A stretch of DNA of 64,000 nt, taken from the NCBI GenBank assembly GCA_020444275.1, contig JAHLLG010000001.1, positions 833,773-897,772 of the forward strand. Direction: 5' to 3'. Both the position numbers and the translations under genes were made by a program. A model generated the notes under the pieces. That model worked only from the letters and a program-made list of their open reading frames with translations, searched no databases and was not told the DNA's origin. Positions 1 through 64,000 of the stretch are shown one piece after another (within the stretch, counting starts at the first letter, position 1; each line of letters begins with the position of its first letter). Origin of the DNA: Bacteroidota bacterium (GTDB lineage Bacteria; Bacteroidota; Bacteroidia; Bacteroidales; UBA12077).

Positions 1-1236
1 GTCAATTTCAATTTCGGCAACTTTCTCACTCCGTGTTGAAAGTAGAAAATCGTCGGGTTGTAATGTATCCGAATCACTCATAATTATTGCTCTTTCTAAG
101 GCATGCTGTAATTCGCGAACATTACCCGGCCATTGATATTGGTTTAGTTTTTTAAGAGCATCAGCACTTATACCTTTTATCTTTTTCCTGTATTTTTTAG
201 TGTATATTCCCAGGAAATGGTCAGCAAGTAATGGAATATCACTTACTCTTTCTCGTAATGGAGGCAGATGAATTTCAACCGTATTAATTCTGTATAATAA
301 ATCTTGCCTGAACGATTCATCTTGTATCATCTGGTGAATATCGTTATTTGTTGCGCAAATCAATCGTACATCTATAGGTGTTTGTTTGTTTGCCCCAACT
401 CTGGTGATTTCACGCCTTTCCAGAACAGTTAGTAATTTGGCCTGCATAGGTAACGAAAGGTTTCCAATTTCGTCAAGAAATAATGTTCCTCCCGAGGCAA
501 TTTCAAATCTTCCCGGTTTATCTTTTTTAGCATCCGTAAACGAACCTTTCATATGACCAAATAGCTCACTTTCAAATAAGGTCTCTGCTATTGATCCTAA
601 ATCTACACTAATAAATACTTCATCTTTTCGTAATGAGTTTCTGTGGAGCGCTCTGGCAACAAGTTCTTTTCCTGTTCCGTTTTCACCCAGTATTAAAACA
701 TTCGCATCAGTTTTTGCTACTTTATTTATGGTAGAAAAAACTTGTTGCATCTCTGGCGAATTACCAATAAACTCATGAAATGGCTGATCCTGAATAGCGC
801 TTATCTCTTTCTGTTTTTTTCTTAAGTCGGTAGCTTCACTCTTCGATCGACGAAGTTTAATGGCTGACGATATGGTAGCTAATAGTTTCTCATTTTGCCA
901 GGGTTTGAGCACAAAATCTGTTGCTCCCAGTTTAATAGCCTTTACTGCCTTTTCTGCATCTCCATAAGCGGTTATAAACACAACAACCGAGTCAGGATCA
1001 ATTTCCATGATCTTGTTTAGCCAGTCGAATCCTTCCTGGCCACTTATGGCATCTTTGGTAAAATTCATGTCTAGCAAAATAACATCATACGCGTCATTAT
1101 GCAGATAATCAGGAATTTTTTCAGGATTCGTTTCTGTCTGAATCAGTTCTACATGATTTTTAAGTAATAGTTTTAGCGCAAATAAGATATCTTCATTATC
1201 GTCTATTGCCAGTATTTTGCCAATCTTTTCACTCAT
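1..1236 (-). CDS. Sigma-54-dependent response regulator (NtrC family), 3' end cut by window edge
   Basis: Partial: starts at the ATG at 1236 and is still open at base 1 (412 codons seen). Domains in order: receiver domain (residues 1-120, acidic pocket IDDNED, phospho-acceptor D56 in LLDMNF), AAA+ sigma-54 interaction domain with Walker A GENGTGKE, a GAFTGA-loop variant GSFTDA, Walker B GGTLFLDEIG, the R-finger region FRQDLLYRIN, and the WPGNVREL motif near the end. The C-terminal helix-turn-helix would lie outside the window. Known role of the family: a phosphorylated activator that remodels RNA polymerase-sigma54. It is divergent from the efflux-type genes at 1476-3453, and the shared gap holds palindromes, so it probably controls them. 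GSFTDA differs from GAFTGA at two positions; I regard this as a lineage variant rather than a lesion, but that is inference. Confidence 0.93.
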   Translation of the reverse strand, partial: MSEKIGKILAIDDNEDILFALKLLLKNHVELIQTETNPEKIPDYLHNDAYDVILLDMNFTKDAISGQEGFDWLNKIMEIDPDSVVVFITAYGDAEKAVKAIKLGATDFVLKPWQNEKLLATISSAIKLRRSKSEATDLRKKQKEISAIQDQPFHEFIGNSPEMQQVFSTINKVAKTDANVLILGENGTGKELVARALHRNSLRKDEVFISVDLGSIAETLFESELFGHMKGSFTDAKKDKPGRFEIASGGTLFLDEIGNLSLPMQAKLLTVLERREITRVGANKQTPIDVRLICATNNDIHQMIQDESFRQDLLYRINTVEIHLPPLRERVSDIPLLADHFLGIYTKKYRKKIKGISADALKKLNQYQWPGNVRELQHALERAIIMSDSDTLQPDDFLLSTRSEKVAEIEID

Positions 1237-1267
1237 AATTACTAAGTTCTAAATAGTTTGTTTAATA

Positions 1268-1390
1268 CGATTACGAATTCAATGTAAATATACAATATAA
1301 TGTTTAAATACAAATGTACGAATTCGTACTCTCCCTGTTTCGTAATCGAACAGTTTAGGTAACGATAAATTATTTGACATATTCGTAACG
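1268..1390. promoter_or_regulatory. Cluster of palindromic operator-like sites between the sigma-54 activator and HlyD gene
   Basis: Seen directly: CGATTACGAA at 1268-1277 is the exact inverted complement of TTCGTAATCG at 1339-1348; between them GTACGAATTCGTAC (1316-1329) is a perfect 14-bp palindrome; a further related TTCGTAACGAT lies at 1382-1392. Sites with this shape and distance (about 95-175 bp upstream of the candidate sigma-54 start) are what enhancer-binding activators use. Binding by the adjacent regulator is inference. Confidence 0.55.
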
Positions 1391-1416
1391 ATCAATGAAA
1401 CAACAAAATAGGTGTT

Positions 1417-1433
1417 TTGGCATAGTAAATGAT
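1417..1433 (+). promoter_or_regulatory. Candidate sigma-54 (-24/-12) promoter
   Basis: TTGGCA at 1417-1422 matches the -24 element; at the correct phase the -12 box reads ATGAT (1429-1433), a weak match to TTGCA (G kept, C replaced by A). Predicted transcription start is near 1444, which fits the ATG at 1476 and excludes the TTG at 1440. The neighbouring sigma-54 activator supports it; the -12 mismatch keeps confidence low. Confidence 0.4.
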
Positions 1434-1475
1434 AAATGATTGGCAGAACTAATAAATCTTACAAAATTTTTAACA

Positions 1476-2729
1476 ATGGATAGAGTAATAGAAAAAAAGC
1501 ATAAATGGCTAAACAAAAAAACAATTTGGATTACAGTAGGAAGTATCCTTGTTTTACTGGTCGCTTACAATATCTTTTTTGGCGACAAAAGCTCAAAGCT
1601 TAACGTAGAAAGAGAAAAAATTACTATAGAGTCAATAACCCAGAGTGAGTTTAAAGATTATATTGCTCAAATTGGTACTGTTGAACCTATTAAAACAATT
1701 TATCTCGATGCTATTGAGGGCGGAAGAGTTGAGGAAATACTAATCGACGAAGGAAATATGGTTAAAAAAGGCGATGTAATATTGCGTTTAAGTAATACAA
1801 ACCTGATCCTCGAAATCTCTAATAATGAAGCTGGTGTTTCAAGAGCTATAAATGAGTTTGAGAACACTAAAATTAATCTGGAACTCCAACGAATAAACAG
1901 AAGACAAACTCTTATTGAAACCGAACGTTTGTTAAAACAACAAAGAAGACAGTATGAGTATAATAAGAAGTTGTTTGAAGATGAGCATATTTCAAAAGAA
2001 GAATTTGATCAGTCGTTTGAGCAATATAATGCAACAAAACAACAATATGAACTCTTCAAAGAGGCACTAAAAAGCGACTCTTTATATAGAAAAGTGCAGC
2101 TTTCCTCAATGGATAATCAGATTAAAAATATGCAGGAAAATCTTAAAATCATTCAAGGGAGAATGGAAAATTTAAAGGTTAAAGCTCCTGTTGATGGTGA
2201 GCTGGCAAACTTAAATCCTGAGGTTGGTGAAGTAATAACGTATGGTAACCGCATTGGAACTGTAAACATTCTTGATGATTATAAATTAAGAGTAGAGATT
2301 GATGAACACTATATTGCTCGTGTGCGCATAGGATTACCAGGAAGTTTTGATTTTAACGGATCAAACTATAAACTTAAAATTGATAAGGTATATCCTGAAG
2401 TTACGAACGGACGATTTGCTGTTGATATGATTTTTACATCGGAAAAACCTGATCAAATAAGAATTGGACAAACTTTCAGATTAAAACTTGAATTAGGTGA
2501 ATCTAAACAGGCCGTTTTAATTCCACGAGGAGGATTTTATCAAAGCACAGGCGGACAGTGGGTATATGTTGTTGACGAAGATAATAATGTTGCTGTGAAA
2601 CGTAATATTTCAATCGGACGCCAAAATCCAAGATATTATGAAGTACTTGAAGGATTGGAGCCAGGAGAAAAAGTAATTGTATCAAGTTACGATAACTTTA
2701 ACGACGTGGATCAGTTAATTTTAAAATAA
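1476..2729 (+). CDS. HlyD/MacA-type periplasmic adaptor (membrane fusion protein)
   Basis: 417 residues from the ATG at 1476; a TTG at 1440 in the same frame would add 12 residues but lies at or before the predicted transcription start and does not look like family N-termini. Short basic cytoplasmic tail, one membrane helix (about residues 17-35), first half of a lipoyl/barrel-sandwich domain (GGRVEEILIDEGNMVKKGD), a long alpha-helical hairpin rich in Q, N and E (about 115-215), second lipoyl half (VKAPVDGELANLNPEVGE), then beta-barrel and membrane-proximal domains ending in EGLEPGEKVIVSSY. Family role: bridges an inner-membrane ABC or RND pump to an outer-membrane channel. It is 40 bp upstream of an ABC ATPase, so an ABC-type partner is likely. 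No permease or TolC gene is next to it. Confidence 0.88.
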   Translation: MDRVIEKKHKWLNKKTIWITVGSILVLLVAYNIFFGDKSSKLNVEREKITIESITQSEFKDYIAQIGTVEPIKTIYLDAIEGGRVEEILIDEGNMVKKGDVILRLSNTNLILEISNNEAGVSRAINEFENTKINLELQRINRRQTLIETERLLKQQRRQYEYNKKLFEDEHISKEEFDQSFEQYNATKQQYELFKEALKSDSLYRKVQLSSMDNQIKNMQENLKIIQGRMENLKVKAPVDGELANLNPEVGEVITYGNRIGTVNILDDYKLRVEIDEHYIARVRIGLPGSFDFNGSNYKLKIDKVYPEVTNGRFAVDMIFTSEKPDQIRIGQTFRLKLELGESKQAVLIPRGGFYQSTGGQWVYVVDEDNNVAVKRNISIGRQNPRYYEVLEGLEPGEKVIVSSYDNFNDVDQLILK

Positions 2730-2769
2730 TAGATAATAATATAATAACAGTAATTTAAATCTTACAGTC

Positions 2770-3453
2770 ATGATTAAAACAAATGATTTAGTAAAAGTTT
2801 TCAGAACAGACGAGGTAGAAACAACTGCTCTGAACAAAGTAAACTTGAATATTGAAAAAGGAGAATTTGTAGCTATTATGGGACCATCAGGATGTGGTAA
2901 ATCAACACTTCTTAATATCCTTGGACTACTAGATAATCCTACTTCCGGTGAGCTACACTTTATCGATCAGGAAGTATCAAAATATTCAGAAAGACAAAGA
3001 ACAAACTTAAGAAAAGCTAACATTGGTTTCGTATTCCAGAGCTTTAACTTAATCGACGAACTTACAGTGTATGAAAATGTAGAGCTACCATTACTATATT
3101 TGAATATGCCTGCATCTGAAAGAAAAAAGAAAGTGGAAGAGGTACTTGACAGAATGAAAATGTCGCATCGTAAGAAACACTTCCCACAACAATTATCAGG
3201 TGGACAGCAGCAGCGTGTGGCTATTTCCAGAGCTGTAGTAACCAATCCAAAACTAATCCTTGCCGATGAGCCTACAGGTAACTTAGACTCGGCAAATGGT
3301 GAAGAAGTTATGAATCTGTTAACGCAGCTAAATAACGAAGGTACAACTATAGTAATGGTAACACACTCTCCTTCGGATGCAGAAAAAGCACACAGAATTG
3401 TTCAGTTATTCGACGGACACATTGTGACCGAAAACATTAAAAAAGTTTTATAA
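2770..3453 (+). CDS. ABC transporter ATP-binding protein, LolD/MacB type
   Basis: 227 residues, the usual length of stand-alone LolD/MacB-class ATPases. Walker A GPSGCGKST (38-46), Q-loop FVFQSFNL (88-95), signature LSGGQQQR (142-149), Walker B LILADEP (162-168), D-loop NLDSA and H-loop VTHS. Hydrolyses ATP at the inner face of the cytoplasmic membrane to power an FtsX/MacB-like permease. Same strand as and 40 bp after the adaptor gene. Oddity: a strong terminator follows at about 100 bp and the next genes are unrelated, so the permease this ATPase needs is not encoded here; it must be elsewhere, or the cluster has been reduced. Confident on the class, not on the cargo. Confidence 0.9.
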   Translation: MIKTNDLVKVFRTDEVETTALNKVNLNIEKGEFVAIMGPSGCGKSTLLNILGLLDNPTSGELHFIDQEVSKYSERQRTNLRKANIGFVFQSFNLIDELTVYENVELPLLYLNMPASERKKKVEEVLDRMKMSHRKKHFPQQLSGGQQQRVAISRAVVTNPKLILADEPTGNLDSANGEEVMNLLTQLNNEGTTIVMVTHSPSDAEKAHRIVQLFDGHIVTENIKKVL

Positions 3454-3811
3454 AAGCTTAAGAGAGACAGAGGTGATATTCCCCTATACTTTCCCGATTT
3501 TTGAGTATATAAGATCCCCAATTTTAATCACTTCTGTTCTTTCTTAATATTAAAAAGGAAGCTCATTACGAGCTTCCTTTTTTTGTCCGTTTTCGAACGT
3601 ATTTTGCCCGAACACGCACAGATATCATACAATTATAAAAACCACATCTTTCTTTAAATGTCAGGATAACAACTTTTTAAGCTGATTGGTACATATGTTG
3701 CTGAGAATTAGGTGAAAAGAAAACCCATCCCGTAAACATCGGGATCACAAATAGAACTTGATCACAAGCCATTAAGTAAAAAAAGTATTAACTAACGAAA
3801 GGAAAATAATT
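3454..3811. other. Intergenic stretch, 358 bp
   Basis: Besides the terminator at 3552-3584 it contains one small inverted repeat, ATCCCG (3727-3732) with CGGGAT (3740-3745) and a 7-nt loop, without a T-tract. I see no open reading frame, RNA gene or convincing promoter. Confidence 0.6.
3552..3584 (+). terminator. Rho-independent terminator after the ABC ATPase gene
   Basis: Stem GGAAGCTC (3557-3564), loop ATTAC, GAGCTTCC (3570-3577), then seven T. The 5' A-run also pairs with the T-run, so it could work in both directions. Confidence 0.85.
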
Positions 3812-4108
3812 ATGTTAAAAGATTTATGCATTCCTGTTCCAGGTTTTGGCGAAAACGAAATTGCTGAGCTTCATTTAAAAGTTGGTGATCGAAAAATTAG
3901 TTATGATTTTAGAGTAGAATCATTTCCGTGGGATGTAGAAGATGAGTTAAATGGCGACTCGGATGAAATTACATTATCTCTGGCAAGAATTAGTAGATTG
4001 CGCAAAGCAATAGCCGACTACGATAAGAGTTGGGAGTTAATCCAGATTTTTACTCCTGCCGATCATTCAAAATATATTCAGGTATTATATAGAAAAAAGA
4101 CAAGTTAA
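3812..4108 (+). CDS. Conserved-looking hypothetical protein, 98 aa
   Basis: I do not recognise the family. No signal peptide or membrane helix; rich in acidic residues; predicted mixed alpha/beta with a helix-forming middle (ITLSLARISRLRKAIADYDKSWELIQIF) and a C-terminal strand (KYIQVLYRKK). Preceded by a purine-rich stretch (cgaaaggaaaata) that serves as ribosome-binding region. It ends 16 bp before the secreted NTF2-like gene, so the two are probably cotranscribed. Function unknown; a small cytosolic protein is all that can be supported. Confidence 0.65.
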   Translation: MLKDLCIPVPGFGENEIAELHLKVGDRKISYDFRVESFPWDVEDELNGDSDEITLSLARISRLRKAIADYDKSWELIQIFTPADHSKYIQVLYRKKTS

Positions 4109-4124
4109 ACGTAATTTTTTATTT

Positions 4125-4574
4125 ATGAAGAACATCATTTTAGCAGTGGTTATAGCGCTATTTACTGTAACCACTTTATTTGCACAAGAAGCCCAACAGG
4201 AAAAAGAGGCCATAAAAAATGTAATTCAGACTGCATATGTAGATGGTTTACAAAACAAAGGTAATGTTGAAGATATTGAGGCTGGATTTCATCCCGGGTT
4301 TAATTTACTGGGAGTAAGAAATAATATGCTAACCAAGTTCCCAATATACAGTTGGATAGAGTCTTTTGAACAGAGAAAAAAAGAAGATCCCACACCACCA
4401 ACTGTAGAGGAAAAAATTACTTGCGACTATCTGCTTATTGATATAACAGGTAATGCGGCAATGGCGAAAATCCAGTTAAACAGAAATGGTGAACTCCTTT
4501 TTACAGATTATTTACAACTGTATAAATTTGACGACGGTTGGAAGATAGTTAGTAAAATTTATTTCAGGCACTAA
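4125..4574 (+). CDS. Secreted NTF2/SnoaL-like (putative lumazine-binding type) protein
   Basis: 149 residues with an N-terminal signal peptide (hydrophobic 3-19, cleavage after FAQ). The remainder has the cone-fold pattern: helical EKEAIKNVIQTAYVDGLQNKGNVEDIEAGFHPGFNLL, then strands ITCDYLLIDITGNAAMAKIQLNRNG and the C-terminal DDGWKIVSKIYFRH, where a Trp-Lys-Ile-Val ending is characteristic of DUF4440/Lumazine_bd_2 proteins. These are usually small-ligand-binding or uncharacterised; no catalytic assignment is possible. Located in the periplasm by inference. Followed by a terminator at 4600-4648. Confidence 0.75.
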   Translation: MKNIILAVVIALFTVTTLFAQEAQQEKEAIKNVIQTAYVDGLQNKGNVEDIEAGFHPGFNLLGVRNNMLTKFPIYSWIESFEQRKKEDPTPPTVEEKITCDYLLIDITGNAAMAKIQLNRNGELLFTDYLQLYKFDDGWKIVSKIYFRH

Positions 4575-4599
4575 ATCAATCAGGTAACATATTAATTCC

Positions 4600-4648
4600 A
4601 AATGAGCATTTGTTAAATGATATTAAAAAGCAGATGCTCATTTTTTAT
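4600..4648 (+). terminator. Rho-independent terminator
   Basis: AAATGAGCAT (4600-4609) pairs with ATGCTCATTT (4634-4643) and runs into a T-rich tract; 25 bp after the NTF2-like gene. Confidence 0.75.
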
Positions 4649-4690
4649 TTAATGCGTTTAATATCTAACTTTACATAAAATATTTTAATT

Positions 4691-5056
4691 ATGAAGGTTG
4701 ATAAAAAAGCATTAATCAGATGGAAGGTTTATCTCGACCGCTCAAAAATGTATATTGGCTACATAAACCTTTTCATGATGGTAACCATTTTTTTAGGTGC
4801 TATAAAAAATACTGCGGTTGGAAAATTCTTAATTGCTAACGTGTATATTGCCATACCTATTCTGGTTATTTTATTTGTTTTTTTTGCTTTACTTTTAGGG
4901 TACTGGGATTCTAAACTTGGAATTAGAAGCGAAGAAATGCGGAATTTATCTTCGCAAAATCCGGTGCAGATGGAAATGTTAAACACATTGCGCGAGTTAA
5001 AGGAAAACCAAAAGATTTTAAAGGATAAATTAGAGAAATTAGAAAAGAATAAGTAA
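4691..5056 (+). CDS. Small membrane protein with C-terminal coiled coil, 121 aa
   Basis: Unrecognised family. A basic N-terminus (KVDKKALIRWKVYLDRSK) is followed by two membrane helices (about 20-42 and 48-70) and a soluble tail ending in a heptad-rich charged helix (LNTLRELKENQKILKDKLEKLEKNK), so the tail should be cytosolic and may oligomerise. It lies 20 bp upstream of the large TPR gene on the same strand, suggesting a shared transcript and possibly a membrane anchor for a protein assembly. No function can be assigned. Confidence 0.7.
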   Translation: MKVDKKALIRWKVYLDRSKMYIGYINLFMMVTIFLGAIKNTAVGKFLIANVYIAIPILVILFVFFALLLGYWDSKLGIRSEEMRNLSSQNPVQMEMLNTLRELKENQKILKDKLEKLEKNK

Positions 5057-5076
5057 GATAATATTGAAGAGTTACT

Positions 5077-7488
5077 ATGAGAAAAGTATTTTTATTACTA
5101 ATAGCAATAGCATTTTTTACAAGTTTATACGGGCAAAATTACTTTCTTGAAGAAATTCAGAATAGCCCCGCAAATGATATTAAAGAAGGATATCGTTTTC
5201 GCATAACAAATTATCTCGATTCACTGGAGCAGCAAAATGCAGCTAACCAGGTTTTTGATAGTGACTCGGCGCAACGAGCATATTACCAGCAGATAATTGC
5301 CAATATCGATTACAATATAAATTTAGACCCCCAAAATCCGGAAAACTATTTGTTGAAAGGAATTTATAAATCGGCATTATATGAATATGATAGTGCAGAA
5401 ATACTTTTAAACAGAGCAATTGAGCTTAACCCTGATTATGCCGAAGCTTACCTTGAACGAGGCGTCTTATATTTAACTAAATATGAGATCAGAAAAAGCA
5501 TTTCGGATTTTAAGAAAGCATTAAAAATTAATCCTGAATATACCGATGCAATATATAATTTGGGATATGTTTATTTTCAGCAAGGAAAATATAATCAGGC
5601 AAAAAAATACTTTGAGCAAGCCGTTGAAATATATCCATATCACTATCAGTCGTATATTCAGTTAGGTTACTTATATCTCATTGAAAATGATTTTGGAAAC
5701 TCTCTTATAAATTATAACAAAGCAATTGAAATTAAGCCATTCGAACCTACGGGGTATAACCTGCGAGGTCAAATGTATTTATATCAGAATAAGATTGAAG
5801 AGGCAAAAGCTGATTTTAAAAAGAGTATTTCTCTAAATCCATCAAACTATCGAATTATCTTAACCTTAGCCTATGTAGAAATGCAGTTTGGTGATTTGGA
5901 GCACGGAATTGAAATTCTATCTGAAGGTACTCGCATATTGAACAAATTTACATTTTCAAACCGAATTAATGATTATGCCGAAGCGGAAATCAATGATATA
6001 ACTGTGCATTATAAAGAATATACCAAAGGGTATCCAGAGGAAATTAAAACAGTAATTAATCAATGCTTGAAGCTTCTTTTAGAAAATAAGCAGTTATATC
6101 AGGTGCACTTTAAGCTTAAAGAGGTCATAAAAAGGGATAGTACCTTAATATTACCACAACGATTATATATAAACAATTTGTATAAAACAGGCAGAATATA
6201 TGCAAATATTGAGGAGGTAGATGCTTTGTTAGAAAGAGATTCCACACTAGCGTATGTATATGCTTTAAAAGGCGATATTCTTGCAAATATGGACAAGTAC
6301 AGGGAAAGTGTTTTTTACTATGATAAAGCCCTGGAATTGGCTCCGCAATATTCTTATGCATATGCCATGAGAGCATGGTCAAAATACAGGCAGGGAAAAG
6401 TAGAAAGCGCATTTAATGATGTCGAGCAATCCATGAAAAATGTAACTCCATATCTGGCTGCTGTAAATATTAAAGCTGTATTATTAGATGCACTAAATAG
6501 ATATCAGGAATCGCTTGATCTGTATAGTCTTGCAATAAATTATTTTCCCGGGCAGGCGTTTTTATATAATAACAGAGCGCTAACCTATTTAGAAGTTCAT
6601 GATAGAGAAAAAGCACTTGAAGATTGCAATAGGGCCATTGAACTGAGTCCAAATTACTCTGCACCATATAGCATCCGTGGTAATATCTATTTGGATATGG
6701 GCGATTATAAAAAAGCATTAAAAGATTATGACAAAGCCATTGAACTTAATCCGGCCGATAAATATGCTGTGCATACCAAGGCTAATGCTTTGCTCGAAAT
6801 GGATGAATCCGGGCAAGCTATAGATCTTTATCATAAGATGATTAATGAAGGTATTAATGTGCCGGATAATTATCTGGGTTTATCACAAGTTTACTATTCG
6901 TTAGAAAAATATAATGAGTCTGTTAAAAATGCTTCAAAAGCATTGGATTTTGATACTACATATCTAGATGCTTATATTCAAAGGGCAAGAGCAAAATCGG
7001 AAATAGATAAGGTTGAGAGTGCATTAAACGATTTGGATCGTGTATTAAAAATTGACAGTACGCATATTAATGCATTATTCGAAAAATCAAGAATATTTTC
7101 AGATCATGATGAGGTGGAAAAATCAATTCAAACCTTATTACAAATTATCGAAATTGATTCAACTTCGCATGTGGCCTATGGTAATATAGGATGGAACTAT
7201 TACTTGCTTGAAAATTATGAGGAATGCATCAAGTGGTCAGAAAAAGCAATTTCAATTGATAAAGAAGCTCTATATGCCATGTATAATATTGCTTTAGCAT
7301 ATTTGTGTATGGACGATTTTGAAAAATCAAAGAAGCTTTACAAGCAGTATTATCAGCTTAATGTAGAATTAGATGAACCTATTCGCGAAGGGGCAATCCA
7401 GGATTTAAAAGACTTAATCGATAAGGGATCCAAGGTAGATAATGCAAAGTATATCTTAAAAAATATCTTTAATACCAATGATATATAA
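5077..7488 (+). CDS. Secreted tetratricopeptide-repeat protein, 803 aa
   Basis: Signal peptide at residues 1-19 (LLLIAIAFFTSLYG, cleavage near YGQ). Nearly the whole of the mature protein is TPR: many 34-residue units with the consensus W/Y-LG-Y--A/G---A-----P, for example YLLKGIYKSALYEYDSAEIL, YNLGYVYFQQGKYNQAKKYF and AYSIRGNIYLDMGDYKKALKDY-type repeats. A less regular segment (about residues 270-380) separates an N-terminal and a C-terminal TPR block. TPR solenoids are protein-protein interaction scaffolds; here it should be periplasmic. No enzymatic domain is visible. It sits between the small membrane protein and the pentapeptide-type secreted protein, all rightward, which hints at a cell-envelope assembly; partners unknown. 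Confidence 0.85.
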   Translation: MRKVFLLLIAIAFFTSLYGQNYFLEEIQNSPANDIKEGYRFRITNYLDSLEQQNAANQVFDSDSAQRAYYQQIIANIDYNINLDPQNPENYLLKGIYKSALYEYDSAEILLNRAIELNPDYAEAYLERGVLYLTKYEIRKSISDFKKALKINPEYTDAIYNLGYVYFQQGKYNQAKKYFEQAVEIYPYHYQSYIQLGYLYLIENDFGNSLINYNKAIEIKPFEPTGYNLRGQMYLYQNKIEEAKADFKKSISLNPSNYRIILTLAYVEMQFGDLEHGIEILSEGTRILNKFTFSNRINDYAEAEINDITVHYKEYTKGYPEEIKTVINQCLKLLLENKQLYQVHFKLKEVIKRDSTLILPQRLYINNLYKTGRIYANIEEVDALLERDSTLAYVYALKGDILANMDKYRESVFYYDKALELAPQYSYAYAMRAWSKYRQGKVESAFNDVEQSMKNVTPYLAAVNIKAVLLDALNRYQESLDLYSLAINYFPGQAFLYNNRALTYLEVHDREKALEDCNRAIELSPNYSAPYSIRGNIYLDMGDYKKALKDYDKAIELNPADKYAVHTKANALLEMDESGQAIDLYHKMINEGINVPDNYLGLSQVYYSLEKYNESVKNASKALDFDTTYLDAYIQRARAKSEIDKVESALNDLDRVLKIDSTHINALFEKSRIFSDHDEVEKSIQTLLQIIEIDSTSHVAYGNIGWNYYLLENYEECIKWSEKAISIDKEALYAMYNIALAYLCMDDFEKSKKLYKQYYQLNVELDEPIREGAIQDLKDLIDKGSKVDNAKYILKNIFNTNDI

Positions 7489-7540
7489 TGCAACATAATA
7501 TATTGCAATACGTCTTTTATTCAAATAAAAATAATTAGCT

Positions 7541-8437
7541 ATGAGAAATTTAATTGTAAGTATTGTATTTGTATTATGTCCATTACTAGGTTTCATGCAG
7601 GTAACTGTTGATGCCAATGAGATTATTTCTAAATTAAATAAAGGTGAAGCTGCTCACTACGAAAACGTTACCATTACCGGCGATGTTGATTTCAGACTTA
7701 TTGAAGACAGAGAAGAAGAAAAAGACATGGAGGTAATGTTTAAAGATAACGAAACCTACAAGTATCATGTGAACGCACCTTTAAAATTCACGAACTGTAC
7801 TTTTAAAGGAAAGTTTATTGCTTATTTGAACGATGATGATGAAGATATTTTGCACATTGCTATGTTCCACGAGGATGTGATGTTTGAAAAGTGTACTTTC
7901 CAGGAAGATTTTTTAGTAAAGTATTCTGATTTTGATAAAAATGCAGATTTTGCCAGTTGCACTTTTAACAATGATGCATTATTTAAATATAGCAAGTTTA
8001 ATTCAGCAGTAGATTTTTCAAATTGTGTGTTTGAAGATGATGCAAACTTTAAGTATACTAAGTTTCCTTTAGATGCTAAATTTAATAATTCAATGTTTAG
8101 AGAAGAGGCTAATTTTAAATATACCGAATTTGAGGGCGAAGCAGGATTTGTGAAATGTGAATTTCGCGATTTAGCCTATTTTAAATATGCCGATTTCGAT
8201 GAATATGTTGATTTTACCGAGGCAAAGTTCGATTCTGATGCTATTTTTAAATATACCAAGTTTCCCCAGGGAGTTAGTTTTGAAAATGCATATTTCGACG
8301 ATTATGCCGATTTTAAATATGCAAAATTTTACGATCCGGTTAAGTTAAATAATGTAACCTTCGATGGTGAAACTTCTTTCAAGTACACACAAATTGAAGG
8401 TAAAGAGTTTGTTACTTATCTGTTAAATAATAACTAA
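7541..8437 (+). CDS. Secreted pentapeptide-type repeat protein with 22-residue period
   Basis: 298 residues; signal peptide 1-20 (IVSIVFVLCPLLGFMQ). From about residue 90 to the end the chain is an array in which the motif xxFKY(T/S/A)xF recurs about eight times, exactly 22 residues apart in the best-kept part, alternating with half-units of the form xxxFxxxxF (such as AKFNNSMF and VDFTEAKF). The periodic central Phe every five or six residues is the hallmark of pentapeptide-repeat right-handed quadrilateral beta-helices, though 22 rather than 20 residues per pair of coils is unusual. Expected to be a rigid rod in the periplasm or at the surface. No enzymatic site is seen. Followed by a terminator. 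Confidence 0.8.
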   Translation: MRNLIVSIVFVLCPLLGFMQVTVDANEIISKLNKGEAAHYENVTITGDVDFRLIEDREEEKDMEVMFKDNETYKYHVNAPLKFTNCTFKGKFIAYLNDDDEDILHIAMFHEDVMFEKCTFQEDFLVKYSDFDKNADFASCTFNNDALFKYSKFNSAVDFSNCVFEDDANFKYTKFPLDAKFNNSMFREEANFKYTEFEGEAGFVKCEFRDLAYFKYADFDEYVDFTEAKFDSDAIFKYTKFPQGVSFENAYFDDYADFKYAKFYDPVKLNNVTFDGETSFKYTQIEGKEFVTYLLNNN

Positions 8438-8457
8438 GGATATTACTGATATAAATG

Positions 8458-8490
8458 AAACTGCTCTAATCTTAAGGGCAGTTTTTTTTT
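8458..8490 (+). terminator. Rho-independent terminator between convergent genes
   Basis: AAACTGC (8458-8464) pairs with GCAGTTT (8478-8484), followed by T9 in total. The T-tract overlaps the stop codon of the leftward sensor kinase gene, so the two convergent genes are tightly packed. Confidence 0.75.
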
Positions 8491-11400
8491 ATACAGGAAT
8501 CGAAATTTCTACTCTTGTACCGCTTGCCAGGTTAAACTCATCGTATAAATCTGTAGTTTCAACACTGTAGCCTTTTCTTGGTTGTGTTTGGTTTAATAAC
8601 GCAAGCCTTTCTGTGGTAATAAACGTACCTTTAGATTGATGTTTGGTTTTATTTTTATTTAGCTCTCGCGATTTTTTTCGACCTATTCCGTTATCCTCTA
8701 TGATACACTTTAAAATATTATCTTCAGAAAGTTTAAATTCAAGTTTAATAATTCCTCCTGATTCTTTAAAGGCAAATCCGTGTTTAATTGAATTTTCAAT
8801 GTAAGGTTGTAATATCATGGATGGAATTAGTATTTTCGTATGCTCAAGTTCAGATGGGACATTAACTAGTAACTCAAATTTTTTATCAAAACGCATTTGC
8901 TCCAGCTTGATATAATATTTTAAGTAGTTTAGCTCATCGTCTAACGAAATTCGTTTTTTAGATACGTTATCTAGTGTAAGCCTAATGAGTTTTGCAAAAT
9001 CAGATAAATAATTTAAGGCAGCATCGATATCGTTATCGAGCATATAGTTTTGAATTGAATTAATTGCATTGAAAATAAAGTGCGGATTCATTTGAGATCG
9101 CAATGCTTTTAGTTCAAACTCAGTAATTCTTTCGGCAATTTCTGCGCGCAAACGCTCTTTTTTCTGAACAGAACGTGTTCTGAGTATTACGAACATTCGA
9201 ATTAATAATGCTAGCAATAACAAGCCAACCAGAATTGCCCACCATCTTAACCAGATTGGTTTTTCAATATTAAAATTTATAGCCAACTCTTGTGTCGATG
9301 AACTATTATTAGCATCGGTTAGCCTTATGCGAAAAATATATTTACCTGGTTTTAAATTCTGGAAAATAGCTTTTCCTTCATTCATATTATTTACCCACTG
9401 ATTATGGAATCCTTCCAGTTTGTAGCTAAACTCTGTATCATCAGGATTTAGAAATTTGATGATATCAAAATGAATGGTAATTGAATTTTTGTAATAGGGC
9501 AGGTTTATACCAGATGCAGGAATATTGGTCCATGCTGCTTTCTGATCTTCGGATAAAGCATATGGTTCATCGTTTATCAAAATCGATTTGATAAAAAAGT
9601 TATAGTGTTTGGGATCTCTGGTTTTTAAATCAGACTGCTTTATTTTAATCAAATTTTTAGTCGACCCAATCCATAAACAGTTTTGATTCTGGATGGTTGA
9701 AACATTTCCGGAATAGTCAGTAAATCCCTGCGATTTTTTGAGACTTTTAATGGAAAGTTCACCTCTTTCATAAAGATCTTTTAAATCTATAATATGCAAT
9801 CCTGTATTTGTTCCTGCAATTAATTGGTTGTTCTGGTTAACCTCTAAATATCGAATATTGGTTCCCAGCTGTTTTTTATTTAGGTTAATAGTATGGTGCA
9901 ATTGAATGGAATTATTATTTAAACCAACAATATAAAGGAAACCATCGTTGCCAGCAGTAATTACATTTTTTTGCTGATCAATTACGAGGTCGTTAAATGA
10001 CGGAGTGCTTATGGCATGCTCTGTATTTGTTGAATAGAACGATGTGCCATCGTAAACAAATAGGCCATGATCGGAACTTGCAAACCAAATCTGATTGTTG
10101 GTAGATTCAATTGCAGTAACATTTATTGGACTTTGATCTTCGTAGTAATCAAAATACTGATAATCTGAAGAGTGTTCAATATCCGGATAGATAAAAAGTT
10201 CAGACCAGCTGGCACCATACAAGGTGTTTTTTTTATCGAAGTAGAATTTCCTAAACTGGTTTCCTTCCAAGTCAAAATAACTTATTTTTTCAGTTTCTTT
10301 ATAGATCTTAAATATTCCAACGTTACTGCCAATCCATATATTTCCCAATGTATCCTCAGTTATACTGTTAAATTCAGATAATTTTTTGTTGATGAGAACG
10401 TCGTATTTTAAAGGTTTATATAAGCTCTTATCTGCCAATATGCCGCCATTTTTTTGATAAGGGTTGGAGTATGTGTATTTTCCGGAAGCAATTAGCTCTT
10501 CGTATTTTTTATATGATCCTTCAGCATCGTTGAGATATTTGTATTTATTCTTAATCTTATTTTTTGCAAACAACTCAAATTCTCGATTAAATAATTCAAA
10601 AGGAAATGCCTTAAATGTTTCGTCCGTTCTTTTTTTAAGAACATTATTCTTTGTGACAATCCACAAATTCTCAGTTTTGTCAGTACTTAGGTCTTTAAAG
10701 TTAAGCTCATTCAGGTTGAAGAAATCTTTTTGATAATATGCAAAATTTGTAAGTGGATATAGATACATTCCGCGATCTTTTGTTCCTATCCATAACAAGT
10801 TCTCTTTCGAATCGAATTCGAGCGATAAAATATTAGATGATTCAATTCCAATATTTTCAATTGAACTGATCAAACCGGTGCTATCGTACTTAAATAACCC
10901 ACCGGGTTGATTATAGCCTCTGTCCTGGCAAGCAATCCAAATATTGTGGTTGTTGTCTTCCTTGTAGTCCTTTATTTCGCCTAAACCTTTCTTTACACTA
11001 TGAGATGGGTTTCTTATGCTTAATAAATCAAAACCCTGGAAATTAATCAGGGTGTCTCCAAAAGAGGAAATAAAGGCTGAATTGGAGTATTTTTTATTTA
11101 GATTATGATTAGCAGGTATTCTAAGTAAACTCTTTGTTTCGGGAATATACTTGTATAAGTTATCTTCGTTGGTAAAAATAAAAATCTGATTATTGTTTTC
11201 CAGTACTGAGGTTACCTGAAGTTTGCCATTAACATTATTAAGTTCGTTATGAAAAGAGATAAAATCATTATCCTGATAAACAGTTAAGCCATCTGCTGTT
11301 CCAATAAGTACAATATCATATTTTTTTGAGTAATGTACAACGCGCACTTCATTTGATATTAATCCCGTTTGGGTGTTAAATGATTTAATTTCGTTTCCAT

Positions 11401-11710
11401 CGAAAACCGATAAACCACCATCGTTACAACCTATCCAGATATATCCCTTACTACATTCAGTGATCGACCAAATTTTATTACCTGCCAACCCATCTTGTGA
11501 ACTGTAGTTTGTAAAATTCTTACCATCGAACTTAGTCAAACCGGCTTCGGTTCCAATCCATAAGAATCCTCTACTGTCTTGAAATATTTCACGAATACAG
11601 TTATCGGGTAACCCTGAATTGATATCATAATTTCGGGAATAATAGTTTTGCCCTGTTACATTAGCTGTGGCAAATAAAAAGCATATAAATATTGAAATTG
11701 CTTTATTCAT
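8489..11710 (-). CDS. Beta-propeller/Y_Y_Y sensor histidine kinase of the LytS class
   Basis: 1073 residues. Signal peptide (1-20), then a long two-component-regulator propeller region with repeats such as GLPDNCIREIFQDSRGFLWIGTEAGLTKFDG and GNIWIGSNVGIF, a Y_Y_Y Ig-like domain (about 715-795, ending GKYIFRIRLTDANN), one membrane helix (WAILVGLLLLALLIRMFVIL, about 805-825), a coiled linker and a His_kinase (PF06580) domain with phospho-acceptor H877 in MNPHFIFNAINS, N-box YIENSIKHGF (970-979) and G-box EDNGIGR (1002-1008). Unlike Bacteroides hybrid systems it has no fused receiver or DNA-binding domain; the LytTR regulator is encoded immediately upstream in the operon (17 bp gap). The sensed ligand binds outside the cytoplasmic membrane; its identity is unknown, though such sensors often respond to glycans. 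Confidence 0.92.
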   Translation of the reverse strand: MNKAISIFICFLFATANVTGQNYYSRNYDINSGLPDNCIREIFQDSRGFLWIGTEAGLTKFDGKNFTNYSSQDGLAGNKIWSITECSKGYIWIGCNDGGLSVFDGNEIKSFNTQTGLISNEVRVVHYSKKYDIVLIGTADGLTVYQDNDFISFHNELNNVNGKLQVTSVLENNNQIFIFTNEDNLYKYIPETKSLLRIPANHNLNKKYSNSAFISSFGDTLINFQGFDLLSIRNPSHSVKKGLGEIKDYKEDNNHNIWIACQDRGYNQPGGLFKYDSTGLISSIENIGIESSNILSLEFDSKENLLWIGTKDRGMYLYPLTNFAYYQKDFFNLNELNFKDLSTDKTENLWIVTKNNVLKKRTDETFKAFPFELFNREFELFAKNKIKNKYKYLNDAEGSYKKYEELIASGKYTYSNPYQKNGGILADKSLYKPLKYDVLINKKLSEFNSITEDTLGNIWIGSNVGIFKIYKETEKISYFDLEGNQFRKFYFDKKNTLYGASWSELFIYPDIEHSSDYQYFDYYEDQSPINVTAIESTNNQIWFASSDHGLFVYDGTSFYSTNTEHAISTPSFNDLVIDQQKNVITAGNDGFLYIVGLNNNSIQLHHTINLNKKQLGTNIRYLEVNQNNQLIAGTNTGLHIIDLKDLYERGELSIKSLKKSQGFTDYSGNVSTIQNQNCLWIGSTKNLIKIKQSDLKTRDPKHYNFFIKSILINDEPYALSEDQKAAWTNIPASGINLPYYKNSITIHFDIIKFLNPDDTEFSYKLEGFHNQWVNNMNEGKAIFQNLKPGKYIFRIRLTDANNSSSTQELAINFNIEKPIWLRWWAILVGLLLLALLIRMFVILRTRSVQKKERLRAEIAERITEFELKALRSQMNPHFIFNAINSIQNYMLDNDIDAALNYLSDFAKLIRLTLDNVSKKRISLDDELNYLKYYIKLEQMRFDKKFELLVNVPSELEHTKILIPSMILQPYIENSIKHGFAFKESGGIIKLEFKLSEDNILKCIIEDNGIGRKKSRELNKNKTKHQSKGTFITTERLALLNQTQPRKGYSVETTDLYDEFNLASGTRVEISIPV

Positions 11711-11727
11711 TTTGGATAGTATAGACT

Positions 11728-12480
11728 TTAACGTTTGGTTAATGCCTTTAAAAATTCATCGTTTCTTCGGGTGGCAACATCTAGTTCAACGCCATTTTCA
11801 AGAATTATTTTATAACCATCTGTTTTAGTATACGATTTGATATAATTCATATTTACCAAATATGATTTATGAATTCTGAAAAATAACTCTTCAGGCAAAA
11901 GCTCCTCTATATTTTTTAGGGTGCGGGCAACCAGTATCGCTTCATTTCTATTGGTAAATATTTTGCAATAGTTTTCTTCAGCCTGGCAATACACTATGTT
12001 GTTAACTTTTTCAAGTTGAAAACCATCAAGTGTTGGCAAAGCTATTTTATTAAAGTTACCTGAATCGCTATTGATATTACTTAAAAAAGCTTCTATTTGA
12101 TTGGCATTTGACGAGTTGTTTTGTTTCTTTTCCAACCGTACTAATACATCTTTTAAATCAATATAATTAATTGGTTTTAACAGATAATCTAATGCAGCAA
12201 ATTTAATGGCATCAATGGCATATTGCTTATAGGCCGTTGTAAATATTACTTCAAAATCGTAAATATCGAAATAGTCGAATAATTTAAATCCATTTTCTTC
12301 AGGCATTTCAATATCCAAAAAAACTAAATCAGGCCTTAATTTATTAATGGCGAATACACCTTCTTTAACCGAATCGGCTAATTGTAATATTCTTATTTTG
12401 CTGCTAAAGTAACGTTCTATAATTTTTGCCAGCGCTTCCCGAGCGTTTTTTTCATCATCAATAATAATGCACGTTTTCAT
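11728..12480 (-). CDS. LytTR-family response regulator
   Basis: 250 residues: receiver domain 1-120 with acidic residues DDE (8-10), phospho-acceptor D56 (LVFLDIEMP), conserved T (TTAYKQYA) and K (YLLKPI); LytTR DNA-binding domain about 145-248 (FRIHKSYLVNMNYIKSYTKTDG). LytTR domains bind short direct repeats through beta-strand contacts. First gene of a two-gene operon with the propeller sensor kinase; this pairing is the known partner arrangement for LytS-type kinases. Target genes are not evident; the SBP/GlcNAc-kinase pair directly upstream is a natural candidate but is separated by about 90 bp. Confidence 0.92.
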   Translation of the reverse strand: MKTCIIIDDEKNAREALAKIIERYFSSKIRILQLADSVKEGVFAINKLRPDLVFLDIEMPEENGFKLFDYFDIYDFEVIFTTAYKQYAIDAIKFAALDYLLKPINYIDLKDVLVRLEKKQNNSSNANQIEAFLSNINSDSGNFNKIALPTLDGFQLEKVNNIVYCQAEENYCKIFTNRNEAILVARTLKNIEELLPEELFFRIHKSYLVNMNYIKSYTKTDGYKIILENGVELDVATRRNDEFLKALTKR

Positions 12481-12569
12481 TCAATTCCAATCTTAAGTTT
12501 TCGTTTACTAAATTAAAGATAGTTGATAAATAAAAGATATCAAAACATTAAATAAAATGATTCTAAAAC

Positions 12570-13415
12570 TTATTTGTGGCCTATATGATAACTGGCAAGT
12601 TTCTGTATGGGTTCTTTTTCTACCTGCTCAACATGTGTAGCGTATGTTGTTGCAACCTCATTTAGCATATCTTTAAAATAAAAGGCAACAGATCCAACGG
12701 CGCTAATAGTATAGTTTTTATAGTTTTTATACTGCGTAATGTGTTTGTTAAAAAGTTCAGTAAATGATTTGTTGATGATTTTTTGTATTGATTTTTCAGA
12801 GCGTTGTTCGTATAAAAATTCAGCAAATGAAGCTAAAAACCGGTTTGGATGATCCTCCTTGTACACTTTTTGCATGATCTGATCTTTGGTTAAATCATAT
12901 TTCATTAAAAAAGAATCTATTAAGGTTTGGGGTAAATTGTTATACAGTAATTCTGTAATGAAAAGCTTGCCTAAGTGATCGCCTCCGCCTTCATCTCCTA
13001 AAATAAAGCCGAGAGAAGGAATGTTTTCTATAACTTCTTTACCATTATAAATACACGTATTAGCACCTGTACCTAGAATAATAGCGAGACCTGGTTTGTT
13101 CATGAACAATGCTCTGGCAGCTCCCAATAAATCATGATTTACTTCAATCTCTGCATTTTTAAATGTCATTGTTAAACCTTTTCGAATTAATTCCTGCATC
13201 TGATGTGATGAACATCCCGCTCCATAAAAGAAAATCGAGACTACATTTTCAGTATTTAAATTTTGAGGTAATTCCGATGTTAAATCTGAATGTAGTTTTT
13301 CTGATGTGGTAAAATATGGATTAAAACCACGAGTCGTAAATGAAGATTTTATTTCATTATCTTTTATAATTACCCAATCACTATTGGTTGATCCACTATC
13401 GGCTATTAATATCAT
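12570..13415 (-). CDS. N-acetylglucosamine kinase-like protein (BadF/BadG/BcrA/BcrD ATPase fold)
   Basis: 281 residues with the actin-like ATPase pattern: phosphate-1 loop LIADSGSTNSDW (3-14), sugar-side GFNPYF, adenosine-side IILGTGANTCIYNG and the glycine-rich LGDEGGGDHLG. This is the pattern of GlcNAc/muramic-type sugar kinases (ROK-independent, BadF-type) common in Bacteroidota. Predicted reaction: ATP-dependent 6-phosphorylation of GlcNAc or a related amino sugar in the cytoplasm. Its start overlaps the last 4 bp of the solute-binding lipoprotein gene, so the two are translationally coupled; this suggests the imported or recycled ligand contains an amino sugar. Substrate not proven. Confidence 0.82.
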   Translation of the reverse strand: MILIADSGSTNSDWVIIKDNEIKSSFTTRGFNPYFTTSEKLHSDLTSELPQNLNTENVVSIFFYGAGCSSHQMQELIRKGLTMTFKNAEIEVNHDLLGAARALFMNKPGLAIILGTGANTCIYNGKEVIENIPSLGFILGDEGGGDHLGKLFITELLYNNLPQTLIDSFLMKYDLTKDQIMQKVYKEDHPNRFLASFAEFLYEQRSEKSIQKIINKSFTELFNKHITQYKNYKNYTISAVGSVAFYFKDMLNEVATTYATHVEQVEKEPIQKLASYHIGHK

Positions 13416-15037
13416 GGGTTAGCTTTTTTCACGTTTTTTAAGTTTAATAGATTCATTGGATTACCTTCAAAACCTGAGATACTGTTCTTAACAAACCGAA
13501 CTACTTCATCGTAATATAAAGGTACTACAACGGCATCTTCAATAATGATTTGATTCATTGTATTGTATATTTTTACTCTTTCGTTTTCATTGGTTACGTT
13601 CATTGCTTTTTCGTACAATTTATCAAACTCAGGGTTAAAATAATGTGTATAATTCGGGCCTCCCGGGCTATGATTTTTACTATAAAAAAGAGCTAAATAG
13701 TTTTCGGCGTCAGGATAATCAGCAATCCATGATCCCCGGAAGAATTCTAATTTGGAGTTTGCCACCATATCTCTAAAAGTAGCTCCGGTATTAACATCAA
13801 TTTGAATATCAATACCAAATTGAGATAATTCTTGCTGTATGTATTCGCATAAATCAAGGTATTCAGCTGTGGTTGTTAAATTAATAGGAGGTAATCCTTC
13901 TCCATTTGGATACCCGGCTTCAATTAAGAGTTTTCTCGTTTTATCAGGATTGTATTCGAAACCATTGAATTTTTCGTTATAACCTGGCAATCCTTTGGGT
14001 ATAAATCCTTGCAATGCAGGTTTACCTATACTATTTCTTAGATATTTCATCATTTTTACCCGATCGAAACCATAATTAATGGCTTGTCGGATTTTCTTCT
14101 TTAAAACAGGAGAAGTATTATCTTTAATTTTGGCAGTATCTAATAAAAAACCAAGATATTCAGTATTCAAATAGGGCTGATTAACCATATAAAACTGATC
14201 GTTATACTTTGGATTTAGGCGGCCGTTTTTGGTTAATAGTTCATCCTTGTTTGCCGGATTTAGCCCTTTAATAAAATCCAGGTTGCCTTTTAAAAATTCA
14301 AGAAACTCCGATTGTAGATCATTAATAAAGGTAATTGAAACAGCATCCAGATAGGGAAGTTGGTTTCCTAAACTGTCTTTTTCAAAATAGTTGGGATTTT
14401 TTACCAGAACCAGTTTTTCGCCTTCTTTCCATAGTTTAAATTGGAATGGTCCTGTTCCAATCGGATTGTTCCTGAAATCATTACCATAAAACTCAACAAT
14501 TTCCATTGGTAATACCGAACAGTATTGCATGCTTAACAATCCAAGAAATGCGGGGAACGGATTTTTTAGCTGAATCTGCAACGTGCTATCATTGATTGCT
14601 TTTATTCCGTTTTCTTCAACATTGTTAAAAATCCATGCTCCGGGTGATGCAGTTTTCGGGTCGATGATTCGATTAAGACTAAATTCAAAATCATGTGCGG
14701 TTACTGTTCTGCCTTTTCCGTTTGGAAAGATTTTATGATCGTGAAAACAGACATCATCTCTTACGGTAAACGTGTATAAGGTGCCATTTTCGGATATTTT
14801 CCAGTTTTTTGCAATACATGGCTTTATGTTCAAATGATTATCCATCTGAACTAAACCATTGTATAACTGGTTTGCCGGCCAAATTAATACCTGGCTTTTG
14901 GCAAATGCAGGGTCGAGTGTTGCAATTCCCTTCGACTCGTTGTAACGAAAAACGGTTTTGTCCGAATGATCTTTACTTTCCTGACATGAGGAAAGAAATA
15001 TAAGCAATGAAAATATAATGAGGTATATTCTTTGCAT
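13412..15037 (-). CDS. Family-5 solute-binding lipoprotein (OppA/DppA-like)
   Basis: 541 residues, the usual size for SBP_bac_5. Lipoprotein signal with lipobox LSSC (Cys18). Family signatures: near-N-terminal ATLDPAFAKSQVLIWPANQLYNGLV, the conserved ENGTLYTFTVRDDVCFHDH, VTAHDFEFSLNRIIDP, NPIGTGPFQFKLW, RQAINYGFDRVKMM and the C-terminal ADYPDAENYLALFYSKN. Such proteins bind oligopeptides, and some bind murein peptides or oligosaccharides. No Opp/Dpp permease or ATPase is encoded alongside; instead the downstream gene overlaps by 4 bp and encodes an amino-sugar kinase. That context points to muropeptide or chitooligosaccharide handling (inference). Confidence 0.87.
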   Translation of the reverse strand: MQRIYLIIFSLLIFLSSCQESKDHSDKTVFRYNESKGIATLDPAFAKSQVLIWPANQLYNGLVQMDNHLNIKPCIAKNWKISENGTLYTFTVRDDVCFHDHKIFPNGKGRTVTAHDFEFSLNRIIDPKTASPGAWIFNNVEENGIKAINDSTLQIQLKNPFPAFLGLLSMQYCSVLPMEIVEFYGNDFRNNPIGTGPFQFKLWKEGEKLVLVKNPNYFEKDSLGNQLPYLDAVSITFINDLQSEFLEFLKGNLDFIKGLNPANKDELLTKNGRLNPKYNDQFYMVNQPYLNTEYLGFLLDTAKIKDNTSPVLKKKIRQAINYGFDRVKMMKYLRNSIGKPALQGFIPKGLPGYNEKFNGFEYNPDKTRKLLIEAGYPNGEGLPPINLTTTAEYLDLCEYIQQELSQFGIDIQIDVNTGATFRDMVANSKLEFFRGSWIADYPDAENYLALFYSKNHSPGGPNYTHYFNPEFDKLYEKAMNVTNENERVKIYNTMNQIIIEDAVVVPLYYDEVVRFVKNSISGFEGNPMNLLNLKNVKKANP

Positions 15038-15638
15038 TTGTTAGGTTTTACACAAAAATAGATAAAATATCATCAGAGAATGATTATACTATAAAGAATT
15101 CGATAAACGAATTTTGAATGTAAATTAAAAAAGCCAGAAACCTGTTGTTTCTGACTTTCTTAATACCCTAAAAATTAAACCTAAAATTTAAATGAAAAAA
15201 CTGTTTTTACACAACTTTACTTGCTAGTGCTTAGTAAATTAAGCGTAATAATGTTTTCTATAAAGTGAAACGTTTTATTGTAAAAATTGTTTCAGAAAAA
15301 AGTTGTTTTTTTCATAAAAAATGTTAAACAAATTCTGCGCCTTTTATTTGATCAATGTTTCAGGAAACGCAAAAAACAGAAAATTTTTTCTGCTTTTTTT
15401 GAACTAAGATCAATCCATAGAACGTGGTAAACAATCTTAAAATAAAAGAATGAAATAATGACTTAAAAAAAGCTAATTAAGATTAAGGGCTAAAGCCCGT
15501 TTAGATTAACAAAAAAAAACCCAGCCTTATGGCTGGGGTTAATAAAATAAAAAATAAATAAGGCAAACAAACTTTTGAAAGGACTTTAGTCCTGATAATA
15601 GTTTTAGATAAAATGAACTAAATAAAGCTCTTACTTTC
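15038..15638. other. Intergenic stretch of about 600 bp with hairpins and a truncated SusC-like leader
   Basis: Holds a hairpin at 15130-15158 (CAGAAAC 15135-15141 with GTTTCTG 15147-15153), then a run CCCTAAAAATTAAACC (15166-15181) and a mini-ORF at 15192-15227 (ATG to TAG, product starting MKKLF). This hairpin/AAACCTAAAATTTAAATG/MKKL layout is what I associate with 5' regions of SusC-type genes, but no such gene follows. Further right: GGGCT/AGCCC palindrome at 15487-15498 and the terminator at 15511-15539. The rest is low-complexity AT-rich sequence without genes I can support. Confidence 0.45.
15511..15539 (-). terminator. Rho-independent terminator of the TonB receptor gene
   Basis: On the leftward strand CCCAGCC-ATAA-GGCTGGG is followed by nine T. 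It lies about 100 bp past the receptor stop codon, making that gene a single-gene transcription unit. Confidence 0.85.
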
Positions 15639-18080
15639 TTAGAATTTTAATGTTATTCCACCCAGAAAATTAATTCCGGCCTGAGGATAGAAACCATCCA
15701 TTAAATATTCTTCGCCACCGAGTATATACCTGTAAACCCAGGCATTCGATTCATATTCATGATTAAAAATATTGTTAACCAAAAGATTAATACCTATTTC
15801 TTTAATCGTTTCGGTTTTAATTTTATAGGTCAGTTTCAAGTCATTTACAAAATAAGGATCAATCGATCGTTCAGTACTACTTGTATTGTCGATATACTGT
15901 TTGCCAACATATTTAGAAATAAATTCTACTTTAAAACCTTTAAATGCTTTATAAGAAATGTTTCCATTAGCAATTATATTAGGTGAGAAAGACAAGTCGG
16001 TTTCTCCTAAGTTATTTTCATATTGAACTCCTGTGTCCCAATTATCAACATATTCTGTAAAATCCTGAATTTTGTTTCTGCTAAACGTAGCATTAGCATT
16101 GATATCTAATTTTTTTGTTAACTGAGCACCACCATTTATCTCTAGTCCTAATCGGTAGCTTTGATCCACATTGGTCATTATAGCCGAGCCAACATCATTA
16201 ATTTCACCTGTTAAAACTAACTGATCTTGATAGTACATATAATAAATGTTAGAACTTAAATACATTTTCGTTGCTGAAAATTCGTAACCCAATTCCAGGT
16301 TATATAATGTTTCTGCTGATGGTAAAGGTTTACCCGGATCGGCATCGGTATAGTTACTTCTGTTTGGTTCCCGATTAGCAATTCCAAATGTTAAGTAAGA
16401 TGAATGTGCATCGCTGATTTCATAGAATAACCCAAATTTAGGATTAAAGAAATTGAAAATATGATTTTGTGTAATGTTTCTAAGGTCATCATCAATACCA
16501 TCAATTGAGTAATCGATATATCTGTACTGAAGATCAATAAATGTGTTTAACTTATTAAAAAGCAAATAGTTTAATTTTGTGTAGAAGTTAAAATCCATTT
16601 TATTACCATTGTTTTCGTACCATCGGTATCGCATGTCTCCATTGCTAGCATATTCGGCCCAGATAACTTCACCAAAGTGATCGCCAAGATACTGATTCCA
16701 TCCACCTCCAATGGTTAGGTTTATTTCATCTTCTTTGTAATCAATCGAGAAAACTCCACCATAAAAGTGATTATCCAACCATTTCTGCTGAACTAAATCT
16801 GTACTTGAAATCGTTAATCCACCGATTGTAACATCATCCAACTGGTAATCTGCAAAATCTTTATCTTTCTTATATTGCTCATAATAACCACGACCACGCG
16901 TATAGTGCAGGGCTGTATTTAAATGCAGTGCAGGATTAATTTCATATGAATAGAACAACTGATAATGATCTTGTTTATAGTTATCTGTTTCATTATCATA
17001 GGTGTATAAATTATATGTTCTGCTATCAGAGTTTAACATATGGTCATATTCTTCCTGATCGATTAACCAATGATCAAGATATCGTTGCATCCCTTCATAA
17101 TCATCTTCTAACCTTACTTTGGGAACTCCGTTCCATGCCTGATATGTTTTTTCTTTACCAGATATGATATTAGCCTTAAGAATGCTTTTACCGGTATAAT
17201 AAGCTCCTGATAGGTAGATTGATTCCAGATCAGATTCTGCTCTATCGATAAATCCATCTGATGTGATTTTCGAAACACGGCCATCAAACGAAAATTTACC
17301 ATCAATTAGTCCAGTCCCAAAGTTTGCAGAATTTTTGAATGTATTGTATGATCCTGCAAAAGAGTTGATTTCGGCATATGCTTTTTTGCTGAAATTTTTT
17401 GTCTGCAAGTTAAGGGTTGCGCCAAATGCTGCAGCACCATTACTTGAAGTTCCAACACCACGTTGTACCTGAATGTTTTCTACCGACGATAAAAAATCGG
17501 GCATATTTACAAACCATACTCCATGCGATTCCGAGTCGTTTATTGGAACACCATTTACCGTAATGTTTATTCTGTTTAAATCGGTTCCTCTGATTCGAAA
17601 ATAGGTATATCCAATTCCGGTTCCGGCATCAGATGTTGATACCACCGATGGTGTGGCACTTAACAAATATGGTATATCCTGACCAAAGTTATTTTCTTTA
17701 ATCTCTTTGTTTCCAATATTTGTAAAAGAGATGGGATCGTTTTCCTTTGCTCTTGTTGCCGTAACAATTACCTCTTCAGATAATATGCTTGAAGGTTCTA
17801 AAATGAACTCGATATTCTTTAGATTCTCCTTGGATACTTCTTTTTCTTTGGTTTCGTAACCCAAAAAGGATACTTCAATCGTATAATTATCGGGTTTTAT
17901 TCTTGAAAAACTAAACTCCCCTTTGGTATTGGTGGCTGTTCCCTTATATGTTTCTTTTATAAGTACATTCGCACCAATTAGTGGTTCTCCCTGCTCGTTT
18001 TTTACTATTCCTGTAATGGTTTGCGAAAGCACACTCTGTGCAATCACCATGCATAAAATTAAAATTCCTGTCGTTTTCAT
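15639..18080 (-). CDS. TonB-dependent outer-membrane receptor under TPP riboswitch control (predicted thiamine/TPP uptake)
   Basis: 813 residues from the ATG at 18080, which is preceded by a purine-rich AAGCGAAAAA and gives a clean signal peptide (TTGILILCMVIAQSVLSQ); an ATG at 18104 adds 8 polar residues and is less likely. Domains: CarboxypepD_reg-like (about 20-95, GEPLIGANVLI), plug (about 100-230, including IRGTDLNRINITVNGVPIND and VQRGVGTSSNGAAAFGATLNL), then a 22-strand-type barrel ending in an aromatic-rich terminus (FLGGITLKF). Length and lack of a SusD partner set it apart from SusC. The upstream TPP riboswitch predicts that it imports thiamine or its phosphates across the outer membrane, as described for Bacteroides OMP-thi proteins. 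No pnuT or thiamine kinase gene is adjacent. Confidence 0.88.
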   Translation of the reverse strand: MKTTGILILCMVIAQSVLSQTITGIVKNEQGEPLIGANVLIKETYKGTATNTKGEFSFSRIKPDNYTIEVSFLGYETKEKEVSKENLKNIEFILEPSSILSEEVIVTATRAKENDPISFTNIGNKEIKENNFGQDIPYLLSATPSVVSTSDAGTGIGYTYFRIRGTDLNRINITVNGVPINDSESHGVWFVNMPDFLSSVENIQVQRGVGTSSNGAAAFGATLNLQTKNFSKKAYAEINSFAGSYNTFKNSANFGTGLIDGKFSFDGRVSKITSDGFIDRAESDLESIYLSGAYYTGKSILKANIISGKEKTYQAWNGVPKVRLEDDYEGMQRYLDHWLIDQEEYDHMLNSDSRTYNLYTYDNETDNYKQDHYQLFYSYEINPALHLNTALHYTRGRGYYEQYKKDKDFADYQLDDVTIGGLTISSTDLVQQKWLDNHFYGGVFSIDYKEDEINLTIGGGWNQYLGDHFGEVIWAEYASNGDMRYRWYENNGNKMDFNFYTKLNYLLFNKLNTFIDLQYRYIDYSIDGIDDDLRNITQNHIFNFFNPKFGLFYEISDAHSSYLTFGIANREPNRSNYTDADPGKPLPSAETLYNLELGYEFSATKMYLSSNIYYMYYQDQLVLTGEINDVGSAIMTNVDQSYRLGLEINGGAQLTKKLDINANATFSRNKIQDFTEYVDNWDTGVQYENNLGETDLSFSPNIIANGNISYKAFKGFKVEFISKYVGKQYIDNTSSTERSIDPYFVNDLKLTYKIKTETIKEIGINLLVNNIFNHEYESNAWVYRYILGGEEYLMDGFYPQAGINFLGGITLKF

Positions 18081-18257
18081 TTTTTCGCTTTTACTGTTTA
18101 ACATTTTATTGGTTGACAGGAAAATTTGAATTTACAACTAAACTCGAGGCCTCTATTAAAATCATTGTTTTTAATTAAATAATGATTTTAGTTTACTTGC
18201 AATAGCAAACTTAACTATCAACTTTAATGAAAAACAATGGGAAATTTTTTGATTTAC

Positions 18258-18342
18258 TCTTTCTTTTCCCTATCCGGAATTACCCGGACCAGGTTCGAAG
18301 GGTATGATCTCAGCCTGTGTATTTGGCACCCCATTGATGAAG
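18258..18342 (-). promoter_or_regulatory. TPP riboswitch (THI element)
   Basis: On the leftward strand the conserved aptamer blocks occur in order and spacing: GGGGTGCC, GGCTGAGA, ACCC, GAACCTG, GTCCGGGTAATTCCGGA (P4/P5 region) and TAGGGAA. These correspond to the strictly conserved CUGAGA, ACCUG and GAU(AA)-type pyrophosphate pocket of TPP riboswitches. It lies about 180 nt upstream of the receptor ATG at 18080 and directly downstream of a canonical promoter. I do not see a clear intrinsic terminator between aptamer and start codon, so the mode of control (termination or translation) is open. Confidence 0.93.
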
Positions 18343-18373
18343 CAAAAGTACTTTAAAAAAGTTATAATACAAA
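18343..18373 (-). promoter_or_regulatory. Bacteroidota-type promoter of the riboswitch-receptor transcript
   Basis: On the leftward strand TTTG (18373-18370), 19-nt spacer, TACTTTTG (18350-18343): an exact match to the TTTG-N19..21-TAnnTTTG consensus. The predicted start is around 18337, at the edge of the TPP aptamer. The -33 element overlaps the T-tract of the thioredoxin terminator. Confidence 0.75.
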
Positions 18374-18400
18374 AAAAGGTTGGCAAAAACGCCAACCTTC
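18371..18400 (-). terminator. Rho-independent terminator of the thioredoxin gene
   Basis: Leftward strand AAGGTTGGC-loop-GCCAACCTT followed by seven T, 31 bp after the stop codon. It insulates thioredoxin from the riboswitch unit. Confidence 0.88.
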
Positions 18401-18431
18401 TTTACAATAGAGTTATGTAAAAATGTTCATT

Positions 18432-18791
18432 CTAGTTCTCCACTTTTAACACATCTTTAATGGCTTTTTCTAAAGAGTCTTTTGGTAAAGCTCCTTGTGC
18501 CATTTGTGGTTGATCTTTCATTGGAACGAATAATAACGAAGGAATACTTCTGATACCAAACATACCAGCAAGTTCCTGTTGATCTTCTGTATCAACTTTA
18601 TATATGTTTAGTTTACCTTCATACTCTTTTGATAATTCTTCCAAAATTGGTGCTACCATTTTACAAGGCTGACACCAGTCAGCATAAAAGTCGATTAAAC
18701 ATGGCTTATCTCCTTCAAATTTCCAATCTTTGTTTTCTTCCCAGTTAAAAACTTTTTCCTTAAATGTTTCTTTTGTTAAATGTTCTAGCAT
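18432..18791 (-). CDS. Thioredoxin with WCQPC active site
   Basis: 119 residues, a little longer than the typical 105-110, with no signal peptide, so cytoplasmic. Thioredoxin fold landmarks: CLIDFYADWCQPCKM with redox cysteines C40 and C43, the conserved cis-Pro region IRSIPSLLFV, and PILEELSKEY. The residue after the first cysteine is Gln instead of the usual Gly (WCQPC for WCGPC), which may shift the redox potential. Role: thiol-disulfide exchange with ribonucleotide reductase, peroxiredoxins and similar partners. Monocistronic, ended by its own terminator. Confidence 0.9.
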   Translation of the reverse strand: MLEHLTKETFKEKVFNWEENKDWKFEGDKPCLIDFYADWCQPCKMVAPILEELSKEYEGKLNIYKVDTEDQQELAGMFGIRSIPSLLFVPMKDQPQMAQGALPKDSLEKAIKDVLKVEN

Positions 18792-18925
18792 TTCGTTTTA
18801 ATTTAATTATGTGATTAATTACTATTTATTTCAAAATATCAATATATGAATTTATATGCATAATATCAAACTACATTCCAAACAGTAAAAACCAACGAAT
18901 AGTTCAGAATAATGACAAATAATTG

Positions 18926-18933
18926 TAATTTTG
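18926..18933 (+). promoter_or_regulatory. -7 promoter element before the CCA-adding enzyme gene
   Basis: TAATTTTG matches TAnnTTTG; no good TTTG lies at the expected upstream distance. Used here mainly to decide the start codon. Confidence 0.4.
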
Positions 18934-18965
18934 TCATGAAATCCAATAAATTGTCATATATACAT

Positions 18966-20375
18966 ATGAAGAAATGTCTTAATGATCCTATTTTTAAAGT
19001 GATATCTGAGGTGGGAGCCTCGGAGAGTACACCCGTATATGTAATTGGAGGATTTGTAAGAGATATTTTTTTAAACAGGAAATCAAAAGATATTGATATA
19101 GTTGCTATTGGCAGTGGAATAAACATTGCCGAAAAAGTAGCCAGAAATCTGGGACCAAAAACTAAAGTAAATGTTTTCAAAAATTTTGGTACGGCTATGA
19201 TTCGGCATAAGGATTACGAAATTGAATTTGTTGGTGCCAGAAAAGAATCATATAACAGAGATTCACGAAAACCAATTGTTGAGAATGGAACGTTGGAAGA
19301 TGATCAGAAACGACGCGATTTTACAATAAACGCTTTGGCTATATCATTAAATACTAACGATTATGGCGAACTGTTGGATCCGTTTCAGGGGCAAGAAGAT
19401 TTAAAGAATAAAATTATACGGACTCCATTGGATCCTGATCAAACCTTTTCAGACGATCCGTTAAGAATGTTTCGTGCAATACGATTTTCTACTCAATTAA
19501 ATTTTAGAATTGAAGAGAATACGTATCAATCAATTGCCAAGAATAAGACACGAGTTGATATACTTTCCAGAGAACGTATTGTGGACGAACTTAATAAAAT
19601 ATTACTTTCTCCAAAACCTTCAATGGGATTTAAAGCACTTGAAAATACGGGACTATTAAATGAATTTTTTCCTGAACTTCAAGAACTAAAGGGTGTAGAA
19701 AAGAAGGAAGGCAAGATGCATAAAGACAATTTTTATCATACACTTGAAGTGTTAGATAATGTGCGCATTAAGTCGGAAAAACTATGGCTCTTATGGGCAG
19801 CATTGTTGCATGATATTGCCAAACCCAAAACCAAGAAGTATATTCCGGATATTGGTTGGACATTCCATGGGCATGAGTTTCTGGGTGCTAAAATGATTCC
19901 TTCCATATTCAAAAAGATGAAATTACCATTAAATGAAAAAATGAAGTATGTGCAAAAGCTTATTCAGTTGCATTTACGTCCAATAGTTTTATCACAAGAT
20001 ATTGTAACCGATTCTGCTGTTCGGAGATTATTATTCGATGCCGGTGATGATATTGATGATTTAATGTTATTATGCGAAGCTGACATTACATCAAAGAACG
20101 AGTATACGGTTCAGAAGCATTTAAATAACTTTAAAATAGTTCGCGAAAAATTGGTTGAAATTGAAGAGAAAGACGCATTACGTAATTTTCAACCACCAAT
20201 TTCCGGCGAATTGATCATCGAAACTTTTGGATTAAAACCAAGCAAAACGGTTGGCGATATTAAGAATGCTATTAGAGAAGCAATTCTTGAAGGCGAAATT
20301 CGAAACGATTACGATGAGGCATATCATTATATGTTAAAAAAAGGGCAGGAGTTAGGATTAAAGCCTAAACATTAA
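18966..20375 (+). CDS. CCA-adding tRNA nucleotidyltransferase with HD domain
   Basis: 469 residues from the ATG at 18966. Starts at 18936 and 18912 are open, but a -7 element TAATTTTG at 18926-18933 places transcription near 18940, so 18966 is preferred; some homologues do carry a few more N-terminal residues. Class II nucleotidyltransferase core: [11 protein letters not shown] and KDIDIVAIG (catalytic DxD), [10 protein letters not shown], and the template-type [17 protein letters not shown]; then RNA-binding arm ([18 protein letters not shown]) and a C-terminal HD domain with HxxxTLEV and [10 protein letters not shown]. Reaction: adds or repairs the 3' CCA end of tRNAs using CTP and ATP; the HD domain gives phosphohydrolase activities in some members. 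Followed 17 bp later by the beta-lactamase gene. Confidence 0.92.
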
Positions 20376-20392
20376 TTTTTAGTTGTAAAACC

Positions 20393-21148
20393 ATGAAGAG
20401 AAATTTAATTCTATTGTTATTATTCTTGGGCAGTTTGTCAGTGTTGAATGCTAAAAACCCTAAAAGTATTATTATTGATGATGACATGGAATTAATTCAG
20501 ATTGTTGATTCTGTTTATATGCATGTAACCTGGGAAACAAGTGAAAAGTATGGAAGGTTTTCTTCAAATGGATTGATTTATGTTAAGCATGGTGAGGCCA
20601 TAATGATTGATACTCCTGCAAACAATAATAAAACTAAAAAATTAACCGAATTTCTAAAAGATTCTCTGAATGTTACCTTAACCAAATTAATAATCGGACA
20701 TTTTCACAGTGATTGCCTGGGTGGTTTGGAATATATTCAGAGTATTGAGGTTGAGTCAATTGCAAATAAGCTAACTATTGATAAATGTAAAGAGCTGGAT
20801 TTACCAATACCATCAACCTCATTCGAGGATTCTCTTGTGTTTAATTTTAATGGAGTAAACGTTGAGTGCCGTTTTTTTGGAGGAGGACATACTTATGATA
20901 ATATTATTGTTTGGTTGCCCGAAACGAGAATTCTTTTTGGAGGATGCTTAATAAAATCTATGCGATCAAGGGGTTTGGGAAATCTTACAGATGCTGTTGT
21001 TGAAGACTGGGAACAAACAGTTCAAAAAATATTGGACTCCTACTCTGATATTCGGGTTGTAATTCCCGGACATGGATCAATGGGAGGAGAAGATTTATTA
21101 AAGCATACTATTGATCTGGTTCAAAAAGAAAAGAATGCTACTTTGTAG
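20393..21148 (+). CDS. Subclass B1 metallo-beta-lactamase, CcrA/CfiA-like
   Basis: 251 residues with a signal peptide (1-20, SVLNA). All six zinc ligands of subclass B1 are visible: H103, H105 and D107 in GHFHSDCLGG (three-His site plus Asp), H166 in GGGHTYDN, C185 in LFGGCLIK, H227 in VIPGHGSMGG. The substrate-carboxylate Lys (K188, three after the zinc Cys) and the Asn of the oxyanion side (N197 in GLGN) are also kept. Flanking text such as DNIIVWLP and GNLTDAVVEDW closely follows my memory of Bacteroides fragilis CcrA/CfiA. Predicted reaction: periplasmic hydrolysis of beta-lactams including carbapenems. It lies 17 bp after a housekeeping tRNA gene with no mobile element, so it looks like a chromosomal ancestral enzyme. 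Activity and promoter strength cannot be read here. Confidence 0.88.
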   Translation: MKRNLILLLLFLGSLSVLNAKNPKSIIIDDDMELIQIVDSVYMHVTWETSEKYGRFSSNGLIYVKHGEAIMIDTPANNNKTKKLTEFLKDSLNVTLTKLIIGHFHSDCLGGLEYIQSIEVESIANKLTIDKCKELDLPIPSTSFEDSLVFNFNGVNVECRFFGGGHTYDNIIVWLPETRILFGGCLIKSMRSRGLGNLTDAVVEDWEQTVQKILDSYSDIRVVIPGHGSMGGEDLLKHTIDLVQKEKNATL

Positions 21149-21169
21149 TCAAGTTAATGCAGATTGGCC

Positions 21170-22198
21170 TTATTTATTAAAATTCAGAATAAGATACGTT
21201 GGTAAATGATCGCTAAAACCACCATTATATTTATATCCAATAAATGTGCGTTTGGGTTCGAAACCGTAATAACCTTCATCAGGTTCTAATAGAAAATCAG
21301 CATTAAAAATATGTATATCATCCAGTGATGTAGTAATTTTATTATTTTTCTGCAATAAACTTCCGGAAACCATAAACTGATCTAATACTCCCCATTCACC
21401 CTGATATTTATGAGATCCAATATTTTTTGTGTTAAATAAGTGTGCCGATAGGTTATACAATTGTCCGTTTTCAATACTTTCGAATTCCTGCCTGGCATGT
21501 AAAATCTCACTTATACTTTTATTATCCGGATAATCGTTAAAATCGCCTGTAACGATAATATTTGATTCAGGATTTATTTGAAATATGGAATCAACTTTTG
21601 ATTTTAAAATCGAAGCAACGAAAACTCTTCTGCTTTCGGATTCTAACTGCCCACCCCAGCGCGAAGGCCAGTGGTTAACAAAAATATTTAGTGTATCTGT
21701 TTTATTTGCTATTCCTTGAACATATAAAATGTCACGTGTTTTGCTATCGGGATTATCCGGAAAGTGAATAGGAATAGTTTCGTAACGCAAAGGTTTGAAT
21801 AATTCTTCCAGGTATAATAAGCCAACATCAATGCCCCTTCTGTCAGGAGAATCCTTATGAATAATTTGATAATCGAATTTAACTAATGGAGTATTATTAA
21901 CCAAATCGGATAATACTTTTTTATTCTCAATTTCACACAGGCCAATAATAGCCGGAGGATTCCATTCGCCAACAGCAACAATTACTTTATAGATATTTTT
22001 AATCTTATCGTAATATTTATAGGTGCTCCAAAATCGATCACCTTCAGGCAGAAATTCTTCGTCGTTTATTAATGTATCATCATAGGTGTCAAACAGGTTT
22101 TCTACGTTATAAAACATTACTTTATAGGAGTTGTCATTTTGCGAATATCCTAAGGATGAAACAAAAAGCAATAGAATTATGTAAAAACAAAATCTCAT
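21170..22198 (-). CDS. Secreted endonuclease/exonuclease/phosphatase-family protein
   Basis: 342 residues; signal peptide 1-19 (YIILLLFVSSLGYSQ). EEP fold landmarks: MFYNVENLFD (N-terminal Asn-Glu metal site), IIGLCEIEN (metal-binding Glu), FVNHWPSRWGG (catalytic His), VTGDFNDYPDN (Asp/Asn pair) and SDHLPTYL (final Asp-His). All catalytic residues are present, so it should be an active Mg-dependent phosphodiesterase outside the cytoplasm, on nucleic acids or other phosphoesters. Six bp downstream of the beta-helix lipoprotein gene, so probably cotranscribed. The substrate is unknown; extracellular DNA scavenging is one plausible use. Confidence 0.87.
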   Translation of the reverse strand: MRFCFYIILLLFVSSLGYSQNDNSYKVMFYNVENLFDTYDDTLINDEEFLPEGDRFWSTYKYYDKIKNIYKVIVAVGEWNPPAIIGLCEIENKKVLSDLVNNTPLVKFDYQIIHKDSPDRRGIDVGLLYLEELFKPLRYETIPIHFPDNPDSKTRDILYVQGIANKTDTLNIFVNHWPSRWGGQLESESRRVFVASILKSKVDSIFQINPESNIIVTGDFNDYPDNKSISEILHARQEFESIENGQLYNLSAHLFNTKNIGSHKYQGEWGVLDQFMVSGSLLQKNNKITTSLDDIHIFNADFLLEPDEGYYGFEPKRTFIGYKYNGGFSDHLPTYLILNFNK

Positions 22199-22204
22199 TG
22201 TATT

Positions 22205-23611
22205 TTAATTTTCAATACGTTCAAAAGCTCCCAGGTCTGGTCCGTTGTCAGCAGTTCGGTTATTCAAATTTAAATCAAGTGGAAATAAATTGCCATATTC
22301 TGGATTACCATAATCTTTTACTACCGATAAGGTGTCTATTTCAAAATCACCTTCATATGGATCAACGAATTTAGGATCAATATCAACTATTACATTTTCA
22401 AACTGATTGGTATTTGAAGTTGAAAATTCGCCATCTACTTTAATTAATGTGTGATCAAATTTAAAATCTAAATTACCTTGATCGATTTTATCAATTATAA
22501 CTTCTGAGTCTTTGTTGCCGTAAATTATACAGTTGCCAAAAAAGGCTTTATCCATAGGGCGAACTTGTACGTTTCCATTAACATCAATATAATAATTGTT
22601 TAAAAGTACCGATGGAGTTGTTCTGGTTGAATGTCCCCAATAGTTAGCTACAGTGCAATGATAAAATTCATATGATCCTCCCAAGGTAAGCGCAATAGCA
22701 AATTGGCCACAGTTACTAATCAGGTTGTTATATGCTTCAATGGTTGAACCTTGTGCATAAATTCCCGTTGAAGTCATATTTTCAATTCTACTATTTGAAA
22801 TATGAAGTGTAGGCTTGGATAGGCTTACAACCGTATCAACCTGTATGCCAATAATTGCACTTTTTATTTCGGTAAAATTGAAAAAGTTATCTTTACTTCC
22901 GGCCATAAGCCAAATTCCATCCCATTGACCAGGGATATCTTCATATTCATTTTCAAGTCTGTCGCCCTGAAAAACAATTGGAGAATCGAATGTGCCATCA
23001 GCTTTAATTGTCCCGGCAACATATAATCTCGAGTTTTTATGGAAATATATCATGGTTCCCGGATCAATCGTAAGAATACTATTAGTATCTACCAGCATCG
23101 AGTTATAAATAAGGTATGGCTTATCACTATTCCAATTTTGAGTGCCGACAATCTCACCATTCATAATATTTACATCCTGACCCCAGGATATCAGATCAAT
23201 ATCCTGTTGTTTGTTGTTAAATGAAAATATAATGGAATCTTTAACAACCAGCGGGAGATTTGAGTTATTTGGATCAATAGTAACTTCTACAAAAATGAAC
23301 AAACTATCTTTTTCTCTTAATTCAACTTGATCCAATCTGGTTCCGGCAAAACCATCAATATTTAATCTATATTGCGAGTTTTCGCCTCCTGCCAAATAAA
23401 TTGAATTTATATTTAAACGCTCATTGTAAGGGTTTTTTACGGTGAACCTTTTCGTTGCCGATCCAATTGTTGTGAAAATAGTGTCGAATAAAACAGTGTC
23501 TTGCGAAAAAACAAGTGTGGCATTGCCCGATGTATTAAACTCTTGTTTTTCGCAGGCCATAAATAATTTTATAAGTATTAGCGGTAAAAGTAATTTTAAT
23601 ATTTTGAGCAT
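22205..23611 (-). CDS. Beta-helix lipoprotein
   Basis: 468 residues from the ATG at 23611, chosen because it gives a compact lipoprotein signal ending at lipobox LFMAC; an ATG at 23644 adds 11 residues. The N-terminal part (about 30-130) is an Ig-like domain (TLVFSQDTVLFDTIFTTIGSATKRFTVKNPYN). The rest contains parallel-beta-helix features: TIDPGTMIYFHKNSRLYVAGTIKADGTFDSPIVFQG, SNSRIENMTSTGIYAQGS and VANYWGHSTRTTPSVLLNN, ending in DLGAFERIEN, a tail often found in right-handed beta-helix surface proteins. Likely outer-membrane anchored. No catalytic residues of polysaccharide lyases could be identified. Confidence 0.75.
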   Translation of the reverse strand: MLKILKLLLPLILIKLFMACEKQEFNTSGNATLVFSQDTVLFDTIFTTIGSATKRFTVKNPYNERLNINSIYLAGGENSQYRLNIDGFAGTRLDQVELREKDSLFIFVEVTIDPNNSNLPLVVKDSIIFSFNNKQQDIDLISWGQDVNIMNGEIVGTQNWNSDKPYLIYNSMLVDTNSILTIDPGTMIYFHKNSRLYVAGTIKADGTFDSPIVFQGDRLENEYEDIPGQWDGIWLMAGSKDNFFNFTEIKSAIIGIQVDTVVSLSKPTLHISNSRIENMTSTGIYAQGSTIEAYNNLISNCGQFAIALTLGGSYEFYHCTVANYWGHSTRTTPSVLLNNYYIDVNGNVQVRPMDKAFFGNCIIYGNKDSEVIIDKIDQGNLDFKFDHTLIKVDGEFSTSNTNQFENVIVDIDPKFVDPYEGDFEIDTLSVVKDYGNPEYGNLFPLDLNLNNRTADNGPDLGAFERIEN

Positions 23612-23750
23612 TATTATTAATCTATTTGGATTGCTAAATAACATAAAATTAACGATATATTCTAAGTTAAATTTTAAATTAACTTAACTTTTTGTTGAAA
23701 TTATAAGACTTTTATAATTATATTTGATGGGATGATTTTAAATAATTGAT

Positions 23751-23758
23751 TACATTTG
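23751..23758 (+). promoter_or_regulatory. -7 promoter element before the GNAT gene
   Basis: TACATTTG matches TAnnTTTG; the nearest TTTG is 24 bp upstream (23723-23726), a little too far for consensus. Confidence 0.35.
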
Positions 23759-23792
23759 TTTATATAGACAACACTAATTTCCTTTTTAAACG

Positions 23793-24293
23793 ATGCAAGT
23801 AGAAAAAGCAAACGCAGGCAACATATTAGAAGTAATGTACTTATTGCAGCATTGCATTGAGGATTTCAATAAAAATAGTGTTTATCAGTGGAATAGTGCT
23901 TATCCTGATTATTTTAAGTTGTTACGTGAGGTTGAAAATAAAACCCTGTATATCATCAAGAATAAAGGCGTTTGCATTGGTACTATAACTTTTGATGAAC
24001 AACAGGAATCAGTATTTGATAAGATAGAATGGAAGAATAAGAATGATAAATTTATAGTGATTCACCGTATTGCCGTTTTTCCTACATGGCAGAAGAAAGG
24101 GATAGGAAGGAAGTTGATAGAATTTGCGGAAAAATATGCGACTGAGAATGGTTATAAATCTATACGGTTGGATGTAGCCAGTTCCAGTGAGCATTTAATA
24201 AAATTATACGAAAGCATTGGATATGCTTTTACTGGAGAGGTATTATATCCAAAACAAAAGGAACCATTTAAATGTCTTGAGAAAGTAATTTAA
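23793..24293 (+). CDS. GNAT-family N-acetyltransferase
   Basis: 166 residues, single GNAT domain. Acetyl-CoA pyrophosphate loop in motif A: VIHRIAVFPTWQKKGIGRKLIEFAEKYA with the Q/RxxGxG/A signature QKKGIG. Motif B: YKSIRLDVASSSEHLIKLYESIGYAFTGE. Cytoplasmic. The acceptor (amine, amino acid, peptide or ribosomal protein) cannot be told from sequence. Monogenic: a terminator follows 23 bp after the stop and neighbours are on the opposite strand. Confidence 0.88.
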   Translation: MQVEKANAGNILEVMYLLQHCIEDFNKNSVYQWNSAYPDYFKLLREVENKTLYIIKNKGVCIGTITFDEQQESVFDKIEWKNKNDKFIVIHRIAVFPTWQKKGIGRKLIEFAEKYATENGYKSIRLDVASSSEHLIKLYESIGYAFTGEVLYPKQKEPFKCLEKVI

Positions 24294-24315
24294 AAATATT
24301 TAATAATGAATAGAT

Positions 24316-24342
24316 GAGGGAGCTAATGTTGCTCCCTTTTTT
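24316..24342 (+). terminator. Rho-independent terminator of the GNAT gene
   Basis: GGGAGC (24318-24323) with GCTCCC (24331-24336), followed by six T. Confidence 0.85.
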
Positions 24343-24346
24343 AATG

Positions 24347-24374
24347 GTAAAAGCCCGAGTTACTACCCGGGCTT
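24347..24374 (-). terminator. Hairpin, probable terminator of the leftward TolC-like gene
   Basis: AAGCCCG (24351-24357) pairs with CGGGCTT (24368-24374); leftward it runs into TTTTACC, a short T-tract. It is about 110 bp past the stop codon; the interval holds AT-rich leader-like sequence with a mini-ORF (ATG 24463, MKKLICL). Confidence 0.5.
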
Positions 24375-24482
24375 GAGAAAAGCAATTTGAAATGAAAAAA
24401 CCAACTATTAATCCTAAACTATATAACTAAATCGCGAATATTTATTAACCTCTAAAAATTTACCATGAAGAAATTGATTTGC

Positions 24483-25910
24483 TTATAGTTTTATCTGCTC
24501 TCCTCTATAAAATTCTAGTATTTTTGTTCTGAATATATATTCATACTTTGCTTGCGCTAAGTTAGATTCTGCTGTATTCAAGTTATTTTTTGCTGTTTTA
24601 TATTCTACTATATCTACTAAACCAACCTGATATCTTTGTTCTGTATATCGAAATGCTTCCCGGGTTGACTTAACTGCTTGTAAATTTGCTGTATATCTGT
24701 CCATTGCTGCAATCGCTTGTGTGCGAGCTTGCTGAATGCTTTTATATAGATTTTGCTTTTGAAGGTCAAGATTTAATTTTGAATCGGCTAACTGTATTCT
24801 GGCCTGACTAATAGAATTTCCTGTTCTCCATTTATTAAAAATTGGAATTCTTAATGCTACAAATACTGCATTACTTTGTTTATCCGATATTTGATCTAAA
24901 TATGGATATGAATCAGCGTAGGTGTTGTAATAATTATAAGTGTAAATATTTTCTCCACTTTCGGTAACACCCGATGGTTGTTCTGATAATTGACTAACCA
25001 TGCCAGTAGCTCTATTATTCAATTCACTATACCTTGAGCTATATTGATAACCAATAGATAATGTCGGGCTGATAGCACCTTTTGAAATTGCCAAATTCTT
25101 TTCAGAACTTTTTAATTGTAATTCTGCACTTTTAATTTGAGGTAATACTTCAACAGCATCGCCATATATTTCTCTAATATCTGAAATGTCATCGGACAAA
25201 GTTATATCTGGTATTACAGGGAATACAATGTCAAACTCTTTTGTTTCTTCTAGATTTAAAAGCTGATACAACGAAAGGTAAGCTAACTTAAGATTGTTTT
25301 CTGCATCCGTTAAAGCTGCTTTCTCAGAAGCTGCTTGTGCTTCAATTTGCAATAGATCACCTTTTGCCGCATTACCTATTTCAACCAGACGTTTTGTTTT
25401 CTCAATCTGTTCCAAAGTCACATCTAATTGTTCTTTGGCATTATCTCTCAATTCTTTATTTAATAGTATCTGTAAATATGCTGTGGATACATTAATCGTA
25501 ATATCATTTTTCGCTTTATCTACATTTTGTAATTGTGCCAGAAAATCATACTTAGATCTTTTAATCGTATTTAAGGTCTGAAGGCCATTAAAAATAGTAA
25601 GTTCAGATCTTAAAGAAACATCACCACCCTGAAATGCTTCATTGGTGTATGAATATGTTTCGTAGTTTATTGCTCTACCAGAATTGTAGTAATGACTTCC
25701 GTTAGCATTAACTGTTGGAAGAAGCTCCATTTTTGACTGGAAATAATTACGTTCGGCACCTTCGGCTGATAATTCCTGCCTTTTAACTGTTATATTATTC
25801 TCAATGGCATAATTAATACAATCCTCAAGTGTCCAAAGTTTTTGTCCAAAAGAATTCGGAGTAATACTTGTAATTATTATTGCTGCTATAATTAACCGCA
25901 TAAATTTCAT
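24483..25910 (-). CDS. TolC-family outer-membrane efflux protein
   Basis: 475 residues with signal peptide (RLIIAAIIITSITPNSFGQ). The typical opening KLWTLEDCINYAIENNITVKRQELSAEGAERNYFQSKMELLPTVNANGS is followed by two structurally repeated halves of long coiled helices, each ending in a GYxYS/SxP-like beta part (ISPTLSIGYQYSSRYSEL). C-terminal RYQVGLVDIVEYKTAKNNLNTAESNLAQAKYEYIF is the standard OEP repeat. Trimeric channel-tunnel in the outer membrane serving an ABC, RND or type I exporter. It is alone on its strand with no adaptor or pump; the permease-less ABC pair at 1476-3453 lacks such a channel but is 21 kb away. Second TolC-like protein in the window (see 57851-59221). Confidence 0.92.
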   Translation of the reverse strand: MKFMRLIIAAIIITSITPNSFGQKLWTLEDCINYAIENNITVKRQELSAEGAERNYFQSKMELLPTVNANGSHYYNSGRAINYETYSYTNEAFQGGDVSLRSELTIFNGLQTLNTIKRSKYDFLAQLQNVDKAKNDITINVSTAYLQILLNKELRDNAKEQLDVTLEQIEKTKRLVEIGNAAKGDLLQIEAQAASEKAALTDAENNLKLAYLSLYQLLNLEETKEFDIVFPVIPDITLSDDISDIREIYGDAVEVLPQIKSAELQLKSSEKNLAISKGAISPTLSIGYQYSSRYSELNNRATGMVSQLSEQPSGVTESGENIYTYNYYNTYADSYPYLDQISDKQSNAVFVALRIPIFNKWRTGNSISQARIQLADSKLNLDLQKQNLYKSIQQARTQAIAAMDRYTANLQAVKSTREAFRYTEQRYQVGLVDIVEYKTAKNNLNTAESNLAQAKYEYIFRTKILEFYRGEQIKL

Positions 25911-26220
25911 ATCTAATATTATTTTATTTATTCAACAATTATTTCGTTTCAAGTTTATCATATATTGTGCCACACAATGTAATGGTCACAAAATCAAAAA
26001 AATACATAGTGAAGGAGTGTGTTTTTTATCTGGATAGGTGAACGATAATGAAACAGCCTATGTACGATAGTGAACACTTTAAATTCTAGGGTAAAAGTAT
26101 TTATTAAAACGTTAATTTAAAAATAAGGTGCGATAATTTGTTAAATCCATACGTTAAAAAAGTCATAAAAAAAACTACAATAATAAAGTATATTTTAGCT
26201 TCATCGAAAAGTATAAAAAA
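25911..26220. promoter_or_regulatory. Upstream region of the TolC-like gene with palindrome and direct repeats
   Basis: Divergent gap. Palindrome ATTGTG-CCA-CACAAT at 25964-25978, 54 bp from the TolC start. Further upstream ACGATAATGAA (26042-26052) and ACGATAGTGAA (26064-26074) are direct repeats exactly 22 bp apart, with a related CATAGTGAA at 26005-26013. Direct repeats two helical turns apart are a known operator geometry for LytTR regulators; which regulator binds is unknown. Confidence 0.35.
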
Positions 26221-26349
26221 ATGAAGAAATTATTTTATTCGATAAAAGACAAATTTGTTACAACACACAATTTAGATTTTGGGGTTCTTGTGTTATTTTC
26301 AATTGTAACTATAGTATTTATAATATCATTTGTTAAGATATATTTCTAA
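26221..26349 (+). CDS. Small single-pass membrane protein, 42 aa
   Basis: ATG at 26221 to TAA at 26349. The N-terminal half is basic and polar (KKLFYSIKDKFVTTHNLDF), the C-terminal half is one hydrophobic helix (GVLVLFSIVTIVFIISFVKIYF). It is followed by the 98-residue gene 28 bp later and the trypsin-fold gene on the same strand. The predicted topology and conserved spacing in a small rightward operon make it a credible gene, but with 42 codons chance cannot be excluded. Function unknown. Confidence 0.5.
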   Translation: MKKLFYSIKDKFVTTHNLDFGVLVLFSIVTIVFIISFVKIYF

Positions 26350-26377
26350 TAAATAGATATTTATATAAGTAAGAACA

Positions 26378-26674
26378 ATGAATTCGGTTAATATTAAGGT
26401 TAACGTACGGAGTAAAAAAGAAGTTGAAACACTGGTGTTATATCATAAGATTTATTCAACACCTTACGGTATTGTAAACCACTGGTTAACCGATTCAAAT
26501 TCGCGCTACCGATTGGAGGTAATTATAGATGAAGATGATGTAACTGTAAATCCTGCTAAGATTACAAAATCATTAGATATTACAACTGATGACTGGGGGA
26601 TAGCAGATCAAATGATGTTACTATTAAATGAAAATAAAAACTTTCAATTTCAAGAACAGAAATTGAGTTTTTAG
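26378..26674 (+). CDS. Hypothetical protein, 98 aa
   Basis: Unrecognised. No signal or membrane segment; sequence suggests a small alpha/beta domain (VNIKVNVRSKKEVETLVLYHKIYS, then YRLEVIIDEDDVTVNPAKITKSL) with an acidic middle. It lies 21 bp before the trypsin-fold protein and 28 bp after the 42-residue membrane protein, all in the same direction, so the three may act together. Nothing further can be claimed. Confidence 0.65.
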   Translation: MNSVNIKVNVRSKKEVETLVLYHKIYSTPYGIVNHWLTDSNSRYRLEVIIDEDDVTVNPAKITKSLDITTDDWGIADQMMLLLNENKNFQFQEQKLSF

Positions 26675-26695
26675 TAATTCAAAAATTTATTAACC

Positions 26696-27532
26696 ATGTA
26701 TAAAACCGTTTGGAATAAATGTCAGCGTTCTGTTTGCCAGCTAAGTTTCTATAGTTCGGCAGGTATTAAGCTTTTATCGATGACCGGATTTAAAGTAAAT
26801 GGACACTTTTTAATTACAGATGACTATTTATTTAAAATTTCAAAGGCGGTTAAGGTAAAATTGCGTTTTGTTGGCCCCGATGGATACTCAGAAAATTCAA
26901 GTGTTGAGTTGTCTATGAGTGAGTTAAAACAAAGAATTATAAAAGGCATTCATAAAGAAAAAACACCTTTTGCTACAATTAATATCGATTTTAAAGAGTT
27001 TGATAAAATTCCGTCTTTGAAGCTTAGTACGAAAAAGGAGGTAGCTATTGGATCGGAGATCGCTATTTTAGGATACCAACTAGACAAAGATAATTTAGCG
27101 ATTAAATCAGGAATAATTGCGTCATCATTTATAAACGGAAATGATAAAAAATATTTCCAGGTGGATTCCAGCCTTAAACAAGGTAACTCTGGTAGTCCGC
27201 TAATCAATGCAGAAACTGGAGAAGTTATTGGTGTAATAGGTCATAAACTGGCTTCAATTACTCAATCGCATAAACGAATGAAGCAAATAATAAATAATAA
27301 TTTGGCTATTCTTAAAAAGTCGCAGGGAAAATTTAATGTTGAAGAAATAGACCCAATCCAGGTATTAATTGCCAATCAAAATCAGATTAAACATATATCT
27401 AACGAAATATACAAGACTGCTACCATGACAAACGGGTACGCATTGGATATTTCTTATATAAATGATCTTTTCGAAGAGTTCATCGATGCCGAAGTTTCAC
27501 AATCTTCACAGAAATTTCACATTGATGCATAG
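26696..27532 (+). CDS. Trypsin-fold (Trypsin_2-like) protein lacking the catalytic His
   Basis: 278 residues, no signal peptide, so cytoplasmic. The serine-protease nucleophile region is intact: FQVDSSLKQGNSGSPLINAETGEVIGVIGHK with S166 in GNSGSP. At the place where the family has T-N-x-H-V, the text reads LITDDYLF (39-46), so the catalytic His is replaced by Tyr44. The Asp motif (usually DxALLK) is also not recognisable in FATINIDFKEF. C-terminal 70 residues form an extra helical extension (PIQVLIANQNQIKHISNEIYK). It could be a pseudoprotease binding peptides, or use an unusual mechanism. First real clue to partners: two small genes just upstream. Confidence 0.72.
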   Translation: MYKTVWNKCQRSVCQLSFYSSAGIKLLSMTGFKVNGHFLITDDYLFKISKAVKVKLRFVGPDGYSENSSVELSMSELKQRIIKGIHKEKTPFATINIDFKEFDKIPSLKLSTKKEVAIGSEIAILGYQLDKDNLAIKSGIIASSFINGNDKKYFQVDSSLKQGNSGSPLINAETGEVIGVIGHKLASITQSHKRMKQIINNNLAILKKSQGKFNVEEIDPIQVLIANQNQIKHISNEIYKTATMTNGYALDISYINDLFEEFIDAEVSQSSQKFHIDA

Positions 27533-27558
27533 TTCCTTAATGTAAGATGGTTTAGGTT

Positions 27559-27590
27559 AAAGAGCCGCTCCAAGTGAGTGGCTCTTTTTT
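27559..27590 (+). terminator. Rho-independent terminator after the trypsin-fold gene
   Basis: AAGAGCC-GCTC pairs with GAGT-GGCTCTT around loop CAAGT, with six or more T. Ends the 26221-27532 unit. Confidence 0.82.
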
Positions 27591-27646
27591 ATTATTTTTA
27601 AAAAAGAAAGTTTCTCAAATAACTTTTGATGATATGAATTGTTTGT

Positions 27647-27654
27647 AATTTTGT
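27647..27654 (+). promoter_or_regulatory. -7 promoter element before the cNMP-aspartase gene
   Basis: TAATTTTG matches TAnnTTTG, 31 bp before the ATG at 27686. A TTTG lies 17 bp upstream (27626-27629), slightly short of consensus spacing. Confidence 0.4.
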
Positions 27655-27685
27655 TTGTTAAATAGAATAATGAAAATAGATAGTT

Positions 27686-29545
27686 ATGGATATTGAAAAA
27701 GTTAATTTATTTATTAAAGAAATAGAACTTTTTAAGGGGTTGTCCGAAAAAGAGTTTGAAGTCTTAGCACAAAATATTGTAGAAAAAAAGTATAAAAAGG
27801 GAGAGTTGCTTTTTGAAGAGAACGGACCTCGTAAGGATATTTTTATCATTTATAAAGGTGAGGTAGAACTTTTTAAATCGGTTCACTTTGGAGCAGAAAC
27901 AAGGCTGTCGTATTTTAGTAAAGGTGATTTCCTGGGAGAGGGATCCTGGGCTAATGACTCTCCGCACTCAACCTCGGCAAGAGCTAAAACAGAAACTATA
28001 GTTTTTAGTATTAACAGAAAGTTTTTTGATGAAAATGGACCTGCAGCGGTTAAAATATTTAGCAATATTGCCCGGGTTATTTCAAGAAGAATGCGTCATG
28101 CTAATAATAGAATGATTAATGTTGCTGCTCAGTATGAATCGGGGCGAACAAGAAAAGAACACGATTTATTGGGTGATCGTGAAGTGCCTAATGAATATTT
28201 ATATGGTGTACAAACATTAAGAGCTTTAGAAAATTTTAACATCAGTGGAATAACCTTGAACTTTTTTCCGGTAATTATTCAGTCACTGGCAATGGTTAAA
28301 CTGGCTGCTGCTAAGACTAATGCTGAGTTGGGTTTACTTGAAAACTCATTAAGCAATGCAATAATACGTGCGTGCAATGAGATAATTAATGGCAAATATC
28401 ATAATCATTTTATTGTCGATATGATCCAGGGTGGAGCAGGTACATCAACTAATATGAATGCTAATGAGGTAATTGCTAACAGGGCACTTGAAATTTTAGG
28501 GTATGAAAGAGGTCAGTATGAGTTTTGTCATCCGAATAACCATGTTAACCTTTCACAATCGACAAATGATGCTTACCCAACGGCAATTAAGATTGCTTTA
28601 ATCAAGAGTAATGAAAAACTGATTAATGTGCTAAAAGATTTGGTGGAATCGTTTTATAATAAAGCAAAAGAGTTTGCTCATATTATAAAAATGGGGAGAA
28701 CACAATTGCAAGATGCTGTACCAATGACTCTGGGACAATCTTTTGAAGCTTATGCAGTAACCCTTGAAGAAGAAATAGAAAGATTGCAGCAAAATGCTAA
28801 TCTGTTTTTAGAAATAAATATGGGAGCAACAGCTATTGGAACCGGAATCAACTCAGATCCTGAATATGCAGATAAAGTGGTAAAACATCTTCAAAAGATA
28901 GCCGGATTAAAAGTTATAAATGCTAAAAATCTGGTGGAGGCCACTCAGGATACCGGTGCCTTTGTGATGTACTCATCGGCATTAAAACGACTTTCAGTAA
29001 AATTATCGAAAATATCTAACGATTTAAGGTTGTTATCATCTGGTCCAAGAACCGGTATCAATGAGATTAATTTGCCTCCTATGCAACCAGGTTCATCCAT
29101 AATGCCTGGTAAAGTAAATCCGGTAATTCCGGAGGTGGTGAATCAAATTGCGTTTAAAGTTATTGGTAACGACCTGACTGTAACTATGGGGGCAGAAGCT
29201 GGGCAGTTAGAACTGAATGTTATGGAACCTGTTATAGTTCAAAGTATTTTTGAATCGATTGAAATGCTTAGTAACGGAATGAAAACCTTTAAATATCGTT
29301 GTGTTGATGGAATAAAAGCCAATGAAAAACGATGTAAGGAAATGGTACAAAATAGTATTGGAATTGTTACTGCACTTAATCCGGTACTTGGATATGAAAC
29401 ATGCTCAAGTTTGGCAAAAGAGGCTTTAAATAAAGAGTTAAGTGTTTACGATTTGGTTATTGAAAAGGGAATTCTTTCCAAAGCGAAACTGGACACTTTG
29501 CTTATGCCCGAAAATATGATTAAACCACAAAAAATGAAGAGGTAA
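27686..29545 (+). CDS. aspA: Aspartate ammonia-lyase fused to an N-terminal cyclic-nucleotide-binding-like domain
   Basis: 619 residues. Residues 1-150: cNMP-binding/CRP-like beta-roll (LFKGLSEKEFEVLAQNIVEKKYKKGELLFEENGPRKDIFIIYKGEVELF) with the GE of the phosphate cassette (GDFLGEGSW, 81-88). Aligned by eye with CRP (RSAWVRAKT), the phosphate-binding Arg is His94 (HSTSARAKT), so classic cAMP binding is doubtful. Residues about 155-619: full aspartase, including EHDLLGDREVPNEYLYGVQTLRA, GGAGTSTNMN, STNDAYPT, MGRTQLQDAVPMTLGQ and the lyase signature GSSIMPGKVNP. Reaction: L-aspartate to fumarate plus ammonia. The fusion suggests allosteric control of aspartate catabolism by a nucleotide or other small ligand. 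Monogenic, between two terminators. Confidence 0.93.
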   Translation: MDIEKVNLFIKEIELFKGLSEKEFEVLAQNIVEKKYKKGELLFEENGPRKDIFIIYKGEVELFKSVHFGAETRLSYFSKGDFLGEGSWANDSPHSTSARAKTETIVFSINRKFFDENGPAAVKIFSNIARVISRRMRHANNRMINVAAQYESGRTRKEHDLLGDREVPNEYLYGVQTLRALENFNISGITLNFFPVIIQSLAMVKLAAAKTNAELGLLENSLSNAIIRACNEIINGKYHNHFIVDMIQGGAGTSTNMNANEVIANRALEILGYERGQYEFCHPNNHVNLSQSTNDAYPTAIKIALIKSNEKLINVLKDLVESFYNKAKEFAHIIKMGRTQLQDAVPMTLGQSFEAYAVTLEEEIERLQQNANLFLEINMGATAIGTGINSDPEYADKVVKHLQKIAGLKVINAKNLVEATQDTGAFVMYSSALKRLSVKLSKISNDLRLLSSGPRTGINEINLPPMQPGSSIMPGKVNPVIPEVVNQIAFKVIGNDLTVTMGAEAGQLELNVMEPVIVQSIFESIEMLSNGMKTFKYRCVDGIKANEKRCKEMVQNSIGIVTALNPVLGYETCSSLAKEALNKELSVYDLVIEKGILSKAKLDTLLMPENMIKPQKMKR

Positions 29546-29566
29546 TTTGATTTTTGATGATGTATC

Positions 29567-29605
29567 TAAAACAGTTTGAAAGTTTACTTTTCAAACTGTT
29601 TTTTG
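29567..29605. terminator. Bidirectional terminator between aspA and xseB
   Basis: AAACAGTTTGAAAGT pairs with ACTTTTCAAACTGTTT (about 14 bp, one bulge) with A-runs and T-runs on both sides; it serves both convergent genes. Confidence 0.85.
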
Positions 29606-29607
29606 TA

Positions 29608-29811
29608 TTACTCTGTTTCAATATCATCAAGTATTTTTTGAACTTCAGATTCTGTTTGTGTAAGTTTCTTTTTGCAGTGTTTTAGTAAATAAGAAACTCG
29701 CTTAACTTTATCCGATAACAGATCAATATCGAGTTCTTCATTTTCTATTTGTTGCAGGATATCTTCAATCTCTAAAACCGCTTCGTTATAAGATAGTTGT
29801 TTTTTAGTCAT
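29608..29811 (-). CDS. xseB: Exodeoxyribonuclease VII small subunit
   Basis: 67 residues, within the usual 60-80. Family pattern visible: KKQLSYNEAVLEIEDILQQIENEELDIDLLSDKVKRVSYLLKHCKKKL, two helices with the conserved SYxEA-xLExIL and the Leu/Asp pattern after it. Forms the small subunits of exonuclease VII, a complex degrading single-stranded DNA in both directions, with XseA. Starts 2 bp after the stop of the kinase gene, last in the leftward operon. Normally xseB follows xseA directly; here two kinase genes lie between. Confidence 0.88.
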   Translation of the reverse strand: MTKKQLSYNEAVLEIEDILQQIENEELDIDLLSDKVKRVSYLLKHCKKKLTQTESEVQKILDDIETE

Positions 29812-29813
29812 AA

Positions 29814-32738
29814 TTATATTTGAATGTTTTTGGGGACTGTAAATTTAAAAGTACTTCCTTTATTAATTTCACTTTCTACCCATATTTTTCCATTATGTTT
29901 TTCAACAAATTCACGGCAAAGTATTAGACCTAATCCACTGCCTTGTTCATCAGAGGTGCCGGTTGTTGAGTGGTGTACATCGATTCTAAACAGTTTTTTA
30001 ATATTTTCAGGACTAATACCTACACCATTATCCATTACCGAGAATTCGGTATAATCTTTATAATCTTTGCTGCTAACACGTATAAAACTATTGGTGTGTG
30101 AAAATTTGATGGCATTTGAGATTAAGTTTCGCAGAATAGCCGTAAGCATATCTTTATCACCAACGATAGTTTTTTCCTGGTCAATTTCGTTAATAAGATT
30201 AATATCTTTTTTCTCGGCATTCATTTTTAGTAAGTTGAAAATCTTGGTAATGATTTCAGAGATATTTACTTCAACTGGTGTAAATTTCATTTTGCCGCGT
30301 TGGGTTCTCGACCAGTGTAAAAGATTTTCCAGAAGTTCTAATAAATCATCAGCAGAATTATAGATGATTTCTATTGATTCTTTAATTTCTTCCGAATCGA
30401 AGTTGTCATAATTGTTAAGCAGATGCTGAGTTAAACCGTGCAATGCATTAAATGGGTTTCTAAGGTCGTGTGCTATAATTGAAAAGAACTTATCTTTAGT
30501 TGCATTAAGAATTTTTAAATTATCTTCAGATTCTTTTAATAACGTGTTTGATTTATCTACTTCTTCAATTTTTTCTTGCAATAAAATATTTGTCTTGCGC
30601 TTTGAAAGATATTGTGATAAAAACAATCCACCAGAAACCAGTGTGATTAACACAATTAGTGCTAAAAGATTACGTACATTCTTTTGTTTCTTTAACTCTA
30701 GTTCACGTATTTTATTTTCTGCTGTAAGTTGGCTTACCTCATCTTCAATTCGTGATAGCTCGCTATAGCTTTGCTCTAACTCAAAGTTCATTTGTATTTC
30801 GACTAATCGTTGTGAGTTAAGCTTAGCATTAATGGAGTCTTTAACAATTGTATAATTCAGATAATTATCGAGTGCTTTACTTTTATTTCCTTGTTTATTG
30901 TAATGTTTATATAATTCGTAGTAGGCATTTTTAATTAGCTCTAGATTATTAATGTTTTGTCCAATATTTAAGGACTGATTAATGTTATCAATTCCTTTCA
31001 TTTCTAATCCGCTTTCTAATCGGATAACTCCCACTTTTCGCAAGCATAATGCCTTTAGGTACTGATCATTTGTATTATTGCAATATTCTATTGTTTTTAG
31101 GTAGTACTCAATTGCTTTACTATTATTGTTAATTTTGGCATAAAAATTACCAATATCATTTAAGATGTCACTTACTCCTTTCATATCGCCCATGTTTTCT
31201 CTTAACTCCAGTGCTTTTTTTAAATTATCAATAGAGCGATCATATTCATTTAGTTCTAAAAGTGTGTTTCCAATGCTTTTATATGAATTAGCGATACTAA
31301 TTTTATCTCCAACCTCAATTCTTAATTCAAGCGCCTGATTATAATAGTCGAGTGCTTCATTGTATTTTTTTAACTTAAGATATGTGTTACCAATAATATG
31401 AAGTGAGTAGGCAATTTCTTTTTTATCACCAATTTCTCTTTTTATTTCCAATGCATTTGAGTAAGATTCCAATGCTTTATTAAAATTATCAATATTATCA
31501 TATATAATACCAATATTGTTAAGAATAGAGGCGATCTTATTTTTATTGTTAAGCTCTTTATATATTTTCAATGCTTCGAGGTAGCTTTGTAGTGCCAGGT
31601 CAAACTTGTTAAGTTTCTTCTGTGTATTACCAATTTGATTAATGGTGTTGGCAATATATGATCTATTACCAATATTTAAATAATTGTTCAGCGATTTATT
31701 GAGATAATCGAGCGATTCAGAAAGCTTATTTAGTTTTTTATAAACTAAAGCAATGTTCGTTTGCGACTGGGCAATGCCTAAGATATCCTGAATACTTTCT
31801 CTGATTTTTAAGGATGTAAGATAAAATTCTAAGGCATTATCTGTATCATTATTGACAAGATATATACTTCCAATATGGTTGTATGAACTGGCAATAAGTT
31901 TGCGGTTTCCTAGATTTGTTCTTAGTTCCAGTGCTTTTGAGTTGTAATCCAGTGCTTTTTTATATTCACCAACATCTTTATACACTGTTCCAATATTGCT
32001 AAGGATATTTGATTCGCCTAATGTATCTTCTAATTCCCGAAATATATCAAGTGATTTTTCAAAATAGAATAATGAGCTATCGTATTGACTATTGTTCCAG
32101 TATAAGCTTCCAATATAATTAAGAGTATTGGCAATTTCTTTTTGATCAAAGGCAAGGTTTGAAGCGTTTAACGCTTTTTCATGGTAGTTTAAAGATTCCC
32201 TGAATTGCCCTTGTAACTTGTAAATAATCCCAATATTATTATAAGCTTCGGATATTTTATTGTCTTCTTCCGCTAAATATAAGTTTAATGGCTTTTGATA
32301 GTAGAATAGTGCATTATTATAATTACTGAGCATTTTCTCCGAGTGTCCTAGTTTTGTATAGATATAGATTTTATTCTCCGGAGCTCTTTGCTCATAAAAG
32401 TAATCTAATGCTTTTTCGTAAAATTCGATAGCTGGCTGAAAACGGCTCATTTCAAAGTATACATCTCCTATGTACATGTTGGAATAAGCTATGAGTTCCT
32501 GGTCATTTTCTTGTTTAGAAATTTCAAGTGCTTTTCCGGCGTAATTTAAACTTTTATTTAAATCGACAGTGTGATAGAGTTTAGATAGTTTGCCGAGAAT
32601 GAATATTGATTTTTCTGGCTTAGTCTGTTTTAACAGGTTCTCAAGGCTATCAATTGCAGGTTGGTTGTTTTGAGAATAGGCAAATGTTCCGCTAGCTAGC
32701 AGAACGATTAAGAGTAAGGTATGTGATATGAATCTCAT
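29814..32738 (-). CDS. TPR-repeat sensor histidine kinase (orphan)
   Basis: 974 residues: signal peptide (1-22), a long periplasmic TPR array with units of about 40 residues of the TPR_12/Kinesin-light-chain style (ANTLNYIGSLYWNNSQYDSSLFYFEKSLDIFREL), a helical linker, one membrane helix (NLLALIVLITLVSGGLFLSQYL), a coiled coil and a HisKA/HATPase core: phospho-acceptor in FFSIIAHDLRNPFNALHGL, N-box LRNLISNAIKFS, G1 DNGVGIS, G2 GSGLGL. No receiver domain or response regulator is encoded near it, so it is an orphan. It is closely related in architecture to the next kinase upstream and is cotranscribed with exonuclease VII subunits. Confidence 0.9.
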   Translation of the reverse strand: MRFISHTLLLIVLLASGTFAYSQNNQPAIDSLENLLKQTKPEKSIFILGKLSKLYHTVDLNKSLNYAGKALEISKQENDQELIAYSNMYIGDVYFEMSRFQPAIEFYEKALDYFYEQRAPENKIYIYTKLGHSEKMLSNYNNALFYYQKPLNLYLAEEDNKISEAYNNIGIIYKLQGQFRESLNYHEKALNASNLAFDQKEIANTLNYIGSLYWNNSQYDSSLFYFEKSLDIFRELEDTLGESNILSNIGTVYKDVGEYKKALDYNSKALELRTNLGNRKLIASSYNHIGSIYLVNNDTDNALEFYLTSLKIRESIQDILGIAQSQTNIALVYKKLNKLSESLDYLNKSLNNYLNIGNRSYIANTINQIGNTQKKLNKFDLALQSYLEALKIYKELNNKNKIASILNNIGIIYDNIDNFNKALESYSNALEIKREIGDKKEIAYSLHIIGNTYLKLKKYNEALDYYNQALELRIEVGDKISIANSYKSIGNTLLELNEYDRSIDNLKKALELRENMGDMKGVSDILNDIGNFYAKINNNSKAIEYYLKTIEYCNNTNDQYLKALCLRKVGVIRLESGLEMKGIDNINQSLNIGQNINNLELIKNAYYELYKHYNKQGNKSKALDNYLNYTIVKDSINAKLNSQRLVEIQMNFELEQSYSELSRIEDEVSQLTAENKIRELELKKQKNVRNLLALIVLITLVSGGLFLSQYLSKRKTNILLQEKIEEVDKSNTLLKESEDNLKILNATKDKFFSIIAHDLRNPFNALHGLTQHLLNNYDNFDSEEIKESIEIIYNSADDLLELLENLLHWSRTQRGKMKFTPVEVNISEIITKIFNLLKMNAEKKDINLINEIDQEKTIVGDKDMLTAILRNLISNAIKFSHTNSFIRVSSKDYKDYTEFSVMDNGVGISPENIKKLFRIDVHHSTTGTSDEQGSGLGLILCREFVEKHNGKIWVESEINKGSTFKFTVPKNIQI

Positions 32739-32758
32739 GCACTATTCAAAAATAAAAG

Positions 32759-35053
32759 TTAATTCAATGGTAAACTAAAACTAAATGTGCTTCCCTTGCC
32801 TAATGTGCTTTCAACGTAGATATCACCGCCACTTTGATTAACCAGCTCTTTGCACAATATTAAACCAAGTCCGGAACCAGACTCGTTATCTGTACCTTTC
32901 GTTGAATGTTCCTGATCAATCTTAAATAATTTCTCAAGGTTTTCTTTGCTAATTCCTCTGCCACTATCCTGAACAGAAATCAAGATATTTTTATCTTTTA
33001 TTTTAGAAGTTATTCTTATTTCACCTTTTTTATCAGTGAATTTAACAGCATTGTTTAGTAAGTTTCTCAACACAGTTGAAATGACATGCTTATCTACCTT
33101 TACACTAGTGTCTTTGTTAACTTCATTGTGAACTGCGATTTGTTTTTTTGCAATTGAAATATTCAATAGTGATAAAACATCATCAATGGAATCGTATAAA
33201 TTAACTTCAACAGGTGATAATTTTACACTGCCTAACTGTGATTTTGACCATTGTAGTAAGTTACTTAAGAGGTTAAAAAGGTTCTGTGATGATTCATAAA
33301 TCAGTCGAGAATACTCAGATAATTCTTCTTTTTCCAATTCATCCATTTGATTATATAATGTTTCTGAAAATCCCAACAGTGACTGGAATGGATTTTTTAA
33401 ATCGTGAGCAATAATAGAAAAGAATTTATCTTTTGTTGCATTGAGTTCTTTTAAATTATTTTCTGATGAGGTTAGCTTGTGATTTGTTTCTTCAAGCTGA
33501 TCGTTTTTAGTTTTTAATAACGTATTGGTTTTCTTTTTTAATCTGAACCTACTAAAACTTAATACAGCAAGGGCAAGAATAAGCAGGGTAAAAGCTATCC
33601 AATAATTCATTATATTCTTTTGGCGGTTAAGTTCTAATAAATGGATCTGATTATCTTTTTTAAGCAACTCATTTTCAGTTTCAAGATTTTCAGTTTCATA
33701 TTTTATTTTCATTTCTGCAATTCTGTCAGTACTTTCATTAGAGTAAATACTGTCCTGAACTTCAGAATATAGCTTATAATATTCCAGCGCTTTTTTATAA
33801 TTATTTAGTTTGGAATACATCTGATGGTATAAATCATATGATTCAGTTAACCAGATTTTTATATTCATCTGTTTAGATAACTCTATGGCAAGATCCAGAT
33901 ATTCCTTAGATTTTGTGTATTGTTTTTGACTCAAAAAAAGTTTCGCCAAATTATTATAGTTATTGGCTAAATTGTATGTGTTATTTAATTCCTTTGTAAT
34001 GTCTGTAGATTTTTTCAGGTTAGAATAAGCTTTATCATATTCTCCCAGGTCGAGATAAATTAGTCCAATATTATTTAATGCAGTTGCAATACCATCTTTA
34101 TCATCTATTTTTTGGTTAAGTTCTAATGACTTGTTGTAGTATTCAAGTGCCTTTTCTTTATTTCCACTGTCATCATAAGCTGTTCCTATATTATTGTATT
34201 CATTAGCCTGACCGTATAGAGAGCCTAGTTCGATATCTATCTCCAAGGCTTTCTTATAATACTCCAAGGCTTTTTCATTTTCTTTTAAAGATTGATATAC
34301 AATTCCCAGGTTGTTATACATCATTGAAAGTCCTTCGGGCATTTCTAGCTCATGATATATCTCAAGGCCTTTAAAAAAGTACTTTAATGCCTGGTCGTAA
34401 CTCGAAATTTCGTAATATGAATTTCCTAATCCATTATACAATTGTGCTTGTGATTCAATGTTGTTTGTTCTTTCTGCTATCTCTATTCCTTTAAGATGGT
34501 TTTGGATGGCTTCTTTATATTTGGCATTTTCCTGATAGGTTAATCCTATTCTGTTATAGAATGAAATAACACCCTCCTGATCGTTAGTGGATAAGCTTAA
34601 ATCTAAACCCTTAGTATAGTATTCAATGGCTTTTGTCAAATTATTATCGTAACTATACAAAGATCCCAAATTATAATAAATATTGGCGATCATTTTCGGA
34701 TCATTTAATTCTAATCTCAGATCTAGGCATTTTTCATAAAACTCTAATGCTTTTTCAATATCTCCTCGATAAAAATAAACGTTTCCAATTCGGTTATAAG
34801 AATCTGACACACCCTTTTTATCATTTAAAATATGTGCGAGGTTAAGTGCTTCGTTGGCAAAGTACAAACTACTATCCAAAGACTGATTCCAATAACTCAT
34901 GGAGATATTATTAAGTATGTCGATTTTTTCTTTATCAGCAGCTGTGTTTAGCTCTTTAAAAAGACTATCGAGTATTTGCCTTTGCTCTTGAGCTACAGCA
35001 TATAAGGTGCTAATCAGAAGAATTATAATAAAAGTAAGTTTACTAGTTCGCAT
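32759..35053 (-). CDS. TPR-repeat sensor histidine kinase (orphan, second copy)
   Basis: 764 residues from the ATG at 35053 (clean signal peptide KLTFIIILLISTLYAVAQ); an ATG at 35077 adds 8 residues. Periplasmic TPR array (shorter than in the neighbour), membrane helix (IMNYWIAFTLLILALAVLSF), coiled coil, HisKA with FFSIIAHDLKNPFQSLLGFSE, N-box LRNLLNNAVKFT, G1 DSGRGIS, G2 GSGLGL and an HATPase ending TFSFSLPLN. The kinase cores of this protein and its neighbour (29814-32738) share the phrase ATKDKFFSIIAHDL, pointing to a tandem duplication. 55 bp after xseA and 20 bp before the next kinase in transcription order. Signal unknown. Confidence 0.9.
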   Translation of the reverse strand: MRTSKLTFIIILLISTLYAVAQEQRQILDSLFKELNTAADKEKIDILNNISMSYWNQSLDSSLYFANEALNLAHILNDKKGVSDSYNRIGNVYFYRGDIEKALEFYEKCLDLRLELNDPKMIANIYYNLGSLYSYDNNLTKAIEYYTKGLDLSLSTNDQEGVISFYNRIGLTYQENAKYKEAIQNHLKGIEIAERTNNIESQAQLYNGLGNSYYEISSYDQALKYFFKGLEIYHELEMPEGLSMMYNNLGIVYQSLKENEKALEYYKKALEIDIELGSLYGQANEYNNIGTAYDDSGNKEKALEYYNKSLELNQKIDDKDGIATALNNIGLIYLDLGEYDKAYSNLKKSTDITKELNNTYNLANNYNNLAKLFLSQKQYTKSKEYLDLAIELSKQMNIKIWLTESYDLYHQMYSKLNNYKKALEYYKLYSEVQDSIYSNESTDRIAEMKIKYETENLETENELLKKDNQIHLLELNRQKNIMNYWIAFTLLILALAVLSFSRFRLKKKTNTLLKTKNDQLEETNHKLTSSENNLKELNATKDKFFSIIAHDLKNPFQSLLGFSETLYNQMDELEKEELSEYSRLIYESSQNLFNLLSNLLQWSKSQLGSVKLSPVEVNLYDSIDDVLSLLNISIAKKQIAVHNEVNKDTSVKVDKHVISTVLRNLLNNAVKFTDKKGEIRITSKIKDKNILISVQDSGRGISKENLEKLFKIDQEHSTKGTDNESGSGLGLILCKELVNQSGGDIYVESTLGKGSTFSFSLPLN

Positions 35054-35131
35054 TAAGTAAGGAAATTTAGGTTTCAAGTTAAGAAATAAAACTAATTAAT
35101 AAAAATTTGATTATAATGTAATGATATTAGG

Positions 35132-36523
35132 TTATTCTTTTTTGCGTTTCCGCATTTTTTCTTTGACTGTACTACGTATAAACCCGTTAAAAAGTTTTGT
35201 TATTACCTCGTCATTTTCTGCTACTGATTGCATATCATATAACTTTTTGTTATTTAAATAAGTTATTGAGTAGCCTCTTTTTAGGATATTGATAGGATCC
35301 AGAAGTGTATTTTTGTTTTCCATGTTCTTCAGCATCCCTTTCTGATTTTCAATATATCGTTTCGATTTGTATTTTAAACTTTCCTGGTATAACCCAACTT
35401 TGGTTTGCTGACCAAAAAGTAATTTTGTTGCTCTTTGTTCAGTTAAATTACGAAAACGGTTTAGTAAAACCTTCTGGGTGTGATATAATGTTGTTATGCT
35501 GTTTTTAATTTTCCCCGATTTTAATACTAAAGCGTTCTCTTCTCTATCAAGTTTTCTGGTTACAAGATGTTCCAGATGCACTCCAATTGTATTGAGCGAT
35601 GATTTTTGATCTTGCAAATATTCTGTTGTGATGGTATATATTGTATCTTTTATTGCCGTCAGATTATCTTCAAATTCTGCTGTTTTTTCAATAATATATT
35701 CAGCCACGGCTGTAGGTGTTTTAAGTTTGTGATATGCTACAAGATCTGCAACTGATTCATCTTTATCGTGACCTATTCCTGTCAAAACAGGTAATGGATA
35801 CTGCGCTATATTTGCTGCCAACAAATAATTATTAAAACAACTTAAATCGGCCTGAGAGCCTCCACCGCGAATAATAACAACAATATCAAAAAAATCTTCG
35901 TATTCGTAAATTTTTTCCAGCGAATGAATAATGGATTCTTCTGCTTGCATTCCCTGCATTATGGATGGAAACAGCTTGAAATAAAAAGTATATCCGTAGC
36001 TGTTATTTTCCAACTGGTTTATAAAATCCTGATAACCTGCAGCTGTCTCGGAAGAAATAACAGCAATTTTTTGCGGCACAATTGGAAATGAAAGTTCCTT
36101 ATTCATACCTATAACACCTTCATCTTCCAGTCTTTTTATTATTTCTGCTCTTTTCTGAGCCAGATCACCTAAAGTATAACTGGGATCAATATCGGCAATG
36201 TTTAAACTAAATCCATACAATTCATGGAATTCAACCGAAGCTTTAATCAACACTTTTAATCCGGGAACTAGTTCCTGGCCTGTAATATTTTCAAAATAGG
36301 GTTTTAACATTCTAAAAGTAAAAGCCCAGATTGTACCTCTTGACCTGGCAATTATATGATCAGATATTGCATCTTTCTCAATCAGTTCAAGATAACAGTG
36401 ACCATTTCGGTTCACCTTAACCTCACTTATTTCAGCAATAACCCAAATTGTATCTGGAAAACCTGTTTTTATAGATTCCTGGATATTTTTATTTAGCTCA
36501 AGTAAGGTTATTTTTTGAATCAT
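35132..36523 (-). CDS. xseA: Exodeoxyribonuclease VII large subunit
   Basis: 463 residues, normal for XseA. N-terminal OB-fold (VIAEISEVKVNRNGHCYLELIEK), catalytic core with PQKIAVISSETAAGYQDF, VVIIRGGGSQADLSCFN and PVLTGIGHDKDESVADLVAYHKLKTPTAVAEYI, then a long helical arm and the C-terminal LDPINILKRGYSIT. Nuclease degrading single-stranded DNA to oligonucleotides, in repair and removal of aberrant DNA. Its start lies 1 bp beyond the stop of the T9SS protease gene, so they are coupled. The small subunit gene xseB is 5.3 kb away at the end of the same operon. Confidence 0.93.
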   Translation of the reverse strand: MIQKITLLELNKNIQESIKTGFPDTIWVIAEISEVKVNRNGHCYLELIEKDAISDHIIARSRGTIWAFTFRMLKPYFENITGQELVPGLKVLIKASVEFHELYGFSLNIADIDPSYTLGDLAQKRAEIIKRLEDEGVIGMNKELSFPIVPQKIAVISSETAAGYQDFINQLENNSYGYTFYFKLFPSIMQGMQAEESIIHSLEKIYEYEDFFDIVVIIRGGGSQADLSCFNNYLLAANIAQYPLPVLTGIGHDKDESVADLVAYHKLKTPTAVAEYIIEKTAEFEDNLTAIKDTIYTITTEYLQDQKSSLNTIGVHLEHLVTRKLDREENALVLKSGKIKNSITTLYHTQKVLLNRFRNLTEQRATKLLFGQQTKVGLYQESLKYKSKRYIENQKGMLKNMENKNTLLDPINILKRGYSITYLNNKKLYDMQSVAENDEVITKLFNGFIRSTVKEKMRKRKKE

Positions 36524-36524
36524 T

Positions 36525-38168
36525 CTATTGCAGTTTAATGATTCTTTGTTGCATTATGACATTGCCTGCTTTAACGTGTATAATATAAATCCCGGTTGAA
36601 AGTTGTGTAAGGTTATTTAGGGTTATCTTAGCATACTCACCTGCATCACTTTTAACTTCTAAGACTTTTTCGCCCAGCATGTTATATAATTGAACGGATA
36701 GTTCATCTTCAGTATTAAGTAAAAGTTCAATATGAATATTATCCGTAAAAGGATTTGGATAAACCTTGATCATGCTTTTTTCTGCAAATGCAATAATATC
36801 AGAGGATGTTATATGTGCAGCTTTGGCAAAATCCGGTATTCCGTAGCCTAAATAATAATCTGGTGTTGAATACTGGTGTGCACTTTCTTCAATTCGTTGT
36901 ATGATCTCCATATTGGTAAGGTCGGGTACTGATTGCCATAAACAAGCTGCCATACCTGCAATAATTGGCGTAGAAAATGACGTACCATTGGCAATCGTTA
37001 TTGCTCCATTAACTCCTTGTACCGATGTTTGGTAACCTAAAGCTGATACGTTAGGTTTAATACGACCATCGGAAGTTGGGCCTAATCCACTAAAGTATAC
37101 ATATTGGGCATATTCATCTACTGCACCAACGGTTAATACACTATCTCCATCGGCGGGAGCAGTAATATATTTCCACTCATCATCGCCAGCATTTCCTGCA
37201 CTGTTTAATACTAAAATTCCTTTCGAAGCAGCAATATCAGCAGCTCGAGTAACAACGGTTGTATTGCCATCCATATCCGAGTAACTATAATTTTGCTGAG
37301 GATCATCAAACTCGGAGTAACCTAAAGACGAAGTAATAATATCGCACCCAACACTATCGGCAAATTCAGCTGCAGCAACCCAGTTATCTTCTTCAATTGA
37401 ATTTTCTGTTGGTGTATACTCGCTCCTTAGTAACCAGTAATTGGCTTTGGGAGCTGTTCCAATTAATTCTCCTGGTATGTTACTTGCCATTGTTGATAAT
37501 ACTTTCATCCCATGATCGGATCCATGATAAACATTATAGTCACCATCCACAAAATCTCTTGTGCCTAGTATTTGGCTGTTGGTCCATAAACTATCAAAAG
37601 CAGGTAATTCATCTACTTTATAAAAACCTCCATCAATAACTGCAATAGTCATTCCCTGACCTTTATAACCATTTTGATGCAGCACGTGGCCATTGATCAT
37701 TGCAATTTGTGTTGTTCCATATCCATAATCCAGAGCATTATCCTGGTTCTTGGTTACTAAATATTCAGCGTTTAACCCAAATCCTATAGCTGTTTTTGGA
37801 GTTAAATTTTTCTCAATTTTTTGTTTCGATTTAATAAATCCATATCTCCGGATAGTATCAATTAGTTCTGTATCTAAAGTATAAACAACTACTGAGTTTA
37901 ACCATTTTGATTGATTAAGAATCTGTAAACCCAGTTTATTTAGGCTATCAGTATAATATTTAGAAATAGGTAAATCATTATTTCTAATTTCAATTTCTTG
38001 TTTTTCTCTTCTTAGAATAGCCTCTGGGCTAAGAAACTCTTCGGGTTTATCTAATGAATAAGGGCTATGGTCTTTATCTGTTAAAAATAATCGATAGCAA
38101 TTTTCTGCAACTTGAGAATAAGCTGTAAGCGAAAATAGAACAATGATTACTGATAAACTTTTTTTCAT
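36525..38168 (-). CDS. Secreted subtilisin-like (S8) serine protease with T9SS type A sorting domain
   Basis: 547 residues: signal peptide (1-18), pro-like region (20-165), S8 catalytic domain with D179 (IAVIDGG), H219 (GSDHGMKV), oxyanion N326 (NSAGNAG) and S397 (NGTSFSTP), then a C-terminal type A sorting domain (about 465-547, KVYPNPFTDNIHIELL ... GIYIIHVKAG). Export through Sec and the type IX secretion system with surface attachment or release is predicted from the family. All catalytic residues are present. It is the second gene of the operon with a MORN-like protein upstream and exonuclease VII downstream; a surface protease next to a cytoplasmic nuclease has no obvious link. Confidence 0.92.
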   Translation of the reverse strand: MKKSLSVIIVLFSLTAYSQVAENCYRLFLTDKDHSPYSLDKPEEFLSPEAILRREKQEIEIRNNDLPISKYYTDSLNKLGLQILNQSKWLNSVVVYTLDTELIDTIRRYGFIKSKQKIEKNLTPKTAIGFGLNAEYLVTKNQDNALDYGYGTTQIAMINGHVLHQNGYKGQGMTIAVIDGGFYKVDELPAFDSLWTNSQILGTRDFVDGDYNVYHGSDHGMKVLSTMASNIPGELIGTAPKANYWLLRSEYTPTENSIEEDNWVAAAEFADSVGCDIITSSLGYSEFDDPQQNYSYSDMDGNTTVVTRAADIAASKGILVLNSAGNAGDDEWKYITAPADGDSVLTVGAVDEYAQYVYFSGLGPTSDGRIKPNVSALGYQTSVQGVNGAITIANGTSFSTPIIAGMAACLWQSVPDLTNMEIIQRIEESAHQYSTPDYYLGYGIPDFAKAAHITSSDIIAFAEKSMIKVYPNPFTDNIHIELLLNTEDELSVQLYNMLGEKVLEVKSDAGEYAKITLNNLTQLSTGIYIIHVKAGNVIMQQRIIKLQ

Positions 38169-38199
38169 ATTTTAATAATTCTTATAACCAATTCCTTAG

Positions 38200-38991
38200 T
38201 TATTGTGGTGGTATGGCATTATACATGCTTTCACGCGGGTCCTCTATTTTTCCTTTGTTTTGTTCCAGCTGTCTTATCTGCTCATCTTCTAATCGTTCCA
38301 ACTCTTCCTGGTTTTCTGCAATTCCATTAACATATATCAGTTCGTTCTCAATATGTCCGTTTTCTTTATAGTATAACCATTTACCTTCGCGCTTGTTATT
38401 TTTATACTGACCCTGAATCAATATTTGTTCTTTGCTATTGTAAACGTTATATTCTCCCTCAAGCTTTCCATTTTTGTATAATATACGCATCATTACTGCA
38501 CCTGATTCATAATATCGAATGGTTAAACCGTCATTAACACCATTATTCCAAACAGAAACCTCAGATAGAGCTCCGCTTTCATAAAACTTTTTTTCTGTTC
38601 CATGTTTTTTATCGTTGACGTAAGGAACCTCGTTAATTTTAAATCCTTCTTCTGAATAATAAATCCAAACACTATCTTTTTGCTTATTTATATAATAACC
38701 TTCTGCACGTAATTTCTCTCCGGGGTAATAAAACTTAGTATATACCTTGTCAGAATTTTCCAGGTAACTCATTTCAGCAACTAAATCACCGTCCTGATTA
38801 TATCTTTTAAATATGCCAATGGGGACATTGTTTTTAAATGTGCCTGAATATTGAATAATACCATTGGGATAAAATTTTTCCCAATATCCTTGTTTTAACC
38901 CATTAACATCAATTTGATTTTTTTCTTGTGCGAATATGTGTATTGAACTGAAGATAATTAGGAAAGTTAAGTATATAATCTTGTTTTTCAT
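38200..38991 (-). CDS. Secreted MORN/YwqK-like repeat protein
   Basis: 263 residues from the ATG at 38991 (signal peptide NKIIYLTFLIIFSSIHIFAQ); an ATG at 39012 would add 7 residues. Contains about six to eight degenerate MORN-variant units of the form G-x-(Y/W)-x-x-Y-(Y/D)-x-x-G, e.g. GYWEKFYPNGIIQYSGTF, GTEKKFYESGALSEVSVW, GEYNVYNSKEQILIQGQY and REGKWLYYKENGHIENEL. The annotation 'YwqK antitoxin family' applied to such proteins rests on weak homology; a toxin partner is not present, so that label should not be taken at face value. Charged, Glu/Gln-rich C-terminus. Probably an envelope repeat protein. Confidence 0.75.
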   Translation of the reverse strand: MKNKIIYLTFLIIFSSIHIFAQEKNQIDVNGLKQGYWEKFYPNGIIQYSGTFKNNVPIGIFKRYNQDGDLVAEMSYLENSDKVYTKFYYPGEKLRAEGYYINKQKDSVWIYYSEEGFKINEVPYVNDKKHGTEKKFYESGALSEVSVWNNGVNDGLTIRYYESGAVMMRILYKNGKLEGEYNVYNSKEQILIQGQYKNNKREGKWLYYKENGHIENELIYVNGIAENQEELERLEDEQIRQLEQNKGKIEDPRESMYNAIPPQ

Positions 38992-39053
38992 GATTGAATG
39001 TGTTTTGCACAAAAGTAAAAAGAATTAATTACTTTTTTATTGCATAAAATAAT

Positions 39054-39086
39054 ATAAAAAAAGAGCTCCCTAAATTGAGAGCTCTT
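39054..39086 (-). terminator. Rho-independent terminator of dnaK
   Basis: AAGAGCTC (39061-39068) pairs with GAGCTCTT (39079-39086); leftward it is followed by a run of T (complement of 39054-39060). Confidence 0.8.
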
Positions 39087-39115
39087 AAAAAATTCAAAGT
39101 TATGTTTTTATATTA

Positions 39116-41038
39116 TTATTTTACTTCTTCAAAGTCAACATCTGTAACTTCACCGTCATCTTTACCACCTTGATCTTGTGATCCTGCATTAGGATCAGCT
39201 TGTGGTCCGGCTTGTCCACCTTGAGCTTGTGCTTCTTGTGTTGCCTTGTACATTTCTTCTGATGCTTCTTTCCAGGCATTGTTTAATGCTTCTGTTTTAG
39301 CATCTATTTCGTCAAGGTTCTCTGCTTTGTGAACTTCTTTAAGGTCTGCTAAAGCTTTTTCGATATTTGCTTTTTTGTCAGCCGATAATTTGTCGCCAAA
39401 TTCTTTAAGCTGCTTTTCTGTTGAGAAAATTAAGCTGTCAGCAGTATTTAACTTATCAACTTTTTCTCGAACTTGCTTGTCTGCTTCTTCATTTGCTTTA
39501 GCTTCATCGCGCATGCGTTTGATTTCATCTTCGGTTAATCCTGATGATGACTCAATACGTATACTTTGCTCTTTATTTGTTGCTTTATCTTTAGCAGTTA
39601 CATGGATAATACCATTCGCATCAATATCGAATGATACTTCAACTTGTGGTACTCCTCTTGGTGCAGGTGGAATTCCATCTAAGTGAAAACGGCCAATTGT
39701 TTTATTGTCTTTTGCCATTGGTCTTTCTCCCTGCAATACATGAATCTCAACTGATGGCTGATTGTCTGCAGCTGTTGTAAAAGTTTCTGATTTTTTTGTT
39801 GGGATTGTTGTATTTGCTTCAATCAATTTTGTAAATACACCACCCATTGTTTCAATACCTAAAGAAAGTGGAGTAACATCTAATAAAAGAACGTCTTTTA
39901 CGTCACCAGTTAAAACACCACCTTGAATAGCAGCTCCAACAGCTACAACTTCGTCAGGGTTAACACCTTTTGAAGGTTTTTTACCAAAGAATTTCTCTAC
40001 TACTTCTTGAATAGCAGGAATACGGGTTGATCCACCTACTAAGATTACTTCATCAATATCAGATGGTTTTAAACCAGCATCACTTAAGGCTTTTTTACAT
40101 GGTTCAAGTGTTGCACTGATATATTTATCTGCTAATTGTTCAAATTTAGATCTTGATAAAGTTTTAACCAGGTGTTTTGGTACACCATCAACAGGCATAA
40201 TATAAGGAAGATTAATTTCAGTGCTTGTTGAGCTTGATAATTCGATCTTCGCTTTCTCAGCAGCTTCTTTTAATCTCTGAAGAGCCATTGGATCTTTTCT
40301 TAAATCAATTCCTTCATCTTTTTTAAACTCTTCTGCCATCCAGTCAATGATAACTTCATCAAAATCATCACCACCAAGGTGAGTATCACCATTCGTTGAT
40401 TTTACTTCAAATACACCATCACCTAGTTCAAGAACAGATATATCGAAAGTACCACCACCTAAGTCGAAAACAGCAACTGTAATATCCTTATCTTTTTTAT
40501 CTAAACCGTAAGCCAAAGACGCAGCAGTTGGTTCGTTAATAATACGTTTTACAGTTAAGCCTGCAATTTCACCAGCTTCTTTTGTTGCCTGACGCTGTGA
40601 GTCACTAAAATAAGCAGGAACTGTAATTACAGCTTCTGTAACTTCTTGTCCAAGATAATCTTCAGCAGTCTTCTTCATTTTTTGAAGTACCATTGCTGAA
40701 ATCTCTTGTGGTGAATATTGTCTATCATCTATCTGAACTCGTGGAGTATTATTTTCTCCTTTTACTACCTTATATGATATACGATTCACTTCTTTCTGAA
40801 CTTTATCAAAAGTTTCACCCATGAATCGTTTTATAGAAGATACGGTTTTGGTAGAGTTCGTAATTGCCTGACGTTTTGCAGGATCACCAACTTTACGTTC
40901 ACCATTTTCTATAAATGCAACTATTGAAGGTGTAGTTCTTTTTCCTTCGCTATTAGGAATAACAACAGGTTCATTTCCCTCCATTACGGAAACGCATGAA
41001 TTTGTTGTTCCTAAGTCTATACCAATTATTTTACTCAT
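39116..41038 (-). CDS. dnaK: Molecular chaperone DnaK (Hsp70)
   Basis: 640 residues, the normal length. Starts [21 protein letters not shown]; ATPase motifs [19 protein letters not shown] and [19 protein letters not shown]; substrate-binding domain [24 protein letters not shown]-terminal helical lid and a Gly/Gln-rich tail ending in DVDFEEVK, the EEVK terminus expected of bacterial DnaK. ATP-driven folding with DnaJ and GrpE, neither of which is encoded nearby. Single-gene unit with its own terminator. The 220-bp upstream gap carries a near-perfect palindrome that may be a heat-shock operator. Confidence 0.98.
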
Positions 41039-41183
41039 TTCGTTTGTATTTTAATTTATTATGTTATTATTTCAATTTTGATTCCGCATACCTATTGATC
41101 AATCATTATGCCATTAAAATTTTTTAAACAATAAATGAAAATCTGGCATTTATTAATCCTGTTTCAATGAATAGAAGGCATAA

Positions 41184-41204
41184 ATTATGTCAAAACGACA
41201 TAAT
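41184..41204. promoter_or_regulatory. Palindrome upstream of dnaK, candidate stress operator
   Basis: ATTATGTC (41184-41191), 5-nt spacer AAAAC, GACATAAT (41197-41204): perfect 8-bp inverted repeat, with another GTCAG following. It is not CIRCE (TTAGCACTC-N9-GAGTGCTAA). It lies about 145 bp before the dnaK start and 100 bp before panB, so it could act on either. Confidence 0.45.
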
Positions 41205-41270
41205 GTCAGTTTAAAATGGATTCAAATGGTTCTTTCTAAGAAAATAATCGCAATTAATTGGTATTATTTG

Positions 41271-41278
41271 TAGCTTTG
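41271..41278 (+). promoter_or_regulatory. -7 promoter element of panB
   Basis: TAGCTTTG matches TAnnTTTG; the predicted start (about 41285) leaves a short 5' leader before the ATG at 41303 and supports that start over an upstream TTG. Confidence 0.45.
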
Positions 41279-41302
41279 TCAACTAAATTAATACTTAATA
41301 TC

Positions 41303-42118
41303 ATGTCAGTTCATCAAAAAATAAAGCGGGTCACAACTCATGTTTTGCATGAGATGAAACTTCGTAATGAAAAAATTGCCATGTTAACAGCGTACGATTA
41401 TTCTATGGCAAGAATTCTTGATCAATCGGATATTGATGTAATTCTTGTGGGAGATTCAGCATCGAATGTAATGGCAGGAAACGAAACTACACTTCCAATT
41501 ACCATGGAAGAGATGATTTATCATGCAAAATCGGTTGTTCGTGCTGTAAACAGGGCGTTGGTTGTTGTTGATTTGCCTTTTGGATCGTACCAGGGAAATT
41601 CAAAGGAAGCGTTAACCAGTGCAATACGAATGATGAAAGAGACCGGCGGACATGCCGTAAAAATTGAGGGAGGACAGGAAATTTTAGAATCGGTTCAACG
41701 AATTCTTTCGGCAGGTATACCCGTAATGGGTCATTTAGGATTAACACCTCAATCGATTCATAAATTTGGAACTTATGTTGTGCGTGCTCGTGAAGAAGAA
41801 GAAGCTGCCAAGTTAATTGAAGATGCACATAAACTTCAGGAGGCTGGGTGTTTTGCCATTGTTCTCGAAAAAATTCCGGCTAAATTAGCAGAACGTGTAG
41901 CAAAGGAATTAACTATTCCAATTATTGGCATAGGTGCAGGTAGTGGGGTTGATGGACAAGTATTGGTTTTACATGACATGCTTGGAATTACACAGGAATT
42001 TTCACCTCGATTTTTAAGAAGATACCATAATTTATGTGAAGAAATTAAGGGTTCGGTAAAAGCGTATATCAACGATGTGAAAACACTGGACTTCCCGAAC
42101 GAGAAGGAGCAGTATTAA
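41303..42118 (+). CDS. panB: 3-methyl-2-oxobutanoate hydroxymethyltransferase
   Basis: 271 residues from the ATG at 41303, matching the usual 264-275; a TTG at 41258 is open but lies before the predicted transcription start. PanB motifs: [56 protein letters not shown], catalytic/metal residues D (GDSA, DLPFG) and E (VLEKIPAKL), and [22 protein letters not shown]. Reaction: 2-oxoisovalerate plus methylene-THF to ketopantoate, first step of pantothenate and coenzyme A synthesis. Followed by rluA-like and marC genes in the same direction; ketopantoate reductase for the next step could be the interrupted gene at 47072-48004. Confidence 0.95.
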
Positions 42119-42186
42119 GTGGAATTCAGATCTCAGTGTTCTGAGTTAATAGTTTCTTATGTAATTAAAAGCCAATAGCTATTTCA

Positions 42187-42864
42187 ATGGAGATTCTTTA
42201 CGAAGACAATCATATTATTGCCGTTAATAAGCGTATCTCGGATATTGTTCAGGGTGACAAAACCGGTGATGAACCTTTATCAGAGAAAGTAAAAGCATAC
42301 ATTAAGAAGAAATATAATAAACCGGGAGCTGTATTTTTAGGCGTTACACACCGCTTAGATCGTCCGGTAAGCGGTGTTGTACTTTTCGCAAGAACCAGTA
42401 AAGCTCTAACTCGTTTAAATAAAATGTTTCTTGAAAAAGAGATTGAGAAAAAATACTGGGCTATAGTTAAAACAAGACCAGAAAAGGAGTCTGATACTAT
42501 AACGCATTATGTAGTTCGAAATCAGAAAAAAAACAAATCTTTTGCTTACGATAAGGAAGTAAAGGATTCGAAGAAAGCCAGCTTGAGCTATAGACTAATT
42601 GCATCATCAGATAACTATCATTTATTAGAAATAGATTTACATACAGGGAGGCATCACCAGATTCGTTGCCAGTTAGCTAAAATAGGATCTCCTATTAAAG
42701 GAGACTTAAAATACGGTTTTGCTCGCTCAAATCCCGATGGTGGAATTAGTTTACATGCCCGGAAAATTAGTTTTATTCATCCTGTAAAAAAGGAAACAAT
42801 TGAAATTATTGCTCAAACACCAAATGATTCGCTTTGGGATTTTTTCTTATCAGTAGTGAATTAA
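42187..42864 (+). CDS. RluA-family rRNA/tRNA pseudouridine synthase
   Basis: 225 residues, catalytic domain only, without an S4 domain, as in the short RluA-type enzymes. Catalytic Asp in the motif HRLDRPVSGVVLFARTSKAL (D58-like); further LLEIDLHTGRHHQIRCQLA and SLHARKISFIHPV are family signatures. Converts a uridine in rRNA or tRNA into pseudouridine; the exact site is not predictable. 68 bp downstream of panB, 15 bp upstream of marC; the panB-rluA neighbourhood is common in Bacteroidota as I remember it. Confidence 0.9.
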   Translation: MEILYEDNHIIAVNKRISDIVQGDKTGDEPLSEKVKAYIKKKYNKPGAVFLGVTHRLDRPVSGVVLFARTSKALTRLNKMFLEKEIEKKYWAIVKTRPEKESDTITHYVVRNQKKNKSFAYDKEVKDSKKASLSYRLIASSDNYHLLEIDLHTGRHHQIRCQLAKIGSPIKGDLKYGFARSNPDGGISLHARKISFIHPVKKETIEIIAQTPNDSLWDFFLSVVN

Positions 42865-42879
42865 TAAAGGGAGATAGGT

Positions 42880-43485
42880 ATGGATGTAAAATTGTTAGTA
42901 AGCAGCTTTGTGGCTCTTTTTGCATTGGTAAATCCTTTTCATAAGATTTTAATTGTTACCTCATTGCAAAATCAGTTCGATGATAAACAATTGAGGTATT
43001 TATCGATTAAATCTTCGATAACCGCTTTCTTTATTTTAATATTCTTTTTATTTCTTGGTGAATTAATATTTAATTATGTGTTTCATATTCAATTATATGC
43101 TTTCAGAGTGGCGTGCGGTGTTATACTTTTTTACAATGGAGTAGAAGGGCTTCAAAAGGGAGCATTTCTAAAAATCGAAAAGAATATTAAGATCGATGAT
43201 ATTTTAACAGTGCCAATTGCTATTCCAATGATAGCAGGACCTGCAACAATAACTGCTGCTGTTACATTTCCTTCGCATTATGGTAGATTAAATACGATTA
43301 TTGCCATATTTATTGCTTTGGCTTTAAACCTCATATTGATGCTTTATGCAAAACAAATAGGAAAAGTGTTGTCAAGGTTAAATATAATGAACGCTCTTAT
43401 TCGAATTACCGGGCTTATTGTTGCAACAATTGGTTTACAAATGGTATTTGACGGAATAGCAAATTTTATTGTTACGCTTAATTAA
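42880..43485 (+). CDS. MarC-family membrane protein
   Basis: 201 residues, six predicted membrane helices, the common MarC length. Family text: VSSFVALFALVNPFHKILIVTSL at the start, FRVACGVILFYNGVEGLQKG, VPIAIPMIAGPATITAAVTF (characteristic PAITxPLLAGPGxI pattern) and a C-terminal ALIRITGLIVATIGLQMVFDGI. Despite the name, MarC does not confer multiple antibiotic resistance; function is unknown, and amino-acid export has been proposed for relatives. Third gene of the panB operon. Confidence 0.88.
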   Translation: MDVKLLVSSFVALFALVNPFHKILIVTSLQNQFDDKQLRYLSIKSSITAFFILIFFLFLGELIFNYVFHIQLYAFRVACGVILFYNGVEGLQKGAFLKIEKNIKIDDILTVPIAIPMIAGPATITAAVTFPSHYGRLNTIIAIFIALALNLILMLYAKQIGKVLSRLNIMNALIRITGLIVATIGLQMVFDGIANFIVTLN

Positions 43486-43523
43486 TAGTATTTAATAAAT
43501 AAAAGTTAAAGAAGTTTAAATTA

Positions 43524-43556
43524 TTTGCGTTTTAGCAGATTAAAAGCATACTTTTG
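43524..43556 (+). promoter_or_regulatory. Canonical Bacteroidota promoter of the LytTR membrane protein
   Basis: TTTG (43524-43527), 21-nt spacer, TACTTTTG (43549-43556). Exact match to the TTTG-N19..21-TAnnTTTG consensus; start of the gene is 22 bp downstream. Confidence 0.75.
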
Positions 43557-43578
43557 GCGGATAAATACAAGGTAAGAT

Positions 43579-44415
43579 ATGTTCAAATTTCTAAATAAAC
43601 CCTATCCATTTAACGATGATTTAAAGTATAACAGTAAACTGATATTTTTTATAAGTATAGGTGTGTTAGGATTTTTATATCTTTTCCAACCATTAGATCT
43701 GAGTTTGATGAACAGTAAAGAGAAGCTGTATGTAGTGCTTGGTTTAGCAGCTATTACATTTCTTTCATTAAGTTTAAATCTGTTAATCTTACCTAGTTTA
43801 TTTCCCAGTATCTTTATTAAACGAATTTGGAATATTAAAAAAGAAATTTTCTGGAACTTATGGATATTAACCACTATTTCGGTTGGGTATTATTTGTATT
43901 ACAAAGTTTTAGGAGTTTTTGACGTTGACTTTAAGATGATTCTGGGGCTAATTGTTATTGCAATTATTCCCATAACGGGATTAATAATTGTTAACAGAAA
44001 CAGGATGTTAAGATATAACTTAAAGTCAGCAGAAAGTATCAATAAGAAACTTCAGGAAAACAAACATATTGAAGAGAGATTGGTTCACTTCGAATCTGAC
44101 TATGTTAAAGACAATCTTTCGATTAAAGTAAGTTTATTAATATTAATACGTGCTGCAAATAATTATATAGAGGTTTTTTGGAAAGAAGGAAAAGATTTAA
44201 AAAGCCAAATGATCAGAACAAGCTTACGAAAAGCAGAAGAGTTGCTTCAAGAACATAAGTTTATAATTAAATGCCACAGATCGTATATGGTAAATGTAAA
44301 CTTTATTGATAAAGTAGAAGGAAGTGTGCAGGGATATAAGGTATTTTTCGATAATATTGATTTTACGGTTCCTGTATCCAAAAATTTCGCGTCTAAATTG
44401 AGAGAACGCATATAA
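43579..44415 (+). CDS. Membrane-anchored LytTR transcription regulator
   Basis: 278 residues with four membrane helices (about 20-38, 51-73, 91-110, 119-138), a short coiled linker and a C-terminal LytTR DNA-binding domain (about 180-275, KCHRSYMVNVNFIDKVEGSVQGYK). There is no receiver domain, so it probably senses a membrane signal or a small regulator directly rather than by phosphorylation; a LytTR-plus-membrane-domain layout occurs elsewhere in regulators controlled by membrane inhibitors. It has its own strong promoter. Neighbours do not suggest its targets. Confidence 0.88.
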   Translation: MFKFLNKPYPFNDDLKYNSKLIFFISIGVLGFLYLFQPLDLSLMNSKEKLYVVLGLAAITFLSLSLNLLILPSLFPSIFIKRIWNIKKEIFWNLWILTTISVGYYLYYKVLGVFDVDFKMILGLIVIAIIPITGLIIVNRNRMLRYNLKSAESINKKLQENKHIEERLVHFESDYVKDNLSIKVSLLILIRAANNYIEVFWKEGKDLKSQMIRTSLRKAEELLQEHKFIIKCHRSYMVNVNFIDKVEGSVQGYKVFFDNIDFTVPVSKNFASKLRERI

Positions 44416-44535
44416 TTTGACATCAGAAAAAGCAAATTTCACCACCGTATTTTAAATTTTCACCCCTAAAAGCATCGTTTAATAACTATTAACAGCCGTT
44501 AATACCTAATTTTTCTTTTGGATTATATTTCAGTC

Positions 44536-44543
44536 TAGTTTTG
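44536..44543 (+). promoter_or_regulatory. -7 promoter element of the nitronate monooxygenase gene
   Basis: TAGTTTTG matches TAnnTTTG; 20 bp upstream TTTC (44512-44515) is one base off TTTG. Confidence 0.45.
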
Positions 44544-44566
44544 TAGTGTTTTTAATTAATTGAATT

Positions 44567-45742
44567 ATGAATCCATTACAAATAGGAAATTTACGAGCTA
44601 ATTTGCCCATTATACAAGGAGGTATGGGTGTGGCAATATCATTATCAGGACTAGCTTCTGCTGTAGCTAATGCAGGAGGAATTGGAATTATTTCAGCGGT
44701 AGCTATTGGCATGACCGAGCCTGATTATATGAAGAATTACCGAGAAGCGAATAAAAGGGCTTTACGAAAAGAAATACGAAAAGCAAGAAGTTTAACAAAC
44801 GGAATTTTAGGAGTTAATCTTATGGTTGCGGTTACCGATTATGAAGAGCTATTTACCGTGGCCCTTGAGGAAAAAATCGATGTGATTATTTTGGGAGCAG
44901 GATTGCCTTTGCACTTACCTCAATATATTCATGATAAGGGAATTGAAAATATACATACTAAGTTTATTCCTAAAGTTTCATCTGCTAAAGCTGCACGAGT
45001 GATCTTTTCATACTGGGCAAAAAACTATAACTATATTCCGGATGCTGTCGTTGTTGAAGGTCCCATGGCCGGAGGTCATTTGGGATTTAAAAGAGATGAA
45101 TTAGATAACGAGTTAGTTCCATTATCGCAGTTAGTTGAAGAAACAGTTCACGAACTAAGTGTATTTGAAGAAGATTTTGAAAAAGAAATACCGGTAATAG
45201 CTGGCGGGGGAGTTTATTCTGGGAAAGATATTTATGATATCATGCATGCAGGTGCCAAAGGAGTTAAAATGGGAACCAGGTTTGTTCCTACGAACGAGTG
45301 CGATGCATCTAAAAAGTTTAAAGAAACTTATGTGAACTGCAGCGAAGAGGATATAACTATACTAAAAAGTCCGGTTGGACTTCCAGGAAGAGCAATTAAT
45401 AATAGCTTTGTTGAAAAGATTAGTTCCGGAGAAACAGAGCCGTTTAAATGTTATTGGAAATGCTTGAAATCATGCGATTCTAAAAATGCGCCTTACTGTA
45501 TTGCACAAGCGCTGTATAATGCGGCAAATGGTAATTTGGATAAAGGATTTGCATTTGCAGGATCAAAGGCATATCTGACTAAGAGCATACAGCCTGTAAA
45601 ACAAGTTGTTATGGAGTTAAAAATTGAATATTATAAGGCTAAATTTAGAGAATACCTTAAAAACATTCTAAATGAGAGATTTGTCACAGGGAATATTCAG
45701 ATTCCGAATATTATTCCGGTGCTGGATATAAAAAAGGTATAA
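44567..45742 (+). CDS. Nitronate monooxygenase (2-nitropropane dioxygenase family)
   Basis: 391 residues, FMN-binding TIM barrel. Motifs: PIIQGGMGVAISLSGLASAVANAGGIGIISA at the start, VVVEGPMAGGHLGF with the catalytic-His region (GGHLG), VIAGGGVYSGKDIYDIMHAGAKGVKMGTRFVPTNEC, and a Cys-rich stretch (KCYWKCLKSCDSKNAPYC-like) that some members of this family carry. Oxidises alkyl nitronates such as propionate 3-nitronate using O2 and FMN; broad homologues include enoyl reductases (FabK), so the precise substrate is uncertain. A 22-nt AT-rich leader and a -7 promoter element precede it. Confidence 0.85.
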   Translation: MNPLQIGNLRANLPIIQGGMGVAISLSGLASAVANAGGIGIISAVAIGMTEPDYMKNYREANKRALRKEIRKARSLTNGILGVNLMVAVTDYEELFTVALEEKIDVIILGAGLPLHLPQYIHDKGIENIHTKFIPKVSSAKAARVIFSYWAKNYNYIPDAVVVEGPMAGGHLGFKRDELDNELVPLSQLVEETVHELSVFEEDFEKEIPVIAGGGVYSGKDIYDIMHAGAKGVKMGTRFVPTNECDASKKFKETYVNCSEEDITILKSPVGLPGRAINNSFVEKISSGETEPFKCYWKCLKSCDSKNAPYCIAQALYNAANGNLDKGFAFAGSKAYLTKSIQPVKQVVMELKIEYYKAKFREYLKNILNERFVTGNIQIPNIIPVLDIKKV

Positions 45743-45811
45743 TAAAAGATAAATTTTTAAATTTAGCTTATAAGCTTGCGTTGAGAAGTTTACCTTGGTT
45801 TAAGGTTAAGT

Positions 45812-46240
45812 TTAATCCATTTTTACATTTTCAATATTCTCAACAGGCAACCAATCATCCATATTACCATAATTGGAGCGATCAATTTTGAAATGTTCTA
45901 CTTCTGTAAAATCTTTTATAGTTATGAGAACTAAATATCTTTTTCCTGCAAATCTTTTTTCAAGCGCTTTATTTAAAAGCAATTGATCTTGATTTTGCTG
46001 CACAATTTCAATGGATTGCTCCTTGGTTAATTTATCTGAATTGAATGCATCAGAAACAATTGCCTTGCCTTTTATTACTCCATCGCCATTGTTTTCTATA
46101 AAATATAATACATCACCTGTATTTACTCTTCCGTAAGGGAGTTTTCTTCCCATAGCTCCACGAATAATCATGGTTTTTTCACCTGTTTTGATATGCTCAA
46201 ATTCTTTTGCCTTAAAATCAAGATAAACAACATGGTCCAT
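45812..46240 (-). CDS. ASCH/PUA-fold protein
   Basis: 142 residues, no membrane segment. PUA-like pattern: VYLDFKAKEFEHIKTGEKTMIIRGA, GRVNTGDVLYFIENNGDGVIKGKAIVSDAF and RYLVLITIKDFTEVEHF with the ligand-site Gly/Asp in the turn. ASCH-type proteins bind or act on RNA and modified nucleosides; some are amidohydrolases of acetylcytidine. A conserved catalytic Lys cannot be pinned without an alignment. Monogenic and leftward. Confidence 0.6.
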   Translation of the reverse strand: MDHVVYLDFKAKEFEHIKTGEKTMIIRGAMGRKLPYGRVNTGDVLYFIENNGDGVIKGKAIVSDAFNSDKLTKEQSIEIVQQNQDQLLLNKALEKRFAGKRYLVLITIKDFTEVEHFKIDRSNYGNMDDWLPVENIENVKMD

Positions 46241-46329
46241 AGTGTATCCAAAGTTTTATGGTTAATTTTTATTGGGCGTTAAAAATAATAAAAACCTGAT
46301 TTATGGCAAACAAAAAAATAGGAGAGTGG

Positions 46330-46947
46330 TTAAAGTTGTGCTTTCCCTCCTTTCACAAGCAGCCAAATAGAAAACGACATTTCGCCAACAATACTTGGAA
46401 TGGCAACAAGTGCTAAGAATATCGAACTGTAATTTTCATAATTTGGTAAGAGAAAATGCGCAGCAGTATCAATCATATACATAATTCCGGCTATAACCAG
46501 AAAAAGTGCTATAAGCTTTGGCTTACCTATTATTCTACCTAACAAAATCAGGTGAATACCGAAAAAGAAGAGCCCGATAAGCCAAATAATATTGAAAATA
46601 TCTACCTGGTGAAGTATTGCTTCGCTGGTTGTTGCTACCAATGCTGCAGGAAGTGCAAATATGGCAACGCCCATAATGGCGGCATGCATCATTCTGAATA
46701 AAGTACTTAAACTTGATAATACATGGTTTTTATATATTTCGTATAAGGCCCATGCAACAACAACATCAAATACTACTGTGATTATAAATGCCAATATGCC
46801 AAACCGAACAATCATATGATTTTCTTGAATGGCACCAACCGGATCGTTTAGGATAGATTCAAGCATAAAGAAATTCGCGAATATAGCAGCAAAGAAGATA
46901 ATCAGGTAGCTAACACCTGCAATTATAGAAAGGTTTCTTGTTTTCAT
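46330..46947 (-). CDS. DUF4386-family membrane protein
   Basis: 205 residues, six predicted helices, matching the DUF4386 pattern: RNLSIIAGVSYLIIFFAAIFANFFMLESIL, the long GILAFIITVVFDVVVAWALYEI helix, LFRMMHAAIMGVAIFALPAAL and HLILLGRIIGKPKLIALFLVIAGIMYMIDTAAHFL. Integral cytoplasmic membrane protein of unknown function. Leftward; the ASCH-like gene lies 89 bp downstream. Confidence 0.8.
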   Translation of the reverse strand: MKTRNLSIIAGVSYLIIFFAAIFANFFMLESILNDPVGAIQENHMIVRFGILAFIITVVFDVVVAWALYEIYKNHVLSSLSTLFRMMHAAIMGVAIFALPAALVATTSEAILHQVDIFNIIWLIGLFFFGIHLILLGRIIGKPKLIALFLVIAGIMYMIDTAAHFLLPNYENYSSIFLALVAIPSIVGEMSFSIWLLVKGGKAQL

Positions 46948-47071
46948 TAGATCATCTGATTTTATGTTTTAAATATTAAATCAAACAATTTTTTGTTGAT
47001 AAGGTTCAGGATAATATAAAGAGAAGTTGTTTTATTCGTGGCAGGCAAATAAGTTTTTATTAACGTAAAGG

Positions 47072-47206
47072 TTATTTTTTAATGAATAATTTCCGGAATT
47101 CATTCAGTTGAAATCCTTTTAATTTGGCTAAGGTTAAAAAATCATTACTTATTACCTCGATCTCATTTCTTGCATTAAGGGCATGATTACTTATTACCGT
47201 TTCGGC
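47072..47206 (-). pseudogene. In-frame remainder of the ketopantoate reductase-like gene after the TGA
   Basis: Directly after the TGA, in the same frame, 44 sense codons (AETVISNHALNARNEIEVIS and further) lead to a TAA at 47072. The text is coding-like (NHALNARNE, LAKLKGFQLNEF) and brings the total to about 310 residues, the expected length. The interrupted codon is likely a Trp or Arg codon one base away from TGA. Confidence 0.7.
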
Positions 47207-48004
47207 TCATTTGGTATTAAACACTAATCTCATGACAAAGTTTAAGATAGGTAAAGGTAATATACGAAAGATATTTAGCTTTATAGGTCTTATCCCTATA
47301 CCAGATTTACTTAAAAAATTGAAGTTTTCTTTAAGCGATCGATTCATTTGCTTAATTGCTTCTTTATTTTTTGATACACTATAATTATCTCCTCCATCGT
47401 AATATATGGCGACTGCTAAAGGTGCAACCATCGCTACATGACTTTTTTGCCATACATCCATATTATTAGTTATGGAAACATGAAAGCCCGATTCTTTTAA
47501 TATCCTTTTTATATCTTTTAGTCGTTTTGTTTTATCTCCGTTTAACTCACCTATAGTTGTAGGTTGAATAAAGTTTGCAACAATTTCATAATAAACGATT
47601 CCATCTTCAATTTTTCCACCTGAACCCGGAAACGCAGGAAGTATTTTGTTTTTCCCTAGTTTCTTAATCCACTCTGAATATCCCGATGGATTGTTAACCA
47701 TAAATACAAAACAAGTTGTATTGATTTTAGCAAGAGTTTCCAGGGCTGATGTTACCTGTTCATTCCTTAACGTGACAAAAACATAGTCGTAACTATCTTT
47801 CAACTGTGAATTGTCAATAATATCAACTGAAATTTTTTCAGGATATTTCTTATCTATTTTGTTAAGCAGTAATCCTTTTTCTTTTAGTTTATTAAGCCGC
47901 TTATTGCGAGCTAGAAAAGTTACATCATGACCCGACTTGGCCAATAAGCCACCGTAAGTTGAGCCTATAACACCTGCTCCGTAAATTAGTATTTTTCTTT
48001 TCAT
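47207..48004 (-). CDS. Ketopantoate reductase-family protein, cut by an in-frame TGA
   Basis: 265 residues to the TGA. NAD(P)-binding GAGVIGSTYG (9-18), the ApbA/PanE pattern FVTLRNEQVTSALETLAKI, MVNNPSGYSEW in place of the usual NG, and the C-terminal domain DVWQKSHVAMVAPLAVAIYY with catalytic Lys in WxKSH. Enzymes of this family are about 300 residues; the missing part is encoded in the same frame directly after the stop (see 47072-47206). Reaction, if active: NADPH reduction of ketopantoate to pantoate; the family also holds other reductases. 4 bp after the methyltransferase gene. Whether it is a pseudogene, a sequencing error or recoded is unresolved. Confidence 0.82.
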   Translation of the reverse strand: MKRKILIYGAGVIGSTYGGLLAKSGHDVTFLARNKRLNKLKEKGLLLNKIDKKYPEKISVDIIDNSQLKDSYDYVFVTLRNEQVTSALETLAKINTTCFVFMVNNPSGYSEWIKKLGKNKILPAFPGSGGKIEDGIVYYEIVANFIQPTTIGELNGDKTKRLKDIKRILKESGFHVSITNNMDVWQKSHVAMVAPLAVAIYYDGGDNYSVSKNKEAIKQMNRSLKENFNFLSKSGIGIRPIKLNIFRILPLPILNFVMRLVFNTK

Positions 48005-48008
48005 ATAC

Positions 48009-48482
48009 TTAAAGATATCGTCTTACTTTATTTATATAGTTTTTATACTCTATGCCAAACTGCCTTGATAAAAACTCCTCTTCGCTTTTTATTATTAAGT
48101 GATATGCTAGTAAGCTATATATTCCTGCAATAATTATTACAATATTATGGACATAAATCATTGACGTAAGAGTAAATAGTCCAAATCCTACATACATTGG
48201 GTTGCGGCTTATCTTATAAATACCGTTGGTTTTTAATTTAGTTTGTTCAGATGGCAATCCCAGGCGAGTAGATTTTCCCAGATGAAAAAGACTTACAAGT
48301 ACAAGTAATAATCCTGTTACAAACATTACAAAGGCAACAATATCGTAATAGTAGAATTTATGATATTCGTTAAAACGATCAGCGATTATTTCACAAACAA
48401 AAATAATCCACACAATATACCCAGATATTTTACCGGTGTAAAATAACCATGGATTAATAGTAGGTTTACCAATTAGTTCCAT
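48009..48482 (-). CDS. Isoprenylcysteine carboxyl methyltransferase-family (ICMT/PEMT-like) protein
   Basis: 157 residues, three to four membrane helices, and the conserved C-terminal methyltransferase part: GIYKISRNPMYVGFGLFTL with the NPxY motif, then LLAYHLIIKSEEEFLSRQFGIEYKNYINKVRRYL where the E-E-x-x-L... F pattern is typical. The SAM-dependent methyl acceptor in bacteria is unknown for most members (phospholipid or small molecule). Second to last gene of the marR-CDF operon, 14 bp after the CDF gene in transcription order and 4 bp before the reductase-like gene. Confidence 0.85.
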   Translation of the reverse strand: MELIGKPTINPWLFYTGKISGYIVWIIFVCEIIADRFNEYHKFYYYDIVAFVMFVTGLLLVLVSLFHLGKSTRLGLPSEQTKLKTNGIYKISRNPMYVGFGLFTLTSMIYVHNIVIIIAGIYSLLAYHLIIKSEEEFLSRQFGIEYKNYINKVRRYL

Positions 48483-48496
48483 AATTTCTTATTTCT

Positions 48497-49366
48497 TTAC
48501 CTCTTCTTCATATCTGATGGTTCAACATGGACAGTCGATATAATCCCAAACTGCTGATGGATTATTCGTTCAATATCAGAAGCAATTTTATGTCCCTCCT
48601 CGATGCTTAAATTATTTTTAAGTTTAATGTGCAGGGTTAACTCCTGGTGCCTTACATAATTATGAATATGAAAATGATGAGGTTGAATATCTTCAGAGCT
48701 ATACTGTTTTATGGAATGTTTTATTTTTTCAATGAGTTCGGAATCTGGTTTTTCACCAAGTAGTTTGTTTATAGCCTCCTTTGCAATTTGATAGGTTGCA
48801 TAAAACAGCATTAATGAAATTATAGCGCCTAAAACACTATCAATCCACCAAAATTGATTGGCAACCAGTATACCTATTAATACAAGTATTGAAGATAGTG
48901 CATCTGTTCTATGATGCCAACCATCTGCTTTAATACTAACATTATCGGTTTTACGCCCCAGGAAGAAAGCATATTGTGCCAGAGCTTCTTTTGCAACTAC
49001 AGAAATAATGGTAACAACTATAGCAATGGTTCCAAATTCGGTCGACTCGTTGTTTTTGAATTGGATTATTGAATCTTTCAAAAAATCAAAGGCTATAATT
49101 CCCAGAAGAAATGCAATAAATAAAGCAGCAATTTGCTCCCAGCGTCCATGCCCAAATGGGTGATCGTCGTCTGGTTTTTTCGACGAAAGTTTTACTGCGA
49201 TAATCACAATTATTGAGCTCAACGAGTCGGATAAAGTATGCCATGCATCCGCCGTTAGGGCAATTGATCCTGTAACGATACCAGCCCAGAATTTTAAAAT
49301 AAAAAGTACGCTGTTTACAACAACGGAAATAATTCCTTCCAAATATCCTGCTCTTGATTTATCCAT
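48497..49366 (-). CDS. Cation diffusion facilitator family metal transporter
   Basis: 289 residues. Six-helix membrane domain with the CDF metal-binding motifs SIALTADAWHTLSDSLSS (HxxxD-type site in TM2) and ADGWHHRTDALSS (TM5), the cytoplasmic HPFGHGRWEQIAAL after the first motif, and a C-terminal domain of the ferredoxin-like kind (HHFHIHNYVRHQELTLHIKLKNNLSIEEGHKIASDIERII). Exports divalent metal (Zn, Fe, Mn or Co) in exchange for protons. In an operon directly after a MarR regulator, so metal or stress-linked control is possible. Confidence 0.93.
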   Translation of the reverse strand: MDKSRAGYLEGIISVVVNSVLFILKFWAGIVTGSIALTADAWHTLSDSLSSIIVIIAVKLSSKKPDDDHPFGHGRWEQIAALFIAFLLGIIAFDFLKDSIIQFKNNESTEFGTIAIVVTIISVVAKEALAQYAFFLGRKTDNVSIKADGWHHRTDALSSILVLIGILVANQFWWIDSVLGAIISLMLFYATYQIAKEAINKLLGEKPDSELIEKIKHSIKQYSSEDIQPHHFHIHNYVRHQELTLHIKLKNNLSIEEGHKIASDIERIIHQQFGIISTVHVEPSDMKKR

Positions 49367-49397
49367 AAAAGTTTAAATTAAAGTTAAACACATCTAA

Positions 49398-49841
49398 CTA
49401 ATGTGCTATTTTTTCAATTTTTTGTAGCGATTTAACAGACTTATTCAATAATACAATGAGTATTTCTTTTTCTGATTCTGTCATTTCTGCAGTTAATAAT
49501 TCTGATATTTTTTTATGCAAATCAGTATGTAATGAAGCTGCCTTTAGTCCTTCGCTGGTTAAGTGAACATGTGCGGTTCTTCTATCGTGATCTGATGAGG
49601 CTTTATAGAGAAAATTGTTTTTTTCGAGCCTATCTATCATAACAGATATGGAGGCTTTCGCTATATTCATTTTTTTTGCTAATTCTGTTAATGTAGGATT
49701 ATGCATGTTTTTAATTAATTCAATACAATATAGCTGTCTTGCTGTTAGGTTCTTTAAGTTCGACTTCTGTTTCATTTCCTCTTCGAGTAGTTCACTCGAA
49801 TGTAAAATGGTATCCAATATCTGTTCTAAATTTCTTTGCAT
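49398..49841 (-). CDS. MarR-family transcription regulator
   Basis: 147 residues; winged helix with TLTELAKKMNIAKASISVMIDRLEKNNFLYKASSDHDRRTAHVHLTSEGLKA, i.e. the recognition helix and the DxRxxxxxLT wing. First gene of the leftward operon marR-CDF-ICMT-reductase. The 5' region carries a nested palindrome (49867-49902) that is a natural autoregulatory operator. MarR proteins are dimers released by small ligands or metals; no conserved metal ligands were identified. Confidence 0.93.
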   Translation of the reverse strand: MQRNLEQILDTILHSSELLEEEMKQKSNLKNLTARQLYCIELIKNMHNPTLTELAKKMNIAKASISVMIDRLEKNNFLYKASSDHDRRTAHVHLTSEGLKAASLHTDLHKKISELLTAEMTESEKEILIVLLNKSVKSLQKIEKIAH

Positions 49842-49866
49842 ATGCCAAATTTAATTTTGCAAATAT

Positions 49867-49902
49867 AACCATATAGTTAGATAAACCTAACAAAAAATGG
49901 TT
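49867..49902. promoter_or_regulatory. Nested palindrome, probable MarR operator
   Basis: Inner arms GTTAG (49876-49880) and CTAAC (49887-49891) with a 6-nt spacer; outer arms AACCAT (49867-49872) and ATGGTT (49897-49902) around almost the same centre. Located 26 bp before the marR start codon. Regulator identity is inference from context. Confidence 0.6.
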
Positions 49903-49976
49903 TTATTATATATTTTGTAATTAATTGTAACGAGCAATAAACAACGGGAGTATATAGCTCCTATATACATATGCCG

Positions 49977-50092
49977 AGGAATCAATTCCTCTGTATTTTC
50001 ATTTATACGGATTATTAATTAGTGATTTCTAAATCATTAGTTAGTACATTTATTCCATAAATGCCACCAGAAACTCCTTAGCTGTGGAGTCA
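49977..50092. other. Intergenic hairpins between MarR operon and the lipoprotein gene
   Basis: GAGGAAT/ATTCCTC perfect stem (49977-49992) without a T-tract; ACTCC/GGAGT stem (50073-50090) on the leftward 3' side of the lipoprotein gene, possibly its terminator. Neither can be assigned firmly. Confidence 0.3.
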
Positions 50093-50103
50093 TTTTCATT
50101 TAT

Positions 50104-50898
50104 CTAATAAAATTTTTGAACATAAACTTCTTGCTGTTTCAGTTCTGGTAAATTATTGGGTAAAACAGTACCCTCCTCATAATCATCATAATAATATAGT
50201 TTATTACCAAACCATTTTAATTGATTTTCATCTTGAACACTTGCATAATAACCATTTTGTTTCAACAACTCATTATCTGAATTAAATATAGCGAAAGTTC
50301 TTACGCTTGCAGCTGTTCCTGTTTCAAATAAATGGTAATACTTATTGGATGAACTGCCTAAGTAGGTTTGATAATTTTCATTTTCTATTATTATTTGATT
50401 TGATTTCAAGTTTATCAGATATGATTTAAGTGGTGTAGCATCTCCAATGTATAAACTAACATAAAGTTTTCCTTCTAATTTTGATTGTTCTATCCAGTAT
50501 CTCTGTTCTATTACATTATTAACATTTGGATTATCTGGGGGCGGTTTAAAATATTTTTTAGCAATGAGTAATTTATTCTCATCATAGATGTAAAAAGTAT
50601 CTCGATAGAAATATGAATATATTCCAGCAGCGTTTAATTTCTTTTTTTTAATTTGTGATTGCTCTAAGCGCAAGCTTATTCTAATGGAGTCTTCTTTAAA
50701 AGGTAAGCTATTTTTTTGATTATCTAATGTATCTTCTGGCATCATTTTATTACCAAATCCTGTTGCTGAAGAGTCTTTTGTAAAAGTTTTTTTAGCGTGC
50801 TCTATCGATTTATCAGGATTAGTGCATGAGTAAAAAGTATAATTGATAACACATATAATGATAATAAGCCAGTAAGCCAGGTATTGATATTTTTTCAT
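50104..50898 (-). CDS. Hypothetical lipoprotein, 264 aa
   Basis: Unrecognised family. Lipoprotein signal (YQYLAYWLIIIICVINYTFYSC, lipid Cys25). The mature part is rich in charged and polar residues with an alternating-strand pattern (FYRDTFYIYDENKLLIAKKYF, KLEGKLYVSLYIGDATPLKSYLINLKSNQIIIENENYQTYLG, SNSDNELLKQNGYYASVQ) as in beta-sheet-rich ligand-binding lipoproteins. Leftward and isolated; a weak hairpin in its 3' flank may end it. Likely outer-membrane anchored, facing the periplasm. Confidence 0.65.
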   Translation of the reverse strand: MKKYQYLAYWLIIIICVINYTFYSCTNPDKSIEHAKKTFTKDSSATGFGNKMMPEDTLDNQKNSLPFKEDSIRISLRLEQSQIKKKKLNAAGIYSYFYRDTFYIYDENKLLIAKKYFKPPPDNPNVNNVIEQRYWIEQSKLEGKLYVSLYIGDATPLKSYLINLKSNQIIIENENYQTYLGSSSNKYYHLFETGTAASVRTFAIFNSDNELLKQNGYYASVQDENQLKWFGNKLYYYDDYEEGTVLPNNLPELKQQEVYVQKFY

Positions 50899-51023
50899 GT
50901 GAATCTTAAAAATAATTGTTCAAATATCGTTCAATAAAAAAGAATAATTTCTGTATGAAGATATTAAAAAATCATAGATGAACAATTCCTTGCTTGTATT
51001 GTTTTTAGTTTAATTAACAAACC

Positions 51024-51042
51024 CAGGGAGTTTTATTCCCTG
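51024..51042 (+). promoter_or_regulatory. Hairpin in the 5' leader of the cold-shock gene
   Basis: CAGGGA (51024-51029), 7-nt loop, TCCCTG (51037-51042), perfect 6-bp stem, 20 nt before the ATG. There is no T-tract, so it is not a terminator; csp mRNAs often carry temperature-dependent 5' structures. Confidence 0.4.
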
Positions 51043-51061
51043 CGAATAATAATCAAATAAT

Positions 51062-51253
51062 ATGAACAACGGAACAGTAAAATTTTTTAATGAATCGAAA
51101 GGATATGGATTTATTAAAGATCAGGAATCGGATAACGAATATTTTGTACACGTATCCGGATTAATCGATAAGATTAACGAAAACGACGAGGTTACTTTCG
51201 AATTGGCCGAAGGTAAAAAAGGAATGAATGCAGTAAATGTAAAATTAGCCTAA
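51062..51253 (+). CDS. Cold-shock-domain protein (CspA family)
   Basis: 63 residues. RNA-binding motifs RNP1 (KGYGFIKD) and RNP2 (YFVHVS) of the cold-shock OB-fold, with the usual GTVKFFN start and the C-terminal GKKGMNAVNV. Binds single-stranded RNA and DNA as an RNA chaperone. Leader contains a hairpin; a strong terminator follows. Confidence 0.95.
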   Translation: MNNGTVKFFNESKGYGFIKDQESDNEYFVHVSGLIDKINENDEVTFELAEGKKGMNAVNVKLA

Positions 51254-51286
51254 ACTATACTATATTTAATGCTCATGAATAGATAT

Positions 51287-51318
51287 AAGCCTTGTCATTA
51301 ATGTCAAGGCTTTTTTTT
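51287..51318 (+). terminator. Rho-independent terminator of the cold-shock gene
   Basis: AAGCCTTG (51287-51294) pairs with CAAGGCTT (51305-51312), followed by T8. Confidence 0.87.
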
Positions 51319-51404
51319 GTGTTTTTTTAGAACTTTATTCGTCTAAATCTATCTTATTGTTAACTTTATGCCTTTAAAAATTAGTAATCTTAAATATATA
51401 AAAA

Positions 51405-53510
51405 ATGAAGAAAGTATTATTTATTCTTATTGCATTTGTTATGGTTTCAGTATCGTGTAATACAGAGGTAAAGGAAACAAATCCGCTATTGGCAGAATGG
51501 GATACCCCGTTTAATGTTCCTCCGTTCGAGGAAGTTAAGGTTGAACATTTTGTTCCTGCTTTTGAAGAGGCTATGAAACAGCATAAAGCCGAAATGGAAG
51601 CAATTTTATCAAACCCTGAAGAACCAACTTACGAAAATACTATTGAAGCAGCATATTATGCTGGTGATTTATTAGGTAAGGTGAACAGAGTTTTTGGTGA
51701 GTTTAATAGCGTAAATATTAGCGACGAAATTCAAGTGTTGGCTCAGGAAATTTATCCTAAATTGTCTGCACATAGCGATGAAATAAGATTAGACCCAAGA
51801 TATTTTAAAAGAGTAAAAGCTGTTTATGAAAACAGAGATCAGTATGATCTTACCGATGAGCAGTTATTCTTATTAGAAAACGATTATAAAGGATTTATTC
51901 GTAGTGGTGCTGCATTGCCAGAAGATCAAAAAGAAGAGCTTAAGAAGATTAACCAGGAACTATCGGTATTAACCACTAAATTTAGCCAAAATGTATTGGC
52001 TGAGGTTAATCGTTTCAAATTAGTTGTTACAGATGAAGCTGATTTATCAGGTTTACCTGAGGCTTCAATTCAGGCTGCAAAAGAAACTGCAGAAGCTGAA
52101 GGAGTTGAAGGAGTTGAAGGTTGGGTGTTTACCATCAATAAACCAAGTATGATTCCTTTCTTACAATATGCTGATAACAGAGAATTAAGAAAAGAGATTT
52201 ATGATGCATATGTAAATCAGGGTAATCACGACGATGAGTATGATAACAAAGAGATCTTAAAGAAGATTCTTAACCTTAGAGTTCAGAGAGCTAAATTATT
52301 AGGTTACGAAAATCATGCATCGTACAGAACAGAAAACAGAATGGCTCAAAATCCTGAAAGAGTTTTTGAATTGCTTCAGGACAAACTTTGGGCTGGTATT
52401 TTACCAAAAGTAAAAGCAGAAAGAGCTGCTTTACAAAAAATGATCGATAAAGAAGGTGGCGATTTTAAATTGGCACCACACGATTGGTTTTACTATACAG
52501 AAAAGCTTCGTAAAGAAAAATATGATTTAGACGAAAGTGAAGTTCGTCCATATTTCGAACTGGAAAATGTGCGTCAGGGTATTTTTGATGTAGCTAAAAA
52601 ATTGTATGGAATTACATTTACTCCAATTGATGGTATTCCTGTTCCACATCCTGAAACAACAGTTTATGAAGTAAAAGAAGCAGATGGTTCTCATTTGGCT
52701 TTATTCTTTATGGATATGCATCCTCGTGCAAGCAAACGTGGTGGCGCATGGTGTGGAAGTTATGAAGATCATTACATTACAAAAGATGGTAAAGAAATTA
52801 CTCCATTGGTAAACAATGTTTGTAATTTTACTCGTCCATCTGGTGATACTCCAGCTCTATTAAGTGCTGACGAAGTTCATACGATGTTCCATGAGTTCGG
52901 ACACGCATTAGACGGAATGTTTTCCGAAACGTCTTATCCTGCAGGTTATATAGCTTGGGATTTTGTTGAGCTACCTTCACAAATAATGGAACACTGGGCG
53001 TTTGAACCAGAAGTACTTAAAATGTATGCGAAGCATTATAAAACTGGCGAAGTAATTCCTGATGAGTTAATTGAAAAATTAAAAGCCAGTGCAAACTTCA
53101 ACCAGGGATTTGCTTTAACAGAAGTATTAGCTGCATCATTATTGGATATGAAATTCCATATGATGACAGAAGTTGATCCTGATTTAGACGTAATGCAAGT
53201 TGAGAAAGAATATTTGAATGAGATTGGATTAATTCCTGAAATCTATTCAAGATATCGTCCAACGTATTTCCGTCATATTATGGGTGGATACGATGCTGGT
53301 TATTATTCATATACATGGGCAAACGTATTGGATGAGGATGCTTATCAAGCATTTAAAGAAACTGACATTTTTGATCAGGAAACAGCTAAAGCGTTCAGAG
53401 ATAATGTATTGGCAATGAATGGAATTAAAGATGCCATGGAAATGTATGTTGGATTCCGTGGTCGTGAGCCAAAAACCGATGCTTTATTAGAGAGCTTAGG
53501 AATTAAGTAA
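51405..53510 (+). CDS. M3-family metallopeptidase (oligopeptidase/dipeptidyl carboxypeptidase-like), lipoprotein
   Basis: 701 residues. Lipoprotein signal (FILIAFVMVSVSC). Thimet-oligopeptidase architecture with the zinc-binding HEXXH in DEVHTMFHEFGHALDGMF (about 495) and the third-ligand region EFVELPSQIMEHWAF; the E of the conserved RP-ExxQ-like helix and RPTYFRHIMGGYDAGYYSY near the C-terminus are family features. Cleaves short peptides, likely in the periplasm or on the outer membrane (lipid anchored). Length matches Dcp-type enzymes. Monogenic: its terminator follows and the neighbours lie on separate units. Confidence 0.93.
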   Translation: MKKVLFILIAFVMVSVSCNTEVKETNPLLAEWDTPFNVPPFEEVKVEHFVPAFEEAMKQHKAEMEAILSNPEEPTYENTIEAAYYAGDLLGKVNRVFGEFNSVNISDEIQVLAQEIYPKLSAHSDEIRLDPRYFKRVKAVYENRDQYDLTDEQLFLLENDYKGFIRSGAALPEDQKEELKKINQELSVLTTKFSQNVLAEVNRFKLVVTDEADLSGLPEASIQAAKETAEAEGVEGVEGWVFTINKPSMIPFLQYADNRELRKEIYDAYVNQGNHDDEYDNKEILKKILNLRVQRAKLLGYENHASYRTENRMAQNPERVFELLQDKLWAGILPKVKAERAALQKMIDKEGGDFKLAPHDWFYYTEKLRKEKYDLDESEVRPYFELENVRQGIFDVAKKLYGITFTPIDGIPVPHPETTVYEVKEADGSHLALFFMDMHPRASKRGGAWCGSYEDHYITKDGKEITPLVNNVCNFTRPSGDTPALLSADEVHTMFHEFGHALDGMFSETSYPAGYIAWDFVELPSQIMEHWAFEPEVLKMYAKHYKTGEVIPDELIEKLKASANFNQGFALTEVLAASLLDMKFHMMTEVDPDLDVMQVEKEYLNEIGLIPEIYSRYRPTYFRHIMGGYDAGYYSYTWANVLDEDAYQAFKETDIFDQETAKAFRDNVLAMNGIKDAMEMYVGFRGREPKTDALLESLGIK

Positions 53511-53531
53511 TTTATTACACATAATATAATG

Positions 53532-53576
53532 AAAGGCCGTTCTCCTGATAGCTATCGGGAGAACGGCCTTTTTTAT
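53532..53576 (+). terminator. Rho-independent terminator of the M3 peptidase gene
   Basis: GGCCGTTCTCC pairs with GGAGAACGGCC around a loop containing GATAGCTATC, then a T-tract: the strongest hairpin in the window. Confidence 0.92.
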
Positions 53577-53656
53577 TTAATGAAAATTCATTTTCATTTC
53601 GTGCAGGAGTTATATCAGTTCACGAACTTATCTACGAATATAAATATCTACCTGCA

Positions 53657-53664
53657 TATTTTTG
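53657..53664 (+). promoter_or_regulatory. -7 promoter element of the RND efflux operon
   Basis: TATTTTTG matches TAnnTTTG; predicted start about 53671 excludes the TTG at 53662 as start codon and supports the ATG at 53695. The -33 side is a poor match. Confidence 0.45.
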
Positions 53665-53694
53665 CTTCAAAGTAAAATCTTAAAATCTCTGATA

Positions 53695-54765
53695 ATGAAA
53701 ATGAATAGAATTTTATATGTGTTAATAGTTACTGTAATGATTTTTACCATTAGTTGTAAAAACGAGGAAGAGCAGAACACAGAAGAAGCAAAATTAGTTA
53801 AGGTTACAAAAGTTTCTAAACAACAAAATGCCGAGTATTTAACATTTAATGGTAAGGTTAAAGAAAACAGTCTAACTATGTTGTCTTTCAGAGTTGGAGG
53901 GCCTTTAGTAGCTGTAAATGTAAAAGAAGGAGATTACGTTCAAGAAGGTAATGTAATTGCAAAAATCGATCAGCGCGATTACAACATACAGTTAGCAAAT
54001 GCCAAAGCACAGTTTGAACAAGTTAAAGGAGAATATGAACGATATAAAGAACTTTACGAAAAAGAAAAGATACCTGCAAATACCTATGAAAAAATTGAAT
54101 CTGGGTATAAAATGGCTAAAGCAGGGTACGAAAATGCACTGAATCAATTATACGATACCGAATTAAAAGCTCCAATCTCGGGATATATTCATCAAAAATT
54201 GGTTGAAAATTATGCAACAGTAGGTGCTGGTCATCCTGTTGTTTCCATTATGGATATGTCAAAACTGGAGATTATTATTCATGTGCCTGAAAACCAGGTT
54301 ATAGATATTGAGCGATGTCAGAAATACTCCGTATCGGTTAAAAATGCTAATGTTTTTGATTTACCGGTTAACCTGTTAAGTGTAAACGAGAAAACAGGTA
54401 AGGATGGACTTTTTGAAGTAAAACTTATACTTCAAAACAAGGATGATCTTCATATTTACCCCGGAATGACAGCCGAAGTAAAGATCGAATGCAAAGAGGA
54501 TAAAAAATCGATCCTCATTTCTTCTGATGCTGTGCTAGAAAAGAATAACTCAACATATGTTTGGTTGTATAATCCGTCTGAGCAAACAGTTAAATTAAAC
54601 GAGGTGGTTATTGCCAGCTTAAAACCCGAAGGAGAATTAGAAGTTATCGAAGGATTATCAGATGGGGATCAGATTATTGCGTCTGGAGTACATGCTCTTT
54701 TTGAGGGACAAAAGGTAAAACCAATTACAAAACGTTCAGCAACAAATGTAGGAGGGCTGTTATAA
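53695..54765 (+). CDS. RND efflux periplasmic adaptor lipoprotein
   Basis: 356 residues from the ATG at 53695. Lipoprotein signal with lipobox TISC (LYVLIVTVMIFTISC). HlyD/AcrA-type: lipoyl halves RVGGPLVAVNVKEGDYVQEGNVIAKIDQRDYNIQLANAKA and LKAPISGYIHQKLVENYATVGAGHPVVSIMD, a short helical hairpin (AQFEQVKGEYERYKELYEKEKIP), barrel and the membrane-proximal end EGLSDGDQIIASGVHALFEGQKV. Links the RND pump to the TolC channel. The stop codon overlaps the permease start by one base (TAATG), so translation is coupled. First gene of the operon. Confidence 0.93.
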   Translation: MKMNRILYVLIVTVMIFTISCKNEEEQNTEEAKLVKVTKVSKQQNAEYLTFNGKVKENSLTMLSFRVGGPLVAVNVKEGDYVQEGNVIAKIDQRDYNIQLANAKAQFEQVKGEYERYKELYEKEKIPANTYEKIESGYKMAKAGYENALNQLYDTELKAPISGYIHQKLVENYATVGAGHPVVSIMDMSKLEIIIHVPENQVIDIERCQKYSVSVKNANVFDLPVNLLSVNEKTGKDGLFEVKLILQNKDDLHIYPGMTAEVKIECKEDKKSILISSDAVLEKNNSTYVWLYNPSEQTVKLNEVVIASLKPEGELEVIEGLSDGDQIIASGVHALFEGQKVKPITKRSATNVGGLL

Positions 54766-57700
54766 TGTTAAGTAAATTACTAAAACAAAAAGCATTACTA
54801 AATACGCTGTTGGTAGGTGTTTTAATCGGGGGGATTTTTGCCTATCTAAATGTTGGTAAATTAGAGGATGCTGAAATACCTATAAAATCGGCAGTGGTTG
54901 TTACACTCTATCCCGGAGCAACAGCTCATGAGGTGGAACTTGAGGTGACTGATGTTCTGGAGAAAGCAATTCAAAAACTGGAGAATGTTGATAATATCAC
55001 TTCCAGATCTTTACCGGGATATTCAGAAATTACTATAAATATTGAAACCAGTGTAAAAACTGCAGAATTGCCGCAGTTGTGGGATCATCTAAGGCGAAAA
55101 GTCAATGCCGCAAAATCGATCTTGCCACAAGGAGCATATGAACCAATTGTAAATGATGATTTTGGTGATGTATACGGAATTTTTGTTACCGTTACCGGAG
55201 AAGGTTATGAGTATAATGAGTTTTACGATTATGTAGATTTTCTACGAAGAGAGTTTCTTGAAGTGGAAGGAATTAAACGAATTGAATTATTTGGAACACA
55301 AACCGAAGCAGTTGATATAAAATTTTCATCAGAAAAATTAGCGAACTTAAGTATTAATCCAATGATGATTGTTCAGGCTATGAACGATCAGGGTAAGGTA
55401 GTTGATCCAGGTACTATACTATCCGGTGATGAGAGAATACGTTTGAGTGTAGGACAGAAGTTTGGTAGTATACAGGAAATTGAAGATGTTCTGGTACAAG
55501 TTCCCGGAGGAGGAAGTTTTAGGTTAGGTGATATTGCTGAAATTAATCGTTCTTTTTACGAGCCCAAAAGGGAAGCCTTAGCTTTTAATGGCGAAAGAGC
55601 GATTAGTTTAGCAATGTCGATGGAAAGCGGTGTGAATGTAGTTGAGATCGGTGAGGTATTTAAGGAAAAGCTAATTGAGCTCGATTCTAAAATCCCGGCA
55701 GGTATCGAAATTCATAGTGTTTATTCACAACCCGAAAGAGTTCAAAAATCTATCAATGGATTTATCTCAAACCTTATACAATCGGTGCTAATTGTTATTG
55801 TAATCCTGTTAATTGCCATGGGTATGAGATCCGGGCTGTTAATCGCTAGTGGATTAGTATTTACCATTTTGGGAACTTTCATTGTGATGCTGGTTATGGG
55901 TATGGAACTACAACGGGTTTCGCTGGCAGCAATTATTGTAGCCATGGGAATGCTGGTTGATAACTCCATTGTTGTTGCAGATGGTATTTTGATAGATATT
56001 AAGCGCGGAGTTGACCGCAAAAAGGCCTTTACCGCATCAGCAAAAAGAACAGCCATGCCACTATTAGGAGCTACTTTAATTGCAATTTTGGCATTTTTCC
56101 CGTTATACATGTCGCCCGATGGTGCCGGCGAATATTTAAGTTCACTGTTTACTGTATTGGCTATTTCACTTTCACTAAGCTGGATTTTTGCCATGATTCA
56201 AACGCCATTTATGGCAGCTCGTTTTTATAAAAAAGAGGCAAATGGTCATGGCAAAAAGAATGGTAAAAAAGATCCTTATGATACAGCTTTTTATAAATTC
56301 TTTAAACGGTTGATTCAATATGCCTTAGCGCACAAACTAGTATTTACAGCAGCTAGTGTGGTAATACTTGCTTTATCTCTGTATAGCTTCAGGTTTGTAA
56401 AGTTTGAGTTTATGCCTTTGTTAGATTATAATCAATTTGTTATTGAATACAGATTGCCCAAAGGATCTGATATTAATTCAGTAGAGGAGGATTTAGTAGA
56501 GATTAGCAAAGAGATTGCTGAATGGGATGAGGTAGAAAAAGTAACTGCAGCTGCAGGAAGAACTCCGGCACGCTATCTACTCATTCGTCCTGTTGCAACA
56601 GCCGATAATTCGTATGGTGAATTAATTGTTGATACAAAAGATTACGAAACTACTATAGCAGCGGGGGAAAAGATTCTGAGCTATATTGAAGCAAATTATC
56701 CGAAAGCAGCAGCCAGAAAAAGAATCTATGGTCCTATATTTTCCGAATATGAAATTGAAGTACAATTTTCAGGACCGGATCCTGCCGTTCTAAGAGATTT
56801 GGCAGAACAGGCGAAAACCATTATGTATAACAATTCGAAAACCACAGCTGTTACTGATAACTGGAAAAATCGGGTGAAAGTGTTAAATCCTGAATATTCA
56901 GTAGAACAGGCTCGTCAGTTAGGTATTTCACGAACAGATGTGGCTAATGCTATGGCAATAAGCACAAATGGTTTAACAGTTGGTGCAATGAAAGAAGGAA
57001 ACAACACACTTCCAATTACATTAAAACTGGAAGAGCCATTGGGTGATAATATTGAAAAGCTCACAAGTATACCAGTTTGGGGAACGTATAGTCAATCCAG
57101 TGTACCGCTAGGACAGGTTATTGAAGATGTGAATCTGGAATGGGAAAATGCTGAGATATATCGTTACGATGGACAAAGAGCCATAAAAGCACAGTGTGAT
57201 CCAAAATCCGGTTATTTAACCACCGAGGTTGAAGATGAAATCAGAGAAGAAATTAATGCTATACCTTTACCTGAAGGATATTCAATGGAGTGGAAGGGAA
57301 GTAATGAAGAAAGTTCTGAGGCACAATCCAACTTATTTAAGTTTTTACCATTGGCCTTAGGTTTGATGCTAATAATAGTTATTGCTTTATTTAACAACCT
57401 GAAACAATCATTAATTATATTCTTAATTTTCCCTTTTGCTTTTATCGGTATTGTTATCGGATTTTTACTTACCGGAGCCAACTTTACATTCCTGGGTATA
57501 ATTGGAGCTCTCGGATTAATAGGTATGATGATTAAAAACTCCATTGTACTGCTCGATGAAATCAACATTAATTTGCGTGAAGGGAAAACACAATTAAAAT
57601 CAATTACGTCGGCTGCTATATCTCGATTACGACCGGTAGTGATGGCTTCGGCTACAACAGTGTTGGGAATGGTTCCATTACTATTTGATGTAATGTTCAA

Positions 57701-57845
57701 ATCACTGGCTATTACCATCATTTTTGGATTGCTGTTCGGAACTCTAATTACGTTGTTGGTAGTGCCGGTTCTTTATGCAACAATCATAAAGGTAGATATC
57801 TCTCCGATTTTAAAAACAAAAGCTTTAAAAAGTAAAAAAGATTAA
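54765..57845 (+). CDS. RND-family multidrug efflux permease
   Basis: 1026 residues, the usual size for HAE1-type RND pumps, with 12 predicted membrane helices and two large periplasmic loops. Signature features: start MLSKLLKQKALLNTLLVGVLIGG, pore-domain VVVTLYPGATAHEVELEVTDVLEKAI, the conserved TM4 charged motif AAIIVAMGMLVDNSIVVADGI (two acids), FMAARFYKKE and the second-half RPVVMASATTVLGMVPLLFDVMF. Proton-driven export of hydrophobic compounds from the periplasm and inner leaflet through a TolC channel. Followed 5 bp later by TolC and then by a sensor/regulator pair, so the pump has local control. Specificity cannot be read from sequence. Confidence 0.95.
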   Translation: MLSKLLKQKALLNTLLVGVLIGGIFAYLNVGKLEDAEIPIKSAVVVTLYPGATAHEVELEVTDVLEKAIQKLENVDNITSRSLPGYSEITINIETSVKTAELPQLWDHLRRKVNAAKSILPQGAYEPIVNDDFGDVYGIFVTVTGEGYEYNEFYDYVDFLRREFLEVEGIKRIELFGTQTEAVDIKFSSEKLANLSINPMMIVQAMNDQGKVVDPGTILSGDERIRLSVGQKFGSIQEIEDVLVQVPGGGSFRLGDIAEINRSFYEPKREALAFNGERAISLAMSMESGVNVVEIGEVFKEKLIELDSKIPAGIEIHSVYSQPERVQKSINGFISNLIQSVLIVIVILLIAMGMRSGLLIASGLVFTILGTFIVMLVMGMELQRVSLAAIIVAMGMLVDNSIVVADGILIDIKRGVDRKKAFTASAKRTAMPLLGATLIAILAFFPLYMSPDGAGEYLSSLFTVLAISLSLSWIFAMIQTPFMAARFYKKEANGHGKKNGKKDPYDTAFYKFFKRLIQYALAHKLVFTAASVVILALSLYSFRFVKFEFMPLLDYNQFVIEYRLPKGSDINSVEEDLVEISKEIAEWDEVEKVTAAAGRTPARYLLIRPVATADNSYGELIVDTKDYETTIAAGEKILSYIEANYPKAAARKRIYGPIFSEYEIEVQFSGPDPAVLRDLAEQAKTIMYNNSKTTAVTDNWKNRVKVLNPEYSVEQARQLGISRTDVANAMAISTNGLTVGAMKEGNNTLPITLKLEEPLGDNIEKLTSIPVWGTYSQSSVPLGQVIEDVNLEWENAEIYRYDGQRAIKAQCDPKSGYLTTEVEDEIREEINAIPLPEGYSMEWKGSNEESSEAQSNLFKFLPLALGLMLIIVIALFNNLKQSLIIFLIFPFAFIGIVIGFLLTGANFTFLGIIGALGLIGMMIKNSIVLLDEININLREGKTQLKSITSAAISRLRPVVMASATTVLGMVPLLFDVMFKSLAITIIFGLLFGTLITLLVVPVLYATIIKVDISPILKTKALKSKKD

Positions 57846-57850
57846 CAGAA

Positions 57851-59221
57851 ATGAGGAAGTTAGTTATCATAATAGCAAGTTTAGTTTTTAGTTTTCAGTT
57901 ATCAGCACAAAAAGTGATGACGTTGGAAGAATGCAGAAAACAGGCTGTTGAATATAATAAAGAGCTAAAAAAAGCTCAATATCAAAAGGAAGAAGCGGTT
58001 GCAAACCAGAAAGCTGCTCGTACAGCATATTTTCCCGATTTAAGTGCAAGTGCAAACGGAATGTATCTACCAGAGATTGAAGGATTTTCAATGCCAGGAG
58101 GGTTTTTACCTACGGCAGCAAGTGAAGAAGCAGCAATGAGCGGCGAATATACGGGCGTAAGTAATGTGTGGTCGCCAGGAATTAGCCTTGAATTGGATAA
58201 TTTGTCGGTTTTATATGGATCTGTAACTGTTACCCAACCTGTATATGCAGGTGGAAAAATCAGGTATGCCAATAAACAAGCCGATGCCGGTGTAAAAATT
58301 TATGAGCACAATTACGATCTAAAATATTCTGAAATCATTGAGCAAACAGATAAATTGTACTGGAACATTGCATCTATTTCGGCTAATGTAAAACTGGCAG
58401 AAAAATACATTGAAATGCTTACTGAACTGGAAGAACAAATGATAGAAATGTATAACCTGGGATTAACACCGGCCAGTGAAAAACTAAAGGTTACCGTGCA
58501 AAAAAATGAAGCAGAATTAAAATTAATCAAGGCAAAGAACGGGTTACGCATCTCTAAAATGTATTTGAATCAAATTTTAGGACAAGATATAAATACCGAT
58601 ATAAAAATTACAGATTCGCTTAACTATGAAACTGAATTAATGAATACGAACAATGGTGTTGATCAGGCACTAGCTAACCGCGATGAAGTATCAATTCTTG
58701 AAAGGAAACTTGAAATTTCAAAGCTGGATAAAAAAATAGCCTTGGCCGATTTCTTGCCGCAAGTTGGTATAAGTGCCGGTTACTCGTCGTATTATGTGAG
58801 CGATTTAGTTGAGGATCCAACATTTAGTCCGTCTTTTGCAGGACAAATAACGATTCCATTATTTCATTGGGGGGAGGGAAAGCATAAACAGGATGCAGCG
58901 AAGTTAAAGATTATGCAAGCCCAAACCGATCTGGAGAATACCAATGAAATGATCAACCTTGAGGTTCAGCAGGTAAAAATTCAGCTGGAAGAGGCCTATG
59001 AATCTATCGAAATTGCTAAGAAAAACATTAAGGAAGCTGAAGAGAGTCTGGAAGAAACTAAAGCAAGTTTTGAGGTTGGATTAAATACAACAACTGACCT
59101 GTTAAATGCTCAAGCCCAATGGCAGGCAGCAAATTCCCGGCTTATTGAAGCCTTAGCACAGTTTGAAATTTTACAAACAAGCTGGCAAAAAGTTACCGGA
59201 AATTTAAAACCTATTCAATAA
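57851..59221 (+). CDS. TolC-family outer-membrane channel of the RND operon
   Basis: 456 residues with signal peptide (KLVIIIASLVFSFQLSAQ). Opening KVMTLEECRKQAVEYNKELKKAQYQKEEAVANQKAARTAYFPDLSASANGMYLPE, two repeated coiled halves (YAGGKIRYANKQADAGVKIYEHNYDLKYSEIIEQTDKLYWNIAS; SKLDKKIALADFLPQVGISAGYSSYYV) and the C-terminal QAQWQAANSRLIEALAQFEILQTSWQKVTGNL. Forms a trimeric exit tunnel for the RND pump. It lies 5 bp after the permease; completes the tripartite system. Confidence 0.93.
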   Translation: MRKLVIIIASLVFSFQLSAQKVMTLEECRKQAVEYNKELKKAQYQKEEAVANQKAARTAYFPDLSASANGMYLPEIEGFSMPGGFLPTAASEEAAMSGEYTGVSNVWSPGISLELDNLSVLYGSVTVTQPVYAGGKIRYANKQADAGVKIYEHNYDLKYSEIIEQTDKLYWNIASISANVKLAEKYIEMLTELEEQMIEMYNLGLTPASEKLKVTVQKNEAELKLIKAKNGLRISKMYLNQILGQDINTDIKITDSLNYETELMNTNNGVDQALANRDEVSILERKLEISKLDKKIALADFLPQVGISAGYSSYYVSDLVEDPTFSPSFAGQITIPLFHWGEGKHKQDAAKLKIMQAQTDLENTNEMINLEVQQVKIQLEEAYESIEIAKKNIKEAEESLEETKASFEVGLNTTTDLLNAQAQWQAANSRLIEALAQFEILQTSWQKVTGNLKPIQ

Positions 59222-59252
59222 GATTATAATTTTATAACTTGGACCTGAAAAT

Positions 59253-60323
59253 ATGAAAGCTGATTGTATGAAGAATATAAAATTTGATCAAAAATTTATC
59301 GCTAAGATACCAAGTTATAGCCTGTATTCAATTCTATTTAGAGTTGCAGCGGTAAGTATAGTAGGTGTTTTAGCCATGCAATTTATCTTGTTTCTGGTTG
59401 AACCGCCTCCGGAAATCATGGATCAGCAGCCGCGAATAAAAGACTATCTGCTTATAATTTTCACCTTTAATTTGCTTGCCGAATCGAATATTATTGTTGA
59501 TTTAATCCTGGAAAAGTATTTACCTATTCCGGAAAAAATCAGATTAAGGTTAGCAATACATACATTTATTGGTATCTTATTAATTGTAGCAGTTTATCAT
59601 TTAATACAATTGCTGTTTCCCGAGTACAGACAAGTGGGTAAAGAAGTTTTTTCACCAGCGGTTGCCATGGGATTAATATTTGTAAATATAATTTCCACAG
59701 GACTATTATTGGTTCGGTTTATGGATAAGTGGGTTTATGCACAAAAACGAATGGATGAACTAAAACAGGAAAAACTGAAAATGGATTATACTATGTTACA
59801 GGATCAAATCAATCCGCATTTCCTGTTTAATAACTTGAGTGTATTAAAATCGCTAATTATGTACGATAAGGAATCGGCAGTAAATTTCACACAAAACTTC
59901 ACTGATGTATATCGGTATGTTCTGAAAAGCAAGGAGGATATGCTTGTTAAGTTAAAAGATGAACTTAAATTTATTGATTCGTATATTTCTTTGCACAAAG
60001 AAAGACTAGGCGATGGATTAGATGTGCAGTATATGTTTGATAAAGGTAAGCTGGACAATCAGATTGCTCCATTAACCTTACAGTTATTAGTTGAAAATGC
60101 AATTAAACATAATATCGTGAGCAGAGAAGATCCGTTGTTAATTGAAATTACAGTGGAAGGAGATTATGTGTTTGTAAAAAATAACGTTCAGCCTAAAGAA
60201 TCTACCTATTCGACAAAAACAGGCTTAACAAACCTCATTAAACGATACGAGTTATTAAGTAAGAAGAGAGTTCTTGTTGAAAATGATGAAAAATATTTTA
60301 CGGTGAAAGTTCCATTGTTATAA
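59253..60323 (+). CDS. LytS-type membrane sensor histidine kinase of the RND operon
   Basis: 356 residues; ATG at 59253 or 59268 (5 residues apart, not resolved). Four predicted membrane helices (about 30-150), a coiled linker and a His_kinase (PF06580) domain with phospho-acceptor H in MLQDQINPHFLFNNLSVLKSL, N-box LLVENAIKHNI, then an abbreviated ATP-binding region (NNVQPKESTYSTKTGLTNLIKRYELL) that lacks a strong G-box as in many LytS-like proteins. Sensing probably at the membrane. Cotranscribed with the response regulator (16 bp) and the efflux genes. Confidence 0.9.
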   Translation: MKADCMKNIKFDQKFIAKIPSYSLYSILFRVAAVSIVGVLAMQFILFLVEPPPEIMDQQPRIKDYLLIIFTFNLLAESNIIVDLILEKYLPIPEKIRLRLAIHTFIGILLIVAVYHLIQLLFPEYRQVGKEVFSPAVAMGLIFVNIISTGLLLVRFMDKWVYAQKRMDELKQEKLKMDYTMLQDQINPHFLFNNLSVLKSLIMYDKESAVNFTQNFTDVYRYVLKSKEDMLVKLKDELKFIDSYISLHKERLGDGLDVQYMFDKGKLDNQIAPLTLQLLVENAIKHNIVSREDPLLIEITVEGDYVFVKNNVQPKESTYSTKTGLTNLIKRYELLSKKRVLVENDEKYFTVKVPLL

Positions 60324-60339
60324 TTTAAAATGAATCGGT

Positions 60340-61107
60340 ATGAAAGTAGTAATAGTTGAAGATGAAGTACATAACAGCAGGATGTTAACCGGAATGATTA
60401 ACTCTTTGCGTCCTGACTGGGAGATTATAGCAAGTCTTGAAAGTGTTAAGCAATCTGTAGAGTGGTTTACGAATCATGATCATCCTGATTTAATTTTTAT
60501 GGATATTCAACTTACCGATGGCATTTGTTTCTCTATCTTCGAAAAAGTGAAGATTGAGAGCATGGTAATTTTTACTACAGCGTATGATGAATATGCTATT
60601 CAGGCCTTTAAAGTAAATAGTATAGATTATTTGCTAAAACCGATAAAAGAGGAGCAACTTGAGTTAGCAATAGGCAAGTTCGAAAATATATATAAAAATT
60701 CATTTAACGGAAACAATTCGGATAATTACCAGTCTATAATAAATGCGATTAAAAGAGGAGAAAAAACATATCGAAAAAGATTTTTGATTACCGGGGCATC
60801 TTCATTTTATAAAATAGAAACAAAGGATATTGCCTATTTCTACACAACCAACCGAATTACATTTGCTGTAATGTTTGATAAAAAAGAACATGTGGTTGAT
60901 TTTACCATGGAAAAACTGGAAGAAGAGCTCGACCCCGATATGTTCTTTCGTGCGAACCGGGGCCAAATTATTCATATTGATTCCATCAAAAAATTTGAAT
61001 CCTATTTTGGCGGGAAATTAATGGTCCGTTTGATTGATCCGTTTAATGAGCCAATTACTATTAGCCGCCTAAAGGCAACAGAGTTTAAAAACTGGATTGA
61101 TCGCTAA
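60340..61107 (+). CDS. LytTR-family response regulator of the RND operon
   Basis: 255 residues: receiver with acids EDE (7-9), phospho-acceptor D55 (LIFMDIQL), TTAYDEYA and YLLKPI; LytTR domain in the C-terminal half (MFFRANRGQIIHIDSIKKFESYFGGKL). Partner of the upstream LytS protein. Regulates, by context, the RND operon and perhaps the CrtC-like gene 11 bp downstream. No phosphorylation-independent features are seen. Confidence 0.92.
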   Translation: MKVVIVEDEVHNSRMLTGMINSLRPDWEIIASLESVKQSVEWFTNHDHPDLIFMDIQLTDGICFSIFEKVKIESMVIFTTAYDEYAIQAFKVNSIDYLLKPIKEEQLELAIGKFENIYKNSFNGNNSDNYQSIINAIKRGEKTYRKRFLITGASSFYKIETKDIAYFYTTNRITFAVMFDKKEHVVDFTMEKLEEELDPDMFFRANRGQIIHIDSIKKFESYFGGKLMVRLIDPFNEPITISRLKATEFKNWIDR

Positions 61108-61118
61108 ATCAAAAAAAC

Positions 61119-62096
61119 ATGAAAAATACACCTAAATATAAGCCAGAAAACGGCGCCTTAAAAACGAAACTTCCTGTTCGTAATCCACGGGAAGATTATG
61201 AATGCTGGTACTTTGAATGTGTTTATGATGATGAGGATTTACTTCGCATCTATTTCATGATAAATGATTCATTTAGCTTACCTGTAACATACGGAGTTAA
61301 AGTTGAATTTATTGGTAAACAAAATCATTCGGTAATTTCAGAAAGTTTTGCTAGTGATGAGGTTGAACTTAGTACCGAAAAGTGCAATCATAAGTTTGGT
61401 AATAACCGGATTTTAGATTTGGGAGATCATTTTGAGTTAAACGTTGAAATAAATGCAACAACAATTCAGTTAAAGTACTATCCGGAGTTAGAAGGTTTCA
61501 ATAATAAAGAGGATAATATTGTAAATCAGAATATTCTGGGTACGAAATTTATTGCCTGGAACAGTCCTATTCCAAGAGCAAATGTTACCGGTTTTATAGA
61601 TCAGGAAGGAAAAAGGAATACGGTGCAAGGTGTTGGTTATCACGATCATGTATGGAGTAACACAGCGCAGTATAAGGATATTAAATATTTGTATCTGGGG
61701 AAAATATTCGAAAACGAGTTTTCGATATTTTACACCTTACTTTTTGACGATAAGGAGTCTGTTTTTACGAAATTAATCGTTGCACACAATGATAAAATTC
61801 TTTTAACACAAGAGGGATCTTCATTTGATAAAAATATAGTAATTACTGCTAAAGATCATATAGCATTAGAGCAAACCGAAAAGAATATACCGGCTAACAT
61901 TAATTTTACGCATGAGAAATTTGAGTTAGATATAGCATTAAAAGACATTACTCAACAGAAACTGAAAGAGAAACACAGGTTGGGAGGAATCGGCTCTCTT
62001 GCTTTTAAAGGTGAAGAATATTTTACCTATAAAGTAGAAGGTAATAAAGATATCTCTTTCAATGCTAAATCCATACACGACGTTTTAATTTTCTGA
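61119..62096 (+). CDS. CrtC/AttH-type lipocalin-like protein in the RND operon
   Basis: 325 residues, no signal peptide. Two hallmark motifs of the hydroxyneurosporene hydratase (CrtC)/AttH lipocalin-like superfamily are visible: an ECWYFE motif (28-33), corresponding to the EWWYF signature, and GYHDHVWS (173-180), corresponding to GYxDHxWG. The structural class is a two-domain beta barrel that binds or hydrates hydrophobic molecules. It follows the LytTR regulator by 11 bp and is therefore probably part of the efflux operon. Substrate unknown: carotenoid-type hydration or lipid binding are possible, and pigment genes are not nearby. I am confident on the fold, less on the reaction. Confidence 0.78.
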   Translation: MKNTPKYKPENGALKTKLPVRNPREDYECWYFECVYDDEDLLRIYFMINDSFSLPVTYGVKVEFIGKQNHSVISESFASDEVELSTEKCNHKFGNNRILDLGDHFELNVEINATTIQLKYYPELEGFNNKEDNIVNQNILGTKFIAWNSPIPRANVTGFIDQEGKRNTVQGVGYHDHVWSNTAQYKDIKYLYLGKIFENEFSIFYTLLFDDKESVFTKLIVAHNDKILLTQEGSSFDKNIVITAKDHIALEQTEKNIPANINFTHEKFELDIALKDITQQKLKEKHRLGGIGSLAFKGEEYFTYKVEGNKDISFNAKSIHDVLIF

Positions 62097-62208
62097 TCAG
62101 TGCAAATTGATAAAATCTGTTAATATTCCTTAAAACTAATTAATTCATTAGCACGCAATTGCTTTAATTCATAATTTCGGTGAAACAATAACCAATACAC
62201 ACTAAATT

Positions 62209-62790
62209 ATGAAAATAAGTTACACTGCATTAAGTGCATTTATTGTGCTTTTTCTATCATCAAACCATATTAAAGCACAGTCAGTTGATAATATTTTAAA
62301 GGATAAACTTCTGATTGTAGTTCATATGCAGGAATATAATGATAAAGGTATTACCAAAGAATCAAGTGCCGATGAGTTGGATCATATCAATAAGATTATA
62401 AAGTTTGCTATTCCAGAGCATGTAGCATATACCAAGGCCATGCATAAAATCCTAAATCTCACCTTAAAAAAAGTTTATGTCGATAAGCAAATCAAAGATC
62501 TGGACAACAGACTTGATGTGATCAACGAGCACGTTTTTGTCGATCACGGCGGAGATATTTTCAGTTCAGCTGAGTTGATAGACTTTTTGAAAGAGAAGAA
62601 TTTTACTAAGATAGTAATTATTGGACGAGTTGCAGAGGAGTGCATAAAAACGTCTGTTAAATCAGGACTCAAAGCCGGATATGAAATGTATCTTATTCCC
62701 GAAGCTATTGTTGGAAAATCTGACAAAAGCAAGGCAAGAGTAATTCGTAAATTGAAAAAGAAAGGAGCACATGAATTAGTTCTTGGTTAA
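62209..62790 (+). CDS. Secreted isochorismatase-fold protein with degenerate active site
   Basis: 193 residues with signal peptide (SALFIVLFLSS-like, cleaved near IKAQ). The cysteine-hydrolase/isochorismatase fold is visible in LLIVVHMQEY, NEHVFVDHGGDIFSSAELIDFLKEKNFTKIVIIGRVAEECIKTSVKSGLKAGYEMYLIPEAI. Catalytic triad Asp-Lys-Cys: the Asp position is His39 (VVHMQ), the Lys position is Asp112 (VFVDH), only Cys145 (EEC) remains. Export out of the cytoplasm is unusual for this family. It may be a binding protein or have a different mechanism. 112 bp after the CrtC-like gene, so operon membership is uncertain. Confidence 0.68.
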   Translation: MKISYTALSAFIVLFLSSNHIKAQSVDNILKDKLLIVVHMQEYNDKGITKESSADELDHINKIIKFAIPEHVAYTKAMHKILNLTLKKVYVDKQIKDLDNRLDVINEHVFVDHGGDIFSSAELIDFLKEKNFTKIVIIGRVAEECIKTSVKSGLKAGYEMYLIPEAIVGKSDKSKARVIRKLKKKGAHELVLG

Positions 62791-62831
62791 CAGTTGTTTA
62801 ATCAAAAATCATGTTGTGTAATAGGATTTTT

Positions 62832-62865
62832 TTTGAGGTATACATTTCCAATTTTGATATCTTTG
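62832..62865 (+). promoter_or_regulatory. Bacteroidota-type promoter of ilvE
   Basis: TTTG (62832-62835), 22-nt spacer, TATCTTTG (62858-62865). Matches the consensus except for one extra spacer base; start codon 34 bp further. Confidence 0.6.
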
Positions 62866-62899
62866 GGCTACAAAAATGAAAATCAAAAATTGAAATATT

Positions 62900-63919
62900 A
62901 TGACAAACTTAAACTGGGGCGAATTGCCATTCGGATATCTAAAAACCGATTATAATGTAAGATGTTATTACAGAGATGGAAAGTGGGGAGAACTCGAGAT
63001 TTCATCTTCTGAGTATTTGAACTTACATATTTCGGCTACTGCTTTACACTATGGTCAGCAGGCTTTTGAAGGCATGAAGGCATACCGAGGGAAAGATGGT
63101 AAAATCCGTCTGTTCCGCTGGGAAGAAAATTTTAAACGTATGCAACGTTCTGCCGACGGAATACTTATGCAGCCTGTAACAAAAGAGGTTTTTAAAGAAG
63201 CAATAACCAAAGCAGTATTAATGAACGAGCGTTTTGTTCCTCCATATGGAACCGGTGCTGCATTATACATACGTCCGTTGTTAATTGGTTCAGGACCTCA
63301 GGTTGGTGTAAAACCAGCCAACGAATACTTGTTTATGGTATTTGTAACTCCGGTAGGACCATACTTTAAAGAAGGTTTTAGCCCGGTAAAGATTGCTGTG
63401 GTTAGAGATTCTGATCGGGCAGCACCACTGGGAACCGGAAGTATTAAGGTTGGCGGAAATTATGCATCAAGTTTACGAGGTGTTAAAAAAGCTCATGATG
63501 CCGGTTATGGATCTCCAATGTATTTAGATTCTGTTCATAAAAAATACATTGACGAAATAGGAGCGGCAAATTTCTTTGGAATAAAAGATAATACATATGT
63601 AACTCCAAAGTCGTCATCTATTCTTCCTTCGATAACCAATATGAGTATTATTCAGTTAGCTGAAGATATGGGATTAAAGGTTGAACGATGTCCAATTGAT
63701 ATCGATGAGTTAGATTCGTTCGAAGAAGTTGGTGCTTGCGGTACTGCAGCAATCATTTCTCCTATTGGTGAAATTTACGATATTGATGAAGATAAGAAAT
63801 ATACTTACTGCAAAGATGGTAAGGCCGGGCCAATTTCAACAAAGATTTATAACAAGCTGGTAGCCATTCAGTATGGCGATGAGGCTGATCCACACAACTG
63901 GGTTGACATTATAAAATAA
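62900..63919 (+). CDS. ilvE: Branched-chain amino-acid aminotransferase
   Basis: 339 residues, class IV PLP enzyme. PLP lysine K183 in GTGSIKVGGNYASSLRG, phosphate-binding and substrate loops YGQQAFEGMKAYRG, RWEENFKRMQRSA, ALYIRPLLIGSGPQVG and EEVGACGTAAIISPIGEIYD. Interconverts Leu, Ile and Val with their 2-oxo acids using glutamate/2-oxoglutarate. Long form similar to eukaryotic-type BCAT, common in Bacteroidota. Monogenic with its own promoter and terminator. Confidence 0.96.
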   Translation: MTNLNWGELPFGYLKTDYNVRCYYRDGKWGELEISSSEYLNLHISATALHYGQQAFEGMKAYRGKDGKIRLFRWEENFKRMQRSADGILMQPVTKEVFKEAITKAVLMNERFVPPYGTGAALYIRPLLIGSGPQVGVKPANEYLFMVFVTPVGPYFKEGFSPVKIAVVRDSDRAAPLGTGSIKVGGNYASSLRGVKKAHDAGYGSPMYLDSVHKKYIDEIGAANFFGIKDNTYVTPKSSSILPSITNMSIIQLAEDMGLKVERCPIDIDELDSFEEVGACGTAAIISPIGEIYDIDEDKKYTYCKDGKAGPISTKIYNKLVAIQYGDEADPHNWVDIIK

Positions 63920-63935
63920 GAAATCAACAAAAATA

Positions 63936-63970
63936 AAAAGAGGGCTTGTTTAGTTTCGAGCCCTCTTTTC
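63936..63970 (+). terminator. Rho-independent terminator of ilvE
   Basis: AGAGGGCT pairs with AGCCCTCT around a 12-nt loop, with flanking A and T runs. Confidence 0.85.
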
Positions 63971-64000
63971 TATTTATTATCAGTTTTTATCTTAATTAAA

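Follow-up and report, generated by a model that had tools for sequence, protein, structure and literature searches.

A cyclic nucleotide-binding domain with an altered ligand pocket fused to aspartase in Bacteroidota

How Bacteroidota use cyclic nucleotides as signals is poorly understood. Bacterial fusions of cyclic nucleotide-binding domains (CNBDs) with enzymes exist, for example the mycobacterial CNBD-acetyltransferase, and in them the CNBD provides allosteric control of a metabolic or modifying enzyme. The CNBD-aspartase fusion analyzed here differs from these proteins both in the enzyme and in its non-canonical pocket. CNBDs of the CRP/GlxR and PKA/PKG types carry the phosphate-binding Arg and a Gly in the beta2,3-loop, where the fusion has His and Arg, respectively; their output is DNA binding, a kinase or a channel, while the output of the fusion is an enzyme. 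In the regulatory subunit of trypanosomatid PKA the Arg of the phosphate-binding cassette (PBC) is likewise replaced, according to PMC10959531.

On the enzyme side, AspA (TIGR00839; structures 6wng, 3r6v, 1jsw) shares with the fusion the full catalytic part, the signature loop and the invariant residues, 6wng being 62% identical to the catalytic part over 463 residues, while the fusion has about 155 extra residues at the N-terminus. No lyase among the best 60 of 187 PDB sequence matches spans a CNBD. A literature search, with some candidates judged by title or the start of the abstract, found no publication on a CNBD-aspartase fusion; automatic annotation of this architecture in UniProt/InterPro is likely.

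Domain composition and translation start

The fusion gene occupies positions 27686..29545 on the forward strand of the window (the whole analyzed stretch of DNA, 64,000 nucleotides) and is a single uninterrupted open reading frame encoding 619 aa, with domains assigned by Pfam and NCBIfam. Its parts and the flanking hairpins and promoter-like element described below are given on the same strand. All three Pfam matches exceed the gathering scores: cNMP_binding, comprising the beta-roll and the PBC (residues 34-115, 27785..28030, 59.5 bits, E 3.1e-16), Lyase_1 (residues 164-494, 28175..29167, E 1.4e-99) and FumaraseC_C (residues 560-613, 29363..29524, E 3.1e-19). The preliminary description had assigned the first 150 or so residues to the cNMP family and the remainder to a complete aspartase, and both assignments hold. 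For the N-terminal domain, membership of the CNBD superfamily (PF00027) follows from the profile match and also from the CNBD fold, seen when this domain was modelled by AlphaFold2. It was folded alone because the fold search with the full-length model yielded only lyases among the 50 matches listed.

The aspartase part scores 725.3 bits against the aspA profile TIGR00839 (cut-off 681.2) and contains the signature loop GSSIMPGKVNP (residues 469-479, 29090..29122, identified in the sequence). Ser470 and Lys476 of this loop, which we take to be the catalytic residues, are invariant in the 50 homologues analyzed, and the fusion is predicted to convert aspartate to fumarate and ammonia. Of four genes of the source genome matching TIGR00839, it is the sole one above the cut-off. 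TIGR00979 (777 bits) identifies one paralogue as a fumarase, which passes the broader NF008909 as well, two other lyase paralogues lie under the aspartase cut-offs, and a further one is PurB; other genes of this genome may thus contribute some aspartase activity.

The preliminary description had also considered a start codon near residue 150, with its own ribosome site, giving a normal aspartase. Inner start codons do exist: ATG at Met136 is present in 45/50 homologues and at Met143 in 10/50. No Shine-Dalgarno-like motif, however, precedes the start codons in residues 130-155 in any of the 50 homologues. Bacteroidota seldom rely on such motifs, and therefore an additional short product may still be made. 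That a plain aspartase initiated at Met136 or Met143 is the functional form, with the long one minor or an effect of annotation, is nevertheless very improbable. Met136 belongs to ISRRM, a conserved part of the C-helix, and this explains its frequency; the window frame has no internal stop. Moreover, when 25 frames were taken from stop to stop, so that the start was not chosen, 21 had a Met aligned with Met1 (read by eye); the near-invariance of Met1 in the homologues partly follows from the chosen starts and was not counted. Purifying selection acts throughout the CNBD (pN 0.14 vs pS 0.95 in a congeneric pair), with dN/dS for both domains obtainable in 2/8 pairs only, because synonymous sites were saturated.

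The gene is flanked by terminator-like hairpins, one before it with a 12-pair stem and a T tail (27559..27587) and one behind it with a 15-pair stem (29568..29602), in a region with four such sites against 1.2 expected; hence it is probably transcribed alone. A weak promoter-like element TTTG-N17-TAATTTTG (27625..27653), which resembles what we take to be the Bacteroidota promoter consensus, belongs to a pattern found six times in the window vs 4.1 by chance, that is, not above chance. Neighbours were compared at 72 loci (the window included, up to four open reading frames per side). The commonest were a histidine kinase with TPRs, identified by reading its sequence (24 loci), and a Trypsin_2 peptidase (22 loci). 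They were taken as synteny among close relatives, and the idea that a conserved operon partner might reveal the function was rejected. The trypsin-like peptidase gene directly upstream of the fusion in the window (26696-27532), with relatives in 22/72 loci, likewise reflects local synteny only.

Distribution and phylogeny of the fusion

The order sample comprised 149 genomes from more than 100 families. The full-length fusion is found in 32 of them (the source genome counted), while a plain aspartase of the same type (E 1e-140 or better) is found in 13 others. In the phylum sample the fusion is present in 21/395 genomes, again with the source genome counted, and the plain form in 34. The preliminary description had called aspartase normally a single-domain enzyme and proposed to compare how common the fusion is; the form without the CNBD indeed exists, but the fusion is no rarity. 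Since plain forms are also found in both samples, it is a common variant in Bacteroidota. An accident of frame or assembly as its origin was ruled out, because 52 sampled genomes (the source genome included) and loci of named records share this architecture. One carrier is an isolate, Perlabentimonas gracilis strain M08_MB (L101). The fusion is real; it is widespread and subject to selection.

The named records come from a scan of contigs for relatives of the CNBD, which found 233 loci, the best 80 of which were retained. Four of these 80 were unreadable by the motif search; in the remaining 76 the frame always continues into the lyase, reaching the MPGK motif in 74 and ending at the contig end before it in two. 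The best 80 of 233 records bear titles such as Bacteroidales, Bacteroidetes, Ignavibacteriaceae and Melioribacter. Two Bacteroidota-like fusions stand under other phylum names, Alphaproteobacteria (L106) and Desulfobacteraceae (L144), and these contigs are probably mis-binned. The CNBD alone has relatives in 272 plasmid records, all below 60% identity; the best 10 of these 272 are nine Crp/Fnr regulators and one CNBD protein, 27-30% identical.

In the tree of aspartase domains (FastTree, rooted with two lyases of the source genome), a single clade (support 0.971) unites the 50 fused proteins, and none of the 23 plain aspartases falls inside it; two of the 52 fused rows (L061, L179) had been dropped by the motif filter. 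Two of the nearest plain aspartases (L165, L166) have SGKTR ahead of the catalytic part, like the linker of the fusion, and therefore either the CNBD was lost there or the linker arose first. More generally, an SG(K/R)TR stretch resembling this linker occurs in four plain aspartases (L165, L166, L169, L176), as possible relics of a lost CNBD. In another plain aspartase (L075, G205:C1:1775892-1777397) the match to the fusion extends upstream across stop codons to residue 117, possibly a decayed remnant, or chance. A 510-aa plain aspartase-like frame (L177, in genome G049) begins with an apparent signal peptide, LLAFLTLGSTVSTAWAQ, ahead of its catalytic part, which suggests that this distant lyase is an exported enzyme.

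The ligand pocket

Pocket residues were counted in 50 homologues, from 50 of the 52 genomes with the fusion and with CNBD identity down to 34%; rows of the contig scan were excluded from the count of His94, because the scan patterns contain the His motif. In canonical CNBDs Glu of the GE motif contacts the ribose. This motif is retained as Gly84-Glu85 (Glu85, 27938..27940), with Gly in 44 and Glu in all of the 50 aligned homologues. The position of the cyclic-phosphate Arg is occupied by His94 (27965..27967), a replacement noted in the preliminary description and confirmed by alignment with the Plasmodium PKG CNBD; it is family-wide (49/50) and no quirk of a single gene, the only exception being Tyr in one homologue (L023). 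Gly, the residue that predominates in canonical CNBDs at position 7 of the beta2,3-loop, is absent as well: the residue aligned with the Gly of the Plasmodium PKG CNBD is Arg49 (27830..27832), in 50/50 homologues, while Gly here is no strict mark (4/11 control rows with canonical Glu and Arg). Ser95 is found in 47/50, Thr96 in 49/50, Arg135 in 50/50 and Asn140 in 40/50 homologues.

In the structural survey PMC2275311, Gly169 in the beta2,3-loop of PKA RI-alpha (position 7) is described as packing directly against the phosphate Arg, Arg209, and a side chain larger than Gly at position 7 is said to clash with Ala202 of the PBC. On this description the fusion family has altered both members of a contacting pair, a coherent change, and Arg49, being larger than Gly, makes the canonical cAMP-bound state unlikely.

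The control panel of CNBDs from the order was picked, not random (14 rows from the source genome, 29 best matches and 40 chosen rows, fused frames excluded); 78 of its 83 loci were aligned, one being that of the window and the distant ones aligned roughly. Arg at position 49 is found in none of the 77 other aligned CNBDs. His at position 94 is found in 12 of them, none of which has the Glu, and canonical Glu and Arg together in 11. The source genome itself has two CNBDs with canonical Glu and Arg; one such domain in this genome (L038, C9:768360) forms a fusion with a HisKA-HATPase histidine kinase.

These data bear on the possibility that the CNBD has ceased to bind a ligand and instead has a role in structure or assembly, or lets a partner protein dock. 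The key Arg of the PBC is gone, and non-canonical pockets are common, with 66 of the 78 panel rows lacking this Arg; moreover, Gly of the GE motif is lost in four of the seven fused rows of one family (f150). On the other hand, Arg49, Glu85, His94, Ser95 and Thr96 are among the most conserved residues of the domain, and this is more than a mere scaffold would need. In the panel Glu mostly accompanies Arg (of the 14 rows that have Glu, 11 also have Arg, the remaining three being the window protein with His, one row with Gln and one with Leu), so retention of Glu85 also speaks against a ligand-free domain, which we consider quite unlikely.

A non-cyclic ligand, for instance AMP or a further linear nucleotide, a nucleoside or some other phosphorylated metabolite, is a somewhat better candidate, though still doubtful; the pocket would then have departed from cAMP in evolution, and the domain would respond directly to the energy or nitrogen state. 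The replacement of Arg by His in 49/50 homologues together with the new invariant Arg49 fits it, as does the clash of a large loop residue in the canonical bound state reported in PMC2275311. PMC10959531 reports that trypanosomatid PKA CNBDs, with the same Arg replaced, bind purine nucleosides, a Glu at the equivalent of Ala202 binding the 3' and 5' OH of the ribose. The fusion lacks this Glu, having Ser87 in the window protein and Ser (30), Ala (16), Val (2), Phe (1) or Gly (1) in the 50 homologues. With Ser or Ala in 46/50, a nucleoside pocket of the trypanosomatid type was ruled out, and the missing Glu counts against a non-cyclic ligand.

Cyclase co-occurrence and predicted coupling

Genomes with the fusion frequently encode class III cyclases (PF00211), five matches being found in the source genome. 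In the order, 29/32 genomes with the fusion have them, compared to 1/13 with the plain aspartase (Fisher p 1.9e-7) and to 62/117 of all others (p 6.8e-5), where these p-values, like the one below, are not corrected for relatedness or genome size. PF00211 is also present in 61/104 genomes that lack both kinds of aspartase, and therefore much of the contrast reflects how seldom plain carriers have it. In the phylum sample (the source genome excluded) the proportions are 14/20 with the fusion and 12/34 with the plain form (p 0.023), against a background of 205/395. The association inside the order is a second argument against a non-cyclic ligand.

At the default threshold no PF00211 match was found in nine of the 52 genomes with the fusion, namely G051, G100, G092 and six of the seven f150 genomes; a loose threshold gave only matches below the cut-off, the best being E 0.002 in G100, 0.055 in G461 and 0.19 in G051. 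Class I cyclases were found in none of 12 genomes checked and a CYTH gene in one of them, G100. Thus in six f150 genomes, 98-100% complete, no class I, III or IV cyclase was detected, which favours a non-cyclic ligand, while their fusions still keep Arg49, Glu85 and His94. Hence the f150 lineages rely either on another ligand or on an unrecognized cyclase, or have a decaying pocket, and genomes of this kind would point to a novel ligand or a novel cyclase. The preliminary description allowed for a ligand other than cAMP; this is reasonable, and these six near-complete genomes and the invariant Arg49 strengthen it.

The best explanation, which we hold to be about evenly balanced between right and wrong, is an allosteric aspartase whose N-terminal CNBD binds a ribose-containing ligand in a re-wired pocket. 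The observed features behind it are the fusion itself, its spread, the single clade, a pocket whose alterations are conserved, a linker of fixed length and the association with class III cyclases. In particular, Arg49, Glu85, His94, Thr96, Arg135, Gln149, Tyr150 and Arg156 are invariant or near-invariant in the 50 homologues, and the residue in position 87 is small, unlike the Glu of nucleoside-binding CNBDs; what counts against this explanation is that the Arg of the phosphate site, considered key to the response to cyclic nucleotides, is missing. The ligand would be small and probably phosphorylated, with Glu85 holding its ribose, while Arg49 and His94 would jointly stand in for the usual Arg; in most carriers it would likeliest be a cyclic mononucleotide (cAMP or cGMP). 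Ligand binding, the identity of the ligand, the direction of the effect and the geometry of the tetramer are the inferred parts of this explanation.

The path from the pocket to the active sites would lead through the C-helix (residues 118-149, 28037..28132, as modelled by AlphaFold2 from residues 1-157, with a mean pLDDT of 87.4; residues 118-139 in the full-length model). Comparison of the 50 homologues reveals a conserved linker behind it (residues 140-157, 28103..28156). The spacing between Arg135 and Glu158 is 24 residues in 50/50 homologues, and Gln149, Tyr150 and Arg156 are invariant in this region, so that the CNBD resembles a coupled sensor rather than a tether. Binding of the ligand would shift the C-helix, and this movement may be transmitted by the linker of fixed length to the first beta-hairpin of the aspartase and further to the active sites of the tetramer.

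Judging from sequence, the activity of the enzyme is probably controlled by a small signal molecule, and direct nucleotide control of the flux from aspartate to fumarate, proposed in the preliminary description, is plausible. If so, a sensor domain acts directly on a central anaerobic step of carbon and nitrogen metabolism, without transcription. More tentatively, and with somewhat less than even confidence, the family may represent a new class of CNBDs, in which the phosphate Arg has moved to the beta2,3-loop (Arg49 with His94) and the flux is controlled by a nucleotide-like ligand, possibly non-cyclic, because some carriers have no recognized cyclase. The conserved pair of Arg49 and His94 offers a clean, testable model of a CNBD pocket changing its ligand.

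Two other cyclase genes were observed. In the source genome a protein composed of a response regulator, PAS and a class III cyclase is encoded at C7:902829-903377, about 5 kb beyond the window end and about 39 kb downstream of the fusion gene. In another genome (L232, G027:C109) a frame of 376 residues appears to contain a CNBD (5421-5666) followed by a class III cyclase domain (5799-6353), possibly forming a self-sensing cyclase.
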